From Fibrobacterota bacterium (lineage in GTDB: Bacteria; Fibrobacterota; Fibrobacteria; UBA11236), in the NCBI GenBank assembly GCA_947466585.1, contig CANIEU010000012.1, forward strand, positions 1 to 63,784: DNA of 63,784 bases. The letters run 5' to 3'. Positions 1 through 63,784 of the stretch are shown here, one piece after another (the stretch's first letter is position 1; every line of letters begins with the position of its first letter). The position numbers were made by a program, and so were the translations under genes. Under the pieces are notes generated by a model. The model saw nothing but the letters and a program-made list of their open reading frames with translations. It was not told the DNA's origin and made no database searches.

Positions 1-1
1 A

Positions 2-241
2 AAGGGGCGCGGGCGCAACCTCGAAGGGGCATTTCGCGCCGACACAAAGCAGTTGCAGGGGTTGCGGGTCTTGCTGGTGGACGACGTCTGCACCACCGGG
101 AGCACTCTGTCGCATTGCCGTGAAGTGTTGCTGGAAGCTGGTGCCGCGCGTGTGGACGCGCTGGTTCTCGCGTGGGTGGAACGCAAGAACAATGAACCGC
201 CGCTTCCGGACTTTGAAGTGGCGGCGGGGTTTTTCGCCTGA
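2..241 (+). CDS. ComF/phosphoribosyltransferase-family protein, 3' end only
   Basis: The reading frame is open from the window edge, so the 5' part lies outside; 79 residues are visible. The PRPP-binding signature VLLVDDVCTTGST (about visible residues 22-34) is the hallmark of type I phosphoribosyltransferases. The preceding RNLEGAF and the following Ala/Val-rich segment match ComF proteins (DNA uptake or amidophosphoribosyltransferase-like), which usually end soon after this motif. Family membership is well supported. Whether it serves competence cannot be told from the fragment. Confidence 0.8.
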   Translation, partial: KGRGRNLEGAFRADTKQLQGLRVLLVDDVCTTGSTLSHCREVLLEAGAARVDALVLAWVERKNNEPPLPDFEVAAGFFA

Positions 242-250
242 TTTTAAAGG

Positions 251-285
251 GTCATTCAGGCTTATTCAGGTTGATTCAGGTTCAG
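251..285. repeat. 10-bp direct repeats
   Basis: Three and a half copies of a 10-bp unit with consensus NTNATTCAGG follow directly after the comF-like stop codon. They lie in the spacer before the DUF975 gene. Function unknown; they could be slippage products or a regulator site. Confidence 0.6.
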
Positions 286-409
286 AAAGGGGGCGCGTAC
301 GGAAATTAGATAGAATTCAGTGATCGTAAAAATATTTGAAAACGTGACCCGGTAATCAACGGGCTGCAATAGATTCGCTTCCGATTCCACCCGGAACCTT
401 GGAGACCCA

Positions 410-1018
410 ATGGCCACGATTTCACAGACCTCGAACAAGGACTTGATGACACGCGCCCGCGCATCGTTGAAGGGGAAGTGGGGCTTGGGCGTAGGGATCC
501 ATGCGTTTTGGTTTTTGCTCTCGGCCATCATAGGCGGGATCACCGGAGGGGGCTCGGCGCTCATTCAGATTCTCATCGTCGGTTCGATCAGTCTCGGAAT
601 TGCGGAAGTGTTCCTCACGATCGCGCGAAAGGGTGATTCTGGCTTTGCCCGAATCTTCGACGGGTTCAAGCGCTTCGGTACCGCGCTCGGAACCTATTTG
701 CTGATGGTGGTTTTCATTCTGCTTTGGTCCCTTCTCCTGATCGTTCCGGGAATCATCGCCGCGCTTTCGTATTCATTGGCTTGGTATGTCCTCATCGATG
801 ATCCTGCGGCAGGCCCCACCGAAGCGTTAAGCACGAGCAAGGCGATGATGCGGGGGAACAAGTGGAAAATGTTCTGCCTTTATTTCCGGTTTACGGGCTG
901 GTTCCTGCTCTGCATTCCCACCGTGGGCATTGGTCTGCTTTGGCTTTGCCCCTATATGCAAACCAGCTTGGCCCATTTCTACGAAGACATCAAGCACGGG
1001 GCCGCGGTCGAATTTTAA
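410..1018 (+). CDS. DUF975-family integral membrane protein
   Basis: A 202-residue polytopic protein. The N-terminus (LMTRARASLKGKWGLGVGIH) is the typical DUF975 opening: a short cytoplasmic helix with an A..LKG.WG motif followed by membrane segments. Hydrophobic stretches lie near residues 25-55, 95-125 and 155-175. The family has no established biochemical role. The start is supported by GGAG a few bases upstream. It stands alone between the comF-like gene and tRNA-Ser. Confidence 0.75.
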   Translation: MATISQTSNKDLMTRARASLKGKWGLGVGIHAFWFLLSAIIGGITGGGSALIQILIVGSISLGIAEVFLTIARKGDSGFARIFDGFKRFGTALGTYLLMVVFILLWSLLLIVPGIIAALSYSLAWYVLIDDPAAGPTEALSTSKAMMRGNKWKMFCLYFRFTGWFLLCIPTVGIGLLWLCPYMQTSLAHFYEDIKHGAAVEF

Positions 1019-1029
1019 AGCAATAAAAA

Positions 1030-1117
1030 TGGCGGAAGAGGTGAGATTCGAACTCACGGATAGTTTCCCATCGGCAGTTTTCAAGACTGCAGCCTTAAAC
1101 CGCTCGGCCACCCTTCC
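1030..1117 (-). tRNA. tRNA-Ser (anticodon TGA)
   Basis: On the minus strand an 88-nt class II tRNA folds cleanly. The acceptor stem GGAAGGG pairs with CTCTTCC (one G-T wobble). It has a GCAGT/ACTGC anticodon stem with loop CTTGAAA (TGA; 1081-1083 on the plus strand is tca), a long variable arm typical of Ser, a T loop TTCGAAT and an encoded CCA end at 1030-1032. It lies downstream of the penicillin-binding protein gene on the same strand. Confidence 0.97.
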
Positions 1118-1207
1118 AGCGCGGGGAAAGGTAATAGACCGGGCGGCTTGACGGAAGAGAACCGAACCACGCGTTTCCGCACGGAACTCGATCCGCCTTT
1201 AGTCGTC

Positions 1208-2779
1208 CTACCGCCCCGCCAAATACCGTCCTTCTTCGTCGGGGTAGGGCGGGGAATAACGCTCCCAGTCGCGGATCACGAGGCCCGCCAACTCGGCGGC
1301 ATGCACCGCCAGATACGTGCGGTTGATGAGCATCACCGCGATGGCGATGCCTTGGTCGGGGTGGTCCTTGCGCCGCGCATAACCGATAAACCATTCGTAA
1401 CGGCCCGGCGGATTGTGTCCGTTCAACGAGCCGGTTTTGCCGCCCATCTCGAGACGCCCGAAATCGGATGCGTCGAGGTTGCGCTGAAATCCGCGCCGCG
1501 CCGTGCCGGTCGAAACCGTGGCCTCCATCAAGGTGCGCAGATTGCGAAGCGTCGCCGGTGAGGCGAAAGGTGAGGTTTCGGCCTCGGGCAAGGTCCATAC
1601 GCGTCCGTTGTCGAGCGATTCGAGCTGACGGGTGAAACGCGTAGGAAGCAGGCGTCCGTCTTGACCGATGGCGCGGGCGATGCGCAGGGCGTGCAACGGC
1701 GAGATGGTGGTTTCGGTGGTGTATCCGCTGGCGACCTCGGCGAGGCCGAACCCGGTGTCGGGGGGATTGATGCGTGCCTGAAGTCCCTGCACGGCTTCGG
1801 CTTGCGGAACCGGGGCGTCGGAGCGTGTGTTATCCGTCGCGTTTTTTGCGGAGTTGGTCGCCGCATCTCCGGACTTGATGCCGTGGTTGAATCCGAGGCG
1901 TTCGGCCATGTCGCGCAGCGGTGCGGAACCCACGCGCATTCCAAGGAGGCCGAAGGTCGGATTGATGGAGCGTGCGAACGCCTCGCGAAGGGTGACGGTG
2001 TTGAGATGGCCGTGCGTTGGAACCCGCAGTTGCGAGCGATACAGCGTATGCGCCCCGCCCACCATCGGCAGATCGTCGAGCGGGTGCGAAATACCATGCT
2101 CGAGCACGGCGGCGGCCGTCACGATTTTAATGAGCGAAGCCGCCGGGAAGGTGGTGCCGAGAGCCATGCGGGGTCGCGTGCTGGTGCCGCTTGAATCCCG
2201 CTCCACCACGGTACGCATTTGGCCGGTGCGCAAGTCGCATACTACCACGACGGCACCTTCGGGGCGATACTGGTTGATGTACCGCTGGGTGCGCGCTTGC
2301 AGAATGATATCGGGAGCATAGCGCGTGACCCAACGCCCTTCGCGAGTGCGCACGGTATCCTGATCGGGAAACGCCACCGGGGTCGGCAGTTCCACGGGGC
2401 CTCCGCTTCTCAACAACGGCAAGCGGATGCCGCCGCGGGGCATATGGGGACGGAAGGCGAAGTAGGCAAATCCCGCCACGATGGCGAGCGCCAAAAGGGG
2501 CGCGGCCCAGCGGGGGCGGCGATGGGGACGATGGGGGCTGTGAGGACGGTGCAGGTGCGGGTTTCCGCGCCCAGGAACATTGGCGTTCCCGTGTGCGTGC
2601 AGGCTCGCCGGTCGGCGAGCCGGGGGATTGGATGCCGCGGGTTCTTTTTTATCCGCGCCGCCCGCCTTGCTCGTATCACCCTTGGCGCTGGTAGTGCCGC
2701 CGGTAAAGCGAGGGGGGCCCGGCTTGTGCGGGGTGATCAGCGAGTCCGGGCGCCGCCGGGGTGGTTCGGAAAACGCCAT
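1208..2779 (-). CDS. Penicillin-binding protein, transpeptidase domain
   Basis: A 523-residue D,D-transpeptidase-like protein that would cross-link peptidoglycan in the periplasm. The first ~85 residues are a Pro/His/Arg-rich cytoplasmic tail. One transmembrane anchor follows (about 90-108, APLLALAIVAGFAYFAF). The transpeptidase fold carries all three motifs: SLIK near residue 213 (SxxK), SIN near 270 (SxN) and KTGS near 447. It is shorter than FtsI/PBP2 and lacks an obvious pedestal or transglycosylase domain, so it is a minimal class B-like enzyme. It starts 7 nt after the orn stop, suggesting cotranscription. The exact peptidoglycan role (division or repair) is not visible. Confidence 0.85.
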   Translation of the reverse strand: MAFSEPPRRRPDSLITPHKPGPPRFTGGTTSAKGDTSKAGGADKKEPAASNPPARRPASLHAHGNANVPGRGNPHLHRPHSPHRPHRRPRWAAPLLALAIVAGFAYFAFRPHMPRGGIRLPLLRSGGPVELPTPVAFPDQDTVRTREGRWVTRYAPDIILQARTQRYINQYRPEGAVVVVCDLRTGQMRTVVERDSSGTSTRPRMALGTTFPAASLIKIVTAAAVLEHGISHPLDDLPMVGGAHTLYRSQLRVPTHGHLNTVTLREAFARSINPTFGLLGMRVGSAPLRDMAERLGFNHGIKSGDAATNSAKNATDNTRSDAPVPQAEAVQGLQARINPPDTGFGLAEVASGYTTETTISPLHALRIARAIGQDGRLLPTRFTRQLESLDNGRVWTLPEAETSPFASPATLRNLRTLMEATVSTGTARRGFQRNLDASDFGRLEMGGKTGSLNGHNPPGRYEWFIGYARRKDHPDQGIAIAVMLINRTYLAVHAAELAGLVIRDWERYSPPYPDEEGRYLAGR

Positions 2780-2786
2780 CGCGTTG

Positions 2787-3389
2787 TCAGGGGGCCACGG
2801 AGGTAGTGGGTGCGGTGCTGCCGGGCGGTGCGACGAAGAGTCGGTCGCGGTAGTATTTCAGTTCTTCCACCGATTCGAGAATGTCGGCGAGAGCGAGATG
2901 CGCTTCGCCTTTTTTGAACGAAGGCAATTCCGGATACCACCGCTTGGCAAGTTCCTTGAAGGAACTGATGTCGACGATGCGATAGTGAAAGAACTTTTCG
3001 AGCTTGGGCATATGACGGCCCAAAAACCGGCGGTCCTGCCAGATGGAGTTTCCGCACAAGGGGATTTTTCCAGCCGGAAGATACTGCGCCAAAAACCCGA
3101 GAGTTTTCATTTCGGCGGTCTCCATGGTTTCCGTCGAAGCCAAAACCCGGTCGAGCAATCCCGATTTGCGGTGTTGTTTCTGGTTCCAGTCATCCATGCC
3201 CGCCAGGGCTTCGGCGGGTGCATTGATGGCAAATACGGGGCCTTCGGCCACTAGATTCAGGTTCGCATCGGTGATGATGGTCGCGATTTCGAGAATGACG
3301 TCGACTTCGGGGTTCAATCCCGTCATTTCAAGGTCGATCCAGGCCAGATAGTTTTGCGGTAAGTTTTGCTGGTCTGGCGGGTTCTGCAT
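2787..3389 (-). CDS. orn: Oligoribonuclease
   Basis: A DEDDh 3'-5' exoribonuclease that degrades 2-5-nt RNAs and pGp[10 protein letters not shown] carries the first acidic motif, [12 protein letters not shown] the second and HLALADI the third with its His. The frame is open further upstream to a GTG at 3431. I choose the ATG at 3389 because AGGAAA lies about 10 nt upstream and because the length (200 aa) then fits the family (about 180). It leads a two-gene unit with the penicillin-binding protein and is divergent from fabF. Confidence 0.95.
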
Positions 3390-3532
3390 GCGCAAGGGGT
3401 TTCCTAAATTGACGAGACGACCTGTTTTCACCTAGACCCTATCAAGGGCCCAAGCTAAAAAATTTGGCTGGTTTGTTGCGATAACGGACGTAAAAATCGA
3501 GTTTGGACGAGTTTGGAAAAAGGAGCTTTGCA

Positions 3533-4804
3533 ATGGCATCGAACGCGACATCGGGATCAAGTTCCAATCGGGACGTAGTGGTTACGGGCATGGGTGTGGT
3601 CACACCCATCGGTCACGACGTGGAGACCTATTTCGCGAACCTGGTCGCCGGCAAGAGCGGCATTGCCCCCATCGAGCGTTTCGATGCGAGCAGCTATGCC
3701 ACCAACTTCGCTGGTGAAGTGCGCGGGTTCGACCCCACGTTGCACTTCGACCCCAAGGAAGCCCAGCGCACCAGCCGTTACATTCAGTACCTCATGCACG
3801 CCTCAATCGATGCGGTAAAGCAGGCGGGCCTCGATCAAACCCCGCCTTCCGATCTTTACCGCGCGGGCGTCATTCTCGGCTCCGGCATGGGCGGCATGGA
3901 AGTGTTCACCGACAATGCGGTGGCGCTCGGTACCAAAGGGCACAAGCGTGTGTCGCCGTTCTTCGTTCCCATGTCCATCACCAACATGGGCAGTGGCATG
4001 GTGTCCATCCGTCTCGGCTGGCGCGGCCCCAACTGGGCCGTCACCTCGGCGTGCACGACCGCAAACCACGCGCTGGCCACCGCGGCCGATCAGATCCGCC
4101 TCGGTCGCGCCGATGTGATGCTGGCGGGCGGCGCCGAAGAATCGGTGTGTGCCGTGTCCCTCGCGGGCTTCTCGAACATGAAAGCGTTGTCGCGCCGCAA
4201 CGACGATCCGACCAAAGCTTCGCGCCCGTTCGACGTGAACCGCGACGGATTCGTGCTCGGCGAAGGCGGCGGCGTGCTGGTGCTTGAATCGCGCGAACAC
4301 GCCGAAGCGCGCGGAGCGAAGATTCTCGCCGTGCTGCGCGGATATGGCATGAGCAGCGATGCCTACCACATGTCGGCACCGCTCGAAACCGGCGAAGCCG
4401 TTGCCTACGCGATGAAGAGCGCGCTGGCGGACGCTGGCCTGCAGCCCACCGACATCGGCATCGTGAACCCGCACGCCACCTCTACGCCGCTGGGCGATGC
4501 CGCCGAGTGCAAGGCGCTGGGGCTCGTGTTCGGAGAACACCTCGCGAAGCTGAAGGTCACGGCGACCAAGTCGATGACCGGCCACTTGCTCGGAGGCACA
4601 AGCGCCACCGAAGCCGTCGCCCTGATCAAGTGCCTGAACACCGGAACCCTGCATCCCACCATCAATGTGGTGGACCAAGATCCCGAATGCCCGGTTGACT
4701 GCGTGCCCAATGTGGCTCAAACCACCACGGCCCGTTTCGGCATCAACAACTCGTTCGGCTTCGGCGGCCACAACAGCTGCGTGGTGTTCGAACGCGGAGA
4801 GTAA
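3533..4804 (+). CDS. fabF: Beta-ketoacyl-ACP synthase II
   Basis: Condensing enzyme of fatty acid elongation, 423 residues. The thiolase-fold catalytic set is present: Cys174 in TSACTTAN, His314 in NPHATSTPLGD, and Lys346/His351 in KSMTGHLLGG. The N-terminal VVVTGMGVVTPIG and the C-terminal NNSFGFGGHN are family hallmarks. The ATG at 3533 is preceded by AAGGAG at good spacing, so the in-frame upstream start is not needed. No acpP or other fab gene is adjacent. A bidirectional terminator separates it from the convergent fba. Confidence 0.96.
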   Translation: MASNATSGSSSNRDVVVTGMGVVTPIGHDVETYFANLVAGKSGIAPIERFDASSYATNFAGEVRGFDPTLHFDPKEAQRTSRYIQYLMHASIDAVKQAGLDQTPPSDLYRAGVILGSGMGGMEVFTDNAVALGTKGHKRVSPFFVPMSITNMGSGMVSIRLGWRGPNWAVTSACTTANHALATAADQIRLGRADVMLAGGAEESVCAVSLAGFSNMKALSRRNDDPTKASRPFDVNRDGFVLGEGGGVLVLESREHAEARGAKILAVLRGYGMSSDAYHMSAPLETGEAVAYAMKSALADAGLQPTDIGIVNPHATSTPLGDAAECKALGLVFGEHLAKLKVTATKSMTGHLLGGTSATEAVALIKCLNTGTLHPTINVVDQDPECPVDCVPNVAQTTTARFGINNSFGFGGHNSCVVFERGE

Positions 4805-4831
4805 ACTGTTCGCCGGATGAATGCATCCATT

Positions 4832-4875
4832 AAAAAAGCCCGCCTCTGTCGAAATGACAGAGACGGGCTTTTTTG
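4832..4875. terminator. Bidirectional intrinsic terminator between fabF and fba
   Basis: A near-perfect hairpin (AGCCCGCCTCTGTC with GACAGAGACGGGCT, 5-nt loop) is flanked by A6 on the left and T6 on the right. It can therefore terminate both convergent genes. Confidence 0.9.
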
Positions 4876-4892
4876 TTTTGATCGAAATCGAA

Positions 4893-5918
4893 TTAGGCTT
4901 TGTACAGCGTTTTGCCGCTCGAGTTCAGGTCGTCGCAGGCTTCCTTGATGCGCTGCGCCATGCCTTTCTCGCCGAGCTTCAGGTATGCGCGCGGATCGTA
5001 GGCCTTCTTGTTGCCCACTTCGCCGTCGACCTTGAGCAGGCCGTCGTAGTTCTTGAAGATGTGGTCGGTCACCGGGCGCGAGAACGCATACTGCGTATCG
5101 GTGTCCACGTTCATCTTGACCACGCCGTACGACAGCGTCTCGTGGATCTCTTCCTTGGTCGAGCCGGAACCGCCGTGGAACACGAGGTCGAAGCGCGCGC
5201 CGTACTTGGCCTTGAGCGCGTCCTGACCATCCTTGAGGATGGTGGGTTTGAGCTTCACGTTGCCGGGCTTGTACACGCCGTGCACGTTGCCGAAGGTCGC
5301 GGCGAACATGTAACGACCGCCGAGGTGGTTCAAAGCTTCGTACACGCCGAGCATGTCCTCGGGGGTGGTGTAGAGCTTGTCTGCAGCGACGTTGGAGGTA
5401 TCGTGACCGTCTTCTTCGCCGCCGACCACGCCGGCTTCGACCTCGAGGATGATTTCATTCGCCGCACACAGAACCATCAGTTCCTTGGCGATCTTCATGT
5501 TCTCTTCGAGCGAGAGCTCGGAGCCGTCGAACATGTGGCTGTTGAACAGGTTCGGCAAGCCGGCGGCGCGGCGCATGGCTGTTTCCGCAATGAGCGGCTT
5601 CATGAACGAGTCGACCTTACCGGGCTGGCAGTGGTCGGTGTGGAGGGCGATGTTGACCGGGTAACGGTCGGCCACGCGGCGGACGTGTTCGGCGAGGGTG
5701 ATGGCGCCGAGGACCATGTCCTTGACGTACGAGCCGGAAGCGTGCTGACCGCCGCCGGTGGAGACCTGGATGATGCCGTCGGATTTGGCTTCGGCGAATC
5801 CGAGCAGGGCGGCGTTGGCGGTTTCCATGTTGGAAACGTTGATGGCGGGGTAGGCGTATTTGTTCTTGTTTGCCGAGTCCAACATCTCGTTGTACTGCTT
5901 GAAATTCACGATGGGCAT
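4893..5918 (-). CDS. fba: Fructose-bisphosphate aldolase, class II
   Basis: Zinc-dependent aldolase of glycolysis/gluconeogenesis, 341 residues. HTDHCQ holds the catalytic Asp and a zinc His. The GGSGST motif and the later His-containing segments fit class IIA (E. coli FbaA-like, about 359 aa), as does the C-terminal GKTLYKA. The ATG at 5918 has AAGGAG 7 nt upstream; the longer frame is not needed. Its promoter at 5961-5991 is one of the clearest in the window. Confidence 0.96.
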   Translation of the reverse strand: MPIVNFKQYNEMLDSANKNKYAYPAINVSNMETANAALLGFAEAKSDGIIQVSTGGGQHASGSYVKDMVLGAITLAEHVRRVADRYPVNIALHTDHCQPGKVDSFMKPLIAETAMRRAAGLPNLFNSHMFDGSELSLEENMKIAKELMVLCAANEIILEVEAGVVGGEEDGHDTSNVAADKLYTTPEDMLGVYEALNHLGGRYMFAATFGNVHGVYKPGNVKLKPTILKDGQDALKAKYGARFDLVFHGGSGSTKEEIHETLSYGVVKMNVDTDTQYAFSRPVTDHIFKNYDGLLKVDGEVGNKKAYDPRAYLKLGEKGMAQRIKEACDDLNSSGKTLYKA

Positions 5919-5960
5919 GAACGCTCCTTGAGTGGTCTTTTTGGGTGTCTGCGGGAGCGC

Positions 5961-5991
5961 CAAAGTTAGCATTTAGGTCAATCCGGCTCAA
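5961..5991 (-). promoter_or_regulatory. fba promoter, TTG-N20-TAACTTTG
   Basis: On the minus strand TTG (5991-5989) is followed after 20 nt by TAACTTTG (5968-5961). This matches the Bacteroidota -33/-7 architecture (TTG, 19-21 nt, TAnnTTTG). The leader to the fba ATG is about 40 nt and contains a Shine-Dalgarno sequence. Confidence 0.7.
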
Positions 5992-6260
5992 TCTTGTTTC
6001 GATTGACAATTTTGGCCAAATAGCGCGATGATTTAGGATTGCAACAGCAGGGGATGGGCGCGTATGACAACGGCGGGGCATTCACACCGCGCTATCTTCG
6101 CGGGTGCGCGCCTCACCCCTAACCTCCGCCTGCGGCGGACTTCGGGCTGCGCCCTCAGCCTCAGCAGATGGGTGGAGAGGCGGATCGGTGCAGTATGAGA
6201 ATGGTGGTTAAGCACCGATATGAAGCCGCCATCGGCGGCTGAATAACGTCATACCTTCGT
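5992..6260. other. Intergenic spacer between divergent fba and xseA
   Basis: No convincing gene. At 6112-6181 there is a sequence starting CTCACCCCTAACC and ending GGTGGAGAGG, with an internal GC-rich palindrome (CCGCCTGCGGCGG). Its ends resemble the element at 17649-17689, so I read it as a dispersed intergenic repeat. Confidence 0.5.
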
Positions 6261-6268
6261 TATCTTTG
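6261..6268 (+). promoter_or_regulatory. xseA -7 element TATCTTTG
   Basis: Exact TAnnTTTG match ending 4 nt before the xseA ATG, with no Shine-Dalgarno sequence between. Transcription would start at or very near the start codon. No clear -33 TTG is visible. Confidence 0.6.
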
Positions 6269-6272
6269 CGAG

Positions 6273-7670
6273 ATGTCTGAAACCGTTGACGCACTTTTAG
6301 CCCAAGGCGGTGATTCCGCAGCGGCTCCTGCGTCTGGAGAGAAAAAAGCGTACACGGTCGAGCAGTACAACAGGGCCGTCGAACGGAAGATGAAGGAGTT
6401 CCCCCGCATCTGGGTCAAGGGTGTCCTGACCCAGGTCAATGTGCGGGGCAAGGCGGTTTATATGGAGCTGGCCGACTTCGTCGAAGGCGACTCCCGTCCC
6501 AAGGCCATTCTTCCCGTGATGATGTGGGCGTGGGACTTCGACAATTTTTCGGCCCGCTTCGCTCAGCTTCCCACCCCCTTCAAGATTCAGACCGAGCTCA
6601 AGGTTTCCTTCCTGCTCGAGTCGAGCTTTTACGTTCCCACCGGGCGCTTCCAGCCCAAGGTGGTGGATGTCGACGAGTCATTCACCTTGGGCGAGTTGGC
6701 CAAGACCCGGCAAAAGATTCTCGAGACCCTCCGTCGCGAGGGGTTACTCGAGGCGAACAAGAAACGGGTTCTGGCGGACCTCCCTCTGCGCGTGGGTCTC
6801 ATCTCAGCCCGCGGGTCCGCGGCCTTTCAAGATTTCACCACGATCCTGCTTCAGTCCGGCTTTTCCTTTGACATTGTCTTCGCCGAGGCGCGCATGCAGG
6901 GGCAGGAGACCGAGCCCACCGTAATCGCCGCTTTCGAACTTTTAGCCCGCCGGTCTCTCGACGTGATCTGCCTCGTGCGCGGCGGCGGTTCCAAAACCGA
7001 CCTAGTGTACTTTGACTCGGAAAAAATCTGCCGTGCCATCGCCACTTGCCCGGTACCCGTGCTTACGGGGATTGGTCACGAGATCGACCGATCCCTTTCA
7101 GATATCTTAGCTTATGAAGATTTGTTGACGCCTACCGATTGCGCCAAATTCTTGGAAAGCCGGGTAGCGGATGTATGGGCCTCCGTATGCCGCCGCGCCG
7201 AAGCCCTGCAGGAATCCTGGGACCAGGCTTATCGAAACGAAGGGGTTTCGGTCATGGAGCGTGCGGAGTCGCTGCGTTCCAACTGGGATAGCCGGTCGCA
7301 GCGTGAGGTGCAGAAGCAGTCCGATGTGGCACGTAACATTGTTCTTGCAAGCAACCGATTTGTAAAGGGTTGCCGTGAAAAGCTCGTACTAAACCGCATC
7401 GGTCTCGTGCGCGGCCCCGAGAAAATCGTGCGGCTCGAAACCGTGCGGCTCGATCTGAAGGCCAAACTGGTGCAGGCCTCCGATCCGGTAGCCTTGCTCA
7501 AGCGCGGGTTCGCTCAGGTGGTGACGGCCTCGGGGAACTGGATCCGCGGCGCGCAGGATACCGCAACCGGGGAAACCATCCACATCCGCTTCGCCGATGG
7601 CACCATCGGCGCGCGGGTCGAGACGATAGAGAACAACGAAAACACGGAATCGAAGGAGCAGGACTCATGA
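6273..7670 (+). CDS. xseA: Exodeoxyribonuclease VII large subunit
   Basis: Catalytic/DNA-binding subunit of ExoVII, which degrades single-stranded DNA from both ends to oligonucleotides; 465 residues. An N-terminal OB-fold (about 30-135, with YTVEQYNRAVERKM and IWVKGVLTQV) precedes the catalytic region. There LISARGSAAFQDF, LVRGGGSKTDLVYFDSE and GIGHEIDRSLSD are the conserved blocks. A coiled-coil region (about 300-400) and a C-terminal segment (LLKRGFAQVVTASGNWIRG) complete it. It overlaps xseB by 4 nt (ATGA), so the two subunits are translationally coupled. Confidence 0.95.
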   Translation: MSETVDALLAQGGDSAAAPASGEKKAYTVEQYNRAVERKMKEFPRIWVKGVLTQVNVRGKAVYMELADFVEGDSRPKAILPVMMWAWDFDNFSARFAQLPTPFKIQTELKVSFLLESSFYVPTGRFQPKVVDVDESFTLGELAKTRQKILETLRREGLLEANKKRVLADLPLRVGLISARGSAAFQDFTTILLQSGFSFDIVFAEARMQGQETEPTVIAAFELLARRSLDVICLVRGGGSKTDLVYFDSEKICRAIATCPVPVLTGIGHEIDRSLSDILAYEDLLTPTDCAKFLESRVADVWASVCRRAEALQESWDQAYRNEGVSVMERAESLRSNWDSRSQREVQKQSDVARNIVLASNRFVKGCREKLVLNRIGLVRGPEKIVRLETVRLDLKAKLVQASDPVALLKRGFAQVVTASGNWIRGAQDTATGETIHIRFADGTIGARVETIENNENTESKEQDS

Positions 7671-7912
7671 CCAAGGCTAAGGGAACCGTACTCGACCCCA
7701 CGACCCTCAATTACTCCGAAGCCATCGAACGCCTCGACGAGATTCTCGAGGATATTGACGCAAGTCGTGTTCCCATCGACATTTTGGCCGAGCGCGTGGT
7801 CGAAGCAGCGGGGCTCTTGAAACGGTGTAAGAGCGTGCTCACCGAAACCGAGGCGAAGGTCCGTGATGTGCTCAAGGACCTGGAAACGGATTTCGGGGAA
7901 GAGCAGAAATAA
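7667..7912 (+). CDS. xseB: Exodeoxyribonuclease VII small subunit
   Basis: An 81-residue helical protein. LNYSEAIERLDEILEDID is the typical XseB opening, followed by the second helix (LKRCKSVLTETEAKV). It binds the helical arm of XseA to form the active nuclease. The start codon overlaps the xseA stop. Confidence 0.93.
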   Translation: MTKAKGTVLDPTTLNYSEAIERLDEILEDIDASRVPIDILAERVVEAAGLLKRCKSVLTETEAKVRDVLKDLETDFGEEQK

Positions 7913-7963
7913 GATCGAGGGGCTTCGTCGAGGAGCCGGTGGTGGGGCCCTTCGTCAACAATC

Positions 7964-7993
7964 CCGTCATTCCCGCCTCCGCGGGAATGACGG
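7964..7993. repeat. Palindromic intergenic repeat
   Basis: A perfect 13-bp inverted repeat (CCGTCATTCCCGC / GCGGGAATGACGG) with a 4-nt loop lies between convergent xseB and the DUF1330 gene. The same motif is a widespread REP-like intergenic palindrome in many bacteria. Here it may also act as a transcription stop, though it has no U-run. Confidence 0.75.
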
Positions 7994-8007
7994 ACAAAAA
8001 ACCGGCA

Positions 8008-8313
8008 CTAGGCCGAATGGTATTCCGGTCCCGGCTCGCCATACCGGATCGCGGTGGCGAGAATGCACGCTTCCCGCGTCGAGGCAAGAGCTTTGAAATC
8101 GGGATCGTTCCGGTAAGCCTCGAGTGACTTCGCATCGGGGAAGGTCACGAGGTGGGTCTCTCGATGATAAAAGTCCTCGGGGTCGGGGGCGAGTTCGATG
8201 GCCCGTTCGATGCCGCCTCCGTGCCTTTCCATGATCCGGGCTGCCTTACGTTCGTAGTCCCGGAAGGCTTCGATCCGGTCGGGGTGGACGGTCAGGGTGG
8301 CGATCAAAATCAT
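8008..8313 (-). CDS. DUF1330-like dimeric alpha/beta-barrel protein
   Basis: A 101-residue protein with the ferredoxin-like pattern of small dimeric barrels: MILIATLTVHPDRIEAFRDYERKA, then a conserved HGG, a LVTFPDAKSLEAYRNDPDF strand-helix and a C-terminal strand. DUF1330 and related antibiotic-monooxygenase-like proteins look like this; substrates are unknown. The ATG at 8313 is preceded by AAGGAG, which decides against the longer frame. Confidence 0.7.
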   Translation of the reverse strand: MILIATLTVHPDRIEAFRDYERKAARIMERHGGGIERAIELAPDPEDFYHRETHLVTFPDAKSLEAYRNDPDFKALASTREACILATAIRYGEPGPEYHSA

Positions 8314-8676
8314 GGGGGACTCTCCTTCAGGCGGGCGATCAAGGTTCGGGTATGCCAACTGACGTTTCCCCCCTCACCCAGATGGGTATCGCCGGAGAAT
8401 TTCCGGATTTGCATGGAAAAGCGCAAAATTAGCACGAAAAACGCGATTTCTCCTTCTGTCTCATCTTCCGGAAAGGGCAGGGGGACGGAAACTTGAATTT
8501 TTGCAAATATCGGCCCTAAAAATTTCCTTACAAGGATATATTCGGTTTAGCAATAAAGAGCCAAGAAACGGATTTTCCGCTATATTGGATCTTGTTGTTT
8601 AAACCGACTCGGTCACACTTCGGTAACGTTTGTGTGATCGGTTTGTAATTAAAATTTTTTTCACGGGGAGAGTTTT
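8314..8676. other. AT-rich spacer upstream of the secreted malectin-like gene
   Basis: No gene seen. The base composition is distinctly more AT-rich than the rest of the window from about 8480. An interrupted palindrome TCACAC (8613-8618) / GTGTGA (8632-8637), separated by 13 nt, lies 40 nt before the next start codon and could be an operator or a leader hairpin. GGGGAGAG just before the ATG is the ribosome binding site. Confidence 0.45.
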
Positions 8677-9471
8677 ATGAGCCTTCACAATAAACTTTTG
8701 TTTGCCTTGTCTGCGGTCGTGATGACCGTTTCGGTTTCTCAAGCCGCTGTCCGCGATACCATTCGCGTCAATTCCGGAGGTTCGGATTACACGGATACTC
8801 AGGGCCACTTGTGGGTCGCCGATTCGGGCTTCGTTGGGGGCCAGACCTATTCTGCGACCAGCACCATCGCCGGCACATCCGACCAGACGCTTTACCAAAA
8901 TGAGCGCTGGGATTCGGCTCCGTTTTCCTACGTCTTTAACGTGACGCCGGGCAGCTACCGTGTCAACCTCCTCAATGCAAGCCTCTATGCCAGCGTTTGC
9001 AACTCCGGCGGCCGTCGCTTCAACGTCCTGATCAACGGCGTCCAGGTGATGACCGACTACGACATGTATGACGAAATCGGCGCTTGCCTCACCGCCCAGA
9101 TCAAGACCTTCTACACCACGGTTACGAGCAACGGTAAGCTCACGATCGAATTCACCCTTGGCTCCGCCGGGAACCCCAAGATCGATGCCATCGAAGCCTA
9201 CCCGGGTGTGAACACGGGTATCCTCAACGGATCGGTCGGAAGCAAGTCCAACATTTCCATTGCCAGCTCGAGCAACGGCATTTCGGTGCAGACCAACGCC
9301 AAAGGCGCCTACACGCTGGAACTGCGCAACCTGCGTGGCGAGAGCATCAGCCAGAAGGTTGGATTCGGTTCCGGATCCCAGTCGTTCTCGGACCTGCGTC
9401 CGGGTCTCTACCTGCTGACCTCGAAGGTCGATGGCCAGACGGCCTCGCGCACCATCAGCGTCGTTCGTTAA
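8677..9471 (+). CDS. Secreted malectin-like domain protein with C-terminal sorting-like tail
   Basis: 264 residues. A signal peptide (KLLFALSAVVMTVSVSQA, cleavage near residue 24) leads into a malectin/carbohydrate-binding fold of about 150 residues. Typical elements are IRVNSGGSDYTDTQGHLWVAD, then YVFNVTPGSYRVNLLNA, FNVLINGVQV and LTIEFTLGSAGNPKIDAIE. Such domains bind sugars on surface or secreted proteins. After a Ser/Asn linker, the last ~70 residues (YTLELRNLRGESISQ ... GLYLLTSKVDG) resemble the beta-sandwich tails used for sorting in FCB bacteria. No catalytic domain is present, so it probably binds rather than cleaves carbohydrate. Confidence 0.75.
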   Translation: MSLHNKLLFALSAVVMTVSVSQAAVRDTIRVNSGGSDYTDTQGHLWVADSGFVGGQTYSATSTIAGTSDQTLYQNERWDSAPFSYVFNVTPGSYRVNLLNASLYASVCNSGGRRFNVLINGVQVMTDYDMYDEIGACLTAQIKTFYTTVTSNGKLTIEFTLGSAGNPKIDAIEAYPGVNTGILNGSVGSKSNISIASSSNGISVQTNAKGAYTLELRNLRGESISQKVGFGSGSQSFSDLRPGLYLLTSKVDGQTASRTISVVR

Positions 9472-9495
9472 TTCGAAGTCGAACTAGGTTCGATT

Positions 9496-9538
9496 AAAAA
9501 AAAGACTCGTCGCCCTTGGGCGACGAGTCTTTTTTTTA
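9496..9538. terminator. Bidirectional intrinsic terminator
   Basis: A perfect stem AGACTCGTCGCCC / GGGCGACGAGTCT with a TT loop, A8 on the left and T8 on the right, between the convergent malectin-like gene and the ABC permease gene. Confidence 0.93.
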
Positions 9539-9551
9539 AGGGAAATTTTAA

Positions 9552-9665
9552 CCAGACAACACAACAACACGGCAATCCAGCAATAAAACCACAAATCAAT
9601 CAGTATACGGTCTGATTTTCTAGGCGTGTTCTATTGTTGTGTTGCGGTACTGCTGTATTGTCCTG
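9552..9665. repeat. Inverted pair of octanucleotide arrays (locus 5)
   Basis: The left arm at 9552-9599 is six 8-nt units (CCAGACAA, CACAACAA, CACGGCAA, TCCAGCAA, TAAAACCA, CAAATCAA). The right arm at 9626-9665 is five units that read on the other strand as TAGAACAC, CACAACAA, TACCGCAA, TACAGCAG and CAGGACAA. The arms are therefore inverted copies of the same degenerate octamer, YANNNCAA. The right arm ends 12 nt before the permease stop codon. Confidence 0.65.
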
Positions 9666-9677
9666 TTCCCACTTTTC

Positions 9678-10781
9678 CTACCCGTGCCGCTCTTTGCGAC
9701 GCGTCCACTGATCGGCGGCAACGGCCGCCACGAGAATCAGGCCGAGGATGATTTTCTGGATGGTGGAAGCGATACCCATCTGCTCCATGCCGTTGAGGAT
9801 GGAGGCCATCAGCAGCGCGCCGAGAATCGACATCCACACATTGCCCGACCCGCCGCGCAGGCTGGTACCGCCGAGCACGCAGGCGGCGATGGCGTAGAGC
9901 TCCTGCTGGTCGCCGATGTCGGCGGCGCCCGCCATGAGCTGGCTGGTGGCCACGAGACCTGCGAGCCATGCCATCAATCCCATGAGCGCAAAGGTGAGCA
10001 CGAGAATGCCGCGCACCGGAACGCCCGCGTAGCGCGCGGCCTCGGGATTGCTGCCGAGTGCGAAGGCGTAACGCCCCGCACGCGTCTTCTGCGCGATGAA
10101 ATGGCAGACGAGACCGGCCACGCCGAGCGCGAGCACGGAGTAGGGGATGCCGCGATCCTGAGTGGCCACGGCAACCATCCCGAACAATCCGGCGGTCACC
10201 AGAGAGGCCGATCCGAAATTGCGGATGGCCTCCTTTAGGTTGCCGCGTCCGGAATCGCGCCGTGTCAGGAAGGTGACGATCCACAACGTTCCGACCACAC
10301 CGGTCACGATCAACCAAGCCGCGGAACCTTGCAGGTAGCCTTGCCCCAACTGAATGAGATGCTCGTCCCGTAACGGAATCACGGGATTCGCGAGGTACTG
10401 CTTGAGGCCCATGTAGGCGAGCAGGCCACTGAGCGTGACGATGAAGGACGGGACGCGGAGGAACGCGGTGAGACCGCCGTGGAGCATGCCGGCGGCGAGA
10501 CCGATCAAGGCGCTGGCGATGAGGGCTGCGGTCAGCGGCCAGCCGGCGGCCAGCAGCAGCGCGTTGACCGCACCAAGGAACCCAAGCAGGGAGCCGACGG
10601 AAAGGTCGATGTTGCCCGCGCCGATGACGAGCGTCATGCCCGCCGCGAGGATGCCGACCACCGAGAGGTACTTGAAGAGGTTGACCATGTTTCCGGCGGT
10701 AAGCACGGCGCCGTCGGAAAGCAGATGGAACAGCAGCCAGATTGCCGGAATGGCGATGAGCAAAACGAGCGCGCGTTTCAT
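9678..10781 (-). CDS. Sugar ABC transporter permease (RbsC/XylH family)
   Basis: Inner-membrane permease of a CUT2-type monosaccharide importer, 367 residues with about 10 hydrophobic segments. The N-terminal IDLSVGSLLG motif and GGTSLRGGSGNVWMSILGALLM (the EAA-like region contacting the ATPase) are family signatures. The insert around residues 150-200 and the length resemble xylose-type (XylH) permeases more than RbsC (about 320 aa). It starts 10 nt after the ATPase stop. No periplasmic binding protein gene is nearby, so the substrate is unassigned. Confidence 0.85.
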   Translation of the reverse strand: MKRALVLLIAIPAIWLLFHLLSDGAVLTAGNMVNLFKYLSVVGILAAGMTLVIGAGNIDLSVGSLLGFLGAVNALLLAAGWPLTAALIASALIGLAAGMLHGGLTAFLRVPSFIVTLSGLLAYMGLKQYLANPVIPLRDEHLIQLGQGYLQGSAAWLIVTGVVGTLWIVTFLTRRDSGRGNLKEAIRNFGSASLVTAGLFGMVAVATQDRGIPYSVLALGVAGLVCHFIAQKTRAGRYAFALGSNPEAARYAGVPVRGILVLTFALMGLMAWLAGLVATSQLMAGAADIGDQQELYAIAACVLGGTSLRGGSGNVWMSILGALLMASILNGMEQMGIASTIQKIILGLILVAAVAADQWTRRKERHG

Positions 10782-10791
10782 GGTTGCATTC

Positions 10792-12387
10792 TCATGTCGG
10801 GGTTCCTCCGGCGGCGAGGGCCAGGGTTTCTTCGAGGGTGATGTTTGCGGCGGGGCGTTCGGCCACGGCGCGCCCGGTCCGCAGCACGATCAGACGGTGC
10901 GCCAGCCTAAGCAGTTCTTCGGTCTCGGACGAGATCAGCAGCACGCCGAGCCCTTCCGCGGCCAGACCCTCGATCAGGGTGTAGAGTTCTTCCTTCGCGC
11001 CCACGTCGATGCCGCGCGTGGGTTCGTCGAGGATGAGGATTTTAGGATGCGTCAGCAAGGCGCGTGCGAACAGGGCTTTTTGCTGGTTGCCGCCCGACAG
11101 ATTGCCCGCGATAAAGTCGATGTCCGGTGTTTTCACTCGCAAGCGTCGGGTTTCGGTGTTGGCCACCGCGCGTTCGCGGGAGTCGCGCGTGAGCCACCCC
11201 AGCGAGCAGTAGTCGCGCAGCGCCGACAGCGTCATGTTGATGCGCACGCTTTTGTCGGCGAACAATCCGCGCCCGCGCCGGTCTTCGCAAACCAAGGCGA
11301 TGCCGTGCCGCTGCGCATGGCCGGCACCATGCGGCACATAGGCGCGGCCTTCGATCGAAACCGTGCCGCGTCCCCGCGTCGGGTAGAGTCCGCACAGGCT
11401 TTCGACCAGTTCGGTGCGGCCCGCTCCCATCAATCCGGCGAAACCGAGGATCTCGCCGGCGTGTAGGTCGAAGCCCACGTTCTCGACCACGTTGCGCGCG
11501 GGGTTCGCGGGATCGGGTAAGGTCCAGTCGCGCACGGAGAGGAGCGGCGCGGAATCCGTGATGGACGAAGGAAGGGCACGTTGGGCAGCAGCATGCTGCG
11601 ACCGTACCTTTCCTCCGGTCATGCGCGCGACGATTTCGGTGCCGTCGAACGGAGTTCCGTCCGATGTACGCAGGAAGGTTCCCGTGGATTCGCCGTTGCG
11701 CAGCACGGTGATGCGATCCGCGAGGCGGAACACTTCGTCGAGGCGGTGCGAGATGTAGAGGATGCCCATGCCGTCGGCACGCAGGCGTTGCAAGGTCTCG
11801 ATCAGGCGTTCCGCCTCGCGCGCGCTGAGCGCTGATGTCGGTTCGTCGAGGATCAGGACATTCGCCGCAAGCCGTCCATCAGGCGGCGCTTTCAGCGCGC
11901 GCGCGATTTCAACCATCTGTCGCAGCCCAACGGGCAGGCCGCCCACGGGAGCGTCCACATCGATATCCTCAAGCCCGAGGGTATCGAGGGCCGCCCGCGC
12001 TTCGGTGCGTATGCGCCGGGTGTCGGGCATGCCCCAGGAGAGACCGAGGCGCATGGGTTCTTCGCCAAGGAAGATGTTGTCGGCGACGGTGAGGTCGGGG
12101 CAGAGGGCCAGTTCCTGGTGGATGGCGCGGATGCCCGCAAGCAGGGCGTCGCCGGGGTTTTGGAAACGACAGGGTTGTTCACCGTGTGAATCGAAAAGGG
12201 AGACCGAGCCTCCATATGCTCCCGCGGGAATTACGCCGCACAGGATTTTGATCAGGGTGGATTTGCCCGCACCGTTTTCGCCGCACAGCGCATGGATTTC
12301 TCCCGCTTGCAAATCGAAATCGACACCGCCCAGCGCGCGTACGCCGGGGTAGTGCATCGTCAGGCCACGGGCGGTCAGAAGGGACAT
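10792..12387 (-). CDS. Sugar ABC transporter ATPase, two ABC domains (RbsA/XylG family)
   Basis: A 531-residue tandem ATPase that powers the adjacent permease. In the first half the Walker A is GENGAGKST and the Walker B is LILDEPTSALS. In the second half the Walker A is degenerate (GLMGAGRTE) and the signature/Walker B are LSGGNQQK and LILDEPTRGID. This asymmetry is normal for CUT2 ATPases. An array of 7-nt repeats abuts its promoter region, with the -7-like TATTTTCT at 12391-12398. Confidence 0.9.
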   Translation of the reverse strand: MSLLTARGLTMHYPGVRALGGVDFDLQAGEIHALCGENGAGKSTLIKILCGVIPAGAYGGSVSLFDSHGEQPCRFQNPGDALLAGIRAIHQELALCPDLTVADNIFLGEEPMRLGLSWGMPDTRRIRTEARAALDTLGLEDIDVDAPVGGLPVGLRQMVEIARALKAPPDGRLAANVLILDEPTSALSAREAERLIETLQRLRADGMGILYISHRLDEVFRLADRITVLRNGESTGTFLRTSDGTPFDGTEIVARMTGGKVRSQHAAAQRALPSSITDSAPLLSVRDWTLPDPANPARNVVENVGFDLHAGEILGFAGLMGAGRTELVESLCGLYPTRGRGTVSIEGRAYVPHGAGHAQRHGIALVCEDRRGRGLFADKSVRINMTLSALRDYCSLGWLTRDSRERAVANTETRRLRVKTPDIDFIAGNLSGGNQQKALFARALLTHPKILILDEPTRGIDVGAKEELYTLIEGLAAEGLGVLLISSETEELLRLAHRLIVLRTGRAVAERPAANITLEETLALAAGGTPT

Positions 12388-12398
12388 GTGAAGAAAAT

Positions 12399-12547
12399 AG
12401 CTTACAGCTTACAGCGGATAGCTAAGACAAAACAAGAAGCTGGAGACCTGCCGGATAGTACGGCCCGGATCAATACGGAAAAGAAAAGCGAACAGGTAAC
12501 GGACTAAAGTCTCGTTCCTGTTCGCTGTAAGCTGTCCGCTGTTCGCT
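12399..12547. repeat. Inverted pair of heptanucleotide arrays (locus 1)
   Basis: The left arm at 12399-12426 is AGCTTAC, AGCTTAC, AGCGGAT, AGCTAAG. The right arm at 12520-12547 is GTTCGCT, GTAAGCT, GTCCGCT, GTTCGCT, which are reverse complements of AGCGAAC, AGCTTAC, AGCGGAC and AGCGAAC. Two further units (AGCGAAC, AGGTAAC) at 12487-12500 pair with the right arm. The right arm ends one base before the GH2 stop codon. The left arm starts 11 nt before the ATPase ATG. Confidence 0.8.
12487..12526 (-). terminator. Intrinsic terminator after the GH2-like gene
   Basis: On the minus strand the stem AGCGAACAGG / CCTGTTCGCT, extended by inner pairs to a 2-nt loop, is followed by TTTTCTTTTCC. Its outer 7 bp is itself a unit of the heptamer array. 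Confidence 0.75.
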
Positions 12548-12548
12548 C

Positions 12549-15305
12549 TTATTTCGCCAGTTGAATCAGGTTCGCGAACAACGCGTCGGCCAAGGCGTTT
12601 TTGCCCAAACGATCGAAGAGATCGAACTGACAGAAAATCACCTTGCCCTTGCCATGCGGAACCACGGCGAGGTCGGCACCCCAACGGATTTTGCCCTTGG
12701 CACCCGGAGTCGAGTTGAAGCTGAGGCTGCCCGCATGGACGACGGTTTTCTCGGGCAGGTGATCGAGGCTCCACAGCGGCTGGATCTCCGCGAAGGTCTC
12801 ATCCATCATGCCCGGTCCGGGAAGGTCCTTGAACGCAGGGCTTTTGCCGAGATAATGGTAAGCGCCCTGGGGCCCGCCCGCCGTGCGGATGAGCGTGAGA
12901 TCGGCGCCAACGCCCTTGAGGCTCTGGGCCTTCTTGAGGTCTTCCTCGTTGATGGGGCCGAGGATGAGGGTGGCACCTTGATTGGCGCGGTCGAAGGCCT
13001 TCTTGAGCGCGGCTTCGGGGATGTCGTGCAAACCTGCCGCCACGATCACCGGCGCGTCTTCGGTGGAGGACCACGAGACGGTATCAGGGAACGTGCCCAG
13101 CAGCGTGACCTTCTTGAGCGCGGAGTCGAGTTTGACTTCGGGCGGTACGAAGAAGGATTCTTCGGTGCGGCTGATTTCCTTGCCGTTCTTGGTGAGCACG
13201 AGGTCGAACGTGAAACGTCCGCGTTCGAAGCCGACGGGGAACTGGAACTTGCCGACGGCGTTGAGGCCCGACTTGGCCTTGCCCGACAGCGATTCGGAGT
13301 GGAGCGAGCGGCCGTTGGGGCCCTTCACGCGGAACTGCACCACGTAGTCGCCGAGTCCGTCTTCGTTGAAGACGTGCACCTTGACCGAAGCGGAGCTGCC
13401 GGAATACGGCGTACGCTCTTCGGCTTCGGCGAACACGCGCACGGGGCGGTTCACGTTGCGCAGCGTCTCGAGCAGTTCGGTTTTGGCGGTGCGCAGGGTG
13501 TCGAACAGACCGGTGAAGCGCAGGCCCTGGTCCACCGCGTTTTCGAGGATGTACCCGGAGACCTGCGTGTTGGTGAAGAGTGCCTCGATCTGACGCTTGA
13601 GGGACGCGCGTCCGAGCACATCGGCATCGGCGAAGAAGGCGGCTGCGTTCTTCCACGGCACGCCGCGATCTTTGCGTTCCAACAATCCGGCTTCGAGCTC
13701 CTGCACCAGCTTGGCGAGGTCTTTGTTGTCTTGCGAGGCGGAGAACTTTTTGGAGTTCTCGAGCAGTGCGGCGGGGTCGCCGAACACCGGAACACCCAAC
13801 CCGTCGACCAGCACCTTGCCGACGATTTGATCTTTGAGATAGTTGTAACGTTCCCAGTACGACTTGTTGCCGTGGATGCCGTCGGCGACGAGCTTGCTGT
13901 CCTTGGAGGTGCAATAGTTCGAGAGCATCGCATAGCCGCGACGTGAGAGCGGGTAGCCCAAACGGAGTTTGTGGCCTTCGAAGGGGGAGATCTGCGCGGT
14001 CACAGGCTCGTAAACCTTGCCGAGGTCGATTTTGCCGCCGCCGTGGTTGTCGAGGGTCACCGAACCGAGGTTGGAAAACACCGGGCGGGTGGGGTCGAGG
14101 TCGGCCGTGAAGCGCAGCAGCTTGTTGCCGTTCTCGAGCGCGAGCGAACCGTTTTCGGAACCGATCACCCATCCGAACACGCTGGGGTGATGTCCGTCGC
14201 GTTCGACCAGGGATTGCAGCTGCGACTTGATTTGGTCGACGCCATCCTTGCTGGCCTTCATGTTGTAGGCGGTGGTCTCTTGCAACACCAACAGACCGAT
14301 TTCGTCGCAGATGTCGAGCACTTCGGGAGGCAGGGGCGCGCCGAAGCCGCGGATCAGGTTGAAACCCGCGTCGCGAAGGGCGGTGAGCTCGCCGCGGATG
14401 TTGACCGGGTGCGCGGGCAGGCCGTGCGTGAAGTTGAAGAACCAAGGGTAGCCCACGCCTCGCACCTTGAAGGAGGCGTGGTTCAGACGGAAGGTGCCCT
14501 TGTCGACTTCGACGCCGCGCATGCCGAAGCGCACCTTGGCGATGGGACTGCCGGGCATGCGGATCTGCAACGTATAGAGCGCCGGCGAGGCAGGGCTCCA
14601 GACCTTACCGCCCTCGAGCTGCATCGCCATCAGGTACGAACCGTTTTCCTTGTCGAGACGGATGTTCTTCACCAAGGTGCCCGTCTCTCCGTCGGGATTG
14701 GTGATATCGAACGCCGCTTCGGTCTGAAAGCTCTTCGAGTTCCAGAAGCGCACTTCGACCGTGATGCGGTCGGCTTCAAAGTCGGGCAGCACGTTGATGG
14801 AGCGGATCACGGCCTTGTTGGCGGTGTGGAGTTCAACCGGGGCGGTAAGGCCCGCGTAGGCCCCGCGCTGGAACGGATTTCCGAGGGGCAATTCCGCGGA
14901 ACCGGTTTCGCCGATACGGCCTTGTTTGTCTGGCGTCTGGATGCGGATCACCAGAAAGTTTTTGTCGGCGGGCTTGAAGGTCTTGCCCGCATCGAGATCA
15001 AAGGATACGTGGCCGAAGGCGCGGGTGCCGAGTTGTTCGCCGTTGAGCCAGACCGTACTGTGAGGGTGCGCATCGCGGAGGCGAAGGAGAAAACGCTTGA
15101 CGCCGTCCTTCTTCTCCACCGTGAACTCACGGAAATAAAATCCGATGGTGGCGCCATCGGGATTGGACTCGTGTTGGAACAAGTGGGGGAGACTGATCTT
15201 GCGCGTGCCGGTCGGCTTCAGCCGGAACCATTGGCCCGTGACTCCCGCATCCGCGGCGTCAAAGCAAAATTCCCAACCTTCTTCGAAGCGAATGATATCG
15301 GCCAT
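12549..15305 (-). CDS. GH2-family-like beta-glycosidase
   Basis: 918 residues from the ATG at 15305, without a signal peptide, so probably cytoplasmic. Domain order follows GH2: a sugar-binding jelly roll (about 20-180, with FYFREFTV and VWLNGEQLG), an immunoglobulin-like domain (about 190-300), and the start of a TIM barrel (VRGVGYPWFFNFTHG, LRDAGFNLIRGFGAPLPPEVLDICDEIGLLVLQE). The acid/base region HPSVFGWVIGSENGS has Ser-Glu where GH2 enzymes have Asn-Glu. I cannot find a clear nucleophile Glu context downstream. The C-terminal ~300 residues are beta-rich and unassigned. It precedes the sugar importer on the same strand, so an oligosaccharide-use role is plausible. Activity is uncertain. 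Confidence 0.7.
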   Translation of the reverse strand: MADIIRFEEGWEFCFDAADAGVTGQWFRLKPTGTRKISLPHLFQHESNPDGATIGFYFREFTVEKKDGVKRFLLRLRDAHPHSTVWLNGEQLGTRAFGHVSFDLDAGKTFKPADKNFLVIRIQTPDKQGRIGETGSAELPLGNPFQRGAYAGLTAPVELHTANKAVIRSINVLPDFEADRITVEVRFWNSKSFQTEAAFDITNPDGETGTLVKNIRLDKENGSYLMAMQLEGGKVWSPASPALYTLQIRMPGSPIAKVRFGMRGVEVDKGTFRLNHASFKVRGVGYPWFFNFTHGLPAHPVNIRGELTALRDAGFNLIRGFGAPLPPEVLDICDEIGLLVLQETTAYNMKASKDGVDQIKSQLQSLVERDGHHPSVFGWVIGSENGSLALENGNKLLRFTADLDPTRPVFSNLGSVTLDNHGGGKIDLGKVYEPVTAQISPFEGHKLRLGYPLSRRGYAMLSNYCTSKDSKLVADGIHGNKSYWERYNYLKDQIVGKVLVDGLGVPVFGDPAALLENSKKFSASQDNKDLAKLVQELEAGLLERKDRGVPWKNAAAFFADADVLGRASLKRQIEALFTNTQVSGYILENAVDQGLRFTGLFDTLRTAKTELLETLRNVNRPVRVFAEAEERTPYSGSSASVKVHVFNEDGLGDYVVQFRVKGPNGRSLHSESLSGKAKSGLNAVGKFQFPVGFERGRFTFDLVLTKNGKEISRTEESFFVPPEVKLDSALKKVTLLGTFPDTVSWSSTEDAPVIVAAGLHDIPEAALKKAFDRANQGATLILGPINEEDLKKAQSLKGVGADLTLIRTAGGPQGAYHYLGKSPAFKDLPGPGMMDETFAEIQPLWSLDHLPEKTVVHAGSLSFNSTPGAKGKIRWGADLAVVPHGKGKVIFCQFDLFDRLGKNALADALFANLIQLAK

Positions 15306-15483
15306 GCGGATCCCCGGCCGGAATACGCGGGCGGAGACGATTTTCCTTGCGCGGTATCCGGTATAAAACGAGGACGGAAAAGGTAGAAAAATGACCAGAA
15401 CTTCGCCGGAAAATAAGCAATTACCGGAGGTTACGGGAATGCGAATTCTTGACGAAATTGGGCCATCTTCAAAATTCGGCACT

Positions 15484-15515
15484 AAAAAACCCTCTCCGCC
15501 CAAGGCGAAGAGGGT
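15484..15515 (-). terminator. Intrinsic terminator after the Arg/Asp/Gly-rich gene
   Basis: Read on the minus strand, CCCTCTTCGCC / GGCGGAGAGGG with a TTG loop is followed by TTTTTT. Confidence 0.85.
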
Positions 15516-15536
15516 CGAATTCAATCGAAGAAAGGA

Positions 15537-16370
15537 TTAGACCGTCGGGGTCGCTTCCGCTTCGTCGATGTCGAAGCGGGGCTTCTTCTTCAACTGGGTG
15601 CGACGACCGTGCTGCACGTCTTCACCGGCGCCCACGAAGGTATCGGCGGCCGGTTCCCGAAAAGGAGCGGCTTCCGAACGCTCGGCGGCCGGGGCGTCCG
15701 AAAAGGACGTCAAGGGACGGCGGGCGGGCAGGCTGGTGTGGGCTTCGGCCGCAGGAGCGGAGAATTCCGGAGCGGAAGAAGCGGCCGGGGCGGCTTCGCG
15801 GGTTTCGCTGAATTCACGCGGGGGACGGCTTTCGCGATTTCCATCACGGTTGCCATCGCGGCGCCCGTCACGGTTACGGTCGCCATCGCGGCCATCGCGG
15901 CGCGGTCCACGATCACCTTCGGCACGTTCCGGGCGCGGGCCACGGTCACCTTCGGGACGGTCGGTGCGGGGCGCACGATCGCCTTCCGTGCGCTCGGGAC
16001 GCGGTCCACGACTACCGTCACGATTGCGGTCGCCGTCGCGGCGCTCGCGGCCGCCTTCGGCACGTTCGGGGCGCGGGCCACGATCGCCTTCGGGACGTCC
16101 GTCACGACGCTCGCGGCCATCGCGGCCACCTTCGCGGCGTTCGCCTTCACGACCTTCGCGGCCGGCGGATGCGCCTTGACGGTCGCGGTTGCGGTTGCCG
16201 TTCAGGGCTTCGTCCAGCTTGACCGGCTTGAGACGGAGCTGCGGCGACATTTTCTTGACGACGGGCTGATGGAGCAGGTAGAGAACGGATTTGATGCGCA
16301 AGGCCACGTAAAGAGCCGCGATCAAGGTTGCGGCCGAAAGGGCCAGGGTGAAATACGAGATGATTTCCAT
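15537..16370 (-). CDS. Membrane-anchored, Arg/Asp/Gly-rich disordered protein
   Basis: 277 residues; no known family recognised. The N-terminus has one hydrophobic segment (about 5-27, FTLALSAATLIAALYVALRI) followed by a short basic region (KKMSPQLRLKPVKLDEAL). From about residue 55 to 180 the chain is almost only R, D, G, E, N and P, with repeats of the type EGDRGPRPERA; by my count about 30% of it is Arg. The tail is Ala/Pro/Glu-rich and ends KKKPRFDIDEAEATPTV. AGGAAT precedes the ATG at 16370. It is a charged, RNA- or protein-binding-like polyampholyte tethered to the membrane. It is divergent from lexA and followed by a strong terminator. Confidence 0.7.
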   Translation of the reverse strand: MEIISYFTLALSAATLIAALYVALRIKSVLYLLHQPVVKKMSPQLRLKPVKLDEALNGNRNRDRQGASAGREGREGERREGGRDGRERRDGRPEGDRGPRPERAEGGRERRDGDRNRDGSRGPRPERTEGDRAPRTDRPEGDRGPRPERAEGDRGPRRDGRDGDRNRDGRRDGNRDGNRESRPPREFSETREAAPAASSAPEFSAPAAEAHTSLPARRPLTSFSDAPAAERSEAAPFREPAADTFVGAGEDVQHGRRTQLKKKPRFDIDEAEATPTV

Positions 16371-16833
16371 GTGGAAGATTCCTGGGTTCAATGTGTTCCG
16401 GCGGGCGGGGGCACGGTGGCGACCCGATGTTTTGCCGAAAACGCGTCCTGATTGGTATGCCGGCCTCCCCGTGGACGCGGAAAAATTCCGGCGAGGGGCG
16501 CGGTGCTGAACGTTGAACCGGGTGTTTGGGATTCGGATCCGGGGATCCCGAGAGCGATTTCCGGGGGTCGCGGCCATTGCCTTTGTAATAGGCGGGCGCG
16601 GGACTAAGGAAGTTTCGCCGGTTCGCCGGGAGCGGTTCTCTCGTCCTGCTGGCCGCTGCCCATTCACATTGGGGGGAGCGGAGGAAGACGTCGGAGTGAA
16701 GTTCCGGGCAAAAAAATCGTTAAAACCGGGTTCATCAAGGTTCGCCTTGCCATTGCCAAAGTCATGGCAATTCGACGCAACCTCAAGCACCGGCGCAGAA
16801 TCTAGTACCCATTGTACCAATTTGCAATCAAAG
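16371..16833. other. Long spacer between the divergent Arg/Asp/Gly-rich gene and lexA
   Basis: About 460 nt with no supported gene; the frames that remain open lack start signals and family resemblance. It holds the leader and promoter of the minus-strand gene (not recognisable as TAnnTTTG) and ends at the lexA control region. Confidence 0.5.
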
Positions 16834-16874
16834 TACGTGAACGTATTGACAAGTGGCTTTATGTGCAGTATATT
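16834..16874 (+). promoter_or_regulatory. lexA promoter and candidate operator
   Basis: TTGACA (16846-16851) and TATATT (16869-16874) are separated by 17 nt, a textbook sigma70 promoter. A 12-bp palindrome TACGTGAACGTA (16834-16845) abuts the -35. GTGCA (16864-16868), half of the Fibrobacter-type LexA box as I recall it (TGCNCN4GTGCA), lies just before the -10. Either could be the autoregulatory site. I do not see a full canonical SOS box. Confidence 0.6.
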
Positions 16875-16906
16875 CGGAACGAAATAACGTGAAAAAGGGG
16901 GTTTCA

Positions 16907-17569
16907 ATGAGTGGCATCCAAGCAACACAGGAACGCAAGCCGTTGACCGCCCGCCAGCGCGAGGTCTTCGAGTTCATCAAGGAGCGGATCCAGTCCACGA
17001 GTCGTCCGCCCACGTTGCGGGAAATCGGCACCAAGTTCGATATCACCTCCACCAACGGCGTTCGGAGCATCCTGCATGCGTTGGCGAAGAAGAACTACAT
17101 CGAACGCTCGCCCAAACTCTCCCGCGGCATCGACCTTCCCGAAATGGAAAAGTCTTACGCCGAAGCGTCGCGCGAGTCGGTGATGGAGATCCCGATTCTT
17201 GGCCGCGTGGCCGCGGGTACACCCATCCTCGCCGTCGAGAATCTCGAAGGCACCGTGGTGGTGGACAAAGATTTCCTCATGCGGCAAGAGAACGTCTTCG
17301 CGCTTAAGGTTCAGGGCGACAGCATGAAGGACGCCGGCATCATGAGCGGCGACCTCATCTTCGCCCGCCAGCAGAAGGACGCCGAACGCGGCCAAATGGT
17401 GGTTGCCCTTTTGGGTGAGGAGACCACGGTCAAGTACTACTACCCTGAGGGCGACTACATCCGCCTCCAACCTGCAAACGACGCCTACGGGCCGATCATC
17501 GTGGGCAAGGAGATCGGGGACTTCGCCGTACTGGGGCGCGTGATCGGCGTGATGCGGAAATACAGCTAA
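16907..17569 (+). CDS. lexA: LexA repressor
   Basis: SOS master repressor, 220 residues. The N-terminal winged helix-turn-helix (about 10-75) has LTARQREVFEFIKE and PTLREIG.KFDITSTNGV. The C-terminal S24-type autoprotease domain has the cleavage pair Ala103-Gly104 (GRVAAGTPI), the catalytic Ser139 (QGDSMKDAGI) and Lys176 (EETTVKYYY), so RecA-stimulated self-cleavage should work. The ATG at 16907 has AAAAAGGGGG upstream; the longer frame starting at 16853 would overlap the promoter. Confidence 0.96.
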   Translation: MSGIQATQERKPLTARQREVFEFIKERIQSTSRPPTLREIGTKFDITSTNGVRSILHALAKKNYIERSPKLSRGIDLPEMEKSYAEASRESVMEIPILGRVAAGTPILAVENLEGTVVVDKDFLMRQENVFALKVQGDSMKDAGIMSGDLIFARQQKDAERGQMVVALLGEETTVKYYYPEGDYIRLQPANDAYGPIIVGKEIGDFAVLGRVIGVMRKYS

Positions 17570-17587
17570 AGAGATAAGAGGGGACAC

Positions 17588-17640
17588 GGGCGCGTGGGGC
17601 CACGCGTTCTGTATCGGCTGATCGCGCCACCTTTGTTGGC
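17588..17640 (+). repeat. Dispersed intergenic repeat, copy 1
   Basis: About 53 bp from GGGCGCGTGGGGCCACGCG to GCGCCACCTTTGTTGGC. It closely matches 53797-53849 (opposite strand) and, less fully, 24315-24360. It lies directly after lexA. Confidence 0.7.
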
Positions 17641-17648
17641 AAAAATCC

Positions 17649-17689
17649 TCACCCCTAACCCCTCTCCAACAAGTGGAGAGGGGAAGGGC
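17649..17689. repeat. CTCACCCCTAACC-type palindromic element
   Basis: CTCACCCCTAA precedes an inverted repeat CCCCTCTCC / GGAGAGGGG with a 7-nt loop (17660-17684). The end sequences recur at 6112-6181. Such elements are common intergenic repeats in unrelated bacteria. Confidence 0.6.
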
Positions 17690-17736
17690 ATATCTTCGGT
17701 GCTATAGAGAGCTCTCAATTCTTAGTTTCAGAGTGA

Positions 17737-18609
17737 ATGCCCGCTCTCCTTTCATTTCGGTCGCTGTTCTGCTTTGCTTTCAGCCTGACGCTCCTTGCCT
17801 GCGCCACGCTAGGCCGTGCCCCGGCACAGTCCCGGCTCCAGGGCAAATACCCCGCAGGCCTCGACCACTATCAAATCGATCTCGACGGACAAGGCCGTAA
17901 ACACGGGCTGGAGCGCTGGTGGTACGAGAATGGAAAGCCAAAGTCCGAGGCGATCTGGCGTTCCGGCGTTCGCGATGGCGCCTATCATGCCTGGTATGCC
18001 GATGGAACTTCGTGGTATGCGGGACGTGACAGCGCGGGCACACCCGTCGACACCTTGCAGTTTTGGTACCCGAACGGAAAACTGAAAAGCAGGTCGGTAT
18101 TCGTCGCGGGTGCACCGGTGTCGTTGGTAACCTGGGATGAAGAGGGCCTTACGGGACCCGAGCGCGCCCGCCGCGATGCCGAAGAGCGGGAGCGCATTGC
18201 AGCGGCTCAGAAACGCATGGCGGCCCAACATCGTGCGGATTCCCTGGAGGCTCTCGAAGGTCCGCGTCGTCGTGCGCTTGCTGCGTGGACGATGGCTGTG
18301 CGCTTGAAGGTGGAAACCTACTGGAGTCTGCCGGAATCGCAAAAGAAGGTGGCACGGCGCACCGTGGCCCGTATTGGCGTCTCACCGAGTGGGTCGTTGC
18401 TTTCGGTATCTTGGCCCGAGAAAAGCGGTTCGAAAGAGTTCGACCGTCATGCGGAAAGGGCGCTTTCGAAGGTGAAGCGTTTTCCACCGCTGCCTCCGGA
18501 ATTCAACGCCGCACCGATTGAAATCCGCTATGCATTCACGACACCTGGCAAAGCCCAACCACGCAAGAAGTTGATCTTGCGCGATCCCACACGTGCGAAA
18601 GAAGACTAG
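17737..18609 (+). CDS. Lipoprotein with MORN-like repeats and a TonB-like C-terminal domain
   Basis: 290 residues. The N-terminus is a lipoprotein signal with lipobox LLAC (Cys22). Residues about 45-125 hold MORN-variant repeats (GLERWWYENGKPKSEAIWRSG, DGAYHAWYADG, LQFWYPNGKLKSRSVF). A charged helical linker (about 145-190) leads to a C-terminal region (about 195-280) with the TonB/TolA pattern: RRTVARIGVSPSGSL and FDRHAERALSKVKRFPPLP. It should sit in the periplasm, membrane-tethered, perhaps as an adaptor. Partner unknown. It overlaps queG tail to tail by 4 nt. Confidence 0.65.
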   Translation: MPALLSFRSLFCFAFSLTLLACATLGRAPAQSRLQGKYPAGLDHYQIDLDGQGRKHGLERWWYENGKPKSEAIWRSGVRDGAYHAWYADGTSWYAGRDSAGTPVDTLQFWYPNGKLKSRSVFVAGAPVSLVTWDEEGLTGPERARRDAEERERIAAAQKRMAAQHRADSLEALEGPRRRALAAWTMAVRLKVETYWSLPESQKKVARRTVARIGVSPSGSLLSVSWPEKSGSKEFDRHAERALSKVKRFPPLPPEFNAAPIEIRYAFTTPGKAQPRKKLILRDPTRAKED

Positions 18610-19682
18610 GTCATTCGATCCAGTTGCTCCCGCACCGCGACGTCGTCTTCTTCCGCCTCCAGAATCGTGCGCCATTCCGGTGACAGCGTTTCTTTCGTGT
18701 TCCGCATCGCGATGAGAACGTTGCGCAGCAGCGATTGACGTCCTGCGCGCAGCAGAGGGGTATGGCGCAGTTTGCTGCGAAAGCCACCGCCCTTGCGGAG
18801 CAGTTTGAGCCAGTCTTCTGATGACCGCGGCCAGTCACCAGGCGCCAGCGGTTCGTCTGCAGGATGCGGTGTTTTTGCCAGCTCGGCCGCGTGACGTTGC
18901 TTCGGTTTGTGATTCCAGGGACAAACATCCTGACAGATGTCGCAGCCGTAGATCAGGTTGCCGAACTGCGACGACATGGATTCGGGAATCGAACCCTTGT
19001 GTTCGATGGTCCAATAGCTGATGCACTTGTTGGCGTCGAGCCGGCCCGGTGCGACAAGCGCATCGGTGGGGCAGGCGTCGAGACAGGCGCTGCAGCCTCC
19101 GCAGAAATCCGCCGAAGGTGCGGCCGGGGTCTCGAGGTCGACATCCAGAAAAAACCCTGCGAGTAAAAATCCCGAACCGTGGGTGCGGCTGAGGAGCGTC
19201 GCGTTTTTGCCGCGCCATCCGAGACCTGCTTCGGCGGCGAGGTCGCGTTCGAACACGGGGCCGGTGTCGCAGAAACGCAGAAATTTGGCGTCGGGACTCA
19301 CAACCTTGAGTTGTTCCTCGAACCGATCCATGACGCGGTGGCAGATGCGGTGGTAGTCTTTGCCCTGGGCGTAGGCGGCGATGCGGAAGTCTCCCGTATC
19401 CATCCCCGCGCTCCATCCCGGGCTCATGCCGAAGGGAACGGGTTGGCGGAGGGAAAACAGCACGACGCTTTTGGCCCAGGGAACAAAGGTCTGCGGATCG
19501 GTGCGTTCGTCGAGCCGCTGTTCCATGTAGGTCAGGTCTGCGTGTAGGCCTTGATGCACCCATGCGGCGAGATTGTCGGCATTGGGCGGGGGATTGCCGA
19601 GTGAGACGCAGCCCCAGTCGAGCACACGGGGTTGGGCCGCGAAGAATTCCGCAAGGAGCAAACGGATATTTGCAGCCGTCAC
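18606..19682 (-). CDS. queG: Epoxyqueuosine reductase
   Basis: Last step of queuosine synthesis in tRNA: cobalamin- and Fe-S-dependent reduction of epoxyqueuosine. 358 residues. The N-terminal half is the cobalamin-binding domain (for example YMEQRLDERTDP). The two 4Fe-4S clusters are provided by CGGCSACLDACPTDAL and by YGCDICQDVCPWN. The WTIEHKG motif between them is diagnostic. It lacks the long HEAT-repeat tail of some homologues. Its start overlaps the stop of the upstream secreted-protein gene (ATGA), so the two are coupled. Confidence 0.93.
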   Translation of the reverse strand: MTAANIRLLLAEFFAAQPRVLDWGCVSLGNPPPNADNLAAWVHQGLHADLTYMEQRLDERTDPQTFVPWAKSVVLFSLRQPVPFGMSPGWSAGMDTGDFRIAAYAQGKDYHRICHRVMDRFEEQLKVVSPDAKFLRFCDTGPVFERDLAAEAGLGWRGKNATLLSRTHGSGFLLAGFFLDVDLETPAAPSADFCGGCSACLDACPTDALVAPGRLDANKCISYWTIEHKGSIPESMSSQFGNLIYGCDICQDVCPWNHKPKQRHAAELAKTPHPADEPLAPGDWPRSSEDWLKLLRKGGGFRSKLRHTPLLRAGRQSLLRNVLIAMRNTKETLSPEWRTILEAEEDDVAVREQLDRMT

Positions 19683-20956
19683 GTCTTCCGCTTCTTCTGT
19701 CGCGCTGCGGGATACAGCACGTTGTTTAGAATGAGACGATAGCCCGGGGAATTCTTGTGGAGCTCGAGATCAGTGGGTGCGTCACCCACGGCGTGGGCGT
19801 AATCTTCCGGATCGTGCCCGCCCAAATACGTGAACTGCCCGCGCCCAAGATTACCGTGCAGGTAGCGCACGGAGGGTTGATCGATGGCCTCCGCGAGAAT
19901 CGTCACCGAGGGCTTGACCATCGATTTGACGTACGAACTGGTGAGACCGAGAAAGCCCGGGATCACGTCGGTATGGCTTTGCGTGAGCATGGAGGGTACG
20001 GGGTCGAATTTGGGCGAGAAACCGAACAGGGTGAAATCGTTGGCGGTACGCCGTGAGAGCGATCCCGTATTGACCTGGTTGTAATCCAGATCGCCGTGCG
20101 AAACCGAGTTCGGATCGGTGTCGTAGGAGAATCCGGTGAAAGCCAAGGTCAAGTTGTAGTCGATTTTCTTTTGGTAGTCGGGAGCGGGCGGGGTGCCGTC
20201 GTACACCACATCGGTGACGTCGGTGTGGGCTGCGGCGAGCGCCATGTCGAGGCTGGCGGTGGCCATACACATTGCGAGCAGAAACCCGCCGTTCTCAACG
20301 TAGCTGCGGATGGTGAGGGCGACGGCCCGCTTGAGCAATACGTTGTTGGCGAACCCGAGTTCATGCACGAGTTTTTCTTGCGAGGCGACCTGGGTTTGAT
20401 ACCAATCTGCCGTACCAAAGGAGCGGTAGAACTTGGAATATTGGCCGGTGAAGTCTTCGTGATGCAAATGCAACCAATCGTATTGCGACAATTTTCCGGC
20501 GAGGATCTCGCGATCGTAAATCTTTTCGTACGGGATTTCGGCGTAGGCGAGCGCCAAGGTCACTGCATCGTCCCACGGCTGCGTGGTGGGCAAGGTGTAC
20601 ACCGCCATTTTGGGGGCCTTCTCGAGCACCACCGCCTCCATGTCGGAGCTTTCGATCACGTGGCGGATGCGCCCCACTTCGCCCTCATCAACATTCTCGA
20701 ATAACACGCCGCGCCGCGCCGCATCGCCGCGCAGGGCATCAACGTCTTCCATCAAAAAACTGCCGCCTCGGTAATTGAGCAGCCATTCGACCTTGTGTCC
20801 GGTTGCGAGCGACTGGTAGGCCACGCCGTAGGCCTTGAGATGATTGAGTTGCGACTGGTCCATGGGGATCAGGATTTGGTCGGTGCGCGCGATTCCGGAC
20901 ATGCCCAGAAGAAGCGTGGCGAAGAGAAGAATCGATTGGAACCGGAGGCGGAGCAT
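19679..20956 (-). CDS. Secreted FCB-type protein of unknown function, often labelled asparagine synthetase B
   Basis: 425 residues with a signal peptide (ILLFATLLLGMSGIA, cleavage near 24-26). ILIPMDQSQLNHLKAYGVAY and VEWLLNYRGGSFLM are signatures I associate with an FCB-group family that databases often mislabel as asparagine synthetase B. No AsnB catalytic Cys or ATP-pyrophosphatase motif is present. A central segment (about 210-240, YVENGGFLLAMCMATASLDMAL) looks like a class I amidotransferase/ThuA-like strand with a Cys in the elbow position. Late motifs are YLHGNLGRGQFTYLGGHDPEDY. It is coupled to queG. I do not assign a reaction. Confidence 0.6.
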   Translation of the reverse strand: MLRLRFQSILLFATLLLGMSGIARTDQILIPMDQSQLNHLKAYGVAYQSLATGHKVEWLLNYRGGSFLMEDVDALRGDAARRGVLFENVDEGEVGRIRHVIESSDMEAVVLEKAPKMAVYTLPTTQPWDDAVTLALAYAEIPYEKIYDREILAGKLSQYDWLHLHHEDFTGQYSKFYRSFGTADWYQTQVASQEKLVHELGFANNVLLKRAVALTIRSYVENGGFLLAMCMATASLDMALAAAHTDVTDVVYDGTPPAPDYQKKIDYNLTLAFTGFSYDTDPNSVSHGDLDYNQVNTGSLSRRTANDFTLFGFSPKFDPVPSMLTQSHTDVIPGFLGLTSSYVKSMVKPSVTILAEAIDQPSVRYLHGNLGRGQFTYLGGHDPEDYAHAVGDAPTDLELHKNSPGYRLILNNVLYPAARQKKRKT

Positions 20957-20960
20957 GGGG

Positions 20961-20968
20961 GAAAGATA
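20961..20968 (-). promoter_or_regulatory. -7 element TATCTTTC for the secreted protein/queG unit
   Basis: Minus-strand TATCTTTC (one change from TAnnTTTG) ends 4 nt before the ATG at 20956. Confidence 0.5.
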
Positions 20969-20993
20969 CCCGGAACCGACGCGGATTCGCGAC

Positions 20994-21746
20994 CTAGTCC
21001 AACCGAGTCAGTACTTCGGGGCCGTTGCGCGTGATGGCGATGGTATGTTCGTACTGCGCCGACAGCGAACCGTCGCGGGTGCGCACGGTCCAGCCATCCT
21101 TTTCGACGAAGACTCCGGGTTTACCCTCGTTCAGCATCGGCTCGATCGTGAATACCATGCCCTCGCGGATGCGTTCTCCACGGTCGCGCGAGCGATAGTG
21201 CAACACGTTCGGTTCTTCGTGGAAGACGCGGCCAATGCCGTGACCGCAGAACTCGCGCACGATGCCGTACCCGAACTCATCGGCAAGCTCTTGGATCGCA
21301 CTGCCGATATCGCCGAAATAGGCCCCAGCGGTCGCTACGGCGATGCCGTCGTCCATGGCGCGTTCGGTCACGTCCATCAATCGTTTCACGTTGGGAGTGA
21401 TTTTGCCGACCGCGAAGGTGCGAGAGGTGTCGCCGTGGTAACCGTTCAAGAGGCAGGTGACATCGATGTTGATGATGTCGCCCTCCTTCAGAACCTGATT
21501 CCCAGGGATGCCGTGGCAGACCACGTCGTTGACGGAGGTGCACACCGACTTGGGAAAGCCGTGGTAGTTCAGGGGCGAGGGGATGGCCCCGGCCTTGATG
21601 GTCATGTTGTGTACGAAGGTATTGATGTCATCCGTGGTGATACCGGGCTTCACGATTTCCCCGGCCCGCGCGAGTACTTCGGCGGCGAGGACGCAGGATT
21701 CACGAAGAAGGGCGATTTCCTGCTCGGATTTGATTTTAATGGCCAT
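20994..21746 (-). CDS. map: Methionine aminopeptidase, type I
   Basis: Removes the initiator Met from nascent proteins, 250 residues. The di-metal ligands are visible: Asp in INIDVTCLLNGYHGD, the second Asp in HGDTSRTF, His in CGHGIGRVFHEEPN, Glu in FTIEPML and Glu in YEHTIAI. The substrate-pocket His lies in NYHGFPKSVCTSVND. No N-terminal zinc-finger extension. It is not next to ribosomal protein genes, where map often lies. Confidence 0.95.
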   Translation of the reverse strand: MAIKIKSEQEIALLRESCVLAAEVLARAGEIVKPGITTDDINTFVHNMTIKAGAIPSPLNYHGFPKSVCTSVNDVVCHGIPGNQVLKEGDIINIDVTCLLNGYHGDTSRTFAVGKITPNVKRLMDVTERAMDDGIAVATAGAYFGDIGSAIQELADEFGYGIVREFCGHGIGRVFHEEPNVLHYRSRDRGERIREGMVFTIEPMLNEGKPGVFVEKDGWTVRTRDGSLSAQYEHTIAITRNGPEVLTRLD

Positions 21747-21753
21747 AAGTCGG

Positions 21754-21761
21754 GAAATTTA
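21754..21761 (-). promoter_or_regulatory. map -7 element TAAATTTC
   Basis: Minus-strand TAAATTTC ends 7 nt before the map ATG; no Shine-Dalgarno sequence lies between. Confidence 0.5.
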
Positions 21762-21855
21762 GAATTCGGAAGGAGCGTTGACGGGTACACGGATGCGTTT
21801 CCACCGATCGATGAATCCCTTGGATTCGGGCCGGAAACCGTCGATCCTGTATTCG

Positions 21856-21863
21856 TAGCTTTC
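21856..21863 (+). promoter_or_regulatory. -7 element TAGCTTTC for the small lipoprotein gene
   Basis: TAGCTTTC ends 5 nt before the ATG at 21869, with no Shine-Dalgarno sequence between. Confidence 0.5.
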
Positions 21864-21868
21864 AGCAC

Positions 21869-22102
21869 ATGATGCACCACTTAAAACGTTTGGTTCTTTC
21901 CACGGTTGCAATGCTCGCAATTCTTGCGCTCACCGCATGCGGCACCAATTGCCACGAGTCGGAGCGGTTGGGGGATTTCGAGTTCTCACAGAGGAATTAC
22001 ACGCGTGCCGCCAAGCTGTATGCCAAAGCGTGGGCTGCCGATTCTTTGGCGTGCCCTGAGGTGCAAGAGAAGCTGGACAATATCCGGATGTTGAAGCCCT
22101 AA
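21869..22102 (+). CDS. Small lipoprotein with one TPR-like unit
   Basis: 77 residues (74 or 75 aa mature-type precursor if the second or a later Met is used). The signal peptide ends in lipobox LTAC. The rest (ERLGDFEFSQRNYTRAAKLYAKAWAADSLACPEVQEKLDNI) fits a single tetratricopeptide hairpin, followed by a short helix. No family name recognised. It may be a small outer-membrane-associated adaptor. It has its own promoter-like element and stands alone. Confidence 0.6.
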   Translation: MMHHLKRLVLSTVAMLAILALTACGTNCHESERLGDFEFSQRNYTRAAKLYAKAWAADSLACPEVQEKLDNIRMLKP

Positions 22103-22135
22103 TAAACGAGCCGTCCGAAACGATCTCGAAAGGGT

Positions 22136-22700
22136 CTACGTCCGGGCTACCGCGCGCTTTTTCGCGGTGTGCCGGAACCAGAGCCAAGCGATGGCCAGGG
22201 CCGCCGCCGCCAGCCATGGCAGCAAGATCAGATTCATGCGCGCCCAACCAAGCGAAGCAAGCGGTCCGCCCGCGCTGAAGGAACAGGCGAGGCCGATGGC
22301 GAACACCGACATGTCGTGTATGGCTTGCGCCTTCGATTTTTCCGTGGGAGAATAGGTGCCGGTCGCTAGCAGGGGCAATGATTCAAGGCGAATGCCGAGC
22401 GCGGCAACGAGACCGGCGAGTACTCCCAAAAAAGCGCCGGTGAGGAAACCGATGCGCCGACCTACCCGGGCCATCCACAACGAAGCGGGAATGGTCAGTG
22501 TGGCGGTGCCGAGCATCATGGCGGCGATGGGGAAGTTCGCCCATGTCGGTGACGGAGCGATACGCGCTCCGGCCAATCCGCCGACAGTTGCCACCATCAC
22601 GGTTGTGGTCTGATCAAAGCTTGGGCACCGGCGAGCCGCAACGCTTGACGGTGTGCGGCATTTTTCCGCAGGTGGTTCAGCACGAAGGCTCCGCGGCCCA
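22136..22700 (-). pseudogene. Broken MFS transporter gene
   Basis: The 154-residue open frame starting at 22600 carries an MFS N-half piece (FPIAAMMLGTATLTIPASLWMARVGRRIGFLTGAF, the TM2-loop-TM3 signature). It then jumps to what looks like the C-terminal half (SPTEKSKAQAIHDMSVFAIGL ... ASLGWARMN). About 200 residues of the middle are missing without a stop. Just upstream the expected N-terminus (ALRLAGAQAL) reads in another frame, so there is also a frameshift near 22615. Two independent lesions make a working transporter very unlikely. Confidence 0.65.
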
Positions 22701-22717
22701 CGACTCCATGGAAAGCG

Positions 22718-24202
22718 TTAACCTTCCACCGCAGGGGTTTCGGGAGCTTCGGCAGATTCAGGCGACTCGGGTTCTTGGGCCGCGGTCGCATCGGGAAGCA
22801 TCGCCGCATCATTGCCGGTGAAGGCTTTCCAGTAGAACTGGTGGAGGATCATGCCGAGCACCTGCTTCTCGTCGTCCGACTTGATCAGGTTTTCGAGCAA
22901 CGGAATCATGCGCTTGGCGCCGTTCTTCTCGGTCTGCTTAAGATTGCGATACGCCTGCTCCAGATAAACCGAAGCGCGCTCGCGGATCACGTCGCCGAGC
23001 TTCTTGTCGTCGGGAAGGGCTTTTTTGATCAGCGGCATGCCGAACTTCGCGGTGGTTGCCTTGAGGTTCATTTCCTCGACGAGGCCGACCAGCGAAATCG
23101 CCTGGCCCGAGTTGCCAGCGCGGGCCGTGCGGCCGGAGCGGTGCACGTAGATCTCGGAATCGGCGGGATGGTCGTACATGAACACGTGGCTGAGGCCGTT
23201 GATATCGATGCCGCGGGCCGCGACGTCGGTGGCGACCAAGAAGCGCACGGTGCCGTCCTTGAGGTCCTTGATGACCTGTTGGCGTTCCTTCTGGCCCACT
23301 TCGCCGGAGATCTGTCCGATGCGCAGGCCGCGGGCGCTGAGGTATTGGTGAAGGTATGCGGTATCGCGACGGGTATTGCAAAAGATGATCGCAGATTCGG
23401 GGTTTTCGGCCTCGATGATCTTGAGCAGCGCGCTGTCCTTCTCGTGCGGGTCGACCACGTAATACACGTGCTCCATGCTCGACACCGAAACCTCGGTGGG
23501 GCAAAGGCTGAGGAACTTCGGGTTGCGCATGAACTCCTGCGCGAGGCGCTTGACGTTCACGGGGATCGTCGCGGAGAACATGTAGGTGCAGCGTTCGCGC
23601 GGCAAGAAGCTTTGGATGCGCTTCATGTCGGGATAGAAACCCATGCCCAACATTTCGTCGGCTTCGTCCATCACCAAGTCGCGCACCGACTTGAGGTTGA
23701 GATTGCCATTCATCATGTGGTCGAGCAAACGGCCGGGCGTTCCCACGACGATGTGCACGCCTTCCTTGAAGGCGTCGAGCTGCGGGCCGTAGCCGACGCC
23801 GCCGTATACCGCCACCGACTTGATGCCGAGGGGTGCGCCGAACTTGACGGCTTCTTCATGCACCTGCAGCGCGAGTTCGCGCGTGGGAAGCATGATGAGC
23901 AGCTGCGGGTGCTTGTGGTCTTTTTCGATCACCGACAGCAGCGGCAGCAAAAAGGCCCCGGTTTTGCCGGAGCCCGTCTTCGACTGGACGATGATATCCT
24001 GCGCGTTCATGATATACGGCGCGGCCTTTTTCTGCACGAGCATCAGCTCGCTCCAACCCTGGGCACGGACGACGTCCTGAAGCGCGGGGGAAAGCTGGTC
24101 GACCGTGAAATCCGGCAACGGGGGCTGTGGCTCGACGATGCGGATGGTGTCTTGGCCGGAGTACGGATTGGGCTTGGTAGCCTCGGAAGCGTTGTCGTTC
24201 AT
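22718..24202 (-). CDS. DEAD-box RNA helicase
   Basis: 494 residues. The full motif set is present: SKTGSGKT (I), PTRELALQ (Ia), GTPGRLLDHM (Ib), DEAD (II, VMDEADEML), SAT (III), IIFCNTRRDTAYL (IV), ATDVAARGIDI (V) and HRSGRTARAG (VI). The Q motif is slightly atypical (MLVQKKAAP rather than TPIQ). The C-terminal extension is short and acidic, without an RNA-binding domain, so the specific role (ribosome assembly, cold response or mRNA decay) cannot be fixed. Confidence 0.92.
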   Translation of the reverse strand: MNDNASEATKPNPYSGQDTIRIVEPQPPLPDFTVDQLSPALQDVVRAQGWSELMLVQKKAAPYIMNAQDIIVQSKTGSGKTGAFLLPLLSVIEKDHKHPQLLIMLPTRELALQVHEEAVKFGAPLGIKSVAVYGGVGYGPQLDAFKEGVHIVVGTPGRLLDHMMNGNLNLKSVRDLVMDEADEMLGMGFYPDMKRIQSFLPRERCTYMFSATIPVNVKRLAQEFMRNPKFLSLCPTEVSVSSMEHVYYVVDPHEKDSALLKIIEAENPESAIIFCNTRRDTAYLHQYLSARGLRIGQISGEVGQKERQQVIKDLKDGTVRFLVATDVAARGIDINGLSHVFMYDHPADSEIYVHRSGRTARAGNSGQAISLVGLVEEMNLKATTAKFGMPLIKKALPDDKKLGDVIRERASVYLEQAYRNLKQTEKNGAKRMIPLLENLIKSDDEKQVLGMILHQFYWKAFTGNDAAMLPDATAAQEPESPESAEAPETPAVEG

Positions 24203-24241
24203 GCGTTTACAGTCTTGGTTTCAGGCGGTTTTTTGGAAATG

Positions 24242-24249
24242 CAAAGGTA
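24242..24249 (-). promoter_or_regulatory. -7 element TACCTTTG for the DEAD-box helicase gene
   Basis: Exact TAnnTTTG on the minus strand, 39 nt before the ATG. This gene has a real leader, unlike many others in the window. Confidence 0.55.
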
Positions 24250-24314
24250 GGAAACACCTGGCCGTCCTAGATTGAGCTACGAGGTCGCCGGAGGCGAACG
24301 AGTCAAGGGGTGCT

Positions 24315-24360
24315 GGGCGCCCGTGGCCACGCGTGCTGTATCGGCTTTTGGCGCCACTAT
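24315..24360 (+). repeat. Dispersed intergenic repeat, copy 2
   Basis: GGGCGCCCGTGGCCACGCG through CTGTATCGGCTTTTGGCGCC matches 17588-17640 and the reverse complement of 53797-53849 over most of its length. It lies between convergently placed control regions, before a large hairpin. Confidence 0.6.
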
Positions 24361-24370
24361 TCCGGACTTA

Positions 24371-24490
24371 GGAGCCTCGGGGCCGCTTATTCGTGCTCAC
24401 TCGGCCACGCATCGGAGGATTGACGAACTTCCTCGGCCATTACCGGCCGATGCGGGCCTTGCTCCGCGCGAAAAGCGGCCCCTCGGCTCT
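24371..24490. repeat. 120-nt imperfect inverted repeat
   Basis: The arms 24371-24418 and 24443-24490 are 48 bp each and share runs such as GGGGCCGCTT. They are separated by a 24-nt loop that holds a smaller GGCC palindrome. It lies between the metG stop (24503) and the helicase promoter. It could be the metG transcription stop, a small structured RNA, or a MITE-like element. Confidence 0.55.
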
Positions 24491-24502
24491 AAAATGGAGG
24501 AA

Positions 24503-26566
24503 TCATTTCACGTTTGCGCCATCAGGCGCTGCTCCAATTACAGGGCCTTTGGCAGTTGAGAGACCTTTACCGGCATAGGTCACCACACCCTTGGATACGG
24601 TCAGCGCGATCTTGTCGAAATCCTTGATGGTGATCTGGGCCTTGGGCTGCGCGGTAATCCCCGCAGCCGTCACGGAATCACCGACCTCGGCCCCTTGCGG
24701 GTTCACCAGAGAAAGGCGGGTCGGTTTGCCCTCGGCATCCTGTTCCACATCGGCGGCGAGCAACATACCGTGACTCTTGATGCCGCGCAGTTTTGCAGGT
24801 TTGAGATTCGCCACGAGAACCGCAATTTTGCCGACGATTTCGTCTTGGGTCAGGTGCTTGCGGAGGCCGGCGCACACAGTGCGCGGCTCGGCTTCGCCGG
24901 CATCGACCTTCAAGACGTACAGCGCTTCGGCATCCGGATGATTTTCGGCCGAGAGAATCTTTACAGCACGGAAGTCGATCACCGAAAAGGGATCCGACGG
25001 CGCAGCCGCAAGGGGAGCAGCCTCGGCCTTCTTGACCTCGATACGCGGGAATAGGGGCGAACTGGGGGAAAGGTTGAAGGTCCCCGATTTGCACCATTCC
25101 AGCGGACTTGTTGCGGGAGTCACTCCCAAAGCGGCCAAAGCCTCTTCCATCTTTCCGGGCATGACCGGGTGGAGCAAGGTGAATCCGATACGCAGGGCTT
25201 CCGCTGCGTGCCAGAGCACAACCTTGAGTCTTTCTTTGTCTTCGTCCGAGCCCTTCGCAAGCTTCCAGGGCGCGGTGATTTCGAAATAACGGTTTACGCC
25301 GCAGAAAACCGTCAGAGCCTCTTCCACAGCGAAGCTGAGTTGCACGTGATCGACCTTTGCAGGTATGGCAACAATCGCCTTGGTCGCCTCGGCGACAAGG
25401 TCGGTATCCGAAGATTCCCGGGCGTTAGCGGCGGCCAACGAAGACCCCACGCCCTCACCCAACTTCAGGACGCGACTGAGTCCGTTGCCCACATCATTCG
25501 CCAAGTCCGCATTGATCGTGTTGATGAACGCGTCTTCGGTGAACGAGGCGTCGGATCCAACAATCATCGCGCGAATCAGGAAGAAGCGAAACGCGTCGAC
25601 CCCGTATTTGTTGCTCATTTCGAGCGGCGCCACCACGTTTCCAGTGGTTTTGCTCATGCGCGCATTGTCGATCAGCCACCAGCCGTGCGCGAGAATTTGC
25701 TTCGGCAACTCCAGGTCGAGCGCCATCAGAATGGTCGTGAAGTACACGGCGTGCGTGGTGAGGATGTCCTTGCCGATCAGGTGGAGATCGGCGGGCCACT
25801 CCGGTGCATGCGGGTCTTTCGGGCTGCCGAGTTTGCTCGCCGTCACGTAATTCAGCAGGGCGTCCACCCACACGTAGGAGACGTAATCTTCGTCAAAGGG
25901 AAGCGAAACGCCCCAGGCAAGGCGCGACTTGGGGCGGCTGATGCACAGGTCGTTGAGGTCTTGACGCAGAAAGCCGAGCACTTCGTTCTTGCGGAACTCG
26001 GGTGCGATGAAGGTCGGATGTTTCTCGATGTGGTCGACCAAGCGCTGCTTGAAGGCCCCCATTTTGAAGAAGTAATTCTTCTCGGTGATCCAATCGACCG
26101 CGCGGCCGCTGATGGGATCCTTGCCGTCCACGAGCTCGTCTTCGCCGAAGAAGCGCTCTTCTGTCGTGGAATACCAACCGGCGTATTCCTGCGTGTAGAT
26201 GAACCCTTTGTCTTGCAGCTTTTGAAACTGCGCGCGTACAAAAGCGACATGGTCGGGCTCGGTGGTGCGGATGAATCGGTCGTAACCGATGTTCAGGCCC
26301 GCCCAGGCCTCCTGGAATCGCGCGGCATAACCGTCGCAGTATGCGCGCAAAGCCTTGGTGTCGTTCGGGTCGATGCCACGCTTGGCGGCCGCCTGCTGAA
26401 CCTTCTGCCCGTGCTCGTCCGTTCCCGTCAGGAAGTAAGTCTGCTCCCCGAACAGGCGCTTGTAGCGCGCCAGCACGTCGGCCAAAATGGTGGTGTAGGC
26501 GTGACCGATATGGGGAACGTCGTTGACGTAATAGATGGGCGTTGTGACGTAAAAAGGCTTGGACAT
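24503..26566 (-). CDS. metG: Methionyl-tRNA synthetase
   Basis: Class I synthetase, 687 residues from the ATG at 26566. The HIGH motif is VPHIGHAYTT and the KMSKS motif appears as RMSKT (ARMSKTTGNVV). The anticodon-binding helical domain follows. The last ~110 residues (FRAVKILSAENHPDAEALYVLKVDAG to the C-terminus) are an EMAP/Trbp111-like tRNA-binding domain that usually mediates dimerisation. No zinc-knuckle cysteines are seen in the connective peptide. Its own TACATTTG element lies 6 nt upstream of the ATG. Confidence 0.95.
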   Translation of the reverse strand: MSKPFYVTTPIYYVNDVPHIGHAYTTILADVLARYKRLFGEQTYFLTGTDEHGQKVQQAAAKRGIDPNDTKALRAYCDGYAARFQEAWAGLNIGYDRFIRTTEPDHVAFVRAQFQKLQDKGFIYTQEYAGWYSTTEERFFGEDELVDGKDPISGRAVDWITEKNYFFKMGAFKQRLVDHIEKHPTFIAPEFRKNEVLGFLRQDLNDLCISRPKSRLAWGVSLPFDEDYVSYVWVDALLNYVTASKLGSPKDPHAPEWPADLHLIGKDILTTHAVYFTTILMALDLELPKQILAHGWWLIDNARMSKTTGNVVAPLEMSNKYGVDAFRFFLIRAMIVGSDASFTEDAFINTINADLANDVGNGLSRVLKLGEGVGSSLAAANARESSDTDLVAEATKAIVAIPAKVDHVQLSFAVEEALTVFCGVNRYFEITAPWKLAKGSDEDKERLKVVLWHAAEALRIGFTLLHPVMPGKMEEALAALGVTPATSPLEWCKSGTFNLSPSSPLFPRIEVKKAEAAPLAAAPSDPFSVIDFRAVKILSAENHPDAEALYVLKVDAGEAEPRTVCAGLRKHLTQDEIVGKIAVLVANLKPAKLRGIKSHGMLLAADVEQDAEGKPTRLSLVNPQGAEVGDSVTAAGITAQPKAQITIKDFDKIALTVSKGVVTYAGKGLSTAKGPVIGAAPDGANVK

Positions 26567-26572
26567 GGGAAT

Positions 26573-26580
26573 CAAATGTA
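26573..26580 (-). promoter_or_regulatory. metG -7 element TACATTTG
   Basis: Exact TAnnTTTG on the minus strand, ending 6 nt before the metG ATG; predicts a nearly leaderless mRNA. Confidence 0.6.
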
Positions 26581-26594
26581 ACCCGGAAGGGGGC

Positions 26595-26624
26595 GGATAG
26601 GAACGTTCAGGACGTTCGATATCC
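26595..26624. other. Short hairpin between the sirohaem synthase gene and metG
   Basis: GGATA-GAACGT / ACGTTC-TATCC with small bulges. There is no U-run, so termination is uncertain. It sits where the -33 region of metG would be. Confidence 0.4.
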
Positions 26625-26632
26625 TCGGTACG

Positions 26633-27961
26633 TCAGGGACGCAACGCGACCACGTCTCCGATAACAACCAGCGTGGGGGAATCGAAACCGGCTTTAGCCG
26701 TTTCTTCACGCAACGTCGCTAGTGTGGCGCGCAGCACACGCTGGTCGGGCAGGCTGCCGTCCTGAATCGCGGCGGCGGGGGTTTCCGGGGCGTAGCCTTT
26801 GCCCAGCAACACAGGCACGATTTCTTCGAGGCGGAACAGCGACATCAGCAGCACCAAGGTATCGGCCTTGGGGAAATCCTGATTCACATCGTGACCGGCC
26901 ACGCCGGAGGCGACGGCAAAGGAGCGTGCCGTGCCGCGGTGGGTGAGGGGAATGCCCGCCAATGCGGGCACGGCGACCGAGGAAGAGATGCCCGGCAGCA
27001 CGCGCCACGGGATGCCCGCGGCCTCGAGAGCGAGGGCTTCTTCATAGCCGCGACCGAACACGAAGGGATCGCCGCCCTTGAGGCGCACAACGCGTTTTCC
27101 CGTGCGCGCATATTCCACAAGATGTGCGTTGATTTGTTCCTGTCGCAACGATTCGAAATGTCCGCGCTTTTCTACCGGCACGCGTTCACAGGCGGGCGGC
27201 ACCATCTCGAGCACGGCTTGTGAGGCGAGCCGGTCGTAAAGGACGATTTCTGCATGGCGCAACGCTTCCGCTGCACCGAGTGTGAGCAGGGAGGGATCGC
27301 CCGGGCCTGCGCCGACGAGAAGCACGGGGTGGATCCGCACGGAGGATCCATCTGCGGAAGGAGCCTCTGAGGTGGAAGCATTCAGTAACGTGCGTGCGGC
27401 GTCCGGGCCGTCGTCGCGTACTGCGGCGGCCAAGGCATCGTAGGGAAGGGCATCTGAGGACCCAAGGCGGTCTCGAACGGCAGAGAGGACTTCCACGAGG
27501 CCGCCCCATTCCTCACCAAGCACCGACGACAAACGGCGTTTGAGGTGGCGCGTGAGCGCGGGAACTTGGCCCGAGGTACTGACGGAAACCGTAACTCCTC
27601 CGCGGCGGATCACACCCGGCACGATAAAGGTGCCTTCCTTGGCGCGATCGGCGCGGTTGCAGGGGATATCGAGCGCGCGGCTGGCCGCAGCCACGGCTTC
27701 GTTGACGTCGGGGAGGTTCGTGCAGGCGAACACCAGTTTGTGGCCGATCACGTCGTCGACGTTGAACGCGCGCGCCTCCCATTCGAGGCCGGGCACGAGG
27801 CGCCGGGCTGCTTCCGATAGTTCGGGCGACACCAGGGTGACGCGCGCACCGCAGGCGAGGAGTTCCGGGAGCTTCCGCGCCGCCACCGAACCGCCACCGA
27901 CCATCAGGACGGGCTGGTCGTGCAGATCGATTTCAAGCGGATAGTAGCGGGGGGAGGACAT
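26633..27961 (-). CDS. cysG: Sirohaem synthase (precorrin-2 dehydrogenase/ferrochelatase plus uroporphyrinogen-III methyltransferase)
   Basis: 442 residues. The N-terminal ~190 residues are the NAD-dependent dehydrogenase/chelatase module (PVLMVGGGSVAARKLPELL; FACTNLPDVNEAVAA). The C-terminal ~240 are the SAM-dependent uroporphyrinogen-III C-methyltransferase (VGAGPGDPSLLTLGAAEAL; VVRLKGGDPFVFGRG; the late GDVVAL). It converts uroporphyrinogen III to sirohaem, the cofactor of sulfite and nitrite reductases. This links the haem operon at 40.7-46.2 kb to the cysteine cluster at 51-53 kb. The domain order matches E. coli CysG. Start chosen at the ATG next to the TATCTTTC element. Confidence 0.93.
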   Translation of the reverse strand: MSSPRYYPLEIDLHDQPVLMVGGGSVAARKLPELLACGARVTLVSPELSEAARRLVPGLEWEARAFNVDDVIGHKLVFACTNLPDVNEAVAAASRALDIPCNRADRAKEGTFIVPGVIRRGGVTVSVSTSGQVPALTRHLKRRLSSVLGEEWGGLVEVLSAVRDRLGSSDALPYDALAAAVRDDGPDAARTLLNASTSEAPSADGSSVRIHPVLLVGAGPGDPSLLTLGAAEALRHAEIVLYDRLASQAVLEMVPPACERVPVEKRGHFESLRQEQINAHLVEYARTGKRVVRLKGGDPFVFGRGYEEALALEAAGIPWRVLPGISSSVAVPALAGIPLTHRGTARSFAVASGVAGHDVNQDFPKADTLVLLMSLFRLEEIVPVLLGKGYAPETPAAAIQDGSLPDQRVLRATLATLREETAKAGFDSPTLVVIGDVVALRP

Positions 27962-27965
27962 GGGA

Positions 27966-27973
27966 GAAAGATA
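27966..27973 (-). promoter_or_regulatory. cysG -7 element TATCTTTC
   Basis: It ends 4 nt before the ATG. Its first T is the last base of a heptamer array (27973-28007), so the array occupies the place of the -33 region. Confidence 0.55.
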
Positions 27974-28148
27974 GCGTACAGCGTACAGCTTACAGCGCAC
28001 AGCTTCGCGAGCAATTTGCGGGCATAAGTGTTTTGGAATTGCCCTTATTATTTCACCCTTCCGAAAGGCCAAAAACAAAAAAGGCGACTCCCGATGGTAG
28101 CCGCCCTTTTTTGTTTTGCTGTAAGTTGTCCGCTGTAAGCTGTTCGCT
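27973..28148. repeat. Inverted pair of heptanucleotide arrays (locus 2)
   Basis: The left arm at 27973-28007 is AGCGTAC, AGCGTAC, AGCTTAC, AGCGCAC, AGCTTCG. The right arm at 28114-28148 is TTTTGCT, GTAAGTT, GTCCGCT, GTAAGCT, GTTCGCT. The arms are inverted relative to each other and use the same heptamer family as locus 1 (12399-12547). The right arm ends 8 nt from the glycosyltransferase stop codon. The left arm touches the cysG -7 element. An intrinsic terminator lies between. Confidence 0.8.
28072..28117. terminator. Intrinsic terminator after the GT2 gene
   Basis: AAAACAAAAAAGGCG (28072-28086) pairs with CGCCCTTTTTTGTTTT (28102-28117); the A- and T-runs make it active in both directions. 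It serves the minus-strand glycosyltransferase gene. Confidence 0.85.
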
Positions 28149-28156
28149 TTTCTTCG

Positions 28157-29674
28157 TTACCCTTCGTTCGACTTCAGCGCGGCCTGCGTGCGCAGATAAT
28201 GCGAAAGCGACATCACGCCCACGACCAGGAAGCCCACGGCGTAGAGGCCGAGGAACGGGCCTACGAGGTATTTCTCGGCGAGCGTGTAATGGAAGAAGCC
28301 AATGAGGCAGTACACGCCGAGCGCGAGTTCGATCGCCGAGGCTACGGGGAACTTGGTCTTGTGGTAGGTGGCGGCGACCTTGACGCCCTTGTCGCCGGCC
28401 TTGGGCGTGCGGACGAAGGTGCCTTTATTGCCTGAGAGCGCGGAGAGTACGGCGCGCGTATTGTTGAACGCCACACCCACACCCACGGCCATCAGGGTCG
28501 GGAGCGAAAGCATGCGGTTCTTCCAATCCTTGCTCGACATGCGCTGTGCCACGAGATAAAGAATGGTCGGCGCGAGCGACGAGATCACGATGAGGACGCA
28601 AAGACCCGTGAAAGCCAGCGTGCTGACCTTAAACGGGAACCAGTAAAGCAGCGGCAAAGCGAGCAGCGCCGTCAGCAGCATCAGAGGATGGATCGAATAG
28701 TGTGTGGTGTGCAGAATGGCCTGGAGCTTGACCTTCAGCGGCTGGTTCGATTTGAGCACCTTCGGCAACAGCTTCATCGCTGTCTGGATGGAGCCCTTGG
28801 CCCAACGGAACTGCTGTGATTTGAAGGCGTTGATGTCGGCGGGAAGTTCGGCGGGAACCACCACGTCGTAGGCGAACTTCATCTTCCAGCCGGCGAGCTG
28901 CGCGCGGTAGGAAAGATCCATGTCTTCGGTAAGCGTGTCGCCTTCCCAGCCTCCGGCCGATTCGATGGCGGTTTTGCGCCACACACCGGCGGTGCCGTTG
29001 AAGTTCATGAACAGGCTGCCCCAGGAGCGGGCGGACTGTTCGATCACGAAGTGGCCGTCGATGCCGATGCTCTGCGCGAGCGTGAGCGACGACTGACGGG
29101 AGTTCAGATGGCCCCAGCGGGCCTGCACCAAACCGTACTGTTCGTTCATGCACAGGAACGGAACCGTGCGCAGCAGATAGTCGGACGGGGGCACGAAGTC
29201 GGCATCGAAGATGGCGAGGAATTCGCCGCGAGCCTTGTCCATACCTTCGTTCAGCGCGCCGGCCTTATAGTCTTTGCGGTGCGTGCGGTGGATAAGCACG
29301 ATGTCGTGACCCAAGGCGCGCATCTCTTCGACGAGCGCCATGGCGATTGATTCCGAGCCATCGATGGAATCATCGAGCACCTGGATCTCATGTTTGCCGG
29401 CCGGATATTCGATCGCGCACACCGAGCGGATCAAACGCTCGATCACATTCGCTTCGTTGAACACGGGAAGCTGGGTGGTGACGACGGGAAGTTTTTCCAT
29501 GCCGCCGGTCGCGTAAAAGCGACGCAGCATGCGGCGATCCTGGACCACCTGCTGACGATGGTTGCGCAGGAAGATGTACAACAACCAGTAGCAGTTGACC
29601 CCATACGTGAAGAGCCCGATGGAGGCGATCGCGTAGAGGCCGAAAATGGTATAAAGGACCATATTGGTCAGCAT
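28157..29674 (-). CDS. Membrane GT2 glycosyltransferase, cellulose-synthase-like
   Basis: 505 residues. One N-terminal membrane segment (about 5-35) precedes a cytoplasmic GT-A domain with DDSIDGS, FDADF (DxD), TLTEDMD (TED) and QQFRW (QxxRW), the four motifs of processive beta-glycan synthases. About four membrane helices follow (about 325-385 and 440-495). It resembles glucomannan/cellulose synthase-like (CslA-type) enzymes and bacterial relatives that extend surface polysaccharides. No PilZ domain or BcsB-like partner is adjacent, so the polymer is unknown. The leader shows no strong Shine-Dalgarno sequence. Confidence 0.85.
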
Positions 29675-30021
29675 TTGGAGGTTCCCGGCAGGCTAAAGGG
29701 GGGATGGAAAAACTGTTTTAGGGCTGGTTTTAAGGGCTGGTTAGGGGATGACGAGCCCACGACCGCTCCAAACGGCATTTCTGCCCCCGGATTCTGCTGG
29801 TATCGGCGCGTCCTTGCACCCCCGAAAATTAATTCCATTCGGAGCCGTTCAAACGTGCAACAGTGGCATTTCTTTTGTCGCAATGGCGAGAAAACGGCGC
29901 AATTCGTGTAAGGACTTGTCAGGTCTCGAAAAGGGTGGATTTGGGCGCCCGGGGCGACGGCGGGGCGCGCTTCGCTTGTCATCTGGCGCCACCGAGGAAA
30001 TTCTTCCTTGTTGCTGTTCGC
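29675..30021. other. Spacer between the divergent GT2 gene and algH
   Basis: No gene seen. A minus-strand TAATTTTC (29824-29831) could be the -7 element of the GT2 gene, leaving a leader of about 145 nt. At 29943-29992 there is a segment with the same ends as the dispersed repeat (GGGCGC...GGCGCCACC) but a different middle. Confidence 0.4.
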
Positions 30022-30029
30022 TATCTTAG
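30022..30029 (+). promoter_or_regulatory. algH -7-like element TATCTTAG
   Basis: A partial match to TAnnTTTG, ending 4 nt before the ATG at 30034; no Shine-Dalgarno sequence. Confidence 0.4.
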
Positions 30030-30033
30030 GGTC

Positions 30034-30585
30034 ATGCCCAATATTCCTGAAAAAACGGAGCACCACGCGGCCCGTTTGGCTTCGGGTGTTTTGCTTGCTG
30101 CAAGTACCGGTATGGAAGACCCCAACTTCCGCAACGCCATCGTGCTTCTTTGCCAGCACGGGTCCGAAGGGGCCTATGGGTTGGTGCTCAATCGCCCGGC
30201 CCACATGCCGTTGCGGGAGATTTTCGAACATCCTCCCGAGGGCGAGGCAGGCGTGCGCCGAGTCTACATCGGGGGCCCGGTCCAACCCACCGAATTGCAG
30301 ATCCTTCAGTTGGGGGTTGCCGTCGCCGATGACGCCATGGAAATCGCCCCTGGCGTTCATATGGGAGGAAAATGGGACACCTTGGACCAAATTTTGGCTC
30401 CCGACCCGGAAGATTTACGCCTTTTTTTGGGTTATGCGGGGTGGGGGAAGGGGCAGCTCGAGGATGAAGTCGAAGGGGGAGCCTGGGAGGTTTGGCCCAC
30501 CGATTTGCAACGCCTGCTTCGAGAACCCGAAAACGCCTGGGCGACCGATCCGGAACAGCTGAGGCGCTTTTTGGCCTCCCGTTGA
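30034..30585 (+). CDS. AlgH/UPF0301 family protein
   Basis: 183 residues. The opening LASGVLLAASTGMEDPNFRNAIVLLCQHGSEGA and GLVLNRP are the conserved UPF0301 core. YIGGPVQPTELQILQ and FLGYAGWGKGQLEDE follow. Named AlgH after a Pseudomonas alginate regulator, but the biochemical function of the family is not established. I place the start at 30034, where the family homology begins; the open frame upstream is not conserved-looking. Confidence 0.9.
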   Translation: MPNIPEKTEHHAARLASGVLLAASTGMEDPNFRNAIVLLCQHGSEGAYGLVLNRPAHMPLREIFEHPPEGEAGVRRVYIGGPVQPTELQILQLGVAVADDAMEIAPGVHMGGKWDTLDQILAPDPEDLRLFLGYAGWGKGQLEDEVEGGAWEVWPTDLQRLLREPENAWATDPEQLRRFLASR

Positions 30586-30664
30586 GCTTCGCCCTTCCCG
30601 CCCGCTTCTGACCCGCTTCGCGTGGGCGCTTGACGTGAAGGCTTTAGAATCCTGAAAACCTTCT

Positions 30665-30672
30665 TATTTTTG
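30665..30672 (+). promoter_or_regulatory. gltB candidate -7 element TATTTTTG
   Basis: An exact TAnnTTTG match 143 nt before the gltB ATG. If used, gltB has the longest leader I can predict here. Confidence 0.4.
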
Positions 30673-30815
30673 GCTTCCTGGTGATTCACGCGTCCGACGG
30701 CCTCGTTTCTTGCGAACCGCCGGATTTTCGCGTTTTTGAGTTTGTGCTGTGGTGTTCCCGTGCGTATTCTCGCAATCGTGATGTCTTTTGAAATCGTCCT
30801 GAGAGGTGGCCTGTC

Positions 30816-35375
<4,560 letters not shown>

Positions 35376-35381
35376 CGGGAA

Positions 35382-36845
35382 ATGGGCAAGGTCACAGGTT
35401 TCAAGGAGTTCGCACGGAAGGTTCCCTCCTACCTTCCTCCGGAACAGCGCACCAAGAACTACGAAGAGTTCATCGTGCAGATGCCCGTAGAAGAGGTACA
35501 GACCCAGGGTGCCCGCTGCATGGACTGCGGCATCCCGTTCTGTCACACGGGCTGCCCGCTGGGCAACATCATCCCGGACTTCAACGATCACGTCTACAAC
35601 GGCAAGTGGGAGGCTGCGCTTAAAAGCTTGCTCTCCACCAACAACTTCCCAGAGTTCACCGGCCGCATCTGCCCGGCTCCCTGCGAGTCGGCTTGCGTGC
35701 TCGGCATCAATAAGCCCCCGGTGACGATCAAGAACATCGAGGTCTCGATCATCGACCACGCCTGGGCGCAAGGTTGGATCAAGCCGACCCCGCCGCCCTT
35801 CCGCAGTGGCAAGAAGGTTGCGGTCATCGGTTCGGGCCCGGCGGGCCTCGCCGCCGCCGACCAGCTGAACAAGGCCGGTCATCTCGTGACGGTGTTCGAA
35901 CGTTCGGACCGTCTCGGCGGCCTGATGCGCTACGGCATTCCCGACTTCAAGCTTGGCAAGGACGTGGTTCAGCGCCGCGTGGACCTGATGTCCGCCGAGG
36001 GCGTGACCTTCCGCATCAAGGCCGAGGTTGGTGTGAACGTGTCCGTCGAACAACTCAAGGCCTTCGATGCCGTGGTACTCGCGGGCGGTTCTACCGCCGC
36101 GCGCGATCTGCCCATTCCGGGCCGTGATGCCAAGGGTGTGTACGTGGCCATGGACTTCTTGCGGCAAAACAACAAGCGCGTGGCGGGTGACACCTTCACT
36201 GCAGAAGAAGAGATCAAGTCCACCGGTAAAAACGTCGTCGTCATCGGCGGCGGTGACACCGGTTCCGACTGCGTGGGCACGTCGATCCGTCACGGCGCCA
36301 AGTCGGTGACCCAAATCGAACTGCTGCCCAAGCCGCCCGAGTCGCGCACGCCGGAAACTCCCTGGCCGACGCATCCGGGTCCGCGCATGCTCTCGACTTC
36401 CAGCTCTCAAGCGGAAGGCTGCGTGCGCGACTGGTCGGTGCTCTCCAAGGAGTTCCTCAAGGACGCCGAAGGCAACCTCACCGGCATTCGTGCCGTGCGT
36501 TTGCAGTGGGACGGCCCGAAGTTCACCGAAGTCGAAGGCAGCGAGTTCATCATGCCTGCCGAGCGCGTCTATCTCGCCATGGGCTTCCTGCACCCCGAGC
36601 ACAACCTGCTCGACAAGCTGGGCGTGGAGAAGGATGAGCGCGGCAACGCCAAGGCGAACCTCAAGGGCTACAGCACCTCGGTGAAGGGCATCTTCACCGC
36701 TGGTGACATGCGCCGCGGTCAGTCGTTGGTCGTGTGGGCCATCTCCGAAGGACGCGAATGCGCCCGCTCGGTGGATGCCTACCTCAACGGTGGCACCTCG
36801 CGTCTCGAAGCCAAGACCCACTCGTTGGCGGAAATCAGCGCTTAA
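35382..36845 (+). CDS. gltD: Glutamate synthase, small subunit
   Basis: 487 residues. It supplies electrons from NAD(P)H to GltB. The N-terminal Fe-S domain has CMDCGIPFCHTGCPLGN and CPAPCESACVLGI. It is followed by the FAD-binding GSGPAGLAAADQLNKAG and the NAD(P)-binding GGGDTGSDCVGTSIRHGA, and ends with the conserved GDMRRGQSLVVWAI. Typical length. Confidence 0.96.
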   Translation: MGKVTGFKEFARKVPSYLPPEQRTKNYEEFIVQMPVEEVQTQGARCMDCGIPFCHTGCPLGNIIPDFNDHVYNGKWEAALKSLLSTNNFPEFTGRICPAPCESACVLGINKPPVTIKNIEVSIIDHAWAQGWIKPTPPPFRSGKKVAVIGSGPAGLAAADQLNKAGHLVTVFERSDRLGGLMRYGIPDFKLGKDVVQRRVDLMSAEGVTFRIKAEVGVNVSVEQLKAFDAVVLAGGSTAARDLPIPGRDAKGVYVAMDFLRQNNKRVAGDTFTAEEEIKSTGKNVVVIGGGDTGSDCVGTSIRHGAKSVTQIELLPKPPESRTPETPWPTHPGPRMLSTSSSQAEGCVRDWSVLSKEFLKDAEGNLTGIRAVRLQWDGPKFTEVEGSEFIMPAERVYLAMGFLHPEHNLLDKLGVEKDERGNAKANLKGYSTSVKGIFTAGDMRRGQSLVVWAISEGRECARSVDAYLNGGTSRLEAKTHSLAEISA

Positions 36846-36865
36846 TTTCGGTTTTATCTGAAATC

Positions 36866-36900
36866 AAAAACCCCGTCTGGCAACAGGTGGGGTTTTTGTT
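36866..36900. terminator. Intrinsic terminator after gltD
   Basis: AAAAACCCC / GGGGTTTTT around a 14-nt loop, U-rich on both sides; serves gltD and possibly the convergent thpR. Confidence 0.85.
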
Positions 36901-36902
36901 TC

Positions 36903-36930
36903 CCATCACTTCTCATTCATCATTTATTCA
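36903..36930. repeat. Single heptamer array at the thpR stop codon
   Basis: CCATCAC, TTCTCAT, TCATCAT, TTATTCA: four degenerate 7-nt units that include the thpR stop codon. This resembles the right arm of loci 3 and 4 but has no inverted partner nearby. Confidence 0.4.
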
Positions 36931-37493
36931 CGCGGCCCCAAGGCATACGTCTCCTCGATCGTATGTTCCGGTCCGTCGGGTTTAAGCAGGCTGGAGCAAA
37001 GCAAGAACTCCGTCACCTCGATATCGTTCAGGCGAAACAATCCGCTCAGCACCTGAAACCGGCCGACATCGTGCGGATCGGCGGCCTTCACGTTGGCCAA
37101 GGTCACGTGCGGATGAAACTTTCGCCCCTCGGGTGCGAGGCCCGCGCGCGTGAGCGCCGCTTCCACACGATTGCGCAGGCTCGTGAGCGCCGAATTGTCC
37201 TTCACGCCGGCCCACAGGATTTCGGGATCACCGCGCAGAGGAAAGTGCCCGGTACCTTTGAGGTTGATGTTGAAGGCGGGTGCACGCACTTCGCGCAAGG
37301 CACGATCGATGTCGTAAAGATTCAGTGCACCGGGGTCGCCGATGAAGCGCAGCGTCAGGTGATATTGTTCGGAGGGGGACCAGGAGGCACCCTTGATGCC
37401 CCTGCTTTCGAATACGAGGTCGTCCAGCGCCTCGGTGATTTCTTCCGCAAATCGGATCGCGACCAACAGGCGGGGTGCTGAGAACCGGGACAT
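36924..37493 (-). CDS. thpR: RNA 2',3'-cyclic phosphodiesterase
   Basis: 189 residues of the 2H phosphoesterase fold with both catalytic motifs, HLTLRF (near residue 43) and HVTLAN (near 128). It opens 2',3'-cyclic phosphate RNA ends. It begins 2 nt after the cutA stop, so the two are one unit. Typical length. Confidence 0.9.
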   Translation of the reverse strand: MSRFSAPRLLVAIRFAEEITEALDDLVFESRGIKGASWSPSEQYHLTLRFIGDPGALNLYDIDRALREVRAPAFNINLKGTGHFPLRGDPEILWAGVKDNSALTSLRNRVEAALTRAGLAPEGRKFHPHVTLANVKAADPHDVGRFQVLSGLFRLNDIEVTEFLLCSSLLKPDGPEHTIEETYALGPRE

Positions 37494-37495
37494 GG

Positions 37496-37819
37496 TTACC
37501 CGACCTCCCGCGCGATCCAGTCGAGGTAGTCGGAATTTCCGCCTGTCACAGGAACGAACACAATGCAGGGCGTTTCGTAAGGATGCAGGTCCAGGGCCCG
37601 CTCCAGAAGAGCTTCGCGTGAGTCGGCCCGGGTCTTCGCAATCAACACCGCTTCGCGGGCGACCTCGACCTTACCGTTCCACCAGTAATGGGATTCCATT
37701 TCAGGCAGAATGTTCACGCAGGCAGCGAACCGTTCCAGCACCAGCGTGCGGCCGATCCGGCGGGCGTCTTCAACGTCTTTGCAGGTGATATACGCGAAAT
37801 AGGCGAGGGGGATTTCCAT
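37496..37819 (-). CDS. cutA: CutA1-type divalent cation tolerance protein
   Basis: 107 residues. AYITCKDVEDARRIGRTLVLERFAACVN and the YWWNGKVE strand are typical, as is the C-terminal HPYETPCIVFVPV. Forms trimers with a signalling-protein-like fold. The link to copper tolerance is historical and weak. First gene of a two-gene unit with thpR; TATTTTCC just upstream is a possible -7 element. Confidence 0.93.
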   Translation of the reverse strand: MEIPLAYFAYITCKDVEDARRIGRTLVLERFAACVNILPEMESHYWWNGKVEVAREAVLIAKTRADSREALLERALDLHPYETPCIVFVPVTGGNSDYLDWIAREVG

Positions 37820-37893
37820 GCGTGGAAAATAATCGATTTGGAGGTCGAGTTTCCCGTGTGGGCAACCGTGCCTCCGGTGCTACATTCCGGGGC

Positions 37894-39015
37894 ATGTCCG
37901 TCCGAAACGAATCGTCCCCTTCCTCCGCGCTGCGCCGCTTTCTCGGCATTGCGGTGCTGAACGTTCTGCTGGCGTTCCCGCTTCTCTACGCACTCTACAA
38001 GCATTACGATGACGCCCAGGCTCCTATGGACACGGTCGCCTTCATGCAGATGGCCGAGGAAGGCCCTGCGTCGGTTCCTTCGCCCGTCCGCTACCGTCTG
38101 CTCACACCGGCGCTCGTGCAGGCGATGCAGGTGCTCCCCGGCTATGGCATTCCGGTTGACTTCACCACCGATCCCGCGACGCAGAAAACATTTTTTCACT
38201 TTCTCATTCTGAATTTCGCCTTCACCGTGGCCGCCTCTGCGCTGCTGTTTTTATGGCTAGGCAGGCGAGTGCGCGCACCGTTCGCCTGGGCCGGTTCGCT
38301 CCTCTATCTGTTCAGCTTCAGCGTGGTGACTGCCAATCTGATTCCCATGAGCGATGCGGCCTGCCACCTCGCCATCATCGCCGCCTTGCTCTGCCTTGAC
38401 CGGGCGGGGATTTCCGCACGCGTCTTGTTTGCCGTCATCGGGATTTTCGGCGCGTTGGCGAAGGAAGCCTGGTTTCTCGTCCTCGCGCCTTGGATCGTCG
38501 TGTCTTCCTGGGCCGGCGGCGATCGGAAACGTCTGAATACATTGCTTTGGATGTTGCCGGCCCTTTGCGCCTTCGCTCTTGCGGTCTGGTGCATTCCTCA
38601 GGGAGGCGGACAAGGCGCGGGTTCCATGGGGGACGCCTATCTCGGCCCCGAAGCGTACGACCGGGTGAGCGGCGGCTGGAATTTATTGCGGGTGTTCCGG
38701 CCGGGTTTCTGGGACCGGTCGTTTGTGTTTCATACCCTCCTTGCGAATCTTCCCTTGCTCGCCGCACTCGTCGCGTGGGCATGGATGCGGTGGCGCCCGG
38801 CGATTAGCCTCCGCGTACGGGTTCCGATGAATGCGGAATTGCTTCTCTTTCCCTTGCTGCTGGTGTTCGGAATCGCCCTCGGGATCGGGAACAATGCGGC
38901 GCGGCTGGCCTTCATGGCTTTCCCGGCGGCGGCGTTATTGCAAGCGAGGGTTTTGGAGGCTCTGAGCGGACCTTTGAGTGGACCTCTTGGCGAGGGCGAT
39001 CGGGGCTATCTTTAA
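37894..39015 (+). CDS. Polytopic membrane protein of unknown function
   Basis: 373 residues with about eight or nine hydrophobic segments (first at about 17-35; others near 105-125, 135-155, 160-180, 185-215, 225-240, 290-310, 325-345). The periplasmic-looking stretch after TM1 (YDDAQAPMDTVAFMQMAEEGP ... VRYRLLTPALVQAM) has the D and RYRLLTP pattern of several uncharacterised glycosyltransferase-C-like membrane proteins. I would not name an activity. Start taken at 37894, after TACATTCC at 37881-37888. Confidence 0.6.
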   Translation: MSVRNESSPSSALRRFLGIAVLNVLLAFPLLYALYKHYDDAQAPMDTVAFMQMAEEGPASVPSPVRYRLLTPALVQAMQVLPGYGIPVDFTTDPATQKTFFHFLILNFAFTVAASALLFLWLGRRVRAPFAWAGSLLYLFSFSVVTANLIPMSDAACHLAIIAALLCLDRAGISARVLFAVIGIFGALAKEAWFLVLAPWIVVSSWAGGDRKRLNTLLWMLPALCAFALAVWCIPQGGGQGAGSMGDAYLGPEAYDRVSGGWNLLRVFRPGFWDRSFVFHTLLANLPLLAALVAWAWMRWRPAISLRVRVPMNAELLLFPLLLVFGIALGIGNNAARLAFMAFPAAALLQARVLEALSGPLSGPLGEGDRGYL

Positions 39016-39039
39016 TCCGTCACCCCGAGGATCCACGGC

Positions 39040-39573
39040 ATGCCGGCAGCAAAGCAAAAAACCAGTAAAAAAAGCCCTAAATCGATCTCGATCAATCCCC
39101 TGGTCGGGGTCATCATGGGTAGCCAATCGGATTGGGACACCATGAAAGAAGCTGTTACCGTGCTTCAGGAGATGGGGATTCCCTACGAGGCGCGGGTCGT
39201 TTCGGCCCACCGCACACCGAAACTGATGGTGGATTACGCCACCTCCGCCGCCCAGCGCGGCCTTGAGATCATCATCGCCGGTGCCGGCGGTGCCGCCCAT
39301 TTGCCGGGCATGACGGCTTCGCTGACGCCGCTGCCGGTGATCGGCGTACCGGTGACTTCGAAACAACTCAAAGGGCTCGACTCCCTGCTTTCCATCGTGC
39401 AAATGCCTGCGGGCATTCCCGTGGCCACTGTGTCTATCGGAAACGCCCGTAACGCCGGTCTGCTGGCCGTGCGCATGTTGGGCATCAAGTTCCCCGAAGC
39501 CCGCTTGGCCATGACGGTGTTCATGGAAAAGCAAGAGCGCATGGTGCTGGCTCAAAAACTTGAAAATCCATAA
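39040..39573 (+). CDS. purE: N5-carboxyaminoimidazole ribonucleotide mutase
   Basis: 177 residues, class I PurE of purine synthesis. [18 protein letters not shown] and [11 protein letters not shown] are the substrate-binding motifs. A basic N-terminal tail (about 20 residues, [12 protein letters not shown]) is extra. It overlaps purK by 14 nt, and the pair works in sequence: PurK makes N5-CAIR and PurE rearranges it. Confidence 0.95.
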
Positions 39574-40744
39574 CGTGACAGTCGGCACAAATACGAAACC
39601 TTTGCTTCCCGGAGCGACTCTCGGCATTTTGGGCGGCGGGCAACTCGGGCGCATGTTTACCATGGCCGCGAAACGTCTGGGCTATCGGGTCGTGGTGCTG
39701 GAGCCTGCCCCCGATTCTCCCTGCGGCCAAATCGCCGACGAGGTGGTTCAGGCCGATTACACCGACGAAGTCGCGCTGCGCCGCCTTGCGGCCCTGAGCG
39801 ATGCGATCACCTACGAGTTCGAAAATGTCGATGCCCGCGCGGTGGAGTTGCTGGAATCTCTGGGCAAGCCTGTGCATCCGTCTTCGGCGGCGCTGCGCAT
39901 CACCCAGGATCGCATTCTCGAAAAAACCTTCGCGCGCGAAAACGGGATTCCCGTCACGGCCTTTGCGGCCGTGCGCTCCGAAGAAGAAGCCCGCGCCGTT
40001 TATCACGGCGAGGAGTTTCCGGGATTTCTCAAAACCGCGCGTGGCGGGTACGACGGTAAGGGGCAAACCAAGGTAAACAAAGGCGAAGAGTGCGCCCGCG
40101 CCGTGCGTGAAATGCAGGGTGGGCAAGCGATCGACCTCATTCTTGAAAAGCTCGTGCCTTTCGAGAAGGAGATCAGCGTGGTCGCCTGTCGCGGACGCGA
40201 CGGAAGCTTCGCCGCCTATCCGCCCATCGAAAACATGCACGTGCGCAACATCCTCGATGTATCGGTGCTGCCGGCACGCATTTCAGAAGAGTCGGCCAAG
40301 GCCGCCATAGAGATCGCCCGCAAGGTGGGCGAGGGTTTGTCTGCGGTTGGCACCTATTGCGTCGAACTTTTCGTCCTCCCCGATGGTGAGATCTGGTTGA
40401 ACGAGATCGCACCGCGTCCCCATAACTCGGGTCACGCGACGATTGATGCGTGCTTGTGCTCGCAATTCGAGCAGCAGGTACGCGCCCTTTGTGGATTACC
40501 GCTCGGGTCTACCACGCTGTTGCGCCCAGCGGCCATGGTGAACTTGGTGGGGGATGGCTCGGGCGATCATCTACACGGCGTGGAGGCCTTGCTGGCCGAA
40601 CCGGACGTGGCTTTGCACCTCTACGGCAAGAAGAAGGCTCCCAAGGGCCGCAAGATGGGCCACTTCACCGTGCTCGGCGGCTCGGGTTCGAGCGCCGAGG
40701 TGAAGGCGCGGGAGCTTCGTGAAAAGCTGAGCTGGGGGACGTAG
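39560..40744 (+). CDS. purK: N5-carboxyaminoimidazole ribonucleotide synthase
   Basis: 394 residues from TTG 39560, or 389 from GTG 39575; neither has a clear Shine-Dalgarno sequence, and translation may be coupled to purE. ATP-grasp enzyme: [13 protein letters not shown] at the N-terminus, [11 protein letters not shown], and the metal-binding [11 protein letters not shown]. It ends 2 nt from the convergent hemL, with no terminator visible between. Confidence 0.94.
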
Positions 40745-40746
40745 GT

Positions 40747-42024
40747 CTACAGCGTCCGCACCGCCCGCCGTGTTGCTTCCGCAACCCGCGCCAGCACGGA
40801 TTCATCGTGCGTCACCGACAAGAATCCAGCCTCGAACTGTGAAGGCGCGAGGTAGAGTCCTTCTTTAAGACACGCTTGGAAGAACCTGCCGAATAGTGCC
40901 GTGTCGCAGGCGACCGCCGAGTCGTAGTCTCGCACGGGTTTTTCCGAAAAGAACACCGTCATCATCGAGCCGACGCGATTGATCGTGACCGGAAGGGATG
41001 ATCCAGAGAAAGCCGAACGCAGATCGGATTCCCAGCGGCTCGACAATACCTCGAGGCGTTCGTAAAAACCCGGCTTGGCGATTTCGGTCAAGGTGGCCAG
41101 GCCCGCCGCCACGGCAAGCGGGTTGCCGGAGAGCGTTCCCGCCTGATAGACCGGACCAATGGGGCTGAGCATGTCGAGTATGTCCGCACGGCCACCGTAG
41201 GCCGCCAGCGGCATGCCGCCGCCCACGATCTTACCGAGCGTGGTGAGGTCGGGATTGATGCCGAAAAGGCCTTGCGCACCCTGGATCGAGACGCGGAATC
41301 CCGTCATCACTTCGTCGAGGATCAAAAGGGTTTTCTTCCCGTCACAAAGTTCACGCAGGCCTTGCAAGAATCCGGGTTCGGGCACGAGCACGCCCATGTT
41401 GCCCACAACGGGTTCCACGATAATGGCGGAGATCGAATCCGGATTTTCGGCGAAGAGCTTTTTGACAGAAGCGAGGTCGTTGAACTCGGCGATCAGTGTA
41501 TCCTGCGCCGCGCCCCGCGTCACGCCGGGGCTGCTGGGGTTGCCGAAGGTGAGCGCGCCGGACCCGGCCTGCACGAGGAAGCTGTCGCCGTGCCCGTGGT
41601 AGCAGCCGCGGAACTTGATGATCTTCTCACGACCCGTATACCCGCGCGCAAGACGCACCGCCGACATGGTGGCTTCGGTGCCCGAGCACACGAGGCGCAC
41701 CTTTTCGATTGAAGGCAACAGCCCGCAGATGCGCTCCGCGATCACGGTTTCACCTTCGGTGCTGGCGCCGAAGCTGAGGCCCTTTTCAGCCGCCTTCTGC
41801 ACCGCCGCCACCACGGCGGGATGCGCGTGACCGAGGATCATCGGGCCCCACGAGAGCACGAAGTCGATATACTCGCGGCCGTCGGCATCGTACAGGTACG
41901 GACCCTTCGCCGAATCGATGAACACCGGTGACCCACCGACCGATTTGAAGGCCCGCACTGGAGAGTTCACGCCTCCGGGAATGACGTGGAGGGCGCGCTC
42001 GTGGCGTTCAGAATGTGAAGTCAT
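40747..42024 (-). CDS. hemL: Glutamate-1-semialdehyde 2,1-aminomutase
   Basis: PLP enzyme making 5-aminolevulinate, 425 residues from the ATG at 42024 (the frame is open far upstream inside hemD). IPGGVNSPVRAF, GTEATMSAVRLARG and GCYHGHGD are typical, and the PLP Lys is in LTTLGKIVGGG. Its ATG overlaps the hemD stop by 4 nt. Last gene of the haem operon. Confidence 0.96.
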   Translation of the reverse strand: MTSHSERHERALHVIPGGVNSPVRAFKSVGGSPVFIDSAKGPYLYDADGREYIDFVLSWGPMILGHAHPAVVAAVQKAAEKGLSFGASTEGETVIAERICGLLPSIEKVRLVCSGTEATMSAVRLARGYTGREKIIKFRGCYHGHGDSFLVQAGSGALTFGNPSSPGVTRGAAQDTLIAEFNDLASVKKLFAENPDSISAIIVEPVVGNMGVLVPEPGFLQGLRELCDGKKTLLILDEVMTGFRVSIQGAQGLFGINPDLTTLGKIVGGGMPLAAYGGRADILDMLSPIGPVYQAGTLSGNPLAVAAGLATLTEIAKPGFYERLEVLSSRWESDLRSAFSGSSLPVTINRVGSMMTVFFSEKPVRDYDSAVACDTALFGRFFQACLKEGLYLAPSQFEAGFLSVTHDESVLARVAEATRRAVRTL

Positions 42025-42842
42025 GGTTGTTTTCCAGGAAAAACGGTGTGCAGCGCGGCGAGAAAGCCGGCAGTATCGGCGGTGGGCGCCTGAACGAAGC
42101 TTTCGACGCCGTACATGCGCAGGGCGCGCGAAGTACTGGAGCCGATGGAGACGGGAACAGGCCCATCCGGTTGTGAAAGCGTGCGCGCCAAGAGGGGTGC
42201 GGCGGCGAAGAGATGATGCACGGCCGAGCCCGAAGCGAGGAGCACCGCACCTTGCGGGGCGCTCTGGGGTATAAGACGCGGCCATGCCTGTTCCAGCAGG
42301 GTGGGGGCGTTTTCGGGGCAGCGCGGTTCATACACCGCCATGTTGTGCACGTCGATGCCCTTAGACTGGAAGAGCGCGGGCTCCAACCGGGTTTTGGTCG
42401 AGCACGGATGAATCAGGCGCAGTTTCGATTGCAGGGGAACTTCGCGCAAGAATCCGTCGAGTGATGGTTCGTGCGGCACGAAAGCGATTGTGACCGGCGG
42501 AGGCCCGAGCGACTCGACATCGGCTTTGGCGCGCGAGCTGATCAGGTACCAGGGTTTCTCCAACCAAGCGGCGGGGAAAGCGCGCCCGGAATGGCGCATC
42601 AGCGGAATCAGGTTGGGAGACGACAGGAGAATGCCATCGTAGTGGTGACTCGACAGCTTCTCGATCAGATCGAGCGCATCGGTGAGCAGCACGAGTTCCA
42701 CCAAGGGCACTTCAATCGGTTCGAAACCAGCCGCCCGCAGCGCGGTATTCAGTTCCGTGGAATCACCGGCAGTTCGGTCCGGTGAATCGAGCGACGCACT
42801 GGAGGTTTCGGTCAGAGGACGGGTGTTGAGCACGGCGATCAT
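42021..42842 (-). CDS. hemD: Uroporphyrinogen-III synthase
   Basis: 273 residues. HemD proteins are poorly conserved; support comes from the N-terminal VLNTRPLTETS, the LLSSPNLIPLM segment, the VYEPRCPEN turn, LLASGSAVHHLF and IGSSTSRALRMYG, plus its place between hemC and hemL. Cyclises hydroxymethylbilane to uroporphyrinogen III. AAAGG precedes the ATG at 42842. Confidence 0.85.
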   Translation of the reverse strand: MIAVLNTRPLTETSSASLDSPDRTAGDSTELNTALRAAGFEPIEVPLVELVLLTDALDLIEKLSSHHYDGILLSSPNLIPLMRHSGRAFPAAWLEKPWYLISSRAKADVESLGPPPVTIAFVPHEPSLDGFLREVPLQSKLRLIHPCSTKTRLEPALFQSKGIDVHNMAVYEPRCPENAPTLLEQAWPRLIPQSAPQGAVLLASGSAVHHLFAAAPLLARTLSQPDGPVPVSIGSSTSRALRMYGVESFVQAPTADTAGFLAALHTVFPGKQP

Positions 42843-42862
42843 GGTACGCCTTTCGGTCCGCT

Positions 42863-44062
42863 TCAGTCGCCCCGCGGCGTGGGCAACCCTTTCGCACGGC
42901 AAGCAGCCAACATTTCTTCAGCGATTTCGTCGACGTCTTCCTCGGCGTATTCGGGATCGAGTACGCGTTCGAGACGCGCGAATTTTCCGGTTTTGGCGTC
43001 GCCCATCACCGCGATGAAACGGTAGCTGTCGCCATAGGGATAGGCATGGGCCGCCATCGGCACCTTGCAACCTCCACCGACAGCCAGCATGAACTGACGT
43101 TCCAGCTCCACCGCCTCGCGCGTTTCGGGATCGTCGAGGGCTTCGAGCACCCGGATCGCGAAGGCGTCGTCGGCGCGGCATTCCAATGCCAGCGCGGCTT
43201 GACCGATGGCGGGAATGGAATCGGAAAAGGAAAAGCTGTGGGTGATCACCGACTCTTTGCCGAGGCGGCGCAGACCGGCGGCGGCCAGCACGATGCCGTC
43301 CACCTCGCCGGATTCCATCTTCGCGATGCGCGTGTCCACGTTGCCGCGCAAGGGGATGAACTGCAGGTCGGGACGCAGGGCGCGAAACTGCAGGATTCGG
43401 CGGGGTGAGCCGGTGCCGACCCGCGCGTTTTGCGGAAGGTCGGTGAACTTCACACCGGATTTAAATCCTTTGGAGACGAAAACATCGCGCGCGTCTTCGC
43501 GCTGCGGAAACGCCGCCAGCAGAAGGCCCTCGGGCTGGTCTTCCGGAACATCCTTGAGTGAATGCACGGCGGCATCGATGCGCCCGTCGCGCAGGGCGTT
43601 CTGGATCTCCTTCACGAACACGCCGAGCGCGGGGAAGGCGTCGAGCGCCGTACCTTGATCGACATCGCCCGAGGTTTTGATGATCTCGAGACGCACGGTG
43701 AGACCGGGGTGAGCTTTTTCCAGCAGGTTTTTCACCATGGTGGATTGCGTCACCGCCAGCAGGCTTCCACGGCTGCCGAGAACCAAGGTCTTGCCTGCGA
43801 TCGCGGGATCGCGAACGGCCTTGGGTGCCGGCCCATGCGTCCTTTTTTTAGAAGGCGCAGGTGCGGGGAATTTTCCGGCGGCGACCGCTTTGGCGAATTT
43901 TTTACGGGCGGGCTTGGCAGGAATGGTGGGCAATGCACCGTCGCCCTTCTTGGGAGCCGCCGGGCGCGCGGTTTTTTTCAGCGCGCCTTTGCCTTTCTTT
44001 GCCAACGGCTTTTGGGGCGCGGATTTCTTTACGGATTTCGGATTCGGGTTAGCCTTCTTCAT
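42863..44062 (-). CDS. hemC: Hydroxymethylbilane synthase with a Lys/Ala/Pro-rich N-terminal tail
   Basis: 399 residues. The catalytic core begins near residue 91 (LVLGSRGSLLAVTQ) and includes TSGDVDQGTALD, HSLKDVPE, RGNVDTRI and the dipyrromethane-cofactor Cys in GGGCKVPM. The first ~90 residues are an added basic tail with 22 Lys and many Ala and Pro, like a histone H1 tail and not part of the normal enzyme (about 310 aa). The ATG at 44062 has AGAGGA upstream inside hemA, whose end it overlaps by 14 nt. Confidence 0.94.
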   Translation of the reverse strand: MKKANPNPKSVKKSAPQKPLAKKGKGALKKTARPAAPKKGDGALPTIPAKPARKKFAKAVAAGKFPAPAPSKKRTHGPAPKAVRDPAIAGKTLVLGSRGSLLAVTQSTMVKNLLEKAHPGLTVRLEIIKTSGDVDQGTALDAFPALGVFVKEIQNALRDGRIDAAVHSLKDVPEDQPEGLLLAAFPQREDARDVFVSKGFKSGVKFTDLPQNARVGTGSPRRILQFRALRPDLQFIPLRGNVDTRIAKMESGEVDGIVLAAAGLRRLGKESVITHSFSFSDSIPAIGQAALALECRADDAFAIRVLEALDDPETREAVELERQFMLAVGGGCKVPMAAHAYPYGDSYRFIAVMGDAKTGKFARLERVLDPEYAEEDVDEIAEEMLAACRAKGLPTPRGD

Positions 44063-45356
44063 AGTCGGAAATCCTCTCGTCCAGGCCGAACAATTCGCCT
44101 GTGTAATAGCTGGCGCGTTGTGCCTGACCTTGTTCGCCGAGCAGCTTGAGGCGCGTCGACGGGGTATGCAGGAACTTGTTGAGCAAAGAGCGTCCGAAGG
44201 CCTCAAGGCGGGCGCGCTCTTCGATCGAGACTCCCGCGGCGAACTTCTCGATCTCGCGCTCGGTGACGCTGCGATACTTCTCGCGCAGGGTTTTCAGCGT
44301 CGGTACTACGTCGAGCCCGCGCGCCCATGAAGAGACGCGGGCGGATTCCTCCTCCACGATCACTTCTGCATCGCGGGCGGCTTCGCGGCGCTGGTTTGCG
44401 TTTTCTTCCACCGCGCTCTTGAGATCGTCGATGGTGAAGAGAAAGATGTTTTCGACCTTGCCGGCTTCGGGATCCACGTCGGCGGGCGCGGCGATGTCGA
44501 TGAGAAACAAGGGATTGCCGTGCCTGTGACGCACCGCTTCGCGCGCCATGGCGGCGGTGATCACCACGCCCGCCGCGCCGGTAGCGGAGATCACGATATC
44601 GCAACCCGACATTTTCTCGGAAAGTTCATCGAGCGAATGGGCGGTGCCGCCGAATTCCGTGGCGAGTCGCTGCGCCGGTTCGGAGGAACGGTTGAAGACG
44701 CGGAATTCACGCACGCCGGCACGGTGCAGATGCTGCAAGGCCAATTCACCCATTTCGCCGGTGCCCACCAGTCCTACGGTCATTCCATCGAGGTCGCCGA
44801 GCACCTTGCGAGCCAATTCCACTGCGGCATAGCTGATACTGACGGCCCCTTCGTGGATTGCGGTTTCAGCGTGGATGCGCTTTCCGGTATGCAGGCCGGC
44901 TTGAAACACGTGGTTCAACCAGAAGTCGGTCCATTGACGCTCGACGGCGATCTGGTAGGCGTCCTTCACCTGCCCGAGAATCTGCGCTTCCCCCAACACG
45001 AGACTGTCGAGCGAGCCGATTACGCGGAAGAGGTGTCGGACGGCGTCGTCGCCGAAGAGGAAGTACCCGTGCTCGCGCAGGGAGAGAGGGTTCACGCTGC
45101 GATGCGCGGACCAAGACTCTTCGAGACAGATGCGCAATGCCTCGGCATCGGTTTGCGAAGGGGCGACGCCGTAGATTTCGGAGCGGTTGCAGGTCGAAAG
45201 CAGCAGCGACTCGGTGAGCAGGCCCGATTTGAGCAGTGCGTCTCCGAAGGAACCCAGCTCGTCCCCCTTAAACAAAAGTTGGTCGCGCAGGGCCACCGGT
45301 GCGGTGCGATGGCTGACCCCGAGGACGACGATGTGCGGTTGTGCGAAGGTGTTCAA
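44049..45356 (-). CDS. hemA: Glutamyl-tRNA reductase
   Basis: First step of C5-pathway tetrapyrrole synthesis, 435 residues. GVSHRTAPVALRDQLLF and the nucleophile Cys in LLSTCNRSEIYGV open the catalytic domain. VGTGEMGELALQHL is the NADPH-binding motif. The C-terminal helical dimerisation domain follows. Downstream of the HemX-like gene by 24 nt. Confidence 0.96.
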   Translation of the reverse strand: MNTFAQPHIVVLGVSHRTAPVALRDQLLFKGDELGSFGDALLKSGLLTESLLLSTCNRSEIYGVAPSQTDAEALRICLEESWSAHRSVNPLSLREHGYFLFGDDAVRHLFRVIGSLDSLVLGEAQILGQVKDAYQIAVERQWTDFWLNHVFQAGLHTGKRIHAETAIHEGAVSISYAAVELARKVLGDLDGMTVGLVGTGEMGELALQHLHRAGVREFRVFNRSSEPAQRLATEFGGTAHSLDELSEKMSGCDIVISATGAAGVVITAAMAREAVRHRHGNPLFLIDIAAPADVDPEAGKVENIFLFTIDDLKSAVEENANQRREAARDAEVIVEEESARVSSWARGLDVVPTLKTLREKYRSVTEREIEKFAAGVSIEERARLEAFGRSLLNKFLHTPSTRLKLLGEQGQAQRASYYTGELFGLDERISDYEEG

Positions 45357-45380
45357 TCCCGATTCCGTTTTTGATCGCGA

Positions 45381-46187
45381 CTAGGCGCGGAAGAACCCGT
45401 GCAGCCAAAGGTTCGAGAGCACGAGTGCCGCATAGCCGGCGAGTACCCAAAGCGCATGGCGGCGTCCACGCCACCCCAAGGTGCGGCGCGAAACGGCGGC
45501 CACCAGAAAGATGGCGAGCACGACGAAAATGCCGGCTTCCTGGGCGGACATGCCGTGAAGCGCTTCGCGGCGCACCCACCACGCTCCGATCGCGCTGCTG
45601 GCGATCATCAGCAAGGAGCCGAGAAACGCCCAAGCGGCCGCAAGTTTGTCAAGCTTGTCGAGAGGGGGAAGGCGACGAAAGGTGCGATCGAAATCTTTGC
45701 GTTTGAGTTTGCCGTACTGCAGCAAGTAAAGGGAGGCGAGTACGGCGGCGAGACTGAAGGCGGCGTAGGAGGCCAGGCTGGAAACGATATGGAAGATGAA
45801 CCAGGAACTGCGATATTCCGTCTGCAGGGCCAGTTCATGACCGAGAAAAAATACCGAGACCATCGCTGCGAGCGCTGCGGGAACGACGGTGAACACGCCC
45901 AGAAGGCGCGTATCCGCGGACCATTCCGAAAGCAGGTGCAGCATGGCCAACATCCAGGCCAAAAAGAGGAGGGCTTCGCCTTGCGTCCACAGCGGGCACC
46001 GGTAAAAGGTTATTGCCAGCAGCACGAGCAGGGCGGTATGCACGCTGAGAGCGGCCACCATGGCGGTGCGGGCGAGGGCGCTGGACCCGTCGGCTTCGAC
46101 CCGGAAGAATGCTCTGCCATAGGCCCAAAGGGCGGCCAAATAGGCCACCGGGAGCAAAACCTTGAGGAGGATCAGAACGGTTTCCAT
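45381..46187 (-). CDS. HemX/CcsA-like integral membrane protein
   Basis: 268 residues with about eight hydrophobic segments. FHIVSSLASYAAFSLAAVLASLYLLQYGKLKRK and the late IGAWWVRRE place it in the cytochrome c assembly/HemX superfamily. The full Trp-rich haem-handling WWD motif of CcsA/CcmC is not present, so the HemX type (a partner of HemA in Gram-positives and FCB bacteria) is more likely. It heads the haem operon. Confidence 0.75.
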   Translation of the reverse strand: METVLILLKVLLPVAYLAALWAYGRAFFRVEADGSSALARTAMVAALSVHTALLVLLAITFYRCPLWTQGEALLFLAWMLAMLHLLSEWSADTRLLGVFTVVPAALAAMVSVFFLGHELALQTEYRSSWFIFHIVSSLASYAAFSLAAVLASLYLLQYGKLKRKDFDRTFRRLPPLDKLDKLAAAWAFLGSLLMIASSAIGAWWVRREALHGMSAQEAGIFVVLAIFLVAAVSRRTLGWRGRRHALWVLAGYAALVLSNLWLHGFFRA

Positions 46188-46194
46188 GGGCCTC

Positions 46195-46202
46195 CAAAGA
46201 TA
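46195..46202 (-). promoter_or_regulatory. Haem operon -7 element TATCTTTG
   Basis: Exact TAnnTTTG on the minus strand, 7 nt before the first ATG of the haem operon; only GAGG sits between. Confidence 0.6.
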
Positions 46203-46302
46203 GGATTTGATGGGATTTCGGCGGGGTCGGCAGGGAGTCCCAGACCGTGCGGGTCGACGGGGCAGGTCGACCGGATTCCGGACGGATTCTACCGGAACCG
46301 AT

Positions 46303-46608
46303 TCACATTCCGGGCAGCCCGAGACCCTTGGTCACCCCGCCCATCCGGGACTGGGAGTCGGCTTCGGCCTTGGCGCGGGCTTCGTTGAAGGCGGCCAGCA
46401 GCAGGTCTTCCAGTGCCTCGATATCCCCGGGATCGACGGCCTCTTTTTTGAGACGCACCGACTGCACTTCGAACTTGCCGTTGAGCGCGATCTTCACCAA
46501 GCCGCCGCCGGCTTCGGCTTCATAAACCGTGGAGGCTAGGGCTTCCTGTACCTCGCTCATGCGGCCCTGCATCTTCTGCAAATCCTTCATCATTTTCTGC
46601 ATGTTCAT
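46303..46608 (-). CDS. YbaB/EbfC nucleoid-associated protein
   Basis: 101 residues. MNMQKMMKDLQKMQGRMSEVQ and the central IALNGKFEVQSVRLKKEAVDPGDIEALEDLLLAAFNEA are the family pattern. A DNA-binding dimer that usually follows dnaX, as here (37-nt gap). recR, the usual third gene, is not present. Confidence 0.92.
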   Translation of the reverse strand: MNMQKMMKDLQKMQGRMSEVQEALASTVYEAEAGGGLVKIALNGKFEVQSVRLKKEAVDPGDIEALEDLLLAAFNEARAKAEADSQSRMGGVTKGLGLPGM

Positions 46609-46645
46609 ATCGGCTTCCTTTCGAGTCGTTTTGATTGCGGTGCCG

Positions 46646-48559
46646 CTAATTGAGCAAGCGACCTTCGAACAGTTCCATCAAGGTCCCGATGATGGGTTCG
46701 CTCTGGATCACGGCTTCGGCGCTTGCCGGCGGGTGGATGGTGCGTCCGCCCCTCGCCCCGGTACTGTTCGCGGAACCTTCGGCTGGGTTTGCGGAATCTG
46801 CATTGCCGTTGGCGTAGGTGAGGGCGAATGCGTGAGGCGCGAGCCGTAGCGCCAAAAACGCCCGGAGGCTCTTGCGATTGTCGGCATCGGCGAGAAACAA
46901 GTCGTACTGGTGTTCATTGCCGAATACGACTTCGAGCGTGACGGTTTCGCCGGCGCCATCGAATTTGAGCGCGATATGGCTGTGCCGCAGCGGGCTCGAG
47001 GTAAAGGGCTTGTCGAGCGCGTAGTCTTCGACCAGATCGGCCCAGCGTGCGGGCACTTCGGCGGGGGTGATGGTTTCGATGGCAGCCGGTGCGTCGTCCT
47101 CGAAAAGCGTTTCGTCTTCCGTTTCGGATTCTGCTTCGACCACGGTTTCAACCATCACTTCAAATTCGGTCTCGATCGGCAGGGCGGGAGGGAATTGCTC
47201 CGGTTGCGGCTCGCTCTCCGAAAGGCCCTCTGAAGATTCTTCCGCAAACTCTTCCTCTGATATTTCCACTGTGGTTTCCGCTATCTCTTCCAATGGCGGA
47301 GGGGGTGCGGGAACAGGAGGCTGCGTCAGCTCAGGGCTTTTTTTTTTGTCCTCGGCTGGCGGGATAGCGGGGACGGAGGGGACGGAGCTTGGAGGTATCG
47401 CTTCGGCAGAGGCTGCGCCGCCTGTGACTCCGGGAATCTCCTGCCCCATCAGTTGCGACAGGGTGACGACCCGGTCGAGTGCTGCCATGCGCGCCAATCC
47501 GAGTTCGACCCACAGGCGCGGATGCGGCGAGGTTTTGAGCCCGGCGATCAGGTCGGAGATGATTTTAGCGAAACGCAAAATGTCGCCGTCGCGCAGGTCG
47601 CCGGCCAGTGACCGCAGTTCGGAAAAGCGCGTTTCACCCAATCCCAGCAGGGCTGGGGTCACACCCGGTTGGCGGCTGAAGAGCAGGTCGCGCAGGTATT
47701 CGCCGAATCCGGTGAGGAACTCGGAGACCTCGAGCCCGTCTTCGTAGACGGCGCCCAGCGTGGCGAGACAGCCGCCCGCATCGTGGCTGGAGAGTTGCCG
47801 GAGCAGATTGTCGAACAAGGTTTCGGCGGGGATGCCCAGCGCCTTGCGGGCGGCGTCAAGAGTGAGCGATTCGCCCGCGAAGGCGTACACGCGGTCGAAG
47901 AGGCTGAGCGCATCGCGCATGCTGCCGTCGGCCTTGCGCGCAAGGGCTTCCAGGGCGGCGCGTTCGGGCTTGATGCCTTCTTGCCCGCAGATGTAGTCGA
48001 GACGATCGCGGATAGCCGCTTCCGAAATGCGCTTGAAGTCGAATCGCTGCACACGCGAAAGGATGGTGTGAGGCACCTTGCCCGACTCCGTGGTGGCGAA
48101 AATGAACACCACGTGCGGAGGCGGCTCTTCGAGGGTTTTCAGCAGCGCGTTGAACGCGGCCTTGGAGAGCATGTGCACTTCGTCGATGATGTAGATCTTG
48201 TAGCCGCCCTGCATGGGGGCGTACGCCACCTGCTCACGCAGTTCGCGGATGTTGTCGACGCTGTTGTTGCTAGCACCGTCGATTTCGAGCACATCCATGG
48301 ACGCGCCACGGTTCACCGCGAGGCAGTTTTCACAAACTTCGCAGGGCGTGGCAGTGGGACCGTTCTTGCAGTTGAGGGCCTTGGCCAGGATGCGCGCCGC
48401 GGTGGTTTTACCCACGCCGCGCGTGCCGGTGAAGAGATAGGCGTGCGAAACCCGGCCCGATGCGATGGCATTGCGCAAGGTCTGGGCGATATGCTCCTGA
48501 CCTACCATCTCCTCGAAGTTTTTCGGCCGCCATTTGCGGGCCATCACCAGGTAAGACAT
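46646..48559 (-). CDS. dnaX: DNA polymerase III subunit tau (and probably gamma)
   Basis: Clamp-loader ATPase, 637 residues. Domain I has Walker A GTRGVGKTT, a zinc module (CKNGPTATPCEVCENC), Walker B IIDEVH and sensor 1 TTESGKVP. Domains II-III run to about 385. A Pro/Glu-rich linker (about 395-480) leads to a C-terminal tau-type domain. A run of ten A in the coding strand (codons 405-408) sits exactly where domain III ends. Either frame change there stops within three codons, giving a gamma-like product of 409-410 aa. E. coli gamma is of similar size. Confidence 0.95.
   Translation of the reverse strand: MSYLVMARKWRPKNFEEMVGQEHIAQTLRNAIASGRVSHAYLFTGTRGVGKTTAARILAKALNCKNGPTATPCEVCENCLAVNRGASMDVLEIDGASNNSVDNIRELREQVAYAPMQGGYKIYIIDEVHMLSKAAFNALLKTLEEPPPHVVFIFATTESGKVPHTILSRVQRFDFKRISEAAIRDRLDYICGQEGIKPERAALEALARKADGSMRDALSLFDRVYAFAGESLTLDAARKALGIPAETLFDNLLRQLSSHDAGGCLATLGAVYEDGLEVSEFLTGFGEYLRDLLFSRQPGVTPALLGLGETRFSELRSLAGDLRDGDILRFAKIISDLIAGLKTSPHPRLWVELGLARMAALDRVVTLSQLMGQEIPGVTGGAASAEAIPPSSVPSVPAIPPAEDKKKSPELTQPPVPAPPPPLEEIAETTVEISEEEFAEESSEGLSESEPQPEQFPPALPIETEFEVMVETVVEAESETEDETLFEDDAPAAIETITPAEVPARWADLVEDYALDKPFTSSPLRHSHIALKFDGAGETVTLEVVFGNEHQYDLFLADADNRKSLRAFLALRLAPHAFALTYANGNADSANPAEGSANSTGARGGRTIHPPASAEAVIQSEPIIGTLMELFEGRLLN
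47338..47347 (-). promoter_or_regulatory. A10 slippery tract in dnaX
   Basis: The coding strand reads GAC, A10, GCCCTGAGCTGA. A -1 shift (or one added A) gives Lys-Pro-stop. One lost A gives Ala-Leu-Ser-stop. Comparable tracts are used for programmed ribosomal or transcriptional slippage in other dnaX genes. Confidence 0.6.
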
Positions 48560-48564
48560 GGAGG

Positions 48565-48572
48565 GTAAGGTA
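48565..48572 (-). promoter_or_regulatory. dnaX -7-like element TACCTTAC
   Basis: Partial TAnnTTTG match ending 5 nt before the dnaX ATG; the heptamer array begins 6 nt upstream of it. Confidence 0.4.
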
Positions 48573-48578
48573 GAATGC

Positions 48579-48680
48579 GAAATGAGAAATGAGAAATGAG
48601 AAATGGGGACAAGAACCGTTAAATCGCGGCTGCCAGCTGATTACGGGTCCAGTTATTTCTCATTTCTCATTTCTCATTTT
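48579..48680. repeat. Inverted pair of heptanucleotide arrays (locus 3)
   Basis: The left arm at 48579-48606 is GAAATGA x3 then GAAATGG. The right arm at 48653-48680 is TTATTTC, TCATTTC, TCATTTC, TCATTTT. The right arm overlaps the hslO stop codon (48667-48669) and runs into its last codons. The left arm lies in the dnaX promoter region. The 46-nt spacer shows no terminator. Confidence 0.8.
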
Positions 48681-49563
48681 CTTCGTCCTCGGCCTCGTTC
48701 AGCATCTTGAGCAGTTTTTCGGGCGAAACGGCGTACATCTTGCGGCAGAATTCGCAGTGCAGTTCGGCATCGCGGCCTTCGAGCAGCAGTGATTCGAGTC
48801 CCTCGCGGCCCAGGCTTGAAAGGGCGCGCAGCACCCCTTCTTCGCTGCAGGGACAGAACGGCTCGATCTCGAATTCTTTGTGTACCTGCGGGGAATAGAG
48901 CGCAAACAGCGCATACAGGGAGTCGAGGTCCAAGCCTTCGGTGGCGGTCCGTGCGTGACCGGAAAAATCGATGCCGGTCACGAGGGCGAGCAGGGCGGCC
49001 CAATCGGCTTCCTTCGCCTCGGGAAAAGCCTCGATCAACACGCCGCCCGCATAGCGGAGCTTGCCTTCGGTCTCGTCGTATAGGGCCGCCACGCGCAGAA
49101 GAAATTTCCCCTGTTCGCTCTGCAGCAGGTAGTGCGTCACGCTCTCCGAAATATCCGCCGTCACCATCTCGACGATACCTTCCGAAACGCGCGAACCTTC
49201 TTTGTCTAGCTTGATCACCTTGAGGGTTTGAGGCAATACCATCGGCTCGAAACTGCCGGTGGCCAGAATCTCTTCGCGGGGAATCATCGCGCGCACAAGC
49301 CCGAACGGGGTGGCATCGGCGGCGACCCGGCTGAGATCGCCCGAAAGGGAGAAACGCAGTTGTGCGGTTCCGGGGCCTTTCAGACCCGAAGCCAGCAGCA
49401 GGGCGGCGGCGGTGGCTTGGCCGAGCAGCTGGGCGGCATAACCGCCTGCCTCGTGGCGAGCGGCGATGGAATTGGCGGCCCGGGTGTCGTCCACCAGTAC
49501 GAGGCGGAATTTGGCGGCGTCGCCGGTGGCGCGCACGATTCGATCGAGTTTCAGAAAAGTCAT
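48667..49563 (-). CDS. hslO: Hsp33 redox-regulated chaperone
   Basis: 298 residues from the ATG at 49563. Conserved N-terminal features are ARHEAGGYAAQLLGQATAAALLLAS and LKGPGTAQLRFS. The C-terminal zinc/redox centre has the four expected cysteines in FCPCSEEG and HCEFCRKMY. It unfolds and binds clients on oxidation. The end of the coding frame forms part of a heptamer array. Confidence 0.95.
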   Translation of the reverse strand: MTFLKLDRIVRATGDAAKFRLVLVDDTRAANSIAARHEAGGYAAQLLGQATAAALLLASGLKGPGTAQLRFSLSGDLSRVAADATPFGLVRAMIPREEILATGSFEPMVLPQTLKVIKLDKEGSRVSEGIVEMVTADISESVTHYLLQSEQGKFLLRVAALYDETEGKLRYAGGVLIEAFPEAKEADWAALLALVTGIDFSGHARTATEGLDLDSLYALFALYSPQVHKEFEIEPFCPCSEEGVLRALSSLGREGLESLLLEGRDAELHCEFCRKMYAVSPEKLLKMLNEAEDEENEK

Positions 49564-49571
49564 GGGGGCCC

Positions 49572-49579
49572 CAAATCTA
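49572..49579 (-). promoter_or_regulatory. hslO -7 element TAGATTTG
   Basis: Exact TAnnTTTG on the minus strand, 8 nt before the hslO ATG. Confidence 0.6.
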
Positions 49580-49710
49580 GAATCTGAGGAGGTTGCGGGG
49601 TAGTGCACACCTTTCTGGTGTCAGGCAACAAACGCCTTAAAATCAGCCCGTTGTGCATGGTTTTCCACCGTTCCTCTTGTTTGCGTTTCGTTCTTGTACA
49701 GCTACCGTGC

Positions 49711-49718
49711 TACCTTTG
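49711..49718 (+). promoter_or_regulatory. -7 element TACCTTTG for the TauE/SafE gene
   Basis: Exact TAnnTTTG, 6 nt before the ATG at 49725; no Shine-Dalgarno sequence between. Confidence 0.6.
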
Positions 49719-49724
49719 CCGCCC

Positions 49725-50453
49725 ATGTCTACCGCAATATTTCCTTACATCGGCGCATTCATCGTCGGATTCGGCAAGGCCGGGTTCGCCTCAGGAATTT
49801 CCCTTTTGCAGGCTCCGCTAATCGCCTACGCCGTACCCGCCCGCACGGCAATCGGTCTGGTGATGCCGCTCCTGGTATTCGCGGATTTTCTGGCAATCGG
49901 CGCCTTCTGGAAGAAGTGGGACTTTCCCCGGATCCGGTGGCCGCTCACGGGATGCGTGCCCGGCATCGCACTCGGAATGACCTTCGTCAACTCCGTCTCC
50001 GACCATTTTCTCCGTCAGGCGCTTGGCATTCTCGCCCTCGTGCTCACGGGACTCCTGATCGTGCGCGACGTCTGGTATCCGTCCAAGACCTACAACCCTT
50101 CCTGGTGGCAGGGGGCGTTGGTGGGATTATTCGCGGGATTCTCATCCACGGTGGCGCATGCGGCCGGCCCGATCATGGCGCTCTTTTTGATCGCACAGAA
50201 ACTCGACAAACGCACCTTCGTCGCTACCAGTGCGCTGTTCTTCCTCATCACCAATTTGTTGAAACTGCCGCCTTACATTTTCAGCGGATTGGTGGATCTC
50301 GAAATCATGAAGGTGGCCCTGAAGCTCGCGCCCATGGTGCCGCTGGGCATCGCCGTGGGTTGGGTGCTCAATCGGGCGATTCCCCAGAAGTACTTCGTGT
50401 ATATCGTGTACGCGCTGCTGATCATCGCCGGCGTGGATCTCACTTTCCGGTAG
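49725..50453 (+). CDS. TSUP (TauE/SafE) family sulfite/sulfonate exporter-like protein
   Basis: 242 residues with about seven hydrophobic segments. The internal duplication typical of TSUP proteins is visible: FIVGFGKAGFASGISLLQAPLI and, in the second half, GLFAGFSSTVAHAAGPIMALF. It faces the cysteine cluster tail to tail, consistent with export of sulfite or another sulfur anion, though TSUP substrates cannot be read from sequence. Confidence 0.8.
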   Translation: MSTAIFPYIGAFIVGFGKAGFASGISLLQAPLIAYAVPARTAIGLVMPLLVFADFLAIGAFWKKWDFPRIRWPLTGCVPGIALGMTFVNSVSDHFLRQALGILALVLTGLLIVRDVWYPSKTYNPSWWQGALVGLFAGFSSTVAHAAGPIMALFLIAQKLDKRTFVATSALFFLITNLLKLPPYIFSGLVDLEIMKVALKLAPMVPLGIAVGWVLNRAIPQKYFVYIVYALLIIAGVDLTFR

Positions 50454-50467
50454 AATTTCAGCGGTAC

Positions 50468-51271
50468 TCAACTCTCGCAGCGGCCGCTGTCTTCGTCCCG
50501 CAATGCGGTAATCGTGGGGGCGTCGCCGCACACCGGGCAACCGGGATCGCGACCGCCCCAGATTTCGCGGAACTTCATCGCCAAGGCATCGAAGATCAGC
50601 AGACGGTCGGTTAAAAGTTCGCCGAGCCCGAGAAGGTATTTGACCGCCTCCGTGGCCTGAATTGATCCCAAAACACCCGGCAACATACCGAGAATGCCAG
50701 CGTCGGCGCAGTTCGGCACCGAGCCCGCTGGCGGCGGTGCGCGGAACAGGCAGCGGTAGCATCTGTGTCCCGGCACATAGGTAAAGGTCTGCCCCTCGAA
50801 ACGCAGCATACCTGCGTGCGAGAAGGGCTTTTGCAACAGGACGCACGCGTCGTTGACAAGGAACTTGGTGGCGAAGTTGTCGCACCCTTCCACGATGAAA
50901 TCGTAATCCTTGAATACGTCCGCGATATTGGACGCGTCGAGATACGCGTTGTGCTCGATCACGCGCACATCGGAATTGATGGCCTTCAACCGTTTCGCAG
51001 CGGAAGCCGTTTTGGAAATACCGATCGACGGGGTGTCATGCACGATCTGGCGCTGCAGGTTGCTGAGCGACACCGTGTCGCCGTCGGCGATGCCGATGGT
51101 ACCGACACCGGCCGCAGCCAGATAAAGCAGGGCGGGGGAGCCCAGCCCGCCTGCGCCCACCACCAACATCTTCGCCTCCCGCAGCTTCACTTGGCCCTTG
51201 AATCCCACACCGGCAAGATCGAAGTGGCGGGCATAGCGCTGCATTTGGGCGGAGGAGAATATGGGAGTCAT
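50468..51271 (-). CDS. ThiF/MoeB/HesA-family adenylyltransferase
   Basis: 267 residues. The E1-like nucleotide-binding loop is VVGAGGLGSPALLYLAAAG and the zinc site is CYRC ... CPVC. The catalytic-region Cys is in PNCADAGILG. It adenylates the C-terminal Gly of a ubiquitin-like sulfur carrier. No carrier gene (moaD, thiS, cysO) is nearby. Its place behind cysK suggests a role in sulfur transfer for cysteine, thiamine or molybdopterin. Confidence 0.88.
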   Translation of the reverse strand: MTPIFSSAQMQRYARHFDLAGVGFKGQVKLREAKMLVVGAGGLGSPALLYLAAAGVGTIGIADGDTVSLSNLQRQIVHDTPSIGISKTASAAKRLKAINSDVRVIEHNAYLDASNIADVFKDYDFIVEGCDNFATKFLVNDACVLLQKPFSHAGMLRFEGQTFTYVPGHRCYRCLFRAPPPAGSVPNCADAGILGMLPGVLGSIQATEAVKYLLGLGELLTDRLLIFDALAMKFREIWGGRDPGCPVCGDAPTITALRDEDSGRCES

Positions 51272-51275
51272 GGAG

Positions 51276-51413
51276 GAAATATGAAATCAGAAATATGAAA
51301 TAGGAAATGAACGCACCGAAAACACAAACGGAAGACCCACTTGGCGAGAACAGATTGTTTGTTTTGTTTTCTTTTTTTTGATTTCTGATTTCATATTTCT
51401 GATTTCTTCTTTC
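51276..51413. repeat. Inverted pair of heptanucleotide arrays (locus 4)
   Basis: The left arm at 51276-51310 is GAAATAT, GAAATCA, GAAATAT, GAAATAG, GAAATGA. The right arm at 51379-51413 is TGATTTC, TGATTTC, ATATTTC, TGATTTC, TTCTTTC. The arms are inverted and of the GAAATNN family shared with locus 3. The left arm begins 4 nt from the moeB-like ATG. The right arm ends inside the cysK stop codon (51412-51414). Confidence 0.8.
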
Positions 51414-52392
51414 AGCCTTCCGTGTTGTACACTGGCGTACTCAAATAGCGTTCGCCCGTATCGCAAATCACCGTCAACAGCGTCTTACCCTGGAACTCGG
51501 GGCGCTTTCCGATTTCGCCCATGGCGAACACGTTCGCACCCGAAGAGGGACCTGATAGAATGCCTTCCTCACGGGCCAGCCGGCGTGTGGTTTCCTTCGC
51601 ATCTTGGTTGCTCACGGGAAACACTTCGTCGATCACCTTGCGGTCGAGAACGGCGGGAATAAAACCCGCGCCGATCCCTTGGATCTCATGCCAGCCGGGC
51701 TTGCGGCCGAACAGCACTGCCGACGACTCCGGTTCCACCGCGATTACACGCAAATGCGGAATGTGTTTTTTCAGCATCGAACCCACGCCCGTGATGAAAC
51801 CGCCCGTACCCACGCCCGCCACCAACACGTCGAGATTACCGCCGGTGTCGGCGAGAATTTCTGCAGCGGTTGCCTTGCGGTGCGCATCGGGATTGGCGGG
51901 GTTGTCGAACTGCTGCAACATGAAGCAATCCTTGCGCGTCTTCAGGATTTCCTTCGCCTTGGAAATGGCGCCGGCCATGCCCAAATGCGCGGGCGTCAGC
52001 AGCAGATCGGCGCCGTAGGCTTGCAGCAGATTGCGGCGTTCCGCGCTCATCGATTCGGGCATGATCAGCAGCGACTTGTAGCCGCGCACTGCCGCAATCC
52101 ACGCCAAGGCAATTCCCGTGTTGCCCGAGGTCGGCTCCAGCAAGGTCATGCCCGGCTTCAGTTTGCCTTGCGCCTCGGCCTCGAGGATCATGTTCAGGGC
52201 GATGCGGTCCTTCAGCGAACCGCCGGGATTGCGCACCTCGATCTTGGCGAGAAACAACGACTCCGCATGCGGCACCACCTTGTTCAGGCGCACCAGCGGC
52301 GTGCGCCCCACCAGCGCGGTCATGTCGGCATGCACGTTCATGCCGGGCGGGGTTTTCGTTGGGGCACTCCGCACTTTGAGGGGCGTCGTCAT
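51412..52392 (-). CDS. cysK: Cysteine synthase (O-acetylserine sulfhydrylase type)
   Basis: 326 residues. The PLP Lys is in NPGGSLKDRIALNM and the substrate loop is TSGNTGIALAW. GVGTGGFITGVG binds the PLP phosphate, and GPSSGAN closes the set. Cystathionine beta-synthase-like proteins share these motifs, but length and neighbours favour CysK/CysM. It overlaps cysH by 1 nt (TGATG). Confidence 0.92.
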   Translation of the reverse strand: MTTPLKVRSAPTKTPPGMNVHADMTALVGRTPLVRLNKVVPHAESLFLAKIEVRNPGGSLKDRIALNMILEAEAQGKLKPGMTLLEPTSGNTGIALAWIAAVRGYKSLLIMPESMSAERRNLLQAYGADLLLTPAHLGMAGAISKAKEILKTRKDCFMLQQFDNPANPDAHRKATAAEILADTGGNLDVLVAGVGTGGFITGVGSMLKKHIPHLRVIAVEPESSAVLFGRKPGWHEIQGIGAGFIPAVLDRKVIDEVFPVSNQDAKETTRRLAREEGILSGPSSGANVFAMGEIGKRPEFQGKTLLTVICDTGERYLSTPVYNTEG

Positions 52393-53180
52393 CAGATCTC
52401 CTTATCCAGATGGATACCGCACTCCGTTTTCGCTTCGTTGGCCCAGCGCCCGCTGCGGGCGTCGCCGTCCACGGGGGGACGCGTGCAGGTCACCGGGCTG
52501 CAACCGATGCTAGTGTAGCCTTGTGCGGCGAGGGGATGCTCGGGCACTTCCCACAGGCGCAGGTACAAATCGACCTGCTCGCTCGGCCAGTCGGCGAAGG
52601 GCATGAACTTGATCTTGCCGCGCTGCACCATCACAAAGGGCGTCTCTTTGCGCGTGTCGGCCTGATCGCGGCGCAGGCCCGACATGAACGCCGACACGTC
52701 GGGCAGCGCGAGAAATTTGCGCTGCACTTCCACCTTGTTAATGCCGCAGCAGGCGTCGATGTTGGTGATATGCGTTTCCGGCCCGTTCTTGCCGTTCTCG
52801 ATCACCTCGTACTGGCGGCGTCCCAGGTTGTCCGACTCCACCGTTTGCACGCGCAGTTTCCACTGCTTGGTCAAGGTATCGCGGTAGGCCAACGTTTCGG
52901 GAAAGTGGAAACCCGTGTCCATGAAAAACACGCGCACGGGAATATTGAGGCGTTGCAGGTGATGCAGCAACAGGGCCGCATCGCGACCGAAGGACGTCGT
53001 GGCGATCAGGGCGTCGCCGAACAATTCGAAGGCGCGCTGAATGCGTGCGTCGGCATCGAGCGCGGCGAATTCGACGTTCAGGGATGCGGCGCGCGCGCGC
53101 AGGGCTTCCAGATCGGGATACGTTGCGCCCGCGGGGCTTCCCGAGTCGGCGGCGTCGGAAGAATGGATGGCTTCGTTCAT
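52392..53180 (-). CDS. cysH: Adenylylsulfate/phosphoadenylylsulfate reductase
   Basis: 262 residues. The PP-loop-like TTSFGRDAALLLHHL and the DTGFHFPET motif bind the nucleotide. Two cysteine pairs (ACCGINK and GCSPVTC) would ligate a 4Fe-4S cluster, indicating the APS-reductase type. The catalytic Cys is in the C-terminal ECGIH. It makes sulfite, which a sirohaem enzyme would reduce further. Second gene after the Rrf2 regulator. Confidence 0.93.
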   Translation of the reverse strand: MNEAIHSSDAADSGSPAGATYPDLEALRARAASLNVEFAALDADARIQRAFELFGDALIATTSFGRDAALLLHHLQRLNIPVRVFFMDTGFHFPETLAYRDTLTKQWKLRVQTVESDNLGRRQYEVIENGKNGPETHITNIDACCGINKVEVQRKFLALPDVSAFMSGLRRDQADTRKETPFVMVQRGKIKFMPFADWPSEQVDLYLRLWEVPEHPLAAQGYTSIGCSPVTCTRPPVDGDARSGRWANEAKTECGIHLDKEI

Positions 53181-53199
53181 AATCTGCTCACAGTCTGTG

Positions 53200-53234
53200 T
53201 GTGACGACGGTTCAATCCAAAACGATTCGTCACA
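53200..53234. promoter_or_regulatory. Inverted repeat between the Rrf2 gene and cysH
   Basis: TGTGACGA (53200-53207) / TCGTCACA (53227-53234) with a 19-nt spacer, including the Rrf2 stop codon. It could be a hairpin or a regulator site for cysH. Confidence 0.35.
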
Positions 53235-53661
53235 GGTAAAACATCGGTGCGGGCTCCATCTGGCGGCGCGCCTTCTCCGCGATCTGCGCGATGGTGATGC
53301 CCGACAATTTCTTTTCGATCGACGCGCGTTGTTCCGCGAAGATGTCGGCCAGCAGTTCGCCCACCACGCCGTTTCCGCCCTCGATGTCGGCGCAGGGGAG
53401 AATTTCTCCCTCAGTGGCCTTGATCACGCGGGCCAGGTCGATCTTCTCAGGCGCTTCGGCGAGTTGATAGCCGCCGGTTTTTCCCCGTGTGCCCCGCACC
53501 AGCCCCACACCCTTCATGAGGATGGCGATCTGCTCCAGAAACTTGAACGGGATGTCGTACTCGGTCGCAATCTCGCGCAATTGCACGGGCGTCTTGCGTC
53601 CCTTGATGGCCAGCGCGCTCAGGAACTGGAAGGTGTAGAGTGTCTTGGACGAAACCTTCAT
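53230..53661 (-). CDS. Rrf2-family transcriptional regulator
   Basis: 143 residues. The winged helix opens KVSSKTLYTFQFLSALA and contains VQLREIATEYDIPFKFLEQIA and the GKTGGYQLAEAPEKI wing. Only one Cys (PCADIEG) is present, so it should not bind an IscR-type Fe-S cluster. The CymR type, which senses cysteine status with CysK, is the better comparison and fits the cysH-cysK operon it heads. Divergent from mutL. Confidence 0.88.
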   Translation of the reverse strand: MKVSSKTLYTFQFLSALAIKGRKTPVQLREIATEYDIPFKFLEQIAILMKGVGLVRGTRGKTGGYQLAEAPEKIDLARVIKATEGEILPCADIEGGNGVVGELLADIFAEQRASIEKKLSGITIAQIAEKARRQMEPAPMFYL

Positions 53662-53665
53662 GTTC

Positions 53666-53673
53666 TAAACATA
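53666..53673 (-). promoter_or_regulatory. -7-like element TATGTTTA for the Rrf2-cysH-cysK operon
   Basis: It ends 4 nt before the Rrf2 ATG. It lies inside an interrupted palindrome GTTCTA ... TAGGAAC (53662-53690) that could be the operator. Confidence 0.45.
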
Positions 53674-53796
53674 TCAAAATTGTAGGAACAGTAGGTGGTG
53701 AAAATCGAAAACTAAAATTGCGAAAAAATGCGTTTTTAAGGGTTTTTCGGGTGGCTGGGTCTCGCGGCCGCCCGGGCCACCGGCGCGTCTTCGGGG

Positions 53797-53849
53797 GCCC
53801 ACAAAGGTGGCGCGATTGGCCCCTACAGCACGTGTGGCCCAGCGCGCCC
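53797..53849 (-). repeat. Dispersed intergenic repeat, copy 3
   Basis: The reverse complement runs GGGCGCGCTGGGCCACACG to GCGCCACCTTTGTGGGC, nearly the same as 17588-17640. It ends 6 nt before the mutL -7 element. Confidence 0.7.
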
Positions 53850-53854
53850 GGTCT

Positions 53855-53862
53855 TATCTTTG
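53855..53862 (+). promoter_or_regulatory. mutL -7 element TATCTTTG
   Basis: Exact TAnnTTTG, 7 nt before the mutL ATG; no Shine-Dalgarno sequence between. Confidence 0.6.
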
Positions 53863-53869
53863 CAAACCC

Positions 53870-55738
53870 ATGCCCGCTTCCGTCATTCAAGCGCTGACCC
53901 CGCTCACCATCCAGAAAATCGCGGCCGGAGAGGTCATCGAACGTCCCGTCAATGTGGTCAAGGAGCTGGTGGAAAACGCGCTCGATGCTGGAGCGACCAA
54001 GATCACCGTTACGCTCGAAGAGGGCGGCAAAGAGGGCATCCGTGTTGCCGACGACGGCTTCGGAATGACGCGCGACGATCTGGAAAAGTGTTGGCTACCG
54101 CACACCACCAGCAAGATCCGCGCGGTGGAGGATCTCGAGAGCGTGTCGAGTTTCGGGTTTCGCGGCGAGGCGCTCGCCAGCATGGGCTCGGTATCCGAGC
54201 TGACCATCGAAACCCGGCATTGGGAAGAAACGCTTGGCAGCCGCCTACGCGTGGTCGAATCTCAGGTCGAGGAGCTGGGCGACTTCGCACGCGGGCAGGG
54301 CACCACCATCAGCGTGCGCAATCTGTTCCGCAACAATCCCGTGCGCCGCAAGTTCCTCGGCACCGCCAAGACCGAGACCTCGCGCATTACCACCATGTTG
54401 ACGCGCCTGTCGTTGGCGCATCCCGACGTGTTGTTCCGTCTCTCCGACGGGGTCCGCGAAGTTCTGCGACTTCAGGAAGGCACGCTGCGCCGACGTGCTG
54501 GCGATGTGCTCGGCGTGCATCTGCTCGACGATCTGATCGAGGTGGACTGGGAAGGTGGCGGCATCCACATCCAGGGCTACGTCTCCGAGCCGCAACGCTT
54601 CTCGGGTCGTCAGGGGCAACAGCACTTTTTCGTGAACCGTCGCAACGTGTTCAACCCGATCCTCGCCCGCGCGCTGATGCAGGCCTACGAAGTGGTGCCT
54701 CCGGGGCGCCATCCCGTAGCGGCTCTGTTCTTGTCCATCTCGCCCGCCGAGATCGACGTCAACGTGCATCCCACCAAGCGCGAGATCCGCTTCCTCAACG
54801 AAGCGCGCGTGTTTTGGGCGCTGTCACAGGCATTGCGCGCCGCCTTGCGCGGGGCCATCGATGCCCCGGCCTTGGATTTGTCTGAATTGTCGGTACCGCC
54901 ACCCGCACCGGAATCCTCGCAAGAGTCTGTGGACACGGAACCTCGATCCGATTCTGCGGCTCCTGCATTTCCGTCCTTTCCAGGTTTCGCCTTCCAACCG
55001 GAATCGACCGAACGAGCCAACGGGACTTCCTCTTCGGTCGTCTCGGATCCGCGGGCCGCGGCGGATTCCGAAAAAGTCGCCCTGTTTCCCGAACTGCCGC
55101 GTGCAGCGTTTTCAGGTTCCGGTGGTTCCGCCGCTGAATTCACAGGCGCACCCTGTTTGCAGATCCATGGAAGCTTCATTCTCGTCGCGGTGCGTGGCGG
55201 GTTTTTGCTCGTCAACCAGCGCGCGGCACACGAGCGCATCCTTTATGAGAAGGCGCTGGAGGATTTGCGGCGGCCGGGCCGGTTCAGCGCCCAGCAACTG
55301 TTGTTCCCGGTTCTGGTCGAATTCAACACCGCCGAAGCACGCATTGTGGAGCAGCATTTGGTCGAGTTGCGCGGGCTCGGATTCGACCTCGAACCCTTCG
55401 GTGCCACGGCGTTTCAGTTGCGCGGCTCGCCCGCGGATGTCGCTTCCGACCTGGCTCAGCCGATCTTGCAGGAGTTGACGGGCCGTTTGCTCGACGACTC
55501 TTCCGGTCGGGGCAAGGACGAACCGGAGGAGATGCTGAAGCGGGTGGCCAAAGCCTACGCCCGGGCCGCTGCAGTGCCCCTCGACGCGCCTCTGGATGCC
55601 GCCCGCATGGCGGCGCTGGTGGACGGTTTGTTCGCCACCCAGAACCCGTATGTAACCCCCGCAGGGCTGCCGGTTCTCATCCGCTATTCGCTCGACGAGA
55701 TCCGCCGGCGTTTCGGGCTCAAGGAAGAGGAAGCCTGA
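53870..55738 (+). CDS. mutL: DNA mismatch repair protein MutL, apparently without endonuclease motif
   Basis: 622 residues from the ATG at 53870. The GHKL ATPase is intact: ELVENALDAGAT, VADDGFGM, and GFRGEALASMGSVSE. A low-complexity linker (about 340-425) leads to the C-terminal domain. Where endonuclease MutL proteins have DQHA(x)2E(x)4E, this one has NQRAAHERILYE, with Asp and His replaced. The Cys-containing ACR and CPHGRP motifs are replaced too (TPAGLPVLI). This resembles nuclease-free MutL. No mutS or mutH is in the window. Confidence 0.95.
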   Translation: MPASVIQALTPLTIQKIAAGEVIERPVNVVKELVENALDAGATKITVTLEEGGKEGIRVADDGFGMTRDDLEKCWLPHTTSKIRAVEDLESVSSFGFRGEALASMGSVSELTIETRHWEETLGSRLRVVESQVEELGDFARGQGTTISVRNLFRNNPVRRKFLGTAKTETSRITTMLTRLSLAHPDVLFRLSDGVREVLRLQEGTLRRRAGDVLGVHLLDDLIEVDWEGGGIHIQGYVSEPQRFSGRQGQQHFFVNRRNVFNPILARALMQAYEVVPPGRHPVAALFLSISPAEIDVNVHPTKREIRFLNEARVFWALSQALRAALRGAIDAPALDLSELSVPPPAPESSQESVDTEPRSDSAAPAFPSFPGFAFQPESTERANGTSSSVVSDPRAAADSEKVALFPELPRAAFSGSGGSAAEFTGAPCLQIHGSFILVAVRGGFLLVNQRAAHERILYEKALEDLRRPGRFSAQQLLFPVLVEFNTAEARIVEQHLVELRGLGFDLEPFGATAFQLRGSPADVASDLAQPILQELTGRLLDDSSGRGKDEPEEMLKRVAKAYARAAAVPLDAPLDAARMAALVDGLFATQNPYVTPAGLPVLIRYSLDEIRRRFGLKEEEA

Positions 55739-55825
55739 ACCCCACGGCTTGACCGGAAACCGGGGGAAGAGAGGGTTCCACCGGCAGAAATACGGCCAAC
55801 CCATACAACCCACTCATACAGCCAA

Positions 55826-55865
55826 CAAAAAAGGCATCGGATTGCTCCGACGCCTTTTTTGTTTC
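55826..55865. terminator. Bidirectional intrinsic terminator
   Basis: AAAAAAGGC-TCGGA / TCCGA-GCCTTTTTT with a short loop, between convergent mutL and the repetitive-protein gene. Confidence 0.88.
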
Positions 55866-55893
55866 CAGGCTTTCGCCCGGTTTTTCATTGCCC

Positions 55894-58800
55894 CTACTCG
55901 AGGCGCATCACCACGCCGGCCTGCGTAGCTGTCACCGGCAGAATGATCTGCGTGGCACCTGCGGGAACGATAGCCTGGTGGAGCATCACGCCGCGCACAT
56001 CGCGCATTTCGAAGCGGCGCATCTTTTCGGAGGCCGGGAGACGAATCACCCAGTTGTTGCCAAGGTGCGTAGCGGTGAAGAGCTGCTGCGAGGCGAGGGG
56101 AGAGCCCTTCACCACAACCACGATCCCGACCAGCGCGAAGTCCTTCTGAATCGAGTCGTTGGCCGGGACCAGGACGCTGTCCTGATTGCCCGGGTTGAAC
56201 CCGGTGGCGGTCGCGGTGATCCAGTAGTTCGGCGTTCCCGCGAGCAGGTTCGCAAAGCTGTAGCGGCCCGTGGAATCGCTGCGGACGCTGTCCTGGATCG
56301 TCGCCGTCGCGGAGCCGCGGCGCAAGACCAGCAGGGCTTTTGCGATGGTGGTGCTGTCACCCGACTTGCCGACCTTACCGTAGATGCGACCGCGCGCTGC
56401 GAGGGCCAGCGTGAAGTTGGAAGTGAGGGCGGCACCCGAGGTGACGTTGATGTTGGCGTTGCTGGCACCTACGTAACCGGTGAGGTTCGCGGTCACACGG
56501 TAGTTGTTCGCCAGGGTCAGGCCGTTGAAGGCGTAGTTGCCGAGCGAGTCGGTCTTGGCGCTGTCCACCACGGCCGTAGTGGCACCACCGCGACGCAGTT
56601 GGACCACCGCATTGCGAAGGGCGAGGCTGTCGGGCAATCCGCGGACCTTGCCGCTGATCGAACCCGGAACCGTGAGCAGGAAGTTCGAGGTCACCGTTCC
56701 GCCATTGGGGACGGCCACGTTCGTGTTGCTGCCGAGGTTCAGACCGGTGGAAACGGCGGAGACCCAGTAGTTCGGTGTGCCGGCCACCAAGGTGTTGAAG
56801 GCGTAGTGTCCGACCGAATCGGTGCGAACGCTGTCCATCACCAGAGCGGTGTCCGAGCCACGGCGCAGTCGCACCAGGGCATTGGCAACCAAGGCGCTAT
56901 CGGGCAGCTTGCGTACAGTACCGGTGATCGAACCGGGCAACACGAGCGTCAGGTAGAAGTTGGAAGTCACCGAGGCACCGCTGGCCACCGCAACGTTCGC
57001 GTTGGTCGAGGATACATAGGATGCACGGCTTGCCGTGACCCAGTAGTTCGGCGTACCCGACTGCACGCTGGCAAAGGCGTAGTGACCGACGGAGTCGGTC
57101 TTGGTGCTGTCCAAGATCGCCGAGGTTGCCGAGGTGCGGCGCAGGTAGACCGCCGCGTTGGCGAGGGCTGTGCTGTCGGTGGCCTTACGGACCGTACCCG
57201 AGATCGATCCGGGGATGCCGAGATAGAAGTTGGTGGTCGTGGTCACACCGTTGGTCGCCGTGATTGCCGTGTTGGTTGCACTCACGAAGCCTGCGGCGCT
57301 GGCGTACACGCGATATTGGGTGGCACCGCCGCCGCCGCCGCCAGTGCTGGCGGTGAGGTTCGCGAAGGTATATGCACCGGTGGTATCTGTGCGACCGCTG
57401 TCCAGAATGGCCGTGGTATCGGAAGTTCCGCGACGGAGGTACACCAGCGCATTGCTGATGTTCGTGCTGTCGGAGAGCTTGCGGACGCGGGCGGTGATCT
57501 TGCCGAGGGCGGTGAGATAGATATTCGAAACAACACTGGCGCCGTTGGCGACCGCGATATTGGAGTTCGAGGTGGCCGCGTAGCCGTTGGCGCTGGCGGT
57601 CACGAAGTAGTTCGGCGTGCCCGCGACCAAGCCGGCGAAGGCGTAATGGCCGACCGAGTCGGAAAGCGTGCTGTCCTGGATCGGGTTTGTGGTCGAGGTG
57701 CGGCGGAGATAAACCTTCGCGCCGGCGATGTTGGTGCTGTCCGTCGCCTTGCGCACGTTACCCGCAATGTTGCCGGGCAATACCGGGGTCAAGTACACGT
57801 TCGAGCTCACTGTGGAGCCGCTGGCCACCACGAGGTTCGAATTCGAGGCCGTGAGGAAGTTTGTCGCACTTGCGGTCACGAAGTAATTCGGCGTTCCCGG
57901 CGTGAGGTTGGCGAAGGCGTAGTTTCCGACCGAGTCGGTCAGCACGCTGTCCTGGACCGGATTCGTGGTCGAGGTGCGGCGCAGGTAAACCGAAGCGCCG
58001 GCGATGGAGGTGCTGTCGGTGGACTTGCGGACCTTGCCCGAGATCGAGCCCGGCGTGCCGAGGTAGAAGTTGGTCGTGGTCGTGGTGGCGTTGGTCACGT
58101 TGATCGCGGTATTGGTCACGCTGACGTAGCCGGCCGCACTGGCGTACACGCGATACTGAGTGGCACCGCCGCCACCGCCGCCAGTGCTGGCGGTGAGGTT
58201 CGCGAAGGTGAAGGCACCGGTCGTATCGGTGCGACCGCTATCGAGGATGGCCGAGGTATCGGTGGTTCCGCGACGGAGCAGTACCAAGGCGTTCGAGACG
58301 TTGGTGCTGTCGTTGAGTTTGCGAACGCGAGCGGTGATCTTGCCGAGAGCCGTCAGGTAAATGTTCGAGACGGTGTTCGCGCCGTTGTTCACCACGATAT
58401 TCGAGTTGGAAGCACCGGCAAAACCGGTGGCCGCGAAAGTCACGAAGTAGTTGGGGGTGCCGGCCGTGAGGTTCGCGAAGGCGTAGGCGCCCGAACCGTC
58501 AGAAACCGTGCTGTCCTGGATGGGGTTGGTGGTCGAGGTGCGGCGGAGATAAATCTTCGCGCCAGTGATTGCGGTGCTGTCGGTCGCCTTGCGCACCGCT
58601 CCCGTGATCGAGCCCGGCAATACGGGCACGAGATACACGTTGGAGGTGACGGCGGCGCCGGTTCCCACCACGATGTTCGAATTGGAACCTGTGACGAAGT
58701 TCGCCGCGCTGGCGGTCACGAAGTAATTGGGCGTGCCGGGGGTCAGGTTGGCGAAGGCGTAGTTCCCGAGCGAGTCGGTCTTGACGCTGTCCTGCACCGG

Positions 58801-60093
58801 ATTCGTGGTCGAGGTGCGGCGCAGGTAAACCGAAGCGCCGGCGATATTGGTGCTGTCCGTGCTCTTGCGCACCTTGCCCGAGATCGAGCCCGGCGTGCCG
58901 AGGTAAAAGTTTGTGGCGGTGGTCACGCCGTTGGTGACGGTGATGCCCGTCGTGCTCGTACTCACGTACCCGGCAGAGGTGACGTACACGCGGTAGTTGT
59001 TACCTGCGCTGGCCGCGAGGTTTGCGAACGAGCGCGCACCCAAGGAGTCGGTGCGACCGCTGTCGAGGATGGCCGAAGTGTCGGTGTTGCCGCGGCGGAG
59101 TAACACCAACGCTCCTGCGATGTTGGTGCTGTCGGAGAGCTTGCGGACCCGTATGGCGATCTTGCCCAAGGTGAGCAGGTAGATGTTGGAAACCGTGTTG
59201 GCGCCGTTGTTCACCAACACGTTGGAATTGGAAGCGGTAATCAGGCTGGAGGCCGAGTAGGTGAGGAAGTAGTTCGGGGTGCCGGCGGTGAGGTTCGCAA
59301 AGGCGTAGGCGCCGACGGAGTCAGACAGCGTGCTATCCTGAATGGGGTTGGTCGTGGAAGTGCGGCGCAGGTAGATCAAGGCGCCGGCGACGGTGCTGCT
59401 GTCGGAACCGCGACGGACCGTTCCGGAAATAGAACCGGGCAGGATCGGGGAGATGTATACGTTTGAAATGACCGAAGCACCGCTGTTCAGCACGATGTTC
59501 GAGTTGGAGGTCGTCGCATAGCCGGTCAGGCTCACGGTGACGAAGTAGTTGGGAGTTCCGGGAGCCTTGTTCGTAAAGGCATAATTGCCGATGGAGTCGG
59601 TCTTGGCACTGTCCAGAATCGCGGTGGCGGTCGAGGTGCGGCGCAGGTATACCGAGGCATTAGCCACGGCCGTACTGTCGGTGCTCTTTCGGACCTTGCC
59701 CGAGATCGATCCCGGCACGCCGAGGTAGAAGTTCGCCGTGGCCACCGTGGTGGTTTGGAACAGGTTCACCGTGGTGGAGCCCTGTGCGTATCCGGACATC
59801 TCGGCCACGATCTGGCGGTTGTTGCCGGTGGGAATGTTGATTAGGGAGTAGGCGCCGGTCGAGTCGGCGGTCGCCGAGTCGGAGCGCACTGCACCCGTCA
59901 ACCAGTACACCTTGGCGCCTTGAAGCGCGGTGCTGTCGGTCAACTTGCGCACCACGCCGTTAACCGTCGCAGCGGGTGTGGTCGCGGGAAGCGCGAAAAA
60001 TGCCAAGGCGAGCAGGACGGCGGAGACCGTCGATTTCAGGCTGCGCGGCCGAGCGCTCAGGCGACTGAGGAGGCGGGTGAGGAGAACGGGCAT
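55894..60093 (-). CDS. Giant secreted protein of tandem carboxypeptidase-regulatory-like domains
   Basis: 1399 residues from the ATG at 60093 (AAGGAAT upstream). The signal peptide (VSAVLLALAFFALPATTPAA) ends near residue 43. Then come 14 tandem units of about 85-95 residues, each with a start like PGSISGKVRKSTDST, a YLRR turn, a TDS.G.YAFANL strand and a SNIYL end. This is the beta-sandwich pattern of CarboxypepD-regulatory/Cna-B-like domains. Units 1-9 form three copies of an A-B-C trio, the C unit opening LGKI. Units 6 and 9 have a GGGGGG insert. The last ~70 residues (FEMRDVRGVML ... TQAGVVMRLE) look like a sorting tail. It is probably an adhesive or stalk-like surface protein; no enzyme domain. 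Confidence 0.8.
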   Translation of the reverse strand: MPVLLTRLLSRLSARPRSLKSTVSAVLLALAFFALPATTPAATVNGVVRKLTDSTALQGAKVYWLTGAVRSDSATADSTGAYSLINIPTGNNRQIVAEMSGYAQGSTTVNLFQTTTVATANFYLGVPGSISGKVRKSTDSTAVANASVYLRRTSTATAILDSAKTDSIGNYAFTNKAPGTPNYFVTVSLTGYATTSNSNIVLNSGASVISNVYISPILPGSISGTVRRGSDSSTVAGALIYLRRTSTTNPIQDSTLSDSVGAYAFANLTAGTPNYFLTYSASSLITASNSNVLVNNGANTVSNIYLLTLGKIAIRVRKLSDSTNIAGALVLLRRGNTDTSAILDSGRTDSLGARSFANLAASAGNNYRVYVTSAGYVSTSTTGITVTNGVTTATNFYLGTPGSISGKVRKSTDSTNIAGASVYLRRTSTTNPVQDSVKTDSLGNYAFANLTPGTPNYFVTASAANFVTGSNSNIVVGTGAAVTSNVYLVPVLPGSITGAVRKATDSTAITGAKIYLRRTSTTNPIQDSTVSDGSGAYAFANLTAGTPNYFVTFAATGFAGASNSNIVVNNGANTVSNIYLTALGKITARVRKLNDSTNVSNALVLLRRGTTDTSAILDSGRTDTTGAFTFANLTASTGGGGGGATQYRVYASAAGYVSVTNTAINVTNATTTTTNFYLGTPGSISGKVRKSTDSTSIAGASVYLRRTSTTNPVQDSVLTDSVGNYAFANLTPGTPNYFVTASATNFLTASNSNLVVASGSTVSSNVYLTPVLPGNIAGNVRKATDSTNIAGAKVYLRRTSTTNPIQDSTLSDSVGHYAFAGLVAGTPNYFVTASANGYAATSNSNIAVANGASVVSNIYLTALGKITARVRKLSDSTNISNALVYLRRGTSDTTAILDSGRTDTTGAYTFANLTASTGGGGGGATQYRVYASAAGFVSATNTAITATNGVTTTTNFYLGIPGSISGTVRKATDSTALANAAVYLRRTSATSAILDSTKTDSVGHYAFASVQSGTPNYWVTASRASYVSSTNANVAVASGASVTSNFYLTLVLPGSITGTVRKLPDSALVANALVRLRRGSDTALVMDSVRTDSVGHYAFNTLVAGTPNYWVSAVSTGLNLGSNTNVAVPNGGTVTSNFLLTVPGSISGKVRGLPDSLALRNAVVQLRRGGATTAVVDSAKTDSLGNYAFNGLTLANNYRVTANLTGYVGASNANINVTSGAALTSNFTLALAARGRIYGKVGKSGDSTTIAKALLVLRRGSATATIQDSVRSDSTGRYSFANLLAGTPNYWITATATGFNPGNQDSVLVPANDSIQKDFALVGIVVVVKGSPLASQQLFTATHLGNNWVIRLPASEKMRRFEMRDVRGVMLHQAIVPAGATQIILPVTATQAGVVMRLE

Positions 60094-60353
60094 CGGAATT
60101 CCTTGATTGTGCGTTTTGTCGCAATTTTTGCGGTTCGAAAATTTAAGGCAAAAGGTCAAATTCGTGTCTCAGACATTACGGTATTTGATAAGAAATTGGG
60201 GACAGCGTGTCCCCTCCGATGGGTACCCGAAAACCCAGTTTTTTACCAGAAAAAGGTGTTTTGGGTTCTGACCAAATTGCCTTCTAGGCAAAGTCCTTGA
60301 ATACAGATGAAAAAAGGTGGAACACACCCCGAAGACCCTAGGGAAGAGGGCGG

Positions 60354-61454
60354 TCAGCCCAGCTTTTCCGCCAGCTTGACCGCTCCGTAGGTCAGGATCA
60401 TATCGGCCCCTGCGCGCTTGATCGCCAGAGTCGCTTCCATCAGCGCGGCGTCTGCATCGAGCCAGCCGAGTTTTCCCGCCGCGTGGATCATGGCGTACTC
60501 GCCGCTCACTTGATAGGCCGCCACCGGCACGTTGACCGCCGCCGCCGCTTCGGCGATGATGTCGAGATACGCCAGTGCCGGTTTCACCATCACCATGTCT
60601 GCGCCTTCTTCGACGTCGAGTTGAATCTCGCGCAAGGCCTCGCGGCGATTGGCGGGATCCATCTGGTAGGTCTTCTTGTCGCCCCTCTTGGGTGCGGAGT
60701 CGAGCGCATCCCGGAACGGTCCGTAAAACGCCGAAGCGTATTTTGCAGAGTAGGCGAGAATGCCCGTATCGGTAAAACCGAAACCGTCGAGCGCGGCGCG
60801 CAGGTAGCCCACGCGCCCGTCCATCATGTCGGAAGGCGCGACGATGTCGGCCCCTGCGGCGGCTTGAACCAGCGCCATCTCCGCGAGGATCGGCAAGGTT
60901 TCGTCGTTCAAGATCTCCCCGCCTTTCACGAGGCCGTCATGGCCGTCGGAGGAATACGGATCCATGGCCACATCGGTGATCACCGTGAGGCCGGGAACGG
61001 CATTCTTCAAATCGCGGATGGTGCGCTGCAGTAGGCCGTCCGGGTTCTTCGATTCGCTGGCGCGCTTGTCCTTTAGCTTGTTCGCCACTACCGGGAAGAG
61101 CGCCACGGCGGGAATGCCCAGCGCGTGCGCGCGCTTGGCTTCGGCAACCACCAGATCACGCGTGAGCCGGAACACGCCCGGCATCGAGGCGATCGGCTCG
61201 CGTTTTTTGGTCCCGTCCATCACGAAAAGCGGCAGGATGAAATCGGCCGGAGTCAGAATGGTTTCTCGCACCAATGCGCGGATCGAAGCGGTTCGGCGGT
61301 TGCGCCGCGGACGACCGACCAACTCCATGTCCTCGGGAAACCCGGGCTGTCCATCGTGGGAGTGGCCGTGCCCTTCGTGAGAATGACCTTGGGAATGATC
61401 GTGGGAATGATCGTGTGCGCGGGTTTTCGGTGCGTCGGATTTTTGTTTCGCCAT
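60354..61454 (-). CDS. hemB: Delta-aminolevulinic acid dehydratase with a His-rich N-terminus
   Basis: Porphobilinogen synthase, 366 residues. The Schiff-base lysines are in YSAKYASAFYGPFR and MVMVKPALAYLD. The active-site metal region reads TDVAMDPYSSDGHDG, without the three cysteines of the zinc type, so it should be a Mg-type enzyme. Residues 13-35 are a His-rich tail with nine His (HDHSHDHS, GHSHEGHGHSHDG), absent from ordinary HemB. It follows the HIT gene by 5 nt, apart from the main haem operon. Confidence 0.95.
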   Translation of the reverse strand: MAKQKSDAPKTRAHDHSHDHSQGHSHEGHGHSHDGQPGFPEDMELVGRPRRNRRTASIRALVRETILTPADFILPLFVMDGTKKREPIASMPGVFRLTRDLVVAEAKRAHALGIPAVALFPVVANKLKDKRASESKNPDGLLQRTIRDLKNAVPGLTVITDVAMDPYSSDGHDGLVKGGEILNDETLPILAEMALVQAAAGADIVAPSDMMDGRVGYLRAALDGFGFTDTGILAYSAKYASAFYGPFRDALDSAPKRGDKKTYQMDPANRREALREIQLDVEEGADMVMVKPALAYLDIIAEAAAAVNVPVAAYQVSGEYAMIHAAGKLGWLDADAALMEATLAIKRAGADMILTYGAVKLAEKLG

Positions 61455-61459
61455 GATGT

Positions 61460-61870
61460 TTAAAATACCTCCAGAGCAGCGCGGACTGCGGCTCCAACTG
61501 CGGCCAGTTCTTCTTTGGACGCCGGTTTCGCATGGGCGAAGGTGAGTTCGCCCTCGGCCTGGATGGGTACCAGATGCAGGTGGGCATGCGGCACTTCGAA
61601 ACCGGCCACGATCATGCCGACCCGTTTACAAGGCAGAGCCTTTTCAAGCGCCCGCGCGATGCGGGCGGCAAAGGGCAACAGCCCGGCGAGGGTATTATCG
61701 TCGATCGAGTACAGCTTGTCTGTCTGCATTTTCGGAACCACGAGCGTGTGGCCTGACGCGATGGGACGGATATCGAGAAAGGCGAAGTATCGCTCGTCTT
61801 CGAGGATCTTCTCGCAGGGGATCTCACCGGCAATGATGCGGGTGAAAATCGAAGGTGATTGTAAAGTCAT
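61460..61870 (-). CDS. HIT-family nucleotide-binding hydrolase
   Basis: 136 residues. FTRIIAGEIPCEKILEDERYFAFLDIRPIASGHTLVVPK is the classic HIT opening, and the catalytic HAHLHLVP triad motif is intact. Hydrolyses AMP-amide or dinucleoside substrates; the physiological one is unknown. Start at the ATG 61870, right after the rpmG terminator. Cotranscription with hemB is likely. Confidence 0.9.
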   Translation of the reverse strand: MTLQSPSIFTRIIAGEIPCEKILEDERYFAFLDIRPIASGHTLVVPKMQTDKLYSIDDNTLAGLLPFAARIARALEKALPCKRVGMIVAGFEVPHAHLHLVPIQAEGELTFAHAKPASKEELAAVGAAVRAALEVF

Positions 61871-61882
61871 GGATGGAAAGAA

Positions 61883-61917
61883 AACAAAAAGGCCGGTCTC
61901 CACGAGGGAGCCGGCCT
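61883..61917 (-). terminator. Intrinsic terminator after rpmG
   Basis: On the minus strand CAGGCCGGCTCCC pairs with GGAGACCGGCCTG-like sequence, followed by TTTTTGTTTTC. Confidence 0.8.
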
Positions 61918-61947
61918 GATCTTGCGTCCCTTTAAGGGATGCAGGGA

Positions 61948-62130
61948 TTACTTGACTTCGCGGTGCAGCGTGTGGCGCTTCAAGAACGGATTGTACTTCT
62001 TCCGCTCGAAACGGCCGGTCTGCTTGGACTTGTTCTTGGTCGTCATGTAGCGCGAAGGCGGAACTCCGAGCGCGCGCGCTTCGGTGCATTCCAGCGTGAT
62101 GACAACGCGTTTTCCTTTAATCTGCGGCAT
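61948..62130 (-). CDS. rpmG: 50S ribosomal protein L33
   Basis: 60 residues. RVVITLECTEA, TTKNKSKQTGRFERKKYNPFLKRHTLHREVK match L33. Only one Cys is present, so it is the zinc-free form. GGAG precedes the ATG. It is not followed by secE/nusG as in many genomes. Confidence 0.95.
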   Translation of the reverse strand: MPQIKGKRVVITLECTEARALGVPPSRYMTTKNKSKQTGRFERKKYNPFLKRHTLHREVK

Positions 62131-62308
62131 AGTACACTCCCTACGGAGGAAAAATTTGGAGGGATCAAGGTAGGTTTAAAAGAGGGAGTTTTCAAGAACA
62201 GGCCGCGAAAATCCTCGAAGAAACACGAAAAAACGAGTTGGTCGAGGTTTGTTCCCGATCAAATCCTTAAAATCCCCTGATTTACCCCGGACGGTACGGT
62301 TCCCGGGC

Positions 62309-63409
62309 TCAGCCCAGCTTGGCGTATTGGGAATCCCGCTCCACCGGCGTACGCCCCTTGGACCGGATCGCGTCTTCCAGAATCAAAACCGACGCCGTGG
62401 GGTGGGAGGGACCGCCTGCCATCGAATAGATGCGGGTTGTGTCGTCCACGGTGCCGTCGAGGTCGTCCACACCGTACTCGAGAGCCTCGGTGGCGAGGTC
62501 GAGCCCGAGCATGGCCCAGTAGGCCTTGAGATGGGGGATGTTGTCGAGGAACAGGCGGGCCACTGCGTAATTGCGGAGGTCGTCTTCGGGGCGCACCTCG
62601 GCTAGGTGGCTGAGCGCGTTGGCATCGTTGCGGTAGCGTAACGGAATGAACGACTTAAAACCGCCGGTTTTGTCTTGAAGGTCGCGCAGGCGGAGCATGT
62701 GGTCGATGCGGTGTTCGAATTTTTCGACGTGTCCGTAGAGCATGGTGGCGTTGGAGAACAGGCCTGCGGCGTGCACCATGGCGTGCACATCGAGCCAGGT
62801 ATGCGCGGGTGATTTACCGCCAGCGATGCGCTTGCGCACCTCGGGGTCGAAGATCTCCGCGCCGCCGCCGGGGATCGAATCGAGCCCTGCCGCCTTGAGC
62901 CGCGCGAGGGCTTCGGGAATTTCGATGCCGCTCTTTTTGGCGAAGTAGGCGATCTCCACGGCGGTAAACGCCTTCACATGGATCTCGGGCCTCAGCTTTT
63001 TGATGAAGGCGCAAAGGGCTTCGCCGTACTCGACGCCGCGATCGGGGTGCACGCCGCCGGTGATGTGGATCTCGGTGATGGACCCGACCGGATACTGGGC
63101 GAGCTTGGCTTCTAAATCTTCGAAGGAATAATCCCACGCGCCGCTCTCCGGGTCGTTCGCGGCCTTAGGGGGCCGGTAGAACGCGCAGAACTTGCAGGCG
63201 TAAATGCAAATGTTGGTCGGTTCGAAGTGGATGTTTCGGTTGAAGTAGGCTTCGTTGCCGTGTTTCGCAATGCGCTTTTCGGAGGCGCGTTCCTTCAGCC
63301 ATTCGAGCGGGGCGTCTTGGTAGAGGAAGAGCCCGTCATCGGGGGAGAGGCGCTCGCCGTGAGCGAGTTTGGCGGAAAGAAGGTCGAGCGTGGGGGAGGG
63401 GGAAGGCAT
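62309..63409 (-). CDS. mqnE: Aminodeoxyfutalosine synthase (radical SAM)
   Basis: 366 residues from the ATG at 63409. The radical SAM cluster motif is CIYACKFCAFYR. HITGGVHPD, KAFTAVEIAYFAKKSGI, SIPGGGAEIFDPEVRKRI and SNATMLYGHVEKFEHRIDHM distinguish MqnE from its paralogue MqnC. It makes aminodeoxyfutalosine, so menaquinone is built by the futalosine route. The other mqn genes are not in the window. Confidence 0.92.
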   Translation of the reverse strand: MPSPSPTLDLLSAKLAHGERLSPDDGLFLYQDAPLEWLKERASEKRIAKHGNEAYFNRNIHFEPTNICIYACKFCAFYRPPKAANDPESGAWDYSFEDLEAKLAQYPVGSITEIHITGGVHPDRGVEYGEALCAFIKKLRPEIHVKAFTAVEIAYFAKKSGIEIPEALARLKAAGLDSIPGGGAEIFDPEVRKRIAGGKSPAHTWLDVHAMVHAAGLFSNATMLYGHVEKFEHRIDHMLRLRDLQDKTGGFKSFIPLRYRNDANALSHLAEVRPEDDLRNYAVARLFLDNIPHLKAYWAMLGLDLATEALEYGVDDLDGTVDDTTRIYSMAGGPSHPTASVLILEDAIRSKGRTPVERDSQYAKLG

Positions 63410-63415
63410 AGACGG

Positions 63416-63423
63416 GAAAGATA
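63416..63423 (-). promoter_or_regulatory. mqnE -7 element TATCTTTC
   Basis: Ends 6 nt before the mqnE ATG; same arrangement as for cysG and the secreted protein at 20956. Confidence 0.5.
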
Positions 63424-63500
63424 CCCATCGGCTGCTCAACTGGCTTGGGGCTCAAACGTCCGAGAGGGTCTGGTACGCGCTTCCTTGCTTATCGGAAAGA

Positions 63501-63531
63501 AAAAAACTCCCCTGTTTTCGGGAGCGTTTAA
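63501..63531 (-). terminator. Intrinsic terminator for a unit entering from the right
   Basis: Minus strand: CTCCC, GAAAACAG loop, GGGAG, with flanking AAAC/GTTT pairs, followed by seven or more T. No complete gene lies to the right within the window, so the unit it ends starts beyond 63784 or at the edge. Confidence 0.65.
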
Positions 63532-63645
63532 TCCTTAATGCAAGGAGAGGTGTTAGACAGCGATAAATCCGCGGTATGATTCGAAGTAATAATTGTGATG
63601 ATTTGGCTGGATTTTGCGGAGATATTTTCTGGCGGAATCAATTTG

Positions 63646-63784
63646 TTAAAGCGCTGAATTTTCAAGGTTAGACGCCGTATACCGGAAAAAGGCCTCCCGC
63701 ATTCGATACAATTGGCTCTTCATATAGATCTCGTTCATTCTGGGCCCCCCCCCCCCCCCCCCCCCCCCACAACAACAGAACCAA
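63646..63784 (-). other. Possible 3' end of a CDS running off the window, broken by a poly-G tract
   Basis: A minus-strand frame is open from the edge to TAA at 63646-63648. After the poly-G tract it reads PRMNEIYMKSQLYRMREAFF and a further 12 residues. The stretch looks protein-like and is followed by a terminator, but the homopolymer and edge make its frame unreliable. No family recognised. The rest of 63540-63645 holds nothing I can support. Confidence 0.25.
63745..63768. repeat. Homopolymer of 24 C at the window edge
   Basis: 24 consecutive C (poly-G on the minus strand) followed by a low-complexity ACAACAACAGAACCAA end. It is either a real phase-variable tract or a sequencing/assembly artefact at a contig end; the latter seems likelier. 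Confidence 0.9.

Follow-up and report, generated by a model that had tools for sequence, protein, structure and literature searches.

The window analysed here, a stretch of 63,784 nucleotides, is contig C12 of a Fibrobacterota genome (G000; 2.24 Mb in 28 contigs, 98.43% complete) and carries a mutL gene at 53870..55738 on the + strand. The gene encodes a protein of 622 amino acids plus stop, which scored 466.7 bits against TIGR00585 (cut-off 180), and a profile search of the protein gave the domain order ATPase, transducer and C-terminal domain. The N-terminal GHKL ATPase domain (53870..54874, +; PF13589, PF02518 and PF01119) carries ELVENALDAG, DDGFG, GFRGEA and DVNVHPTK, which we take to be the ATPase motifs of MutL and which were all conserved in a motif conservation check. 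The C-terminal dimerisation domain (55157..55717, +), defined by a PF08676 match at residues 430-568, an AlphaFold2 model and PDB matches, has a predicted endonuclease fold, apparently without the metal site. The model (202 residues, pLDDT 93, pTM 0.87) matched NgoL (3ncv_B, Z 18.4), Bacillus subtilis MutL (3kdk_A, Z 15.2, 184 residues aligned, rmsd 3.9, 29% identity) and Escherichia coli MutL (1x9z_B, Z 13.6, 177 residues, rmsd 3.3), and resembled in structure comparison MutL domains both with and without a nuclease. Within this domain, a putative beta-clamp binding motif, QQLLFP (55292..55309, +), was assigned from class conservation and structural alignment to clamp-MutL complexes; it fits Q-x-x-L-x-P, presumably the beta-clamp binding pattern, and the MutL portion of two crystal structures of such complexes, 6e8d and 6e8e, aligns with residues 52-148 of the model (Z 9.6 and 9.4). 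Downstream of mutL, a gene at 55894-60159 on the minus strand encodes a 1421 amino acid protein with many similar modules; a 1071 amino acid open frame opposite this gene is probably spurious.

According to PMC10366529, the endonuclease motifs of MutL are DQHAX2EX4E, ACR and CPHGRP, the Asp of the first motif is critical although it does not ligate the metal, and in the Aquifex protein Arg406 is catalytic. All three motifs are degenerate in the window. The first, NQRAAHERILYE (55214..55249, +; multiple alignment and alignment to solved structures), has Asn for Asp and Arg for His, with both Glu retained. The second reads ARA (55559..55567, +; multiple alignment), with Arg in the Cys column of ACR, and the third reads TPAGLP (55655..55672, +; multiple alignment and alignment to solved structures), in which Cys, His and Arg are replaced by Thr, Ala and Leu. 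Six of the eight catalytic or metal-site positions are thus replaced (Asp, His, Cys, Cys, His and Arg). When the protein was aligned to the B. subtilis C-domain (3gab, 3kdg and 3kdk, E 2e-20), the first and last motifs of the two proteins faced each other; the middle motif aligned less tightly to these structures and its assignment comes from the multiple alignment. In the alignment, the wild-type and R406T (8h1g) structures of the Aquifex protein differ at the CPHGRP Arg, which places R406 in this motif, and the catalytic Arg thus corresponds to Leu in the window's MutL. Judged from residues and alignment, the endonuclease metal site is absent from this protein, in agreement with the earlier note, which had described a MutL without the endonuclease metal-binding motif. 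Same-genus genomes (n = 3) read NREERTAL, NQEERTSA and NQEERTTA at the eight positions, for which the intact state is DHEECCHR. The change is no chance event or sequencing error, since the same-genus genomes and all 120 rows of the class share the loss.

To determine the extent of the loss, these positions (in order D, H, E, E, C, C, H and R) were read in MutL C-terminal domains from across the phylum. A profile search gave a MutL_C match in 120 of the 126 genomes of the class Fibrobacteria (families f1, f3, f4 and f5), and 119 of these 120 were read, as 64 rows from 63 genomes plus 56 further genomes, with G049 left out. Neither Cys nor the second His is kept in any of the 119 genomes (0/120 rows; 0/64 and 0/56). 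Outside the class, 38 of the 40 genomes with a match were read (34 plus 4, with G008 and G030 left out), of which 37 have the intact DHEECCHR. The alignment across the phylum, which the earlier note had proposed, thereby marks the loss as a property of the lineage. The one exception outside the class, G038 (L423), reads DREERGDR and comes from a genome with an estimated contamination of 7%. Its domain is 66% identical to that of the intact family member G036, for which reason G038 is apparently a separate loss and not a foreign gene; G037 of the same family is also intact.

Within the class the site has not decayed to the same degree everywhere. Asp is kept in 107/120 rows, the first His in 90/120, the first Glu in 12/120, the last Glu in 120/120 and Arg in 10/120, so that the degree of decay varies between families. 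In the window's family Asp is always Asn, which places this family among the most degraded in the class. The window's genus thus stands at the degraded end of a site that is not uniformly eroded, a point against the reading favoured below, in which MutL has lost its nicking activity. In the set of 64 class rows, all of which have the last Glu and none of which has either Cys or the second His, the motif neighbours Q30, A33, H34, P177 and G179 (C-domain numbering) are each kept in 63-64 rows. Loss therefore centres on functional residues, with the presumed structural positions of the old motifs retained. Not every former catalytic column is unusually variable: the second Cys column holds Ser, Thr or Ala, and Asp predominates in its own column. 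In the class rows the clamp motif is nearly invariant (Q 64/64, L 64/64, P 63/64); it is equally kept outside the class in the same phylum (Q 34/34, P 34/34) and is therefore not specific to MutL proteins with a dead nuclease.

These counts bear on the explanation that MutL still cuts DNA with a metal site that is minimal or has been rebuilt. Such a site would fit the two Glu that the first motif retains in the window's MutL, the last Glu present in all class rows, and the Asp and first His found in the majority of class members beyond the window's family. Against it, Asp, the catalytic Arg, both Cys and both His are missing from the window's MutL, and the class rows combine the scarcity of the first Glu and of Arg with the complete absence of both Cys and the second His. 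A metal site built from other residues, the refutation that the earlier note had set beforehand, found no support in the class alignment: no new Asp, Glu, His or Cys column was both fixed in the class and present in the window's MutL. The only class-specific acidic column adjoining the clamp motif is C-domain position 61, which is Glu in 60/64 rows and Val in the window's MutL. We consider continued cutting by MutL itself very improbable.

Loss of the site was also found outside Fibrobacterota. Among 78 further loci from a genome collection, 40 were degenerate and 38 intact; because the peptide HERILYEK served in part to find these loci, sequences with the Glu retained are over-represented among them. 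In a quick tree built from the MutL N-terminal domain (120 rows, 336 columns), the intact or lost state changes three times: in Fibrobacteria (SH-aLRT 96, on one side of the branch), in a Bacteroidota group of 39 rows (SH-aLRT 100) and in one Calditrichaeota row. The change count on the tree does not separate loss from gain; since the eight intact residues form a complex state that B. subtilis also has, the changes were read as losses. Together with G038, the three changes on the tree give at least four independent losses. In a separate Bacteroidota draw, MutL_C was matched in 247/247 genomes, with a single match in all except G372 and G447. Of the 90 Bacteroidota rows read, which comprise the 30 best-scoring and 60 others among the matches listed and do not include the lowest-scoring ones, 63 were intact, 26 lacked both Cys and the second His and one was partial. 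The strict clamp pattern was present in 17/27 of the non-intact rows of this draw compared to 56/63 of the intact rows. The partial row, L284 (G246), represents a Bacteroidota MutL caught half way, with DQNAAHERILYE for DQHA, ARR for the Cys motif and CPQGRP, so that the Cys and Arg of CPHGRP are kept.

A MutL without a metal site raises the question of what cuts the DNA, and the earlier note had suggested that this lineage may use another strand-discrimination nuclease and had proposed a search of the genome for mutH, a second mutL, mutS variants and nucleases beside mutS. No MutH match (PF02976) at E <= 0.1 was found in G000, which is 98.43% complete as stated above; the same profile matched 1 of 14 control genomes, this one being E. 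coli. Across the phylum 18/167 genomes matched at E <= 0.1, 12 of them over the cut-off, and all 18 belong to family f4. MutH was rejected for the class, as the over-cut-off matches lie in frames of 386-557 amino acids and the two that were typed (G145 and G147) are Sau3AI-family restriction enzymes, with NF040973 scores of 457 and 532 bits (cut-off 300). By extension from these two, the remaining f4 matches were taken to be of the Sau3AI type as well. Sau3AI-type GATC restriction enzymes (L150-L154 in f4, two of these five typed), with two MutH-like domains in about 470 amino acids, can be mistaken for MutH in Pfam. Outside Fibrobacterota, 0/40 genomes with a degenerate MutL had a MutH match over the cut-off, and three had weak matches below it. 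Among ten intact-MutL genomes searched alongside, one (G212, Ignavibacteriaceae) had a MutH-like match over the cut-off, in a 240 amino acid frame (L268). A protein that by eye resembles a Dam-type methylase lies in the same G212 locus, and the two are perhaps a GATC restriction-modification pair.

NucS was likewise not detected in G000 (PF01939, E <= 0.01), with 7 of 14 control genomes matching. In the phylum 116/167 genomes matched at E <= 0.01, 42 over the cut-off; many among the matches listed are untyped stretches of about 40 residues in short frames, and the best ones (G005 and G051) cover profile positions 2 to 92-95 in untyped frames of 263-285 amino acids. G000 has one MutL_C match at E <= 10 and one full MutL; TIGR00585 also matched eight short stretches of ATPase fold, none of them above 19 bits. 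A second, canonical MutL is thus not present in G000, as the earlier note's reading would have it, and a heterodimer partner was rejected for this genome. Two MutL_C matches each were found in G049, G056 and G090 in the phylum and in G372 and G447 in the Bacteroidota draw; both copies in G056 have the same lost pattern. A fusion of MutL to a nuclease was considered for the frames of 1153 and 860 amino acids in G041 and G042 and was rejected, the extra part being by eye GC-rich upstream DNA with no domain. Only one MutS is encoded in G000 (a single MutS_V match). In 39 clustered neighbourhoods, in which few genes were typed, no nuclease recurred beside mutL or mutS except RecJ, whose recurrence near mutS is that of the window's genus; the suggestion of a nuclease next to mutS was not borne out beyond this. 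Of the broader suggestion, the lineage-wide loss of the endonuclease site, the lack of MutH and the single MutL hold, and no replacement nuclease was found. As the searches covered known families and neighbourhoods, it is possible that a nuclease of an unrecognised family is encoded elsewhere in the genome.

One protein of the class deserves mention in this respect. A protein of 425-450 amino acids lies head-to-head with mutL in seven genomes of f3 and f4 (L199:10090-11394 in G060, L193:6446-7774 in G041 and L141:82-1428 in G042, and also L197, L198, L200 and L142), and edge fragments were found in three more. It has no match in Pfam, NCBIfam or PHROGs, and its PDB match (E 0.85) is at chance level. 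Conservation is strong over the final 110 residues, which by eye have the look of a winged-helix DNA-binding domain. In the window's family, and likewise in G044, G148, G151 and G164, mutL has no such neighbour. The protein could be a partner of MutL. A dedicated, unrecognised endonuclease that MutL recruits, and that takes over strand-specific nicking from MutH or from MutL itself, would account for the retention of MutS and MutL and of the matchmaker parts of MutL, and has a precedent in E. coli, where a nuclease-dead MutL can serve a separate nuclease. The conserved head-to-head protein would fit it too. We regard it as unlikely, as G000 has no MutH or NucS match, RecJ was the only nuclease seen to recur beside mutL or mutS in the neighbourhoods, and each of the at least four separate losses would require such an enzyme; the head-to-head protein is absent beside mutL in the window's family and its C-terminus suggests a winged helix, not a nuclease. 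The more specific version, in which such a nuclease, perhaps the head-to-head protein, replaces MutH in class Fibrobacteria and in part of Bacteroidota, appears quite unlikely. If true, it would represent a further kind of bacterial mismatch-repair incision.

The partners of MutL were analyzed as well. MutS of G000 (at about 254180-256865 on C1) has five domains. For a MutS sample 20 regions were fetched, of which 18 gave a MutS frame in the cluster (15 in the class), and all 18 contain GDF[YF]E together with Q-x-[SDTN]-hydrophobic-hydrophobic near the C-terminus. We take GDFYE to be the mismatch-reading motif and the second pattern, QVDLF in G000, to be a clamp-type motif. In G000, mutS, recJ (C1:260646-262277) and a PcrA/UvrD-like helicase gene (C1:276072-278318) lie within 25 kb of one another, and xseA, which encodes the exodeoxyribonuclease VII large subunit, a candidate excision enzyme, is located in the window at 6273..7670 (+; profile match C12:6354-7622). 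Among 22 genomes searched, including G000, which matched each time, recJ was found in 20, xseA in 22 and the pcrA/uvrD-like gene in 22, the last with matches below the strict family cut-off in all 22 genomes. The two without a recJ match, G205 and G184, are Bacteroidota with a lost MutL. The class thus retains the fold, ATPase motifs and beta-clamp motif of MutL alongside MutS, RecJ, ExoVII and a UvrD-like helicase.

That mismatch repair works in these bacteria at all is presumed from their sequences. We think it rather probable that the window's MutL is a true, vertically inherited mismatch-repair MutL which has kept its other parts and lost its own nicking activity, and that such a nuclease-dead matchmaker directs excision from breaks that already exist in the new strand, with no dedicated incision enzyme. 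MutS would detect the mismatch and load ATP-bound MutL, which would dock on sliding clamps left on the new DNA and so sense the strand. The helicase and single-strand exonucleases would then begin excision at breaks already in the new strand, such as Okazaki-fragment ends and nicks from ribonucleotide removal. A Pseudomonas review (PMC8744996) carries the suggestion that mismatch repair starts at natural nicks, namely Okazaki ends and RNase HII sites, and calls the authorisation of repair on the leading strand unclear. Breaks on the leading strand could be too scarce for this, in which case incision would remain necessary. It has further to be considered that MutS and MutL mainly block recombination between diverged DNA and load a helicase, with correction of replication errors weak or absent. 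This role would presumably not require a nick, and recombination editing in E. coli is described as strongly dependent on MutS and MutL and less on MutH in a review (PMC8235422). MutS1, with its five domains and putative mismatch-reading motif GDFYE, and the clamp-type motifs in both MutS and MutL, which point to work behind the replication fork, argue against it, and we consider it improbable as the main role.

Comparison with known systems places the predicted break-directed repair in context. E. coli MutL has no nuclease motif; it shares the fold of the window's MutL and its clamp-binding segment is alignable to it (6e8e_A, Z 9.4, 87 residues), but it is paired with MutH and Dam, whereas G000 has no MutH match. 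MLH1 is a MutL family subunit without the endonuclease motif, and C-domain chains of this eukaryotic protein match the window model (3rbn_B, Z 10.6; 4fmn_A, Z 10.3). MLH1 forms a heterodimer with a nuclease subunit, whereas no second MutL was found in G000. NucS/EndoMS represents bacterial mismatch repair outside the scheme of MutH or MutL nuclease, as would be the case here, but G000 lacks a NucS match (E <= 0.01) and has MutS and MutL. B. subtilis MutL has the same fold, has its beta-clamp motif at the same position and likewise functions in an organism without MutH (review PMC12733681); it keeps DQHA, the Cys motif and CPHGRP, whereas in the window's MutL nothing of these remains but the first motif's two Glu.

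In reviews, C-domain endonuclease activity is ascribed to organisms without MutH (PMC8235422) and to many bacteria and all eukaryotes (PMC12733681). The class Fibrobacteria appears to depart from the rule that without MutH the MutL C-domain is an endonuclease. For bacteria with MutS and MutL the reviews offer two routes, in which either MutH or MutL cuts, and the genomes read from the class, together with a clade of Bacteroidota, appear to be without either. If repair works in them, it needs no dedicated incision enzyme, and they form a natural setting in which to test whether replication-borne breaks alone mark the new strand. The automatic label 'DNA mismatch repair endonuclease MutL' is wrong for genomes with the lost site. 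No report of a nuclease-less MutL in Fibrobacterota or Bacteroidota was present among the open-literature matches listed, as seen in titles and abstract openings, with subscription journals largely outside this set. This silence is weak evidence of novelty and prior notice is possible. A nuclease-less MutL in itself is already known from E. coli and MLH1; what is apparently new is its occurrence as the sole MutL, without MutH, throughout a class and recurrently elsewhere.

Several further observations concern the genes around mutS and the exonuclease. In G000, a delta-prime-like clamp-loader gene is found near mutS and recJ (L204:9381-19661, on C1), and a DndB-like protein (PF14072) and an HD-domain protein are encoded between the latter two. 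In G161, recJ adjoins mutS at a distance of about 500 bases. Compared with the eight genomes that have an intact MutL (E 2e-133 to 7e-155), XseA matches were weaker both in the five Bacteroidota genomes with a lost MutL (E 2e-87 to 5e-104) and in 8 of the 9 genomes of class Fibrobacteria (E 9e-77 to 4e-89). The exception is G165, which has a lost MutL and a standard XseA (3e-139). ExoVII may have changed along with MutL.
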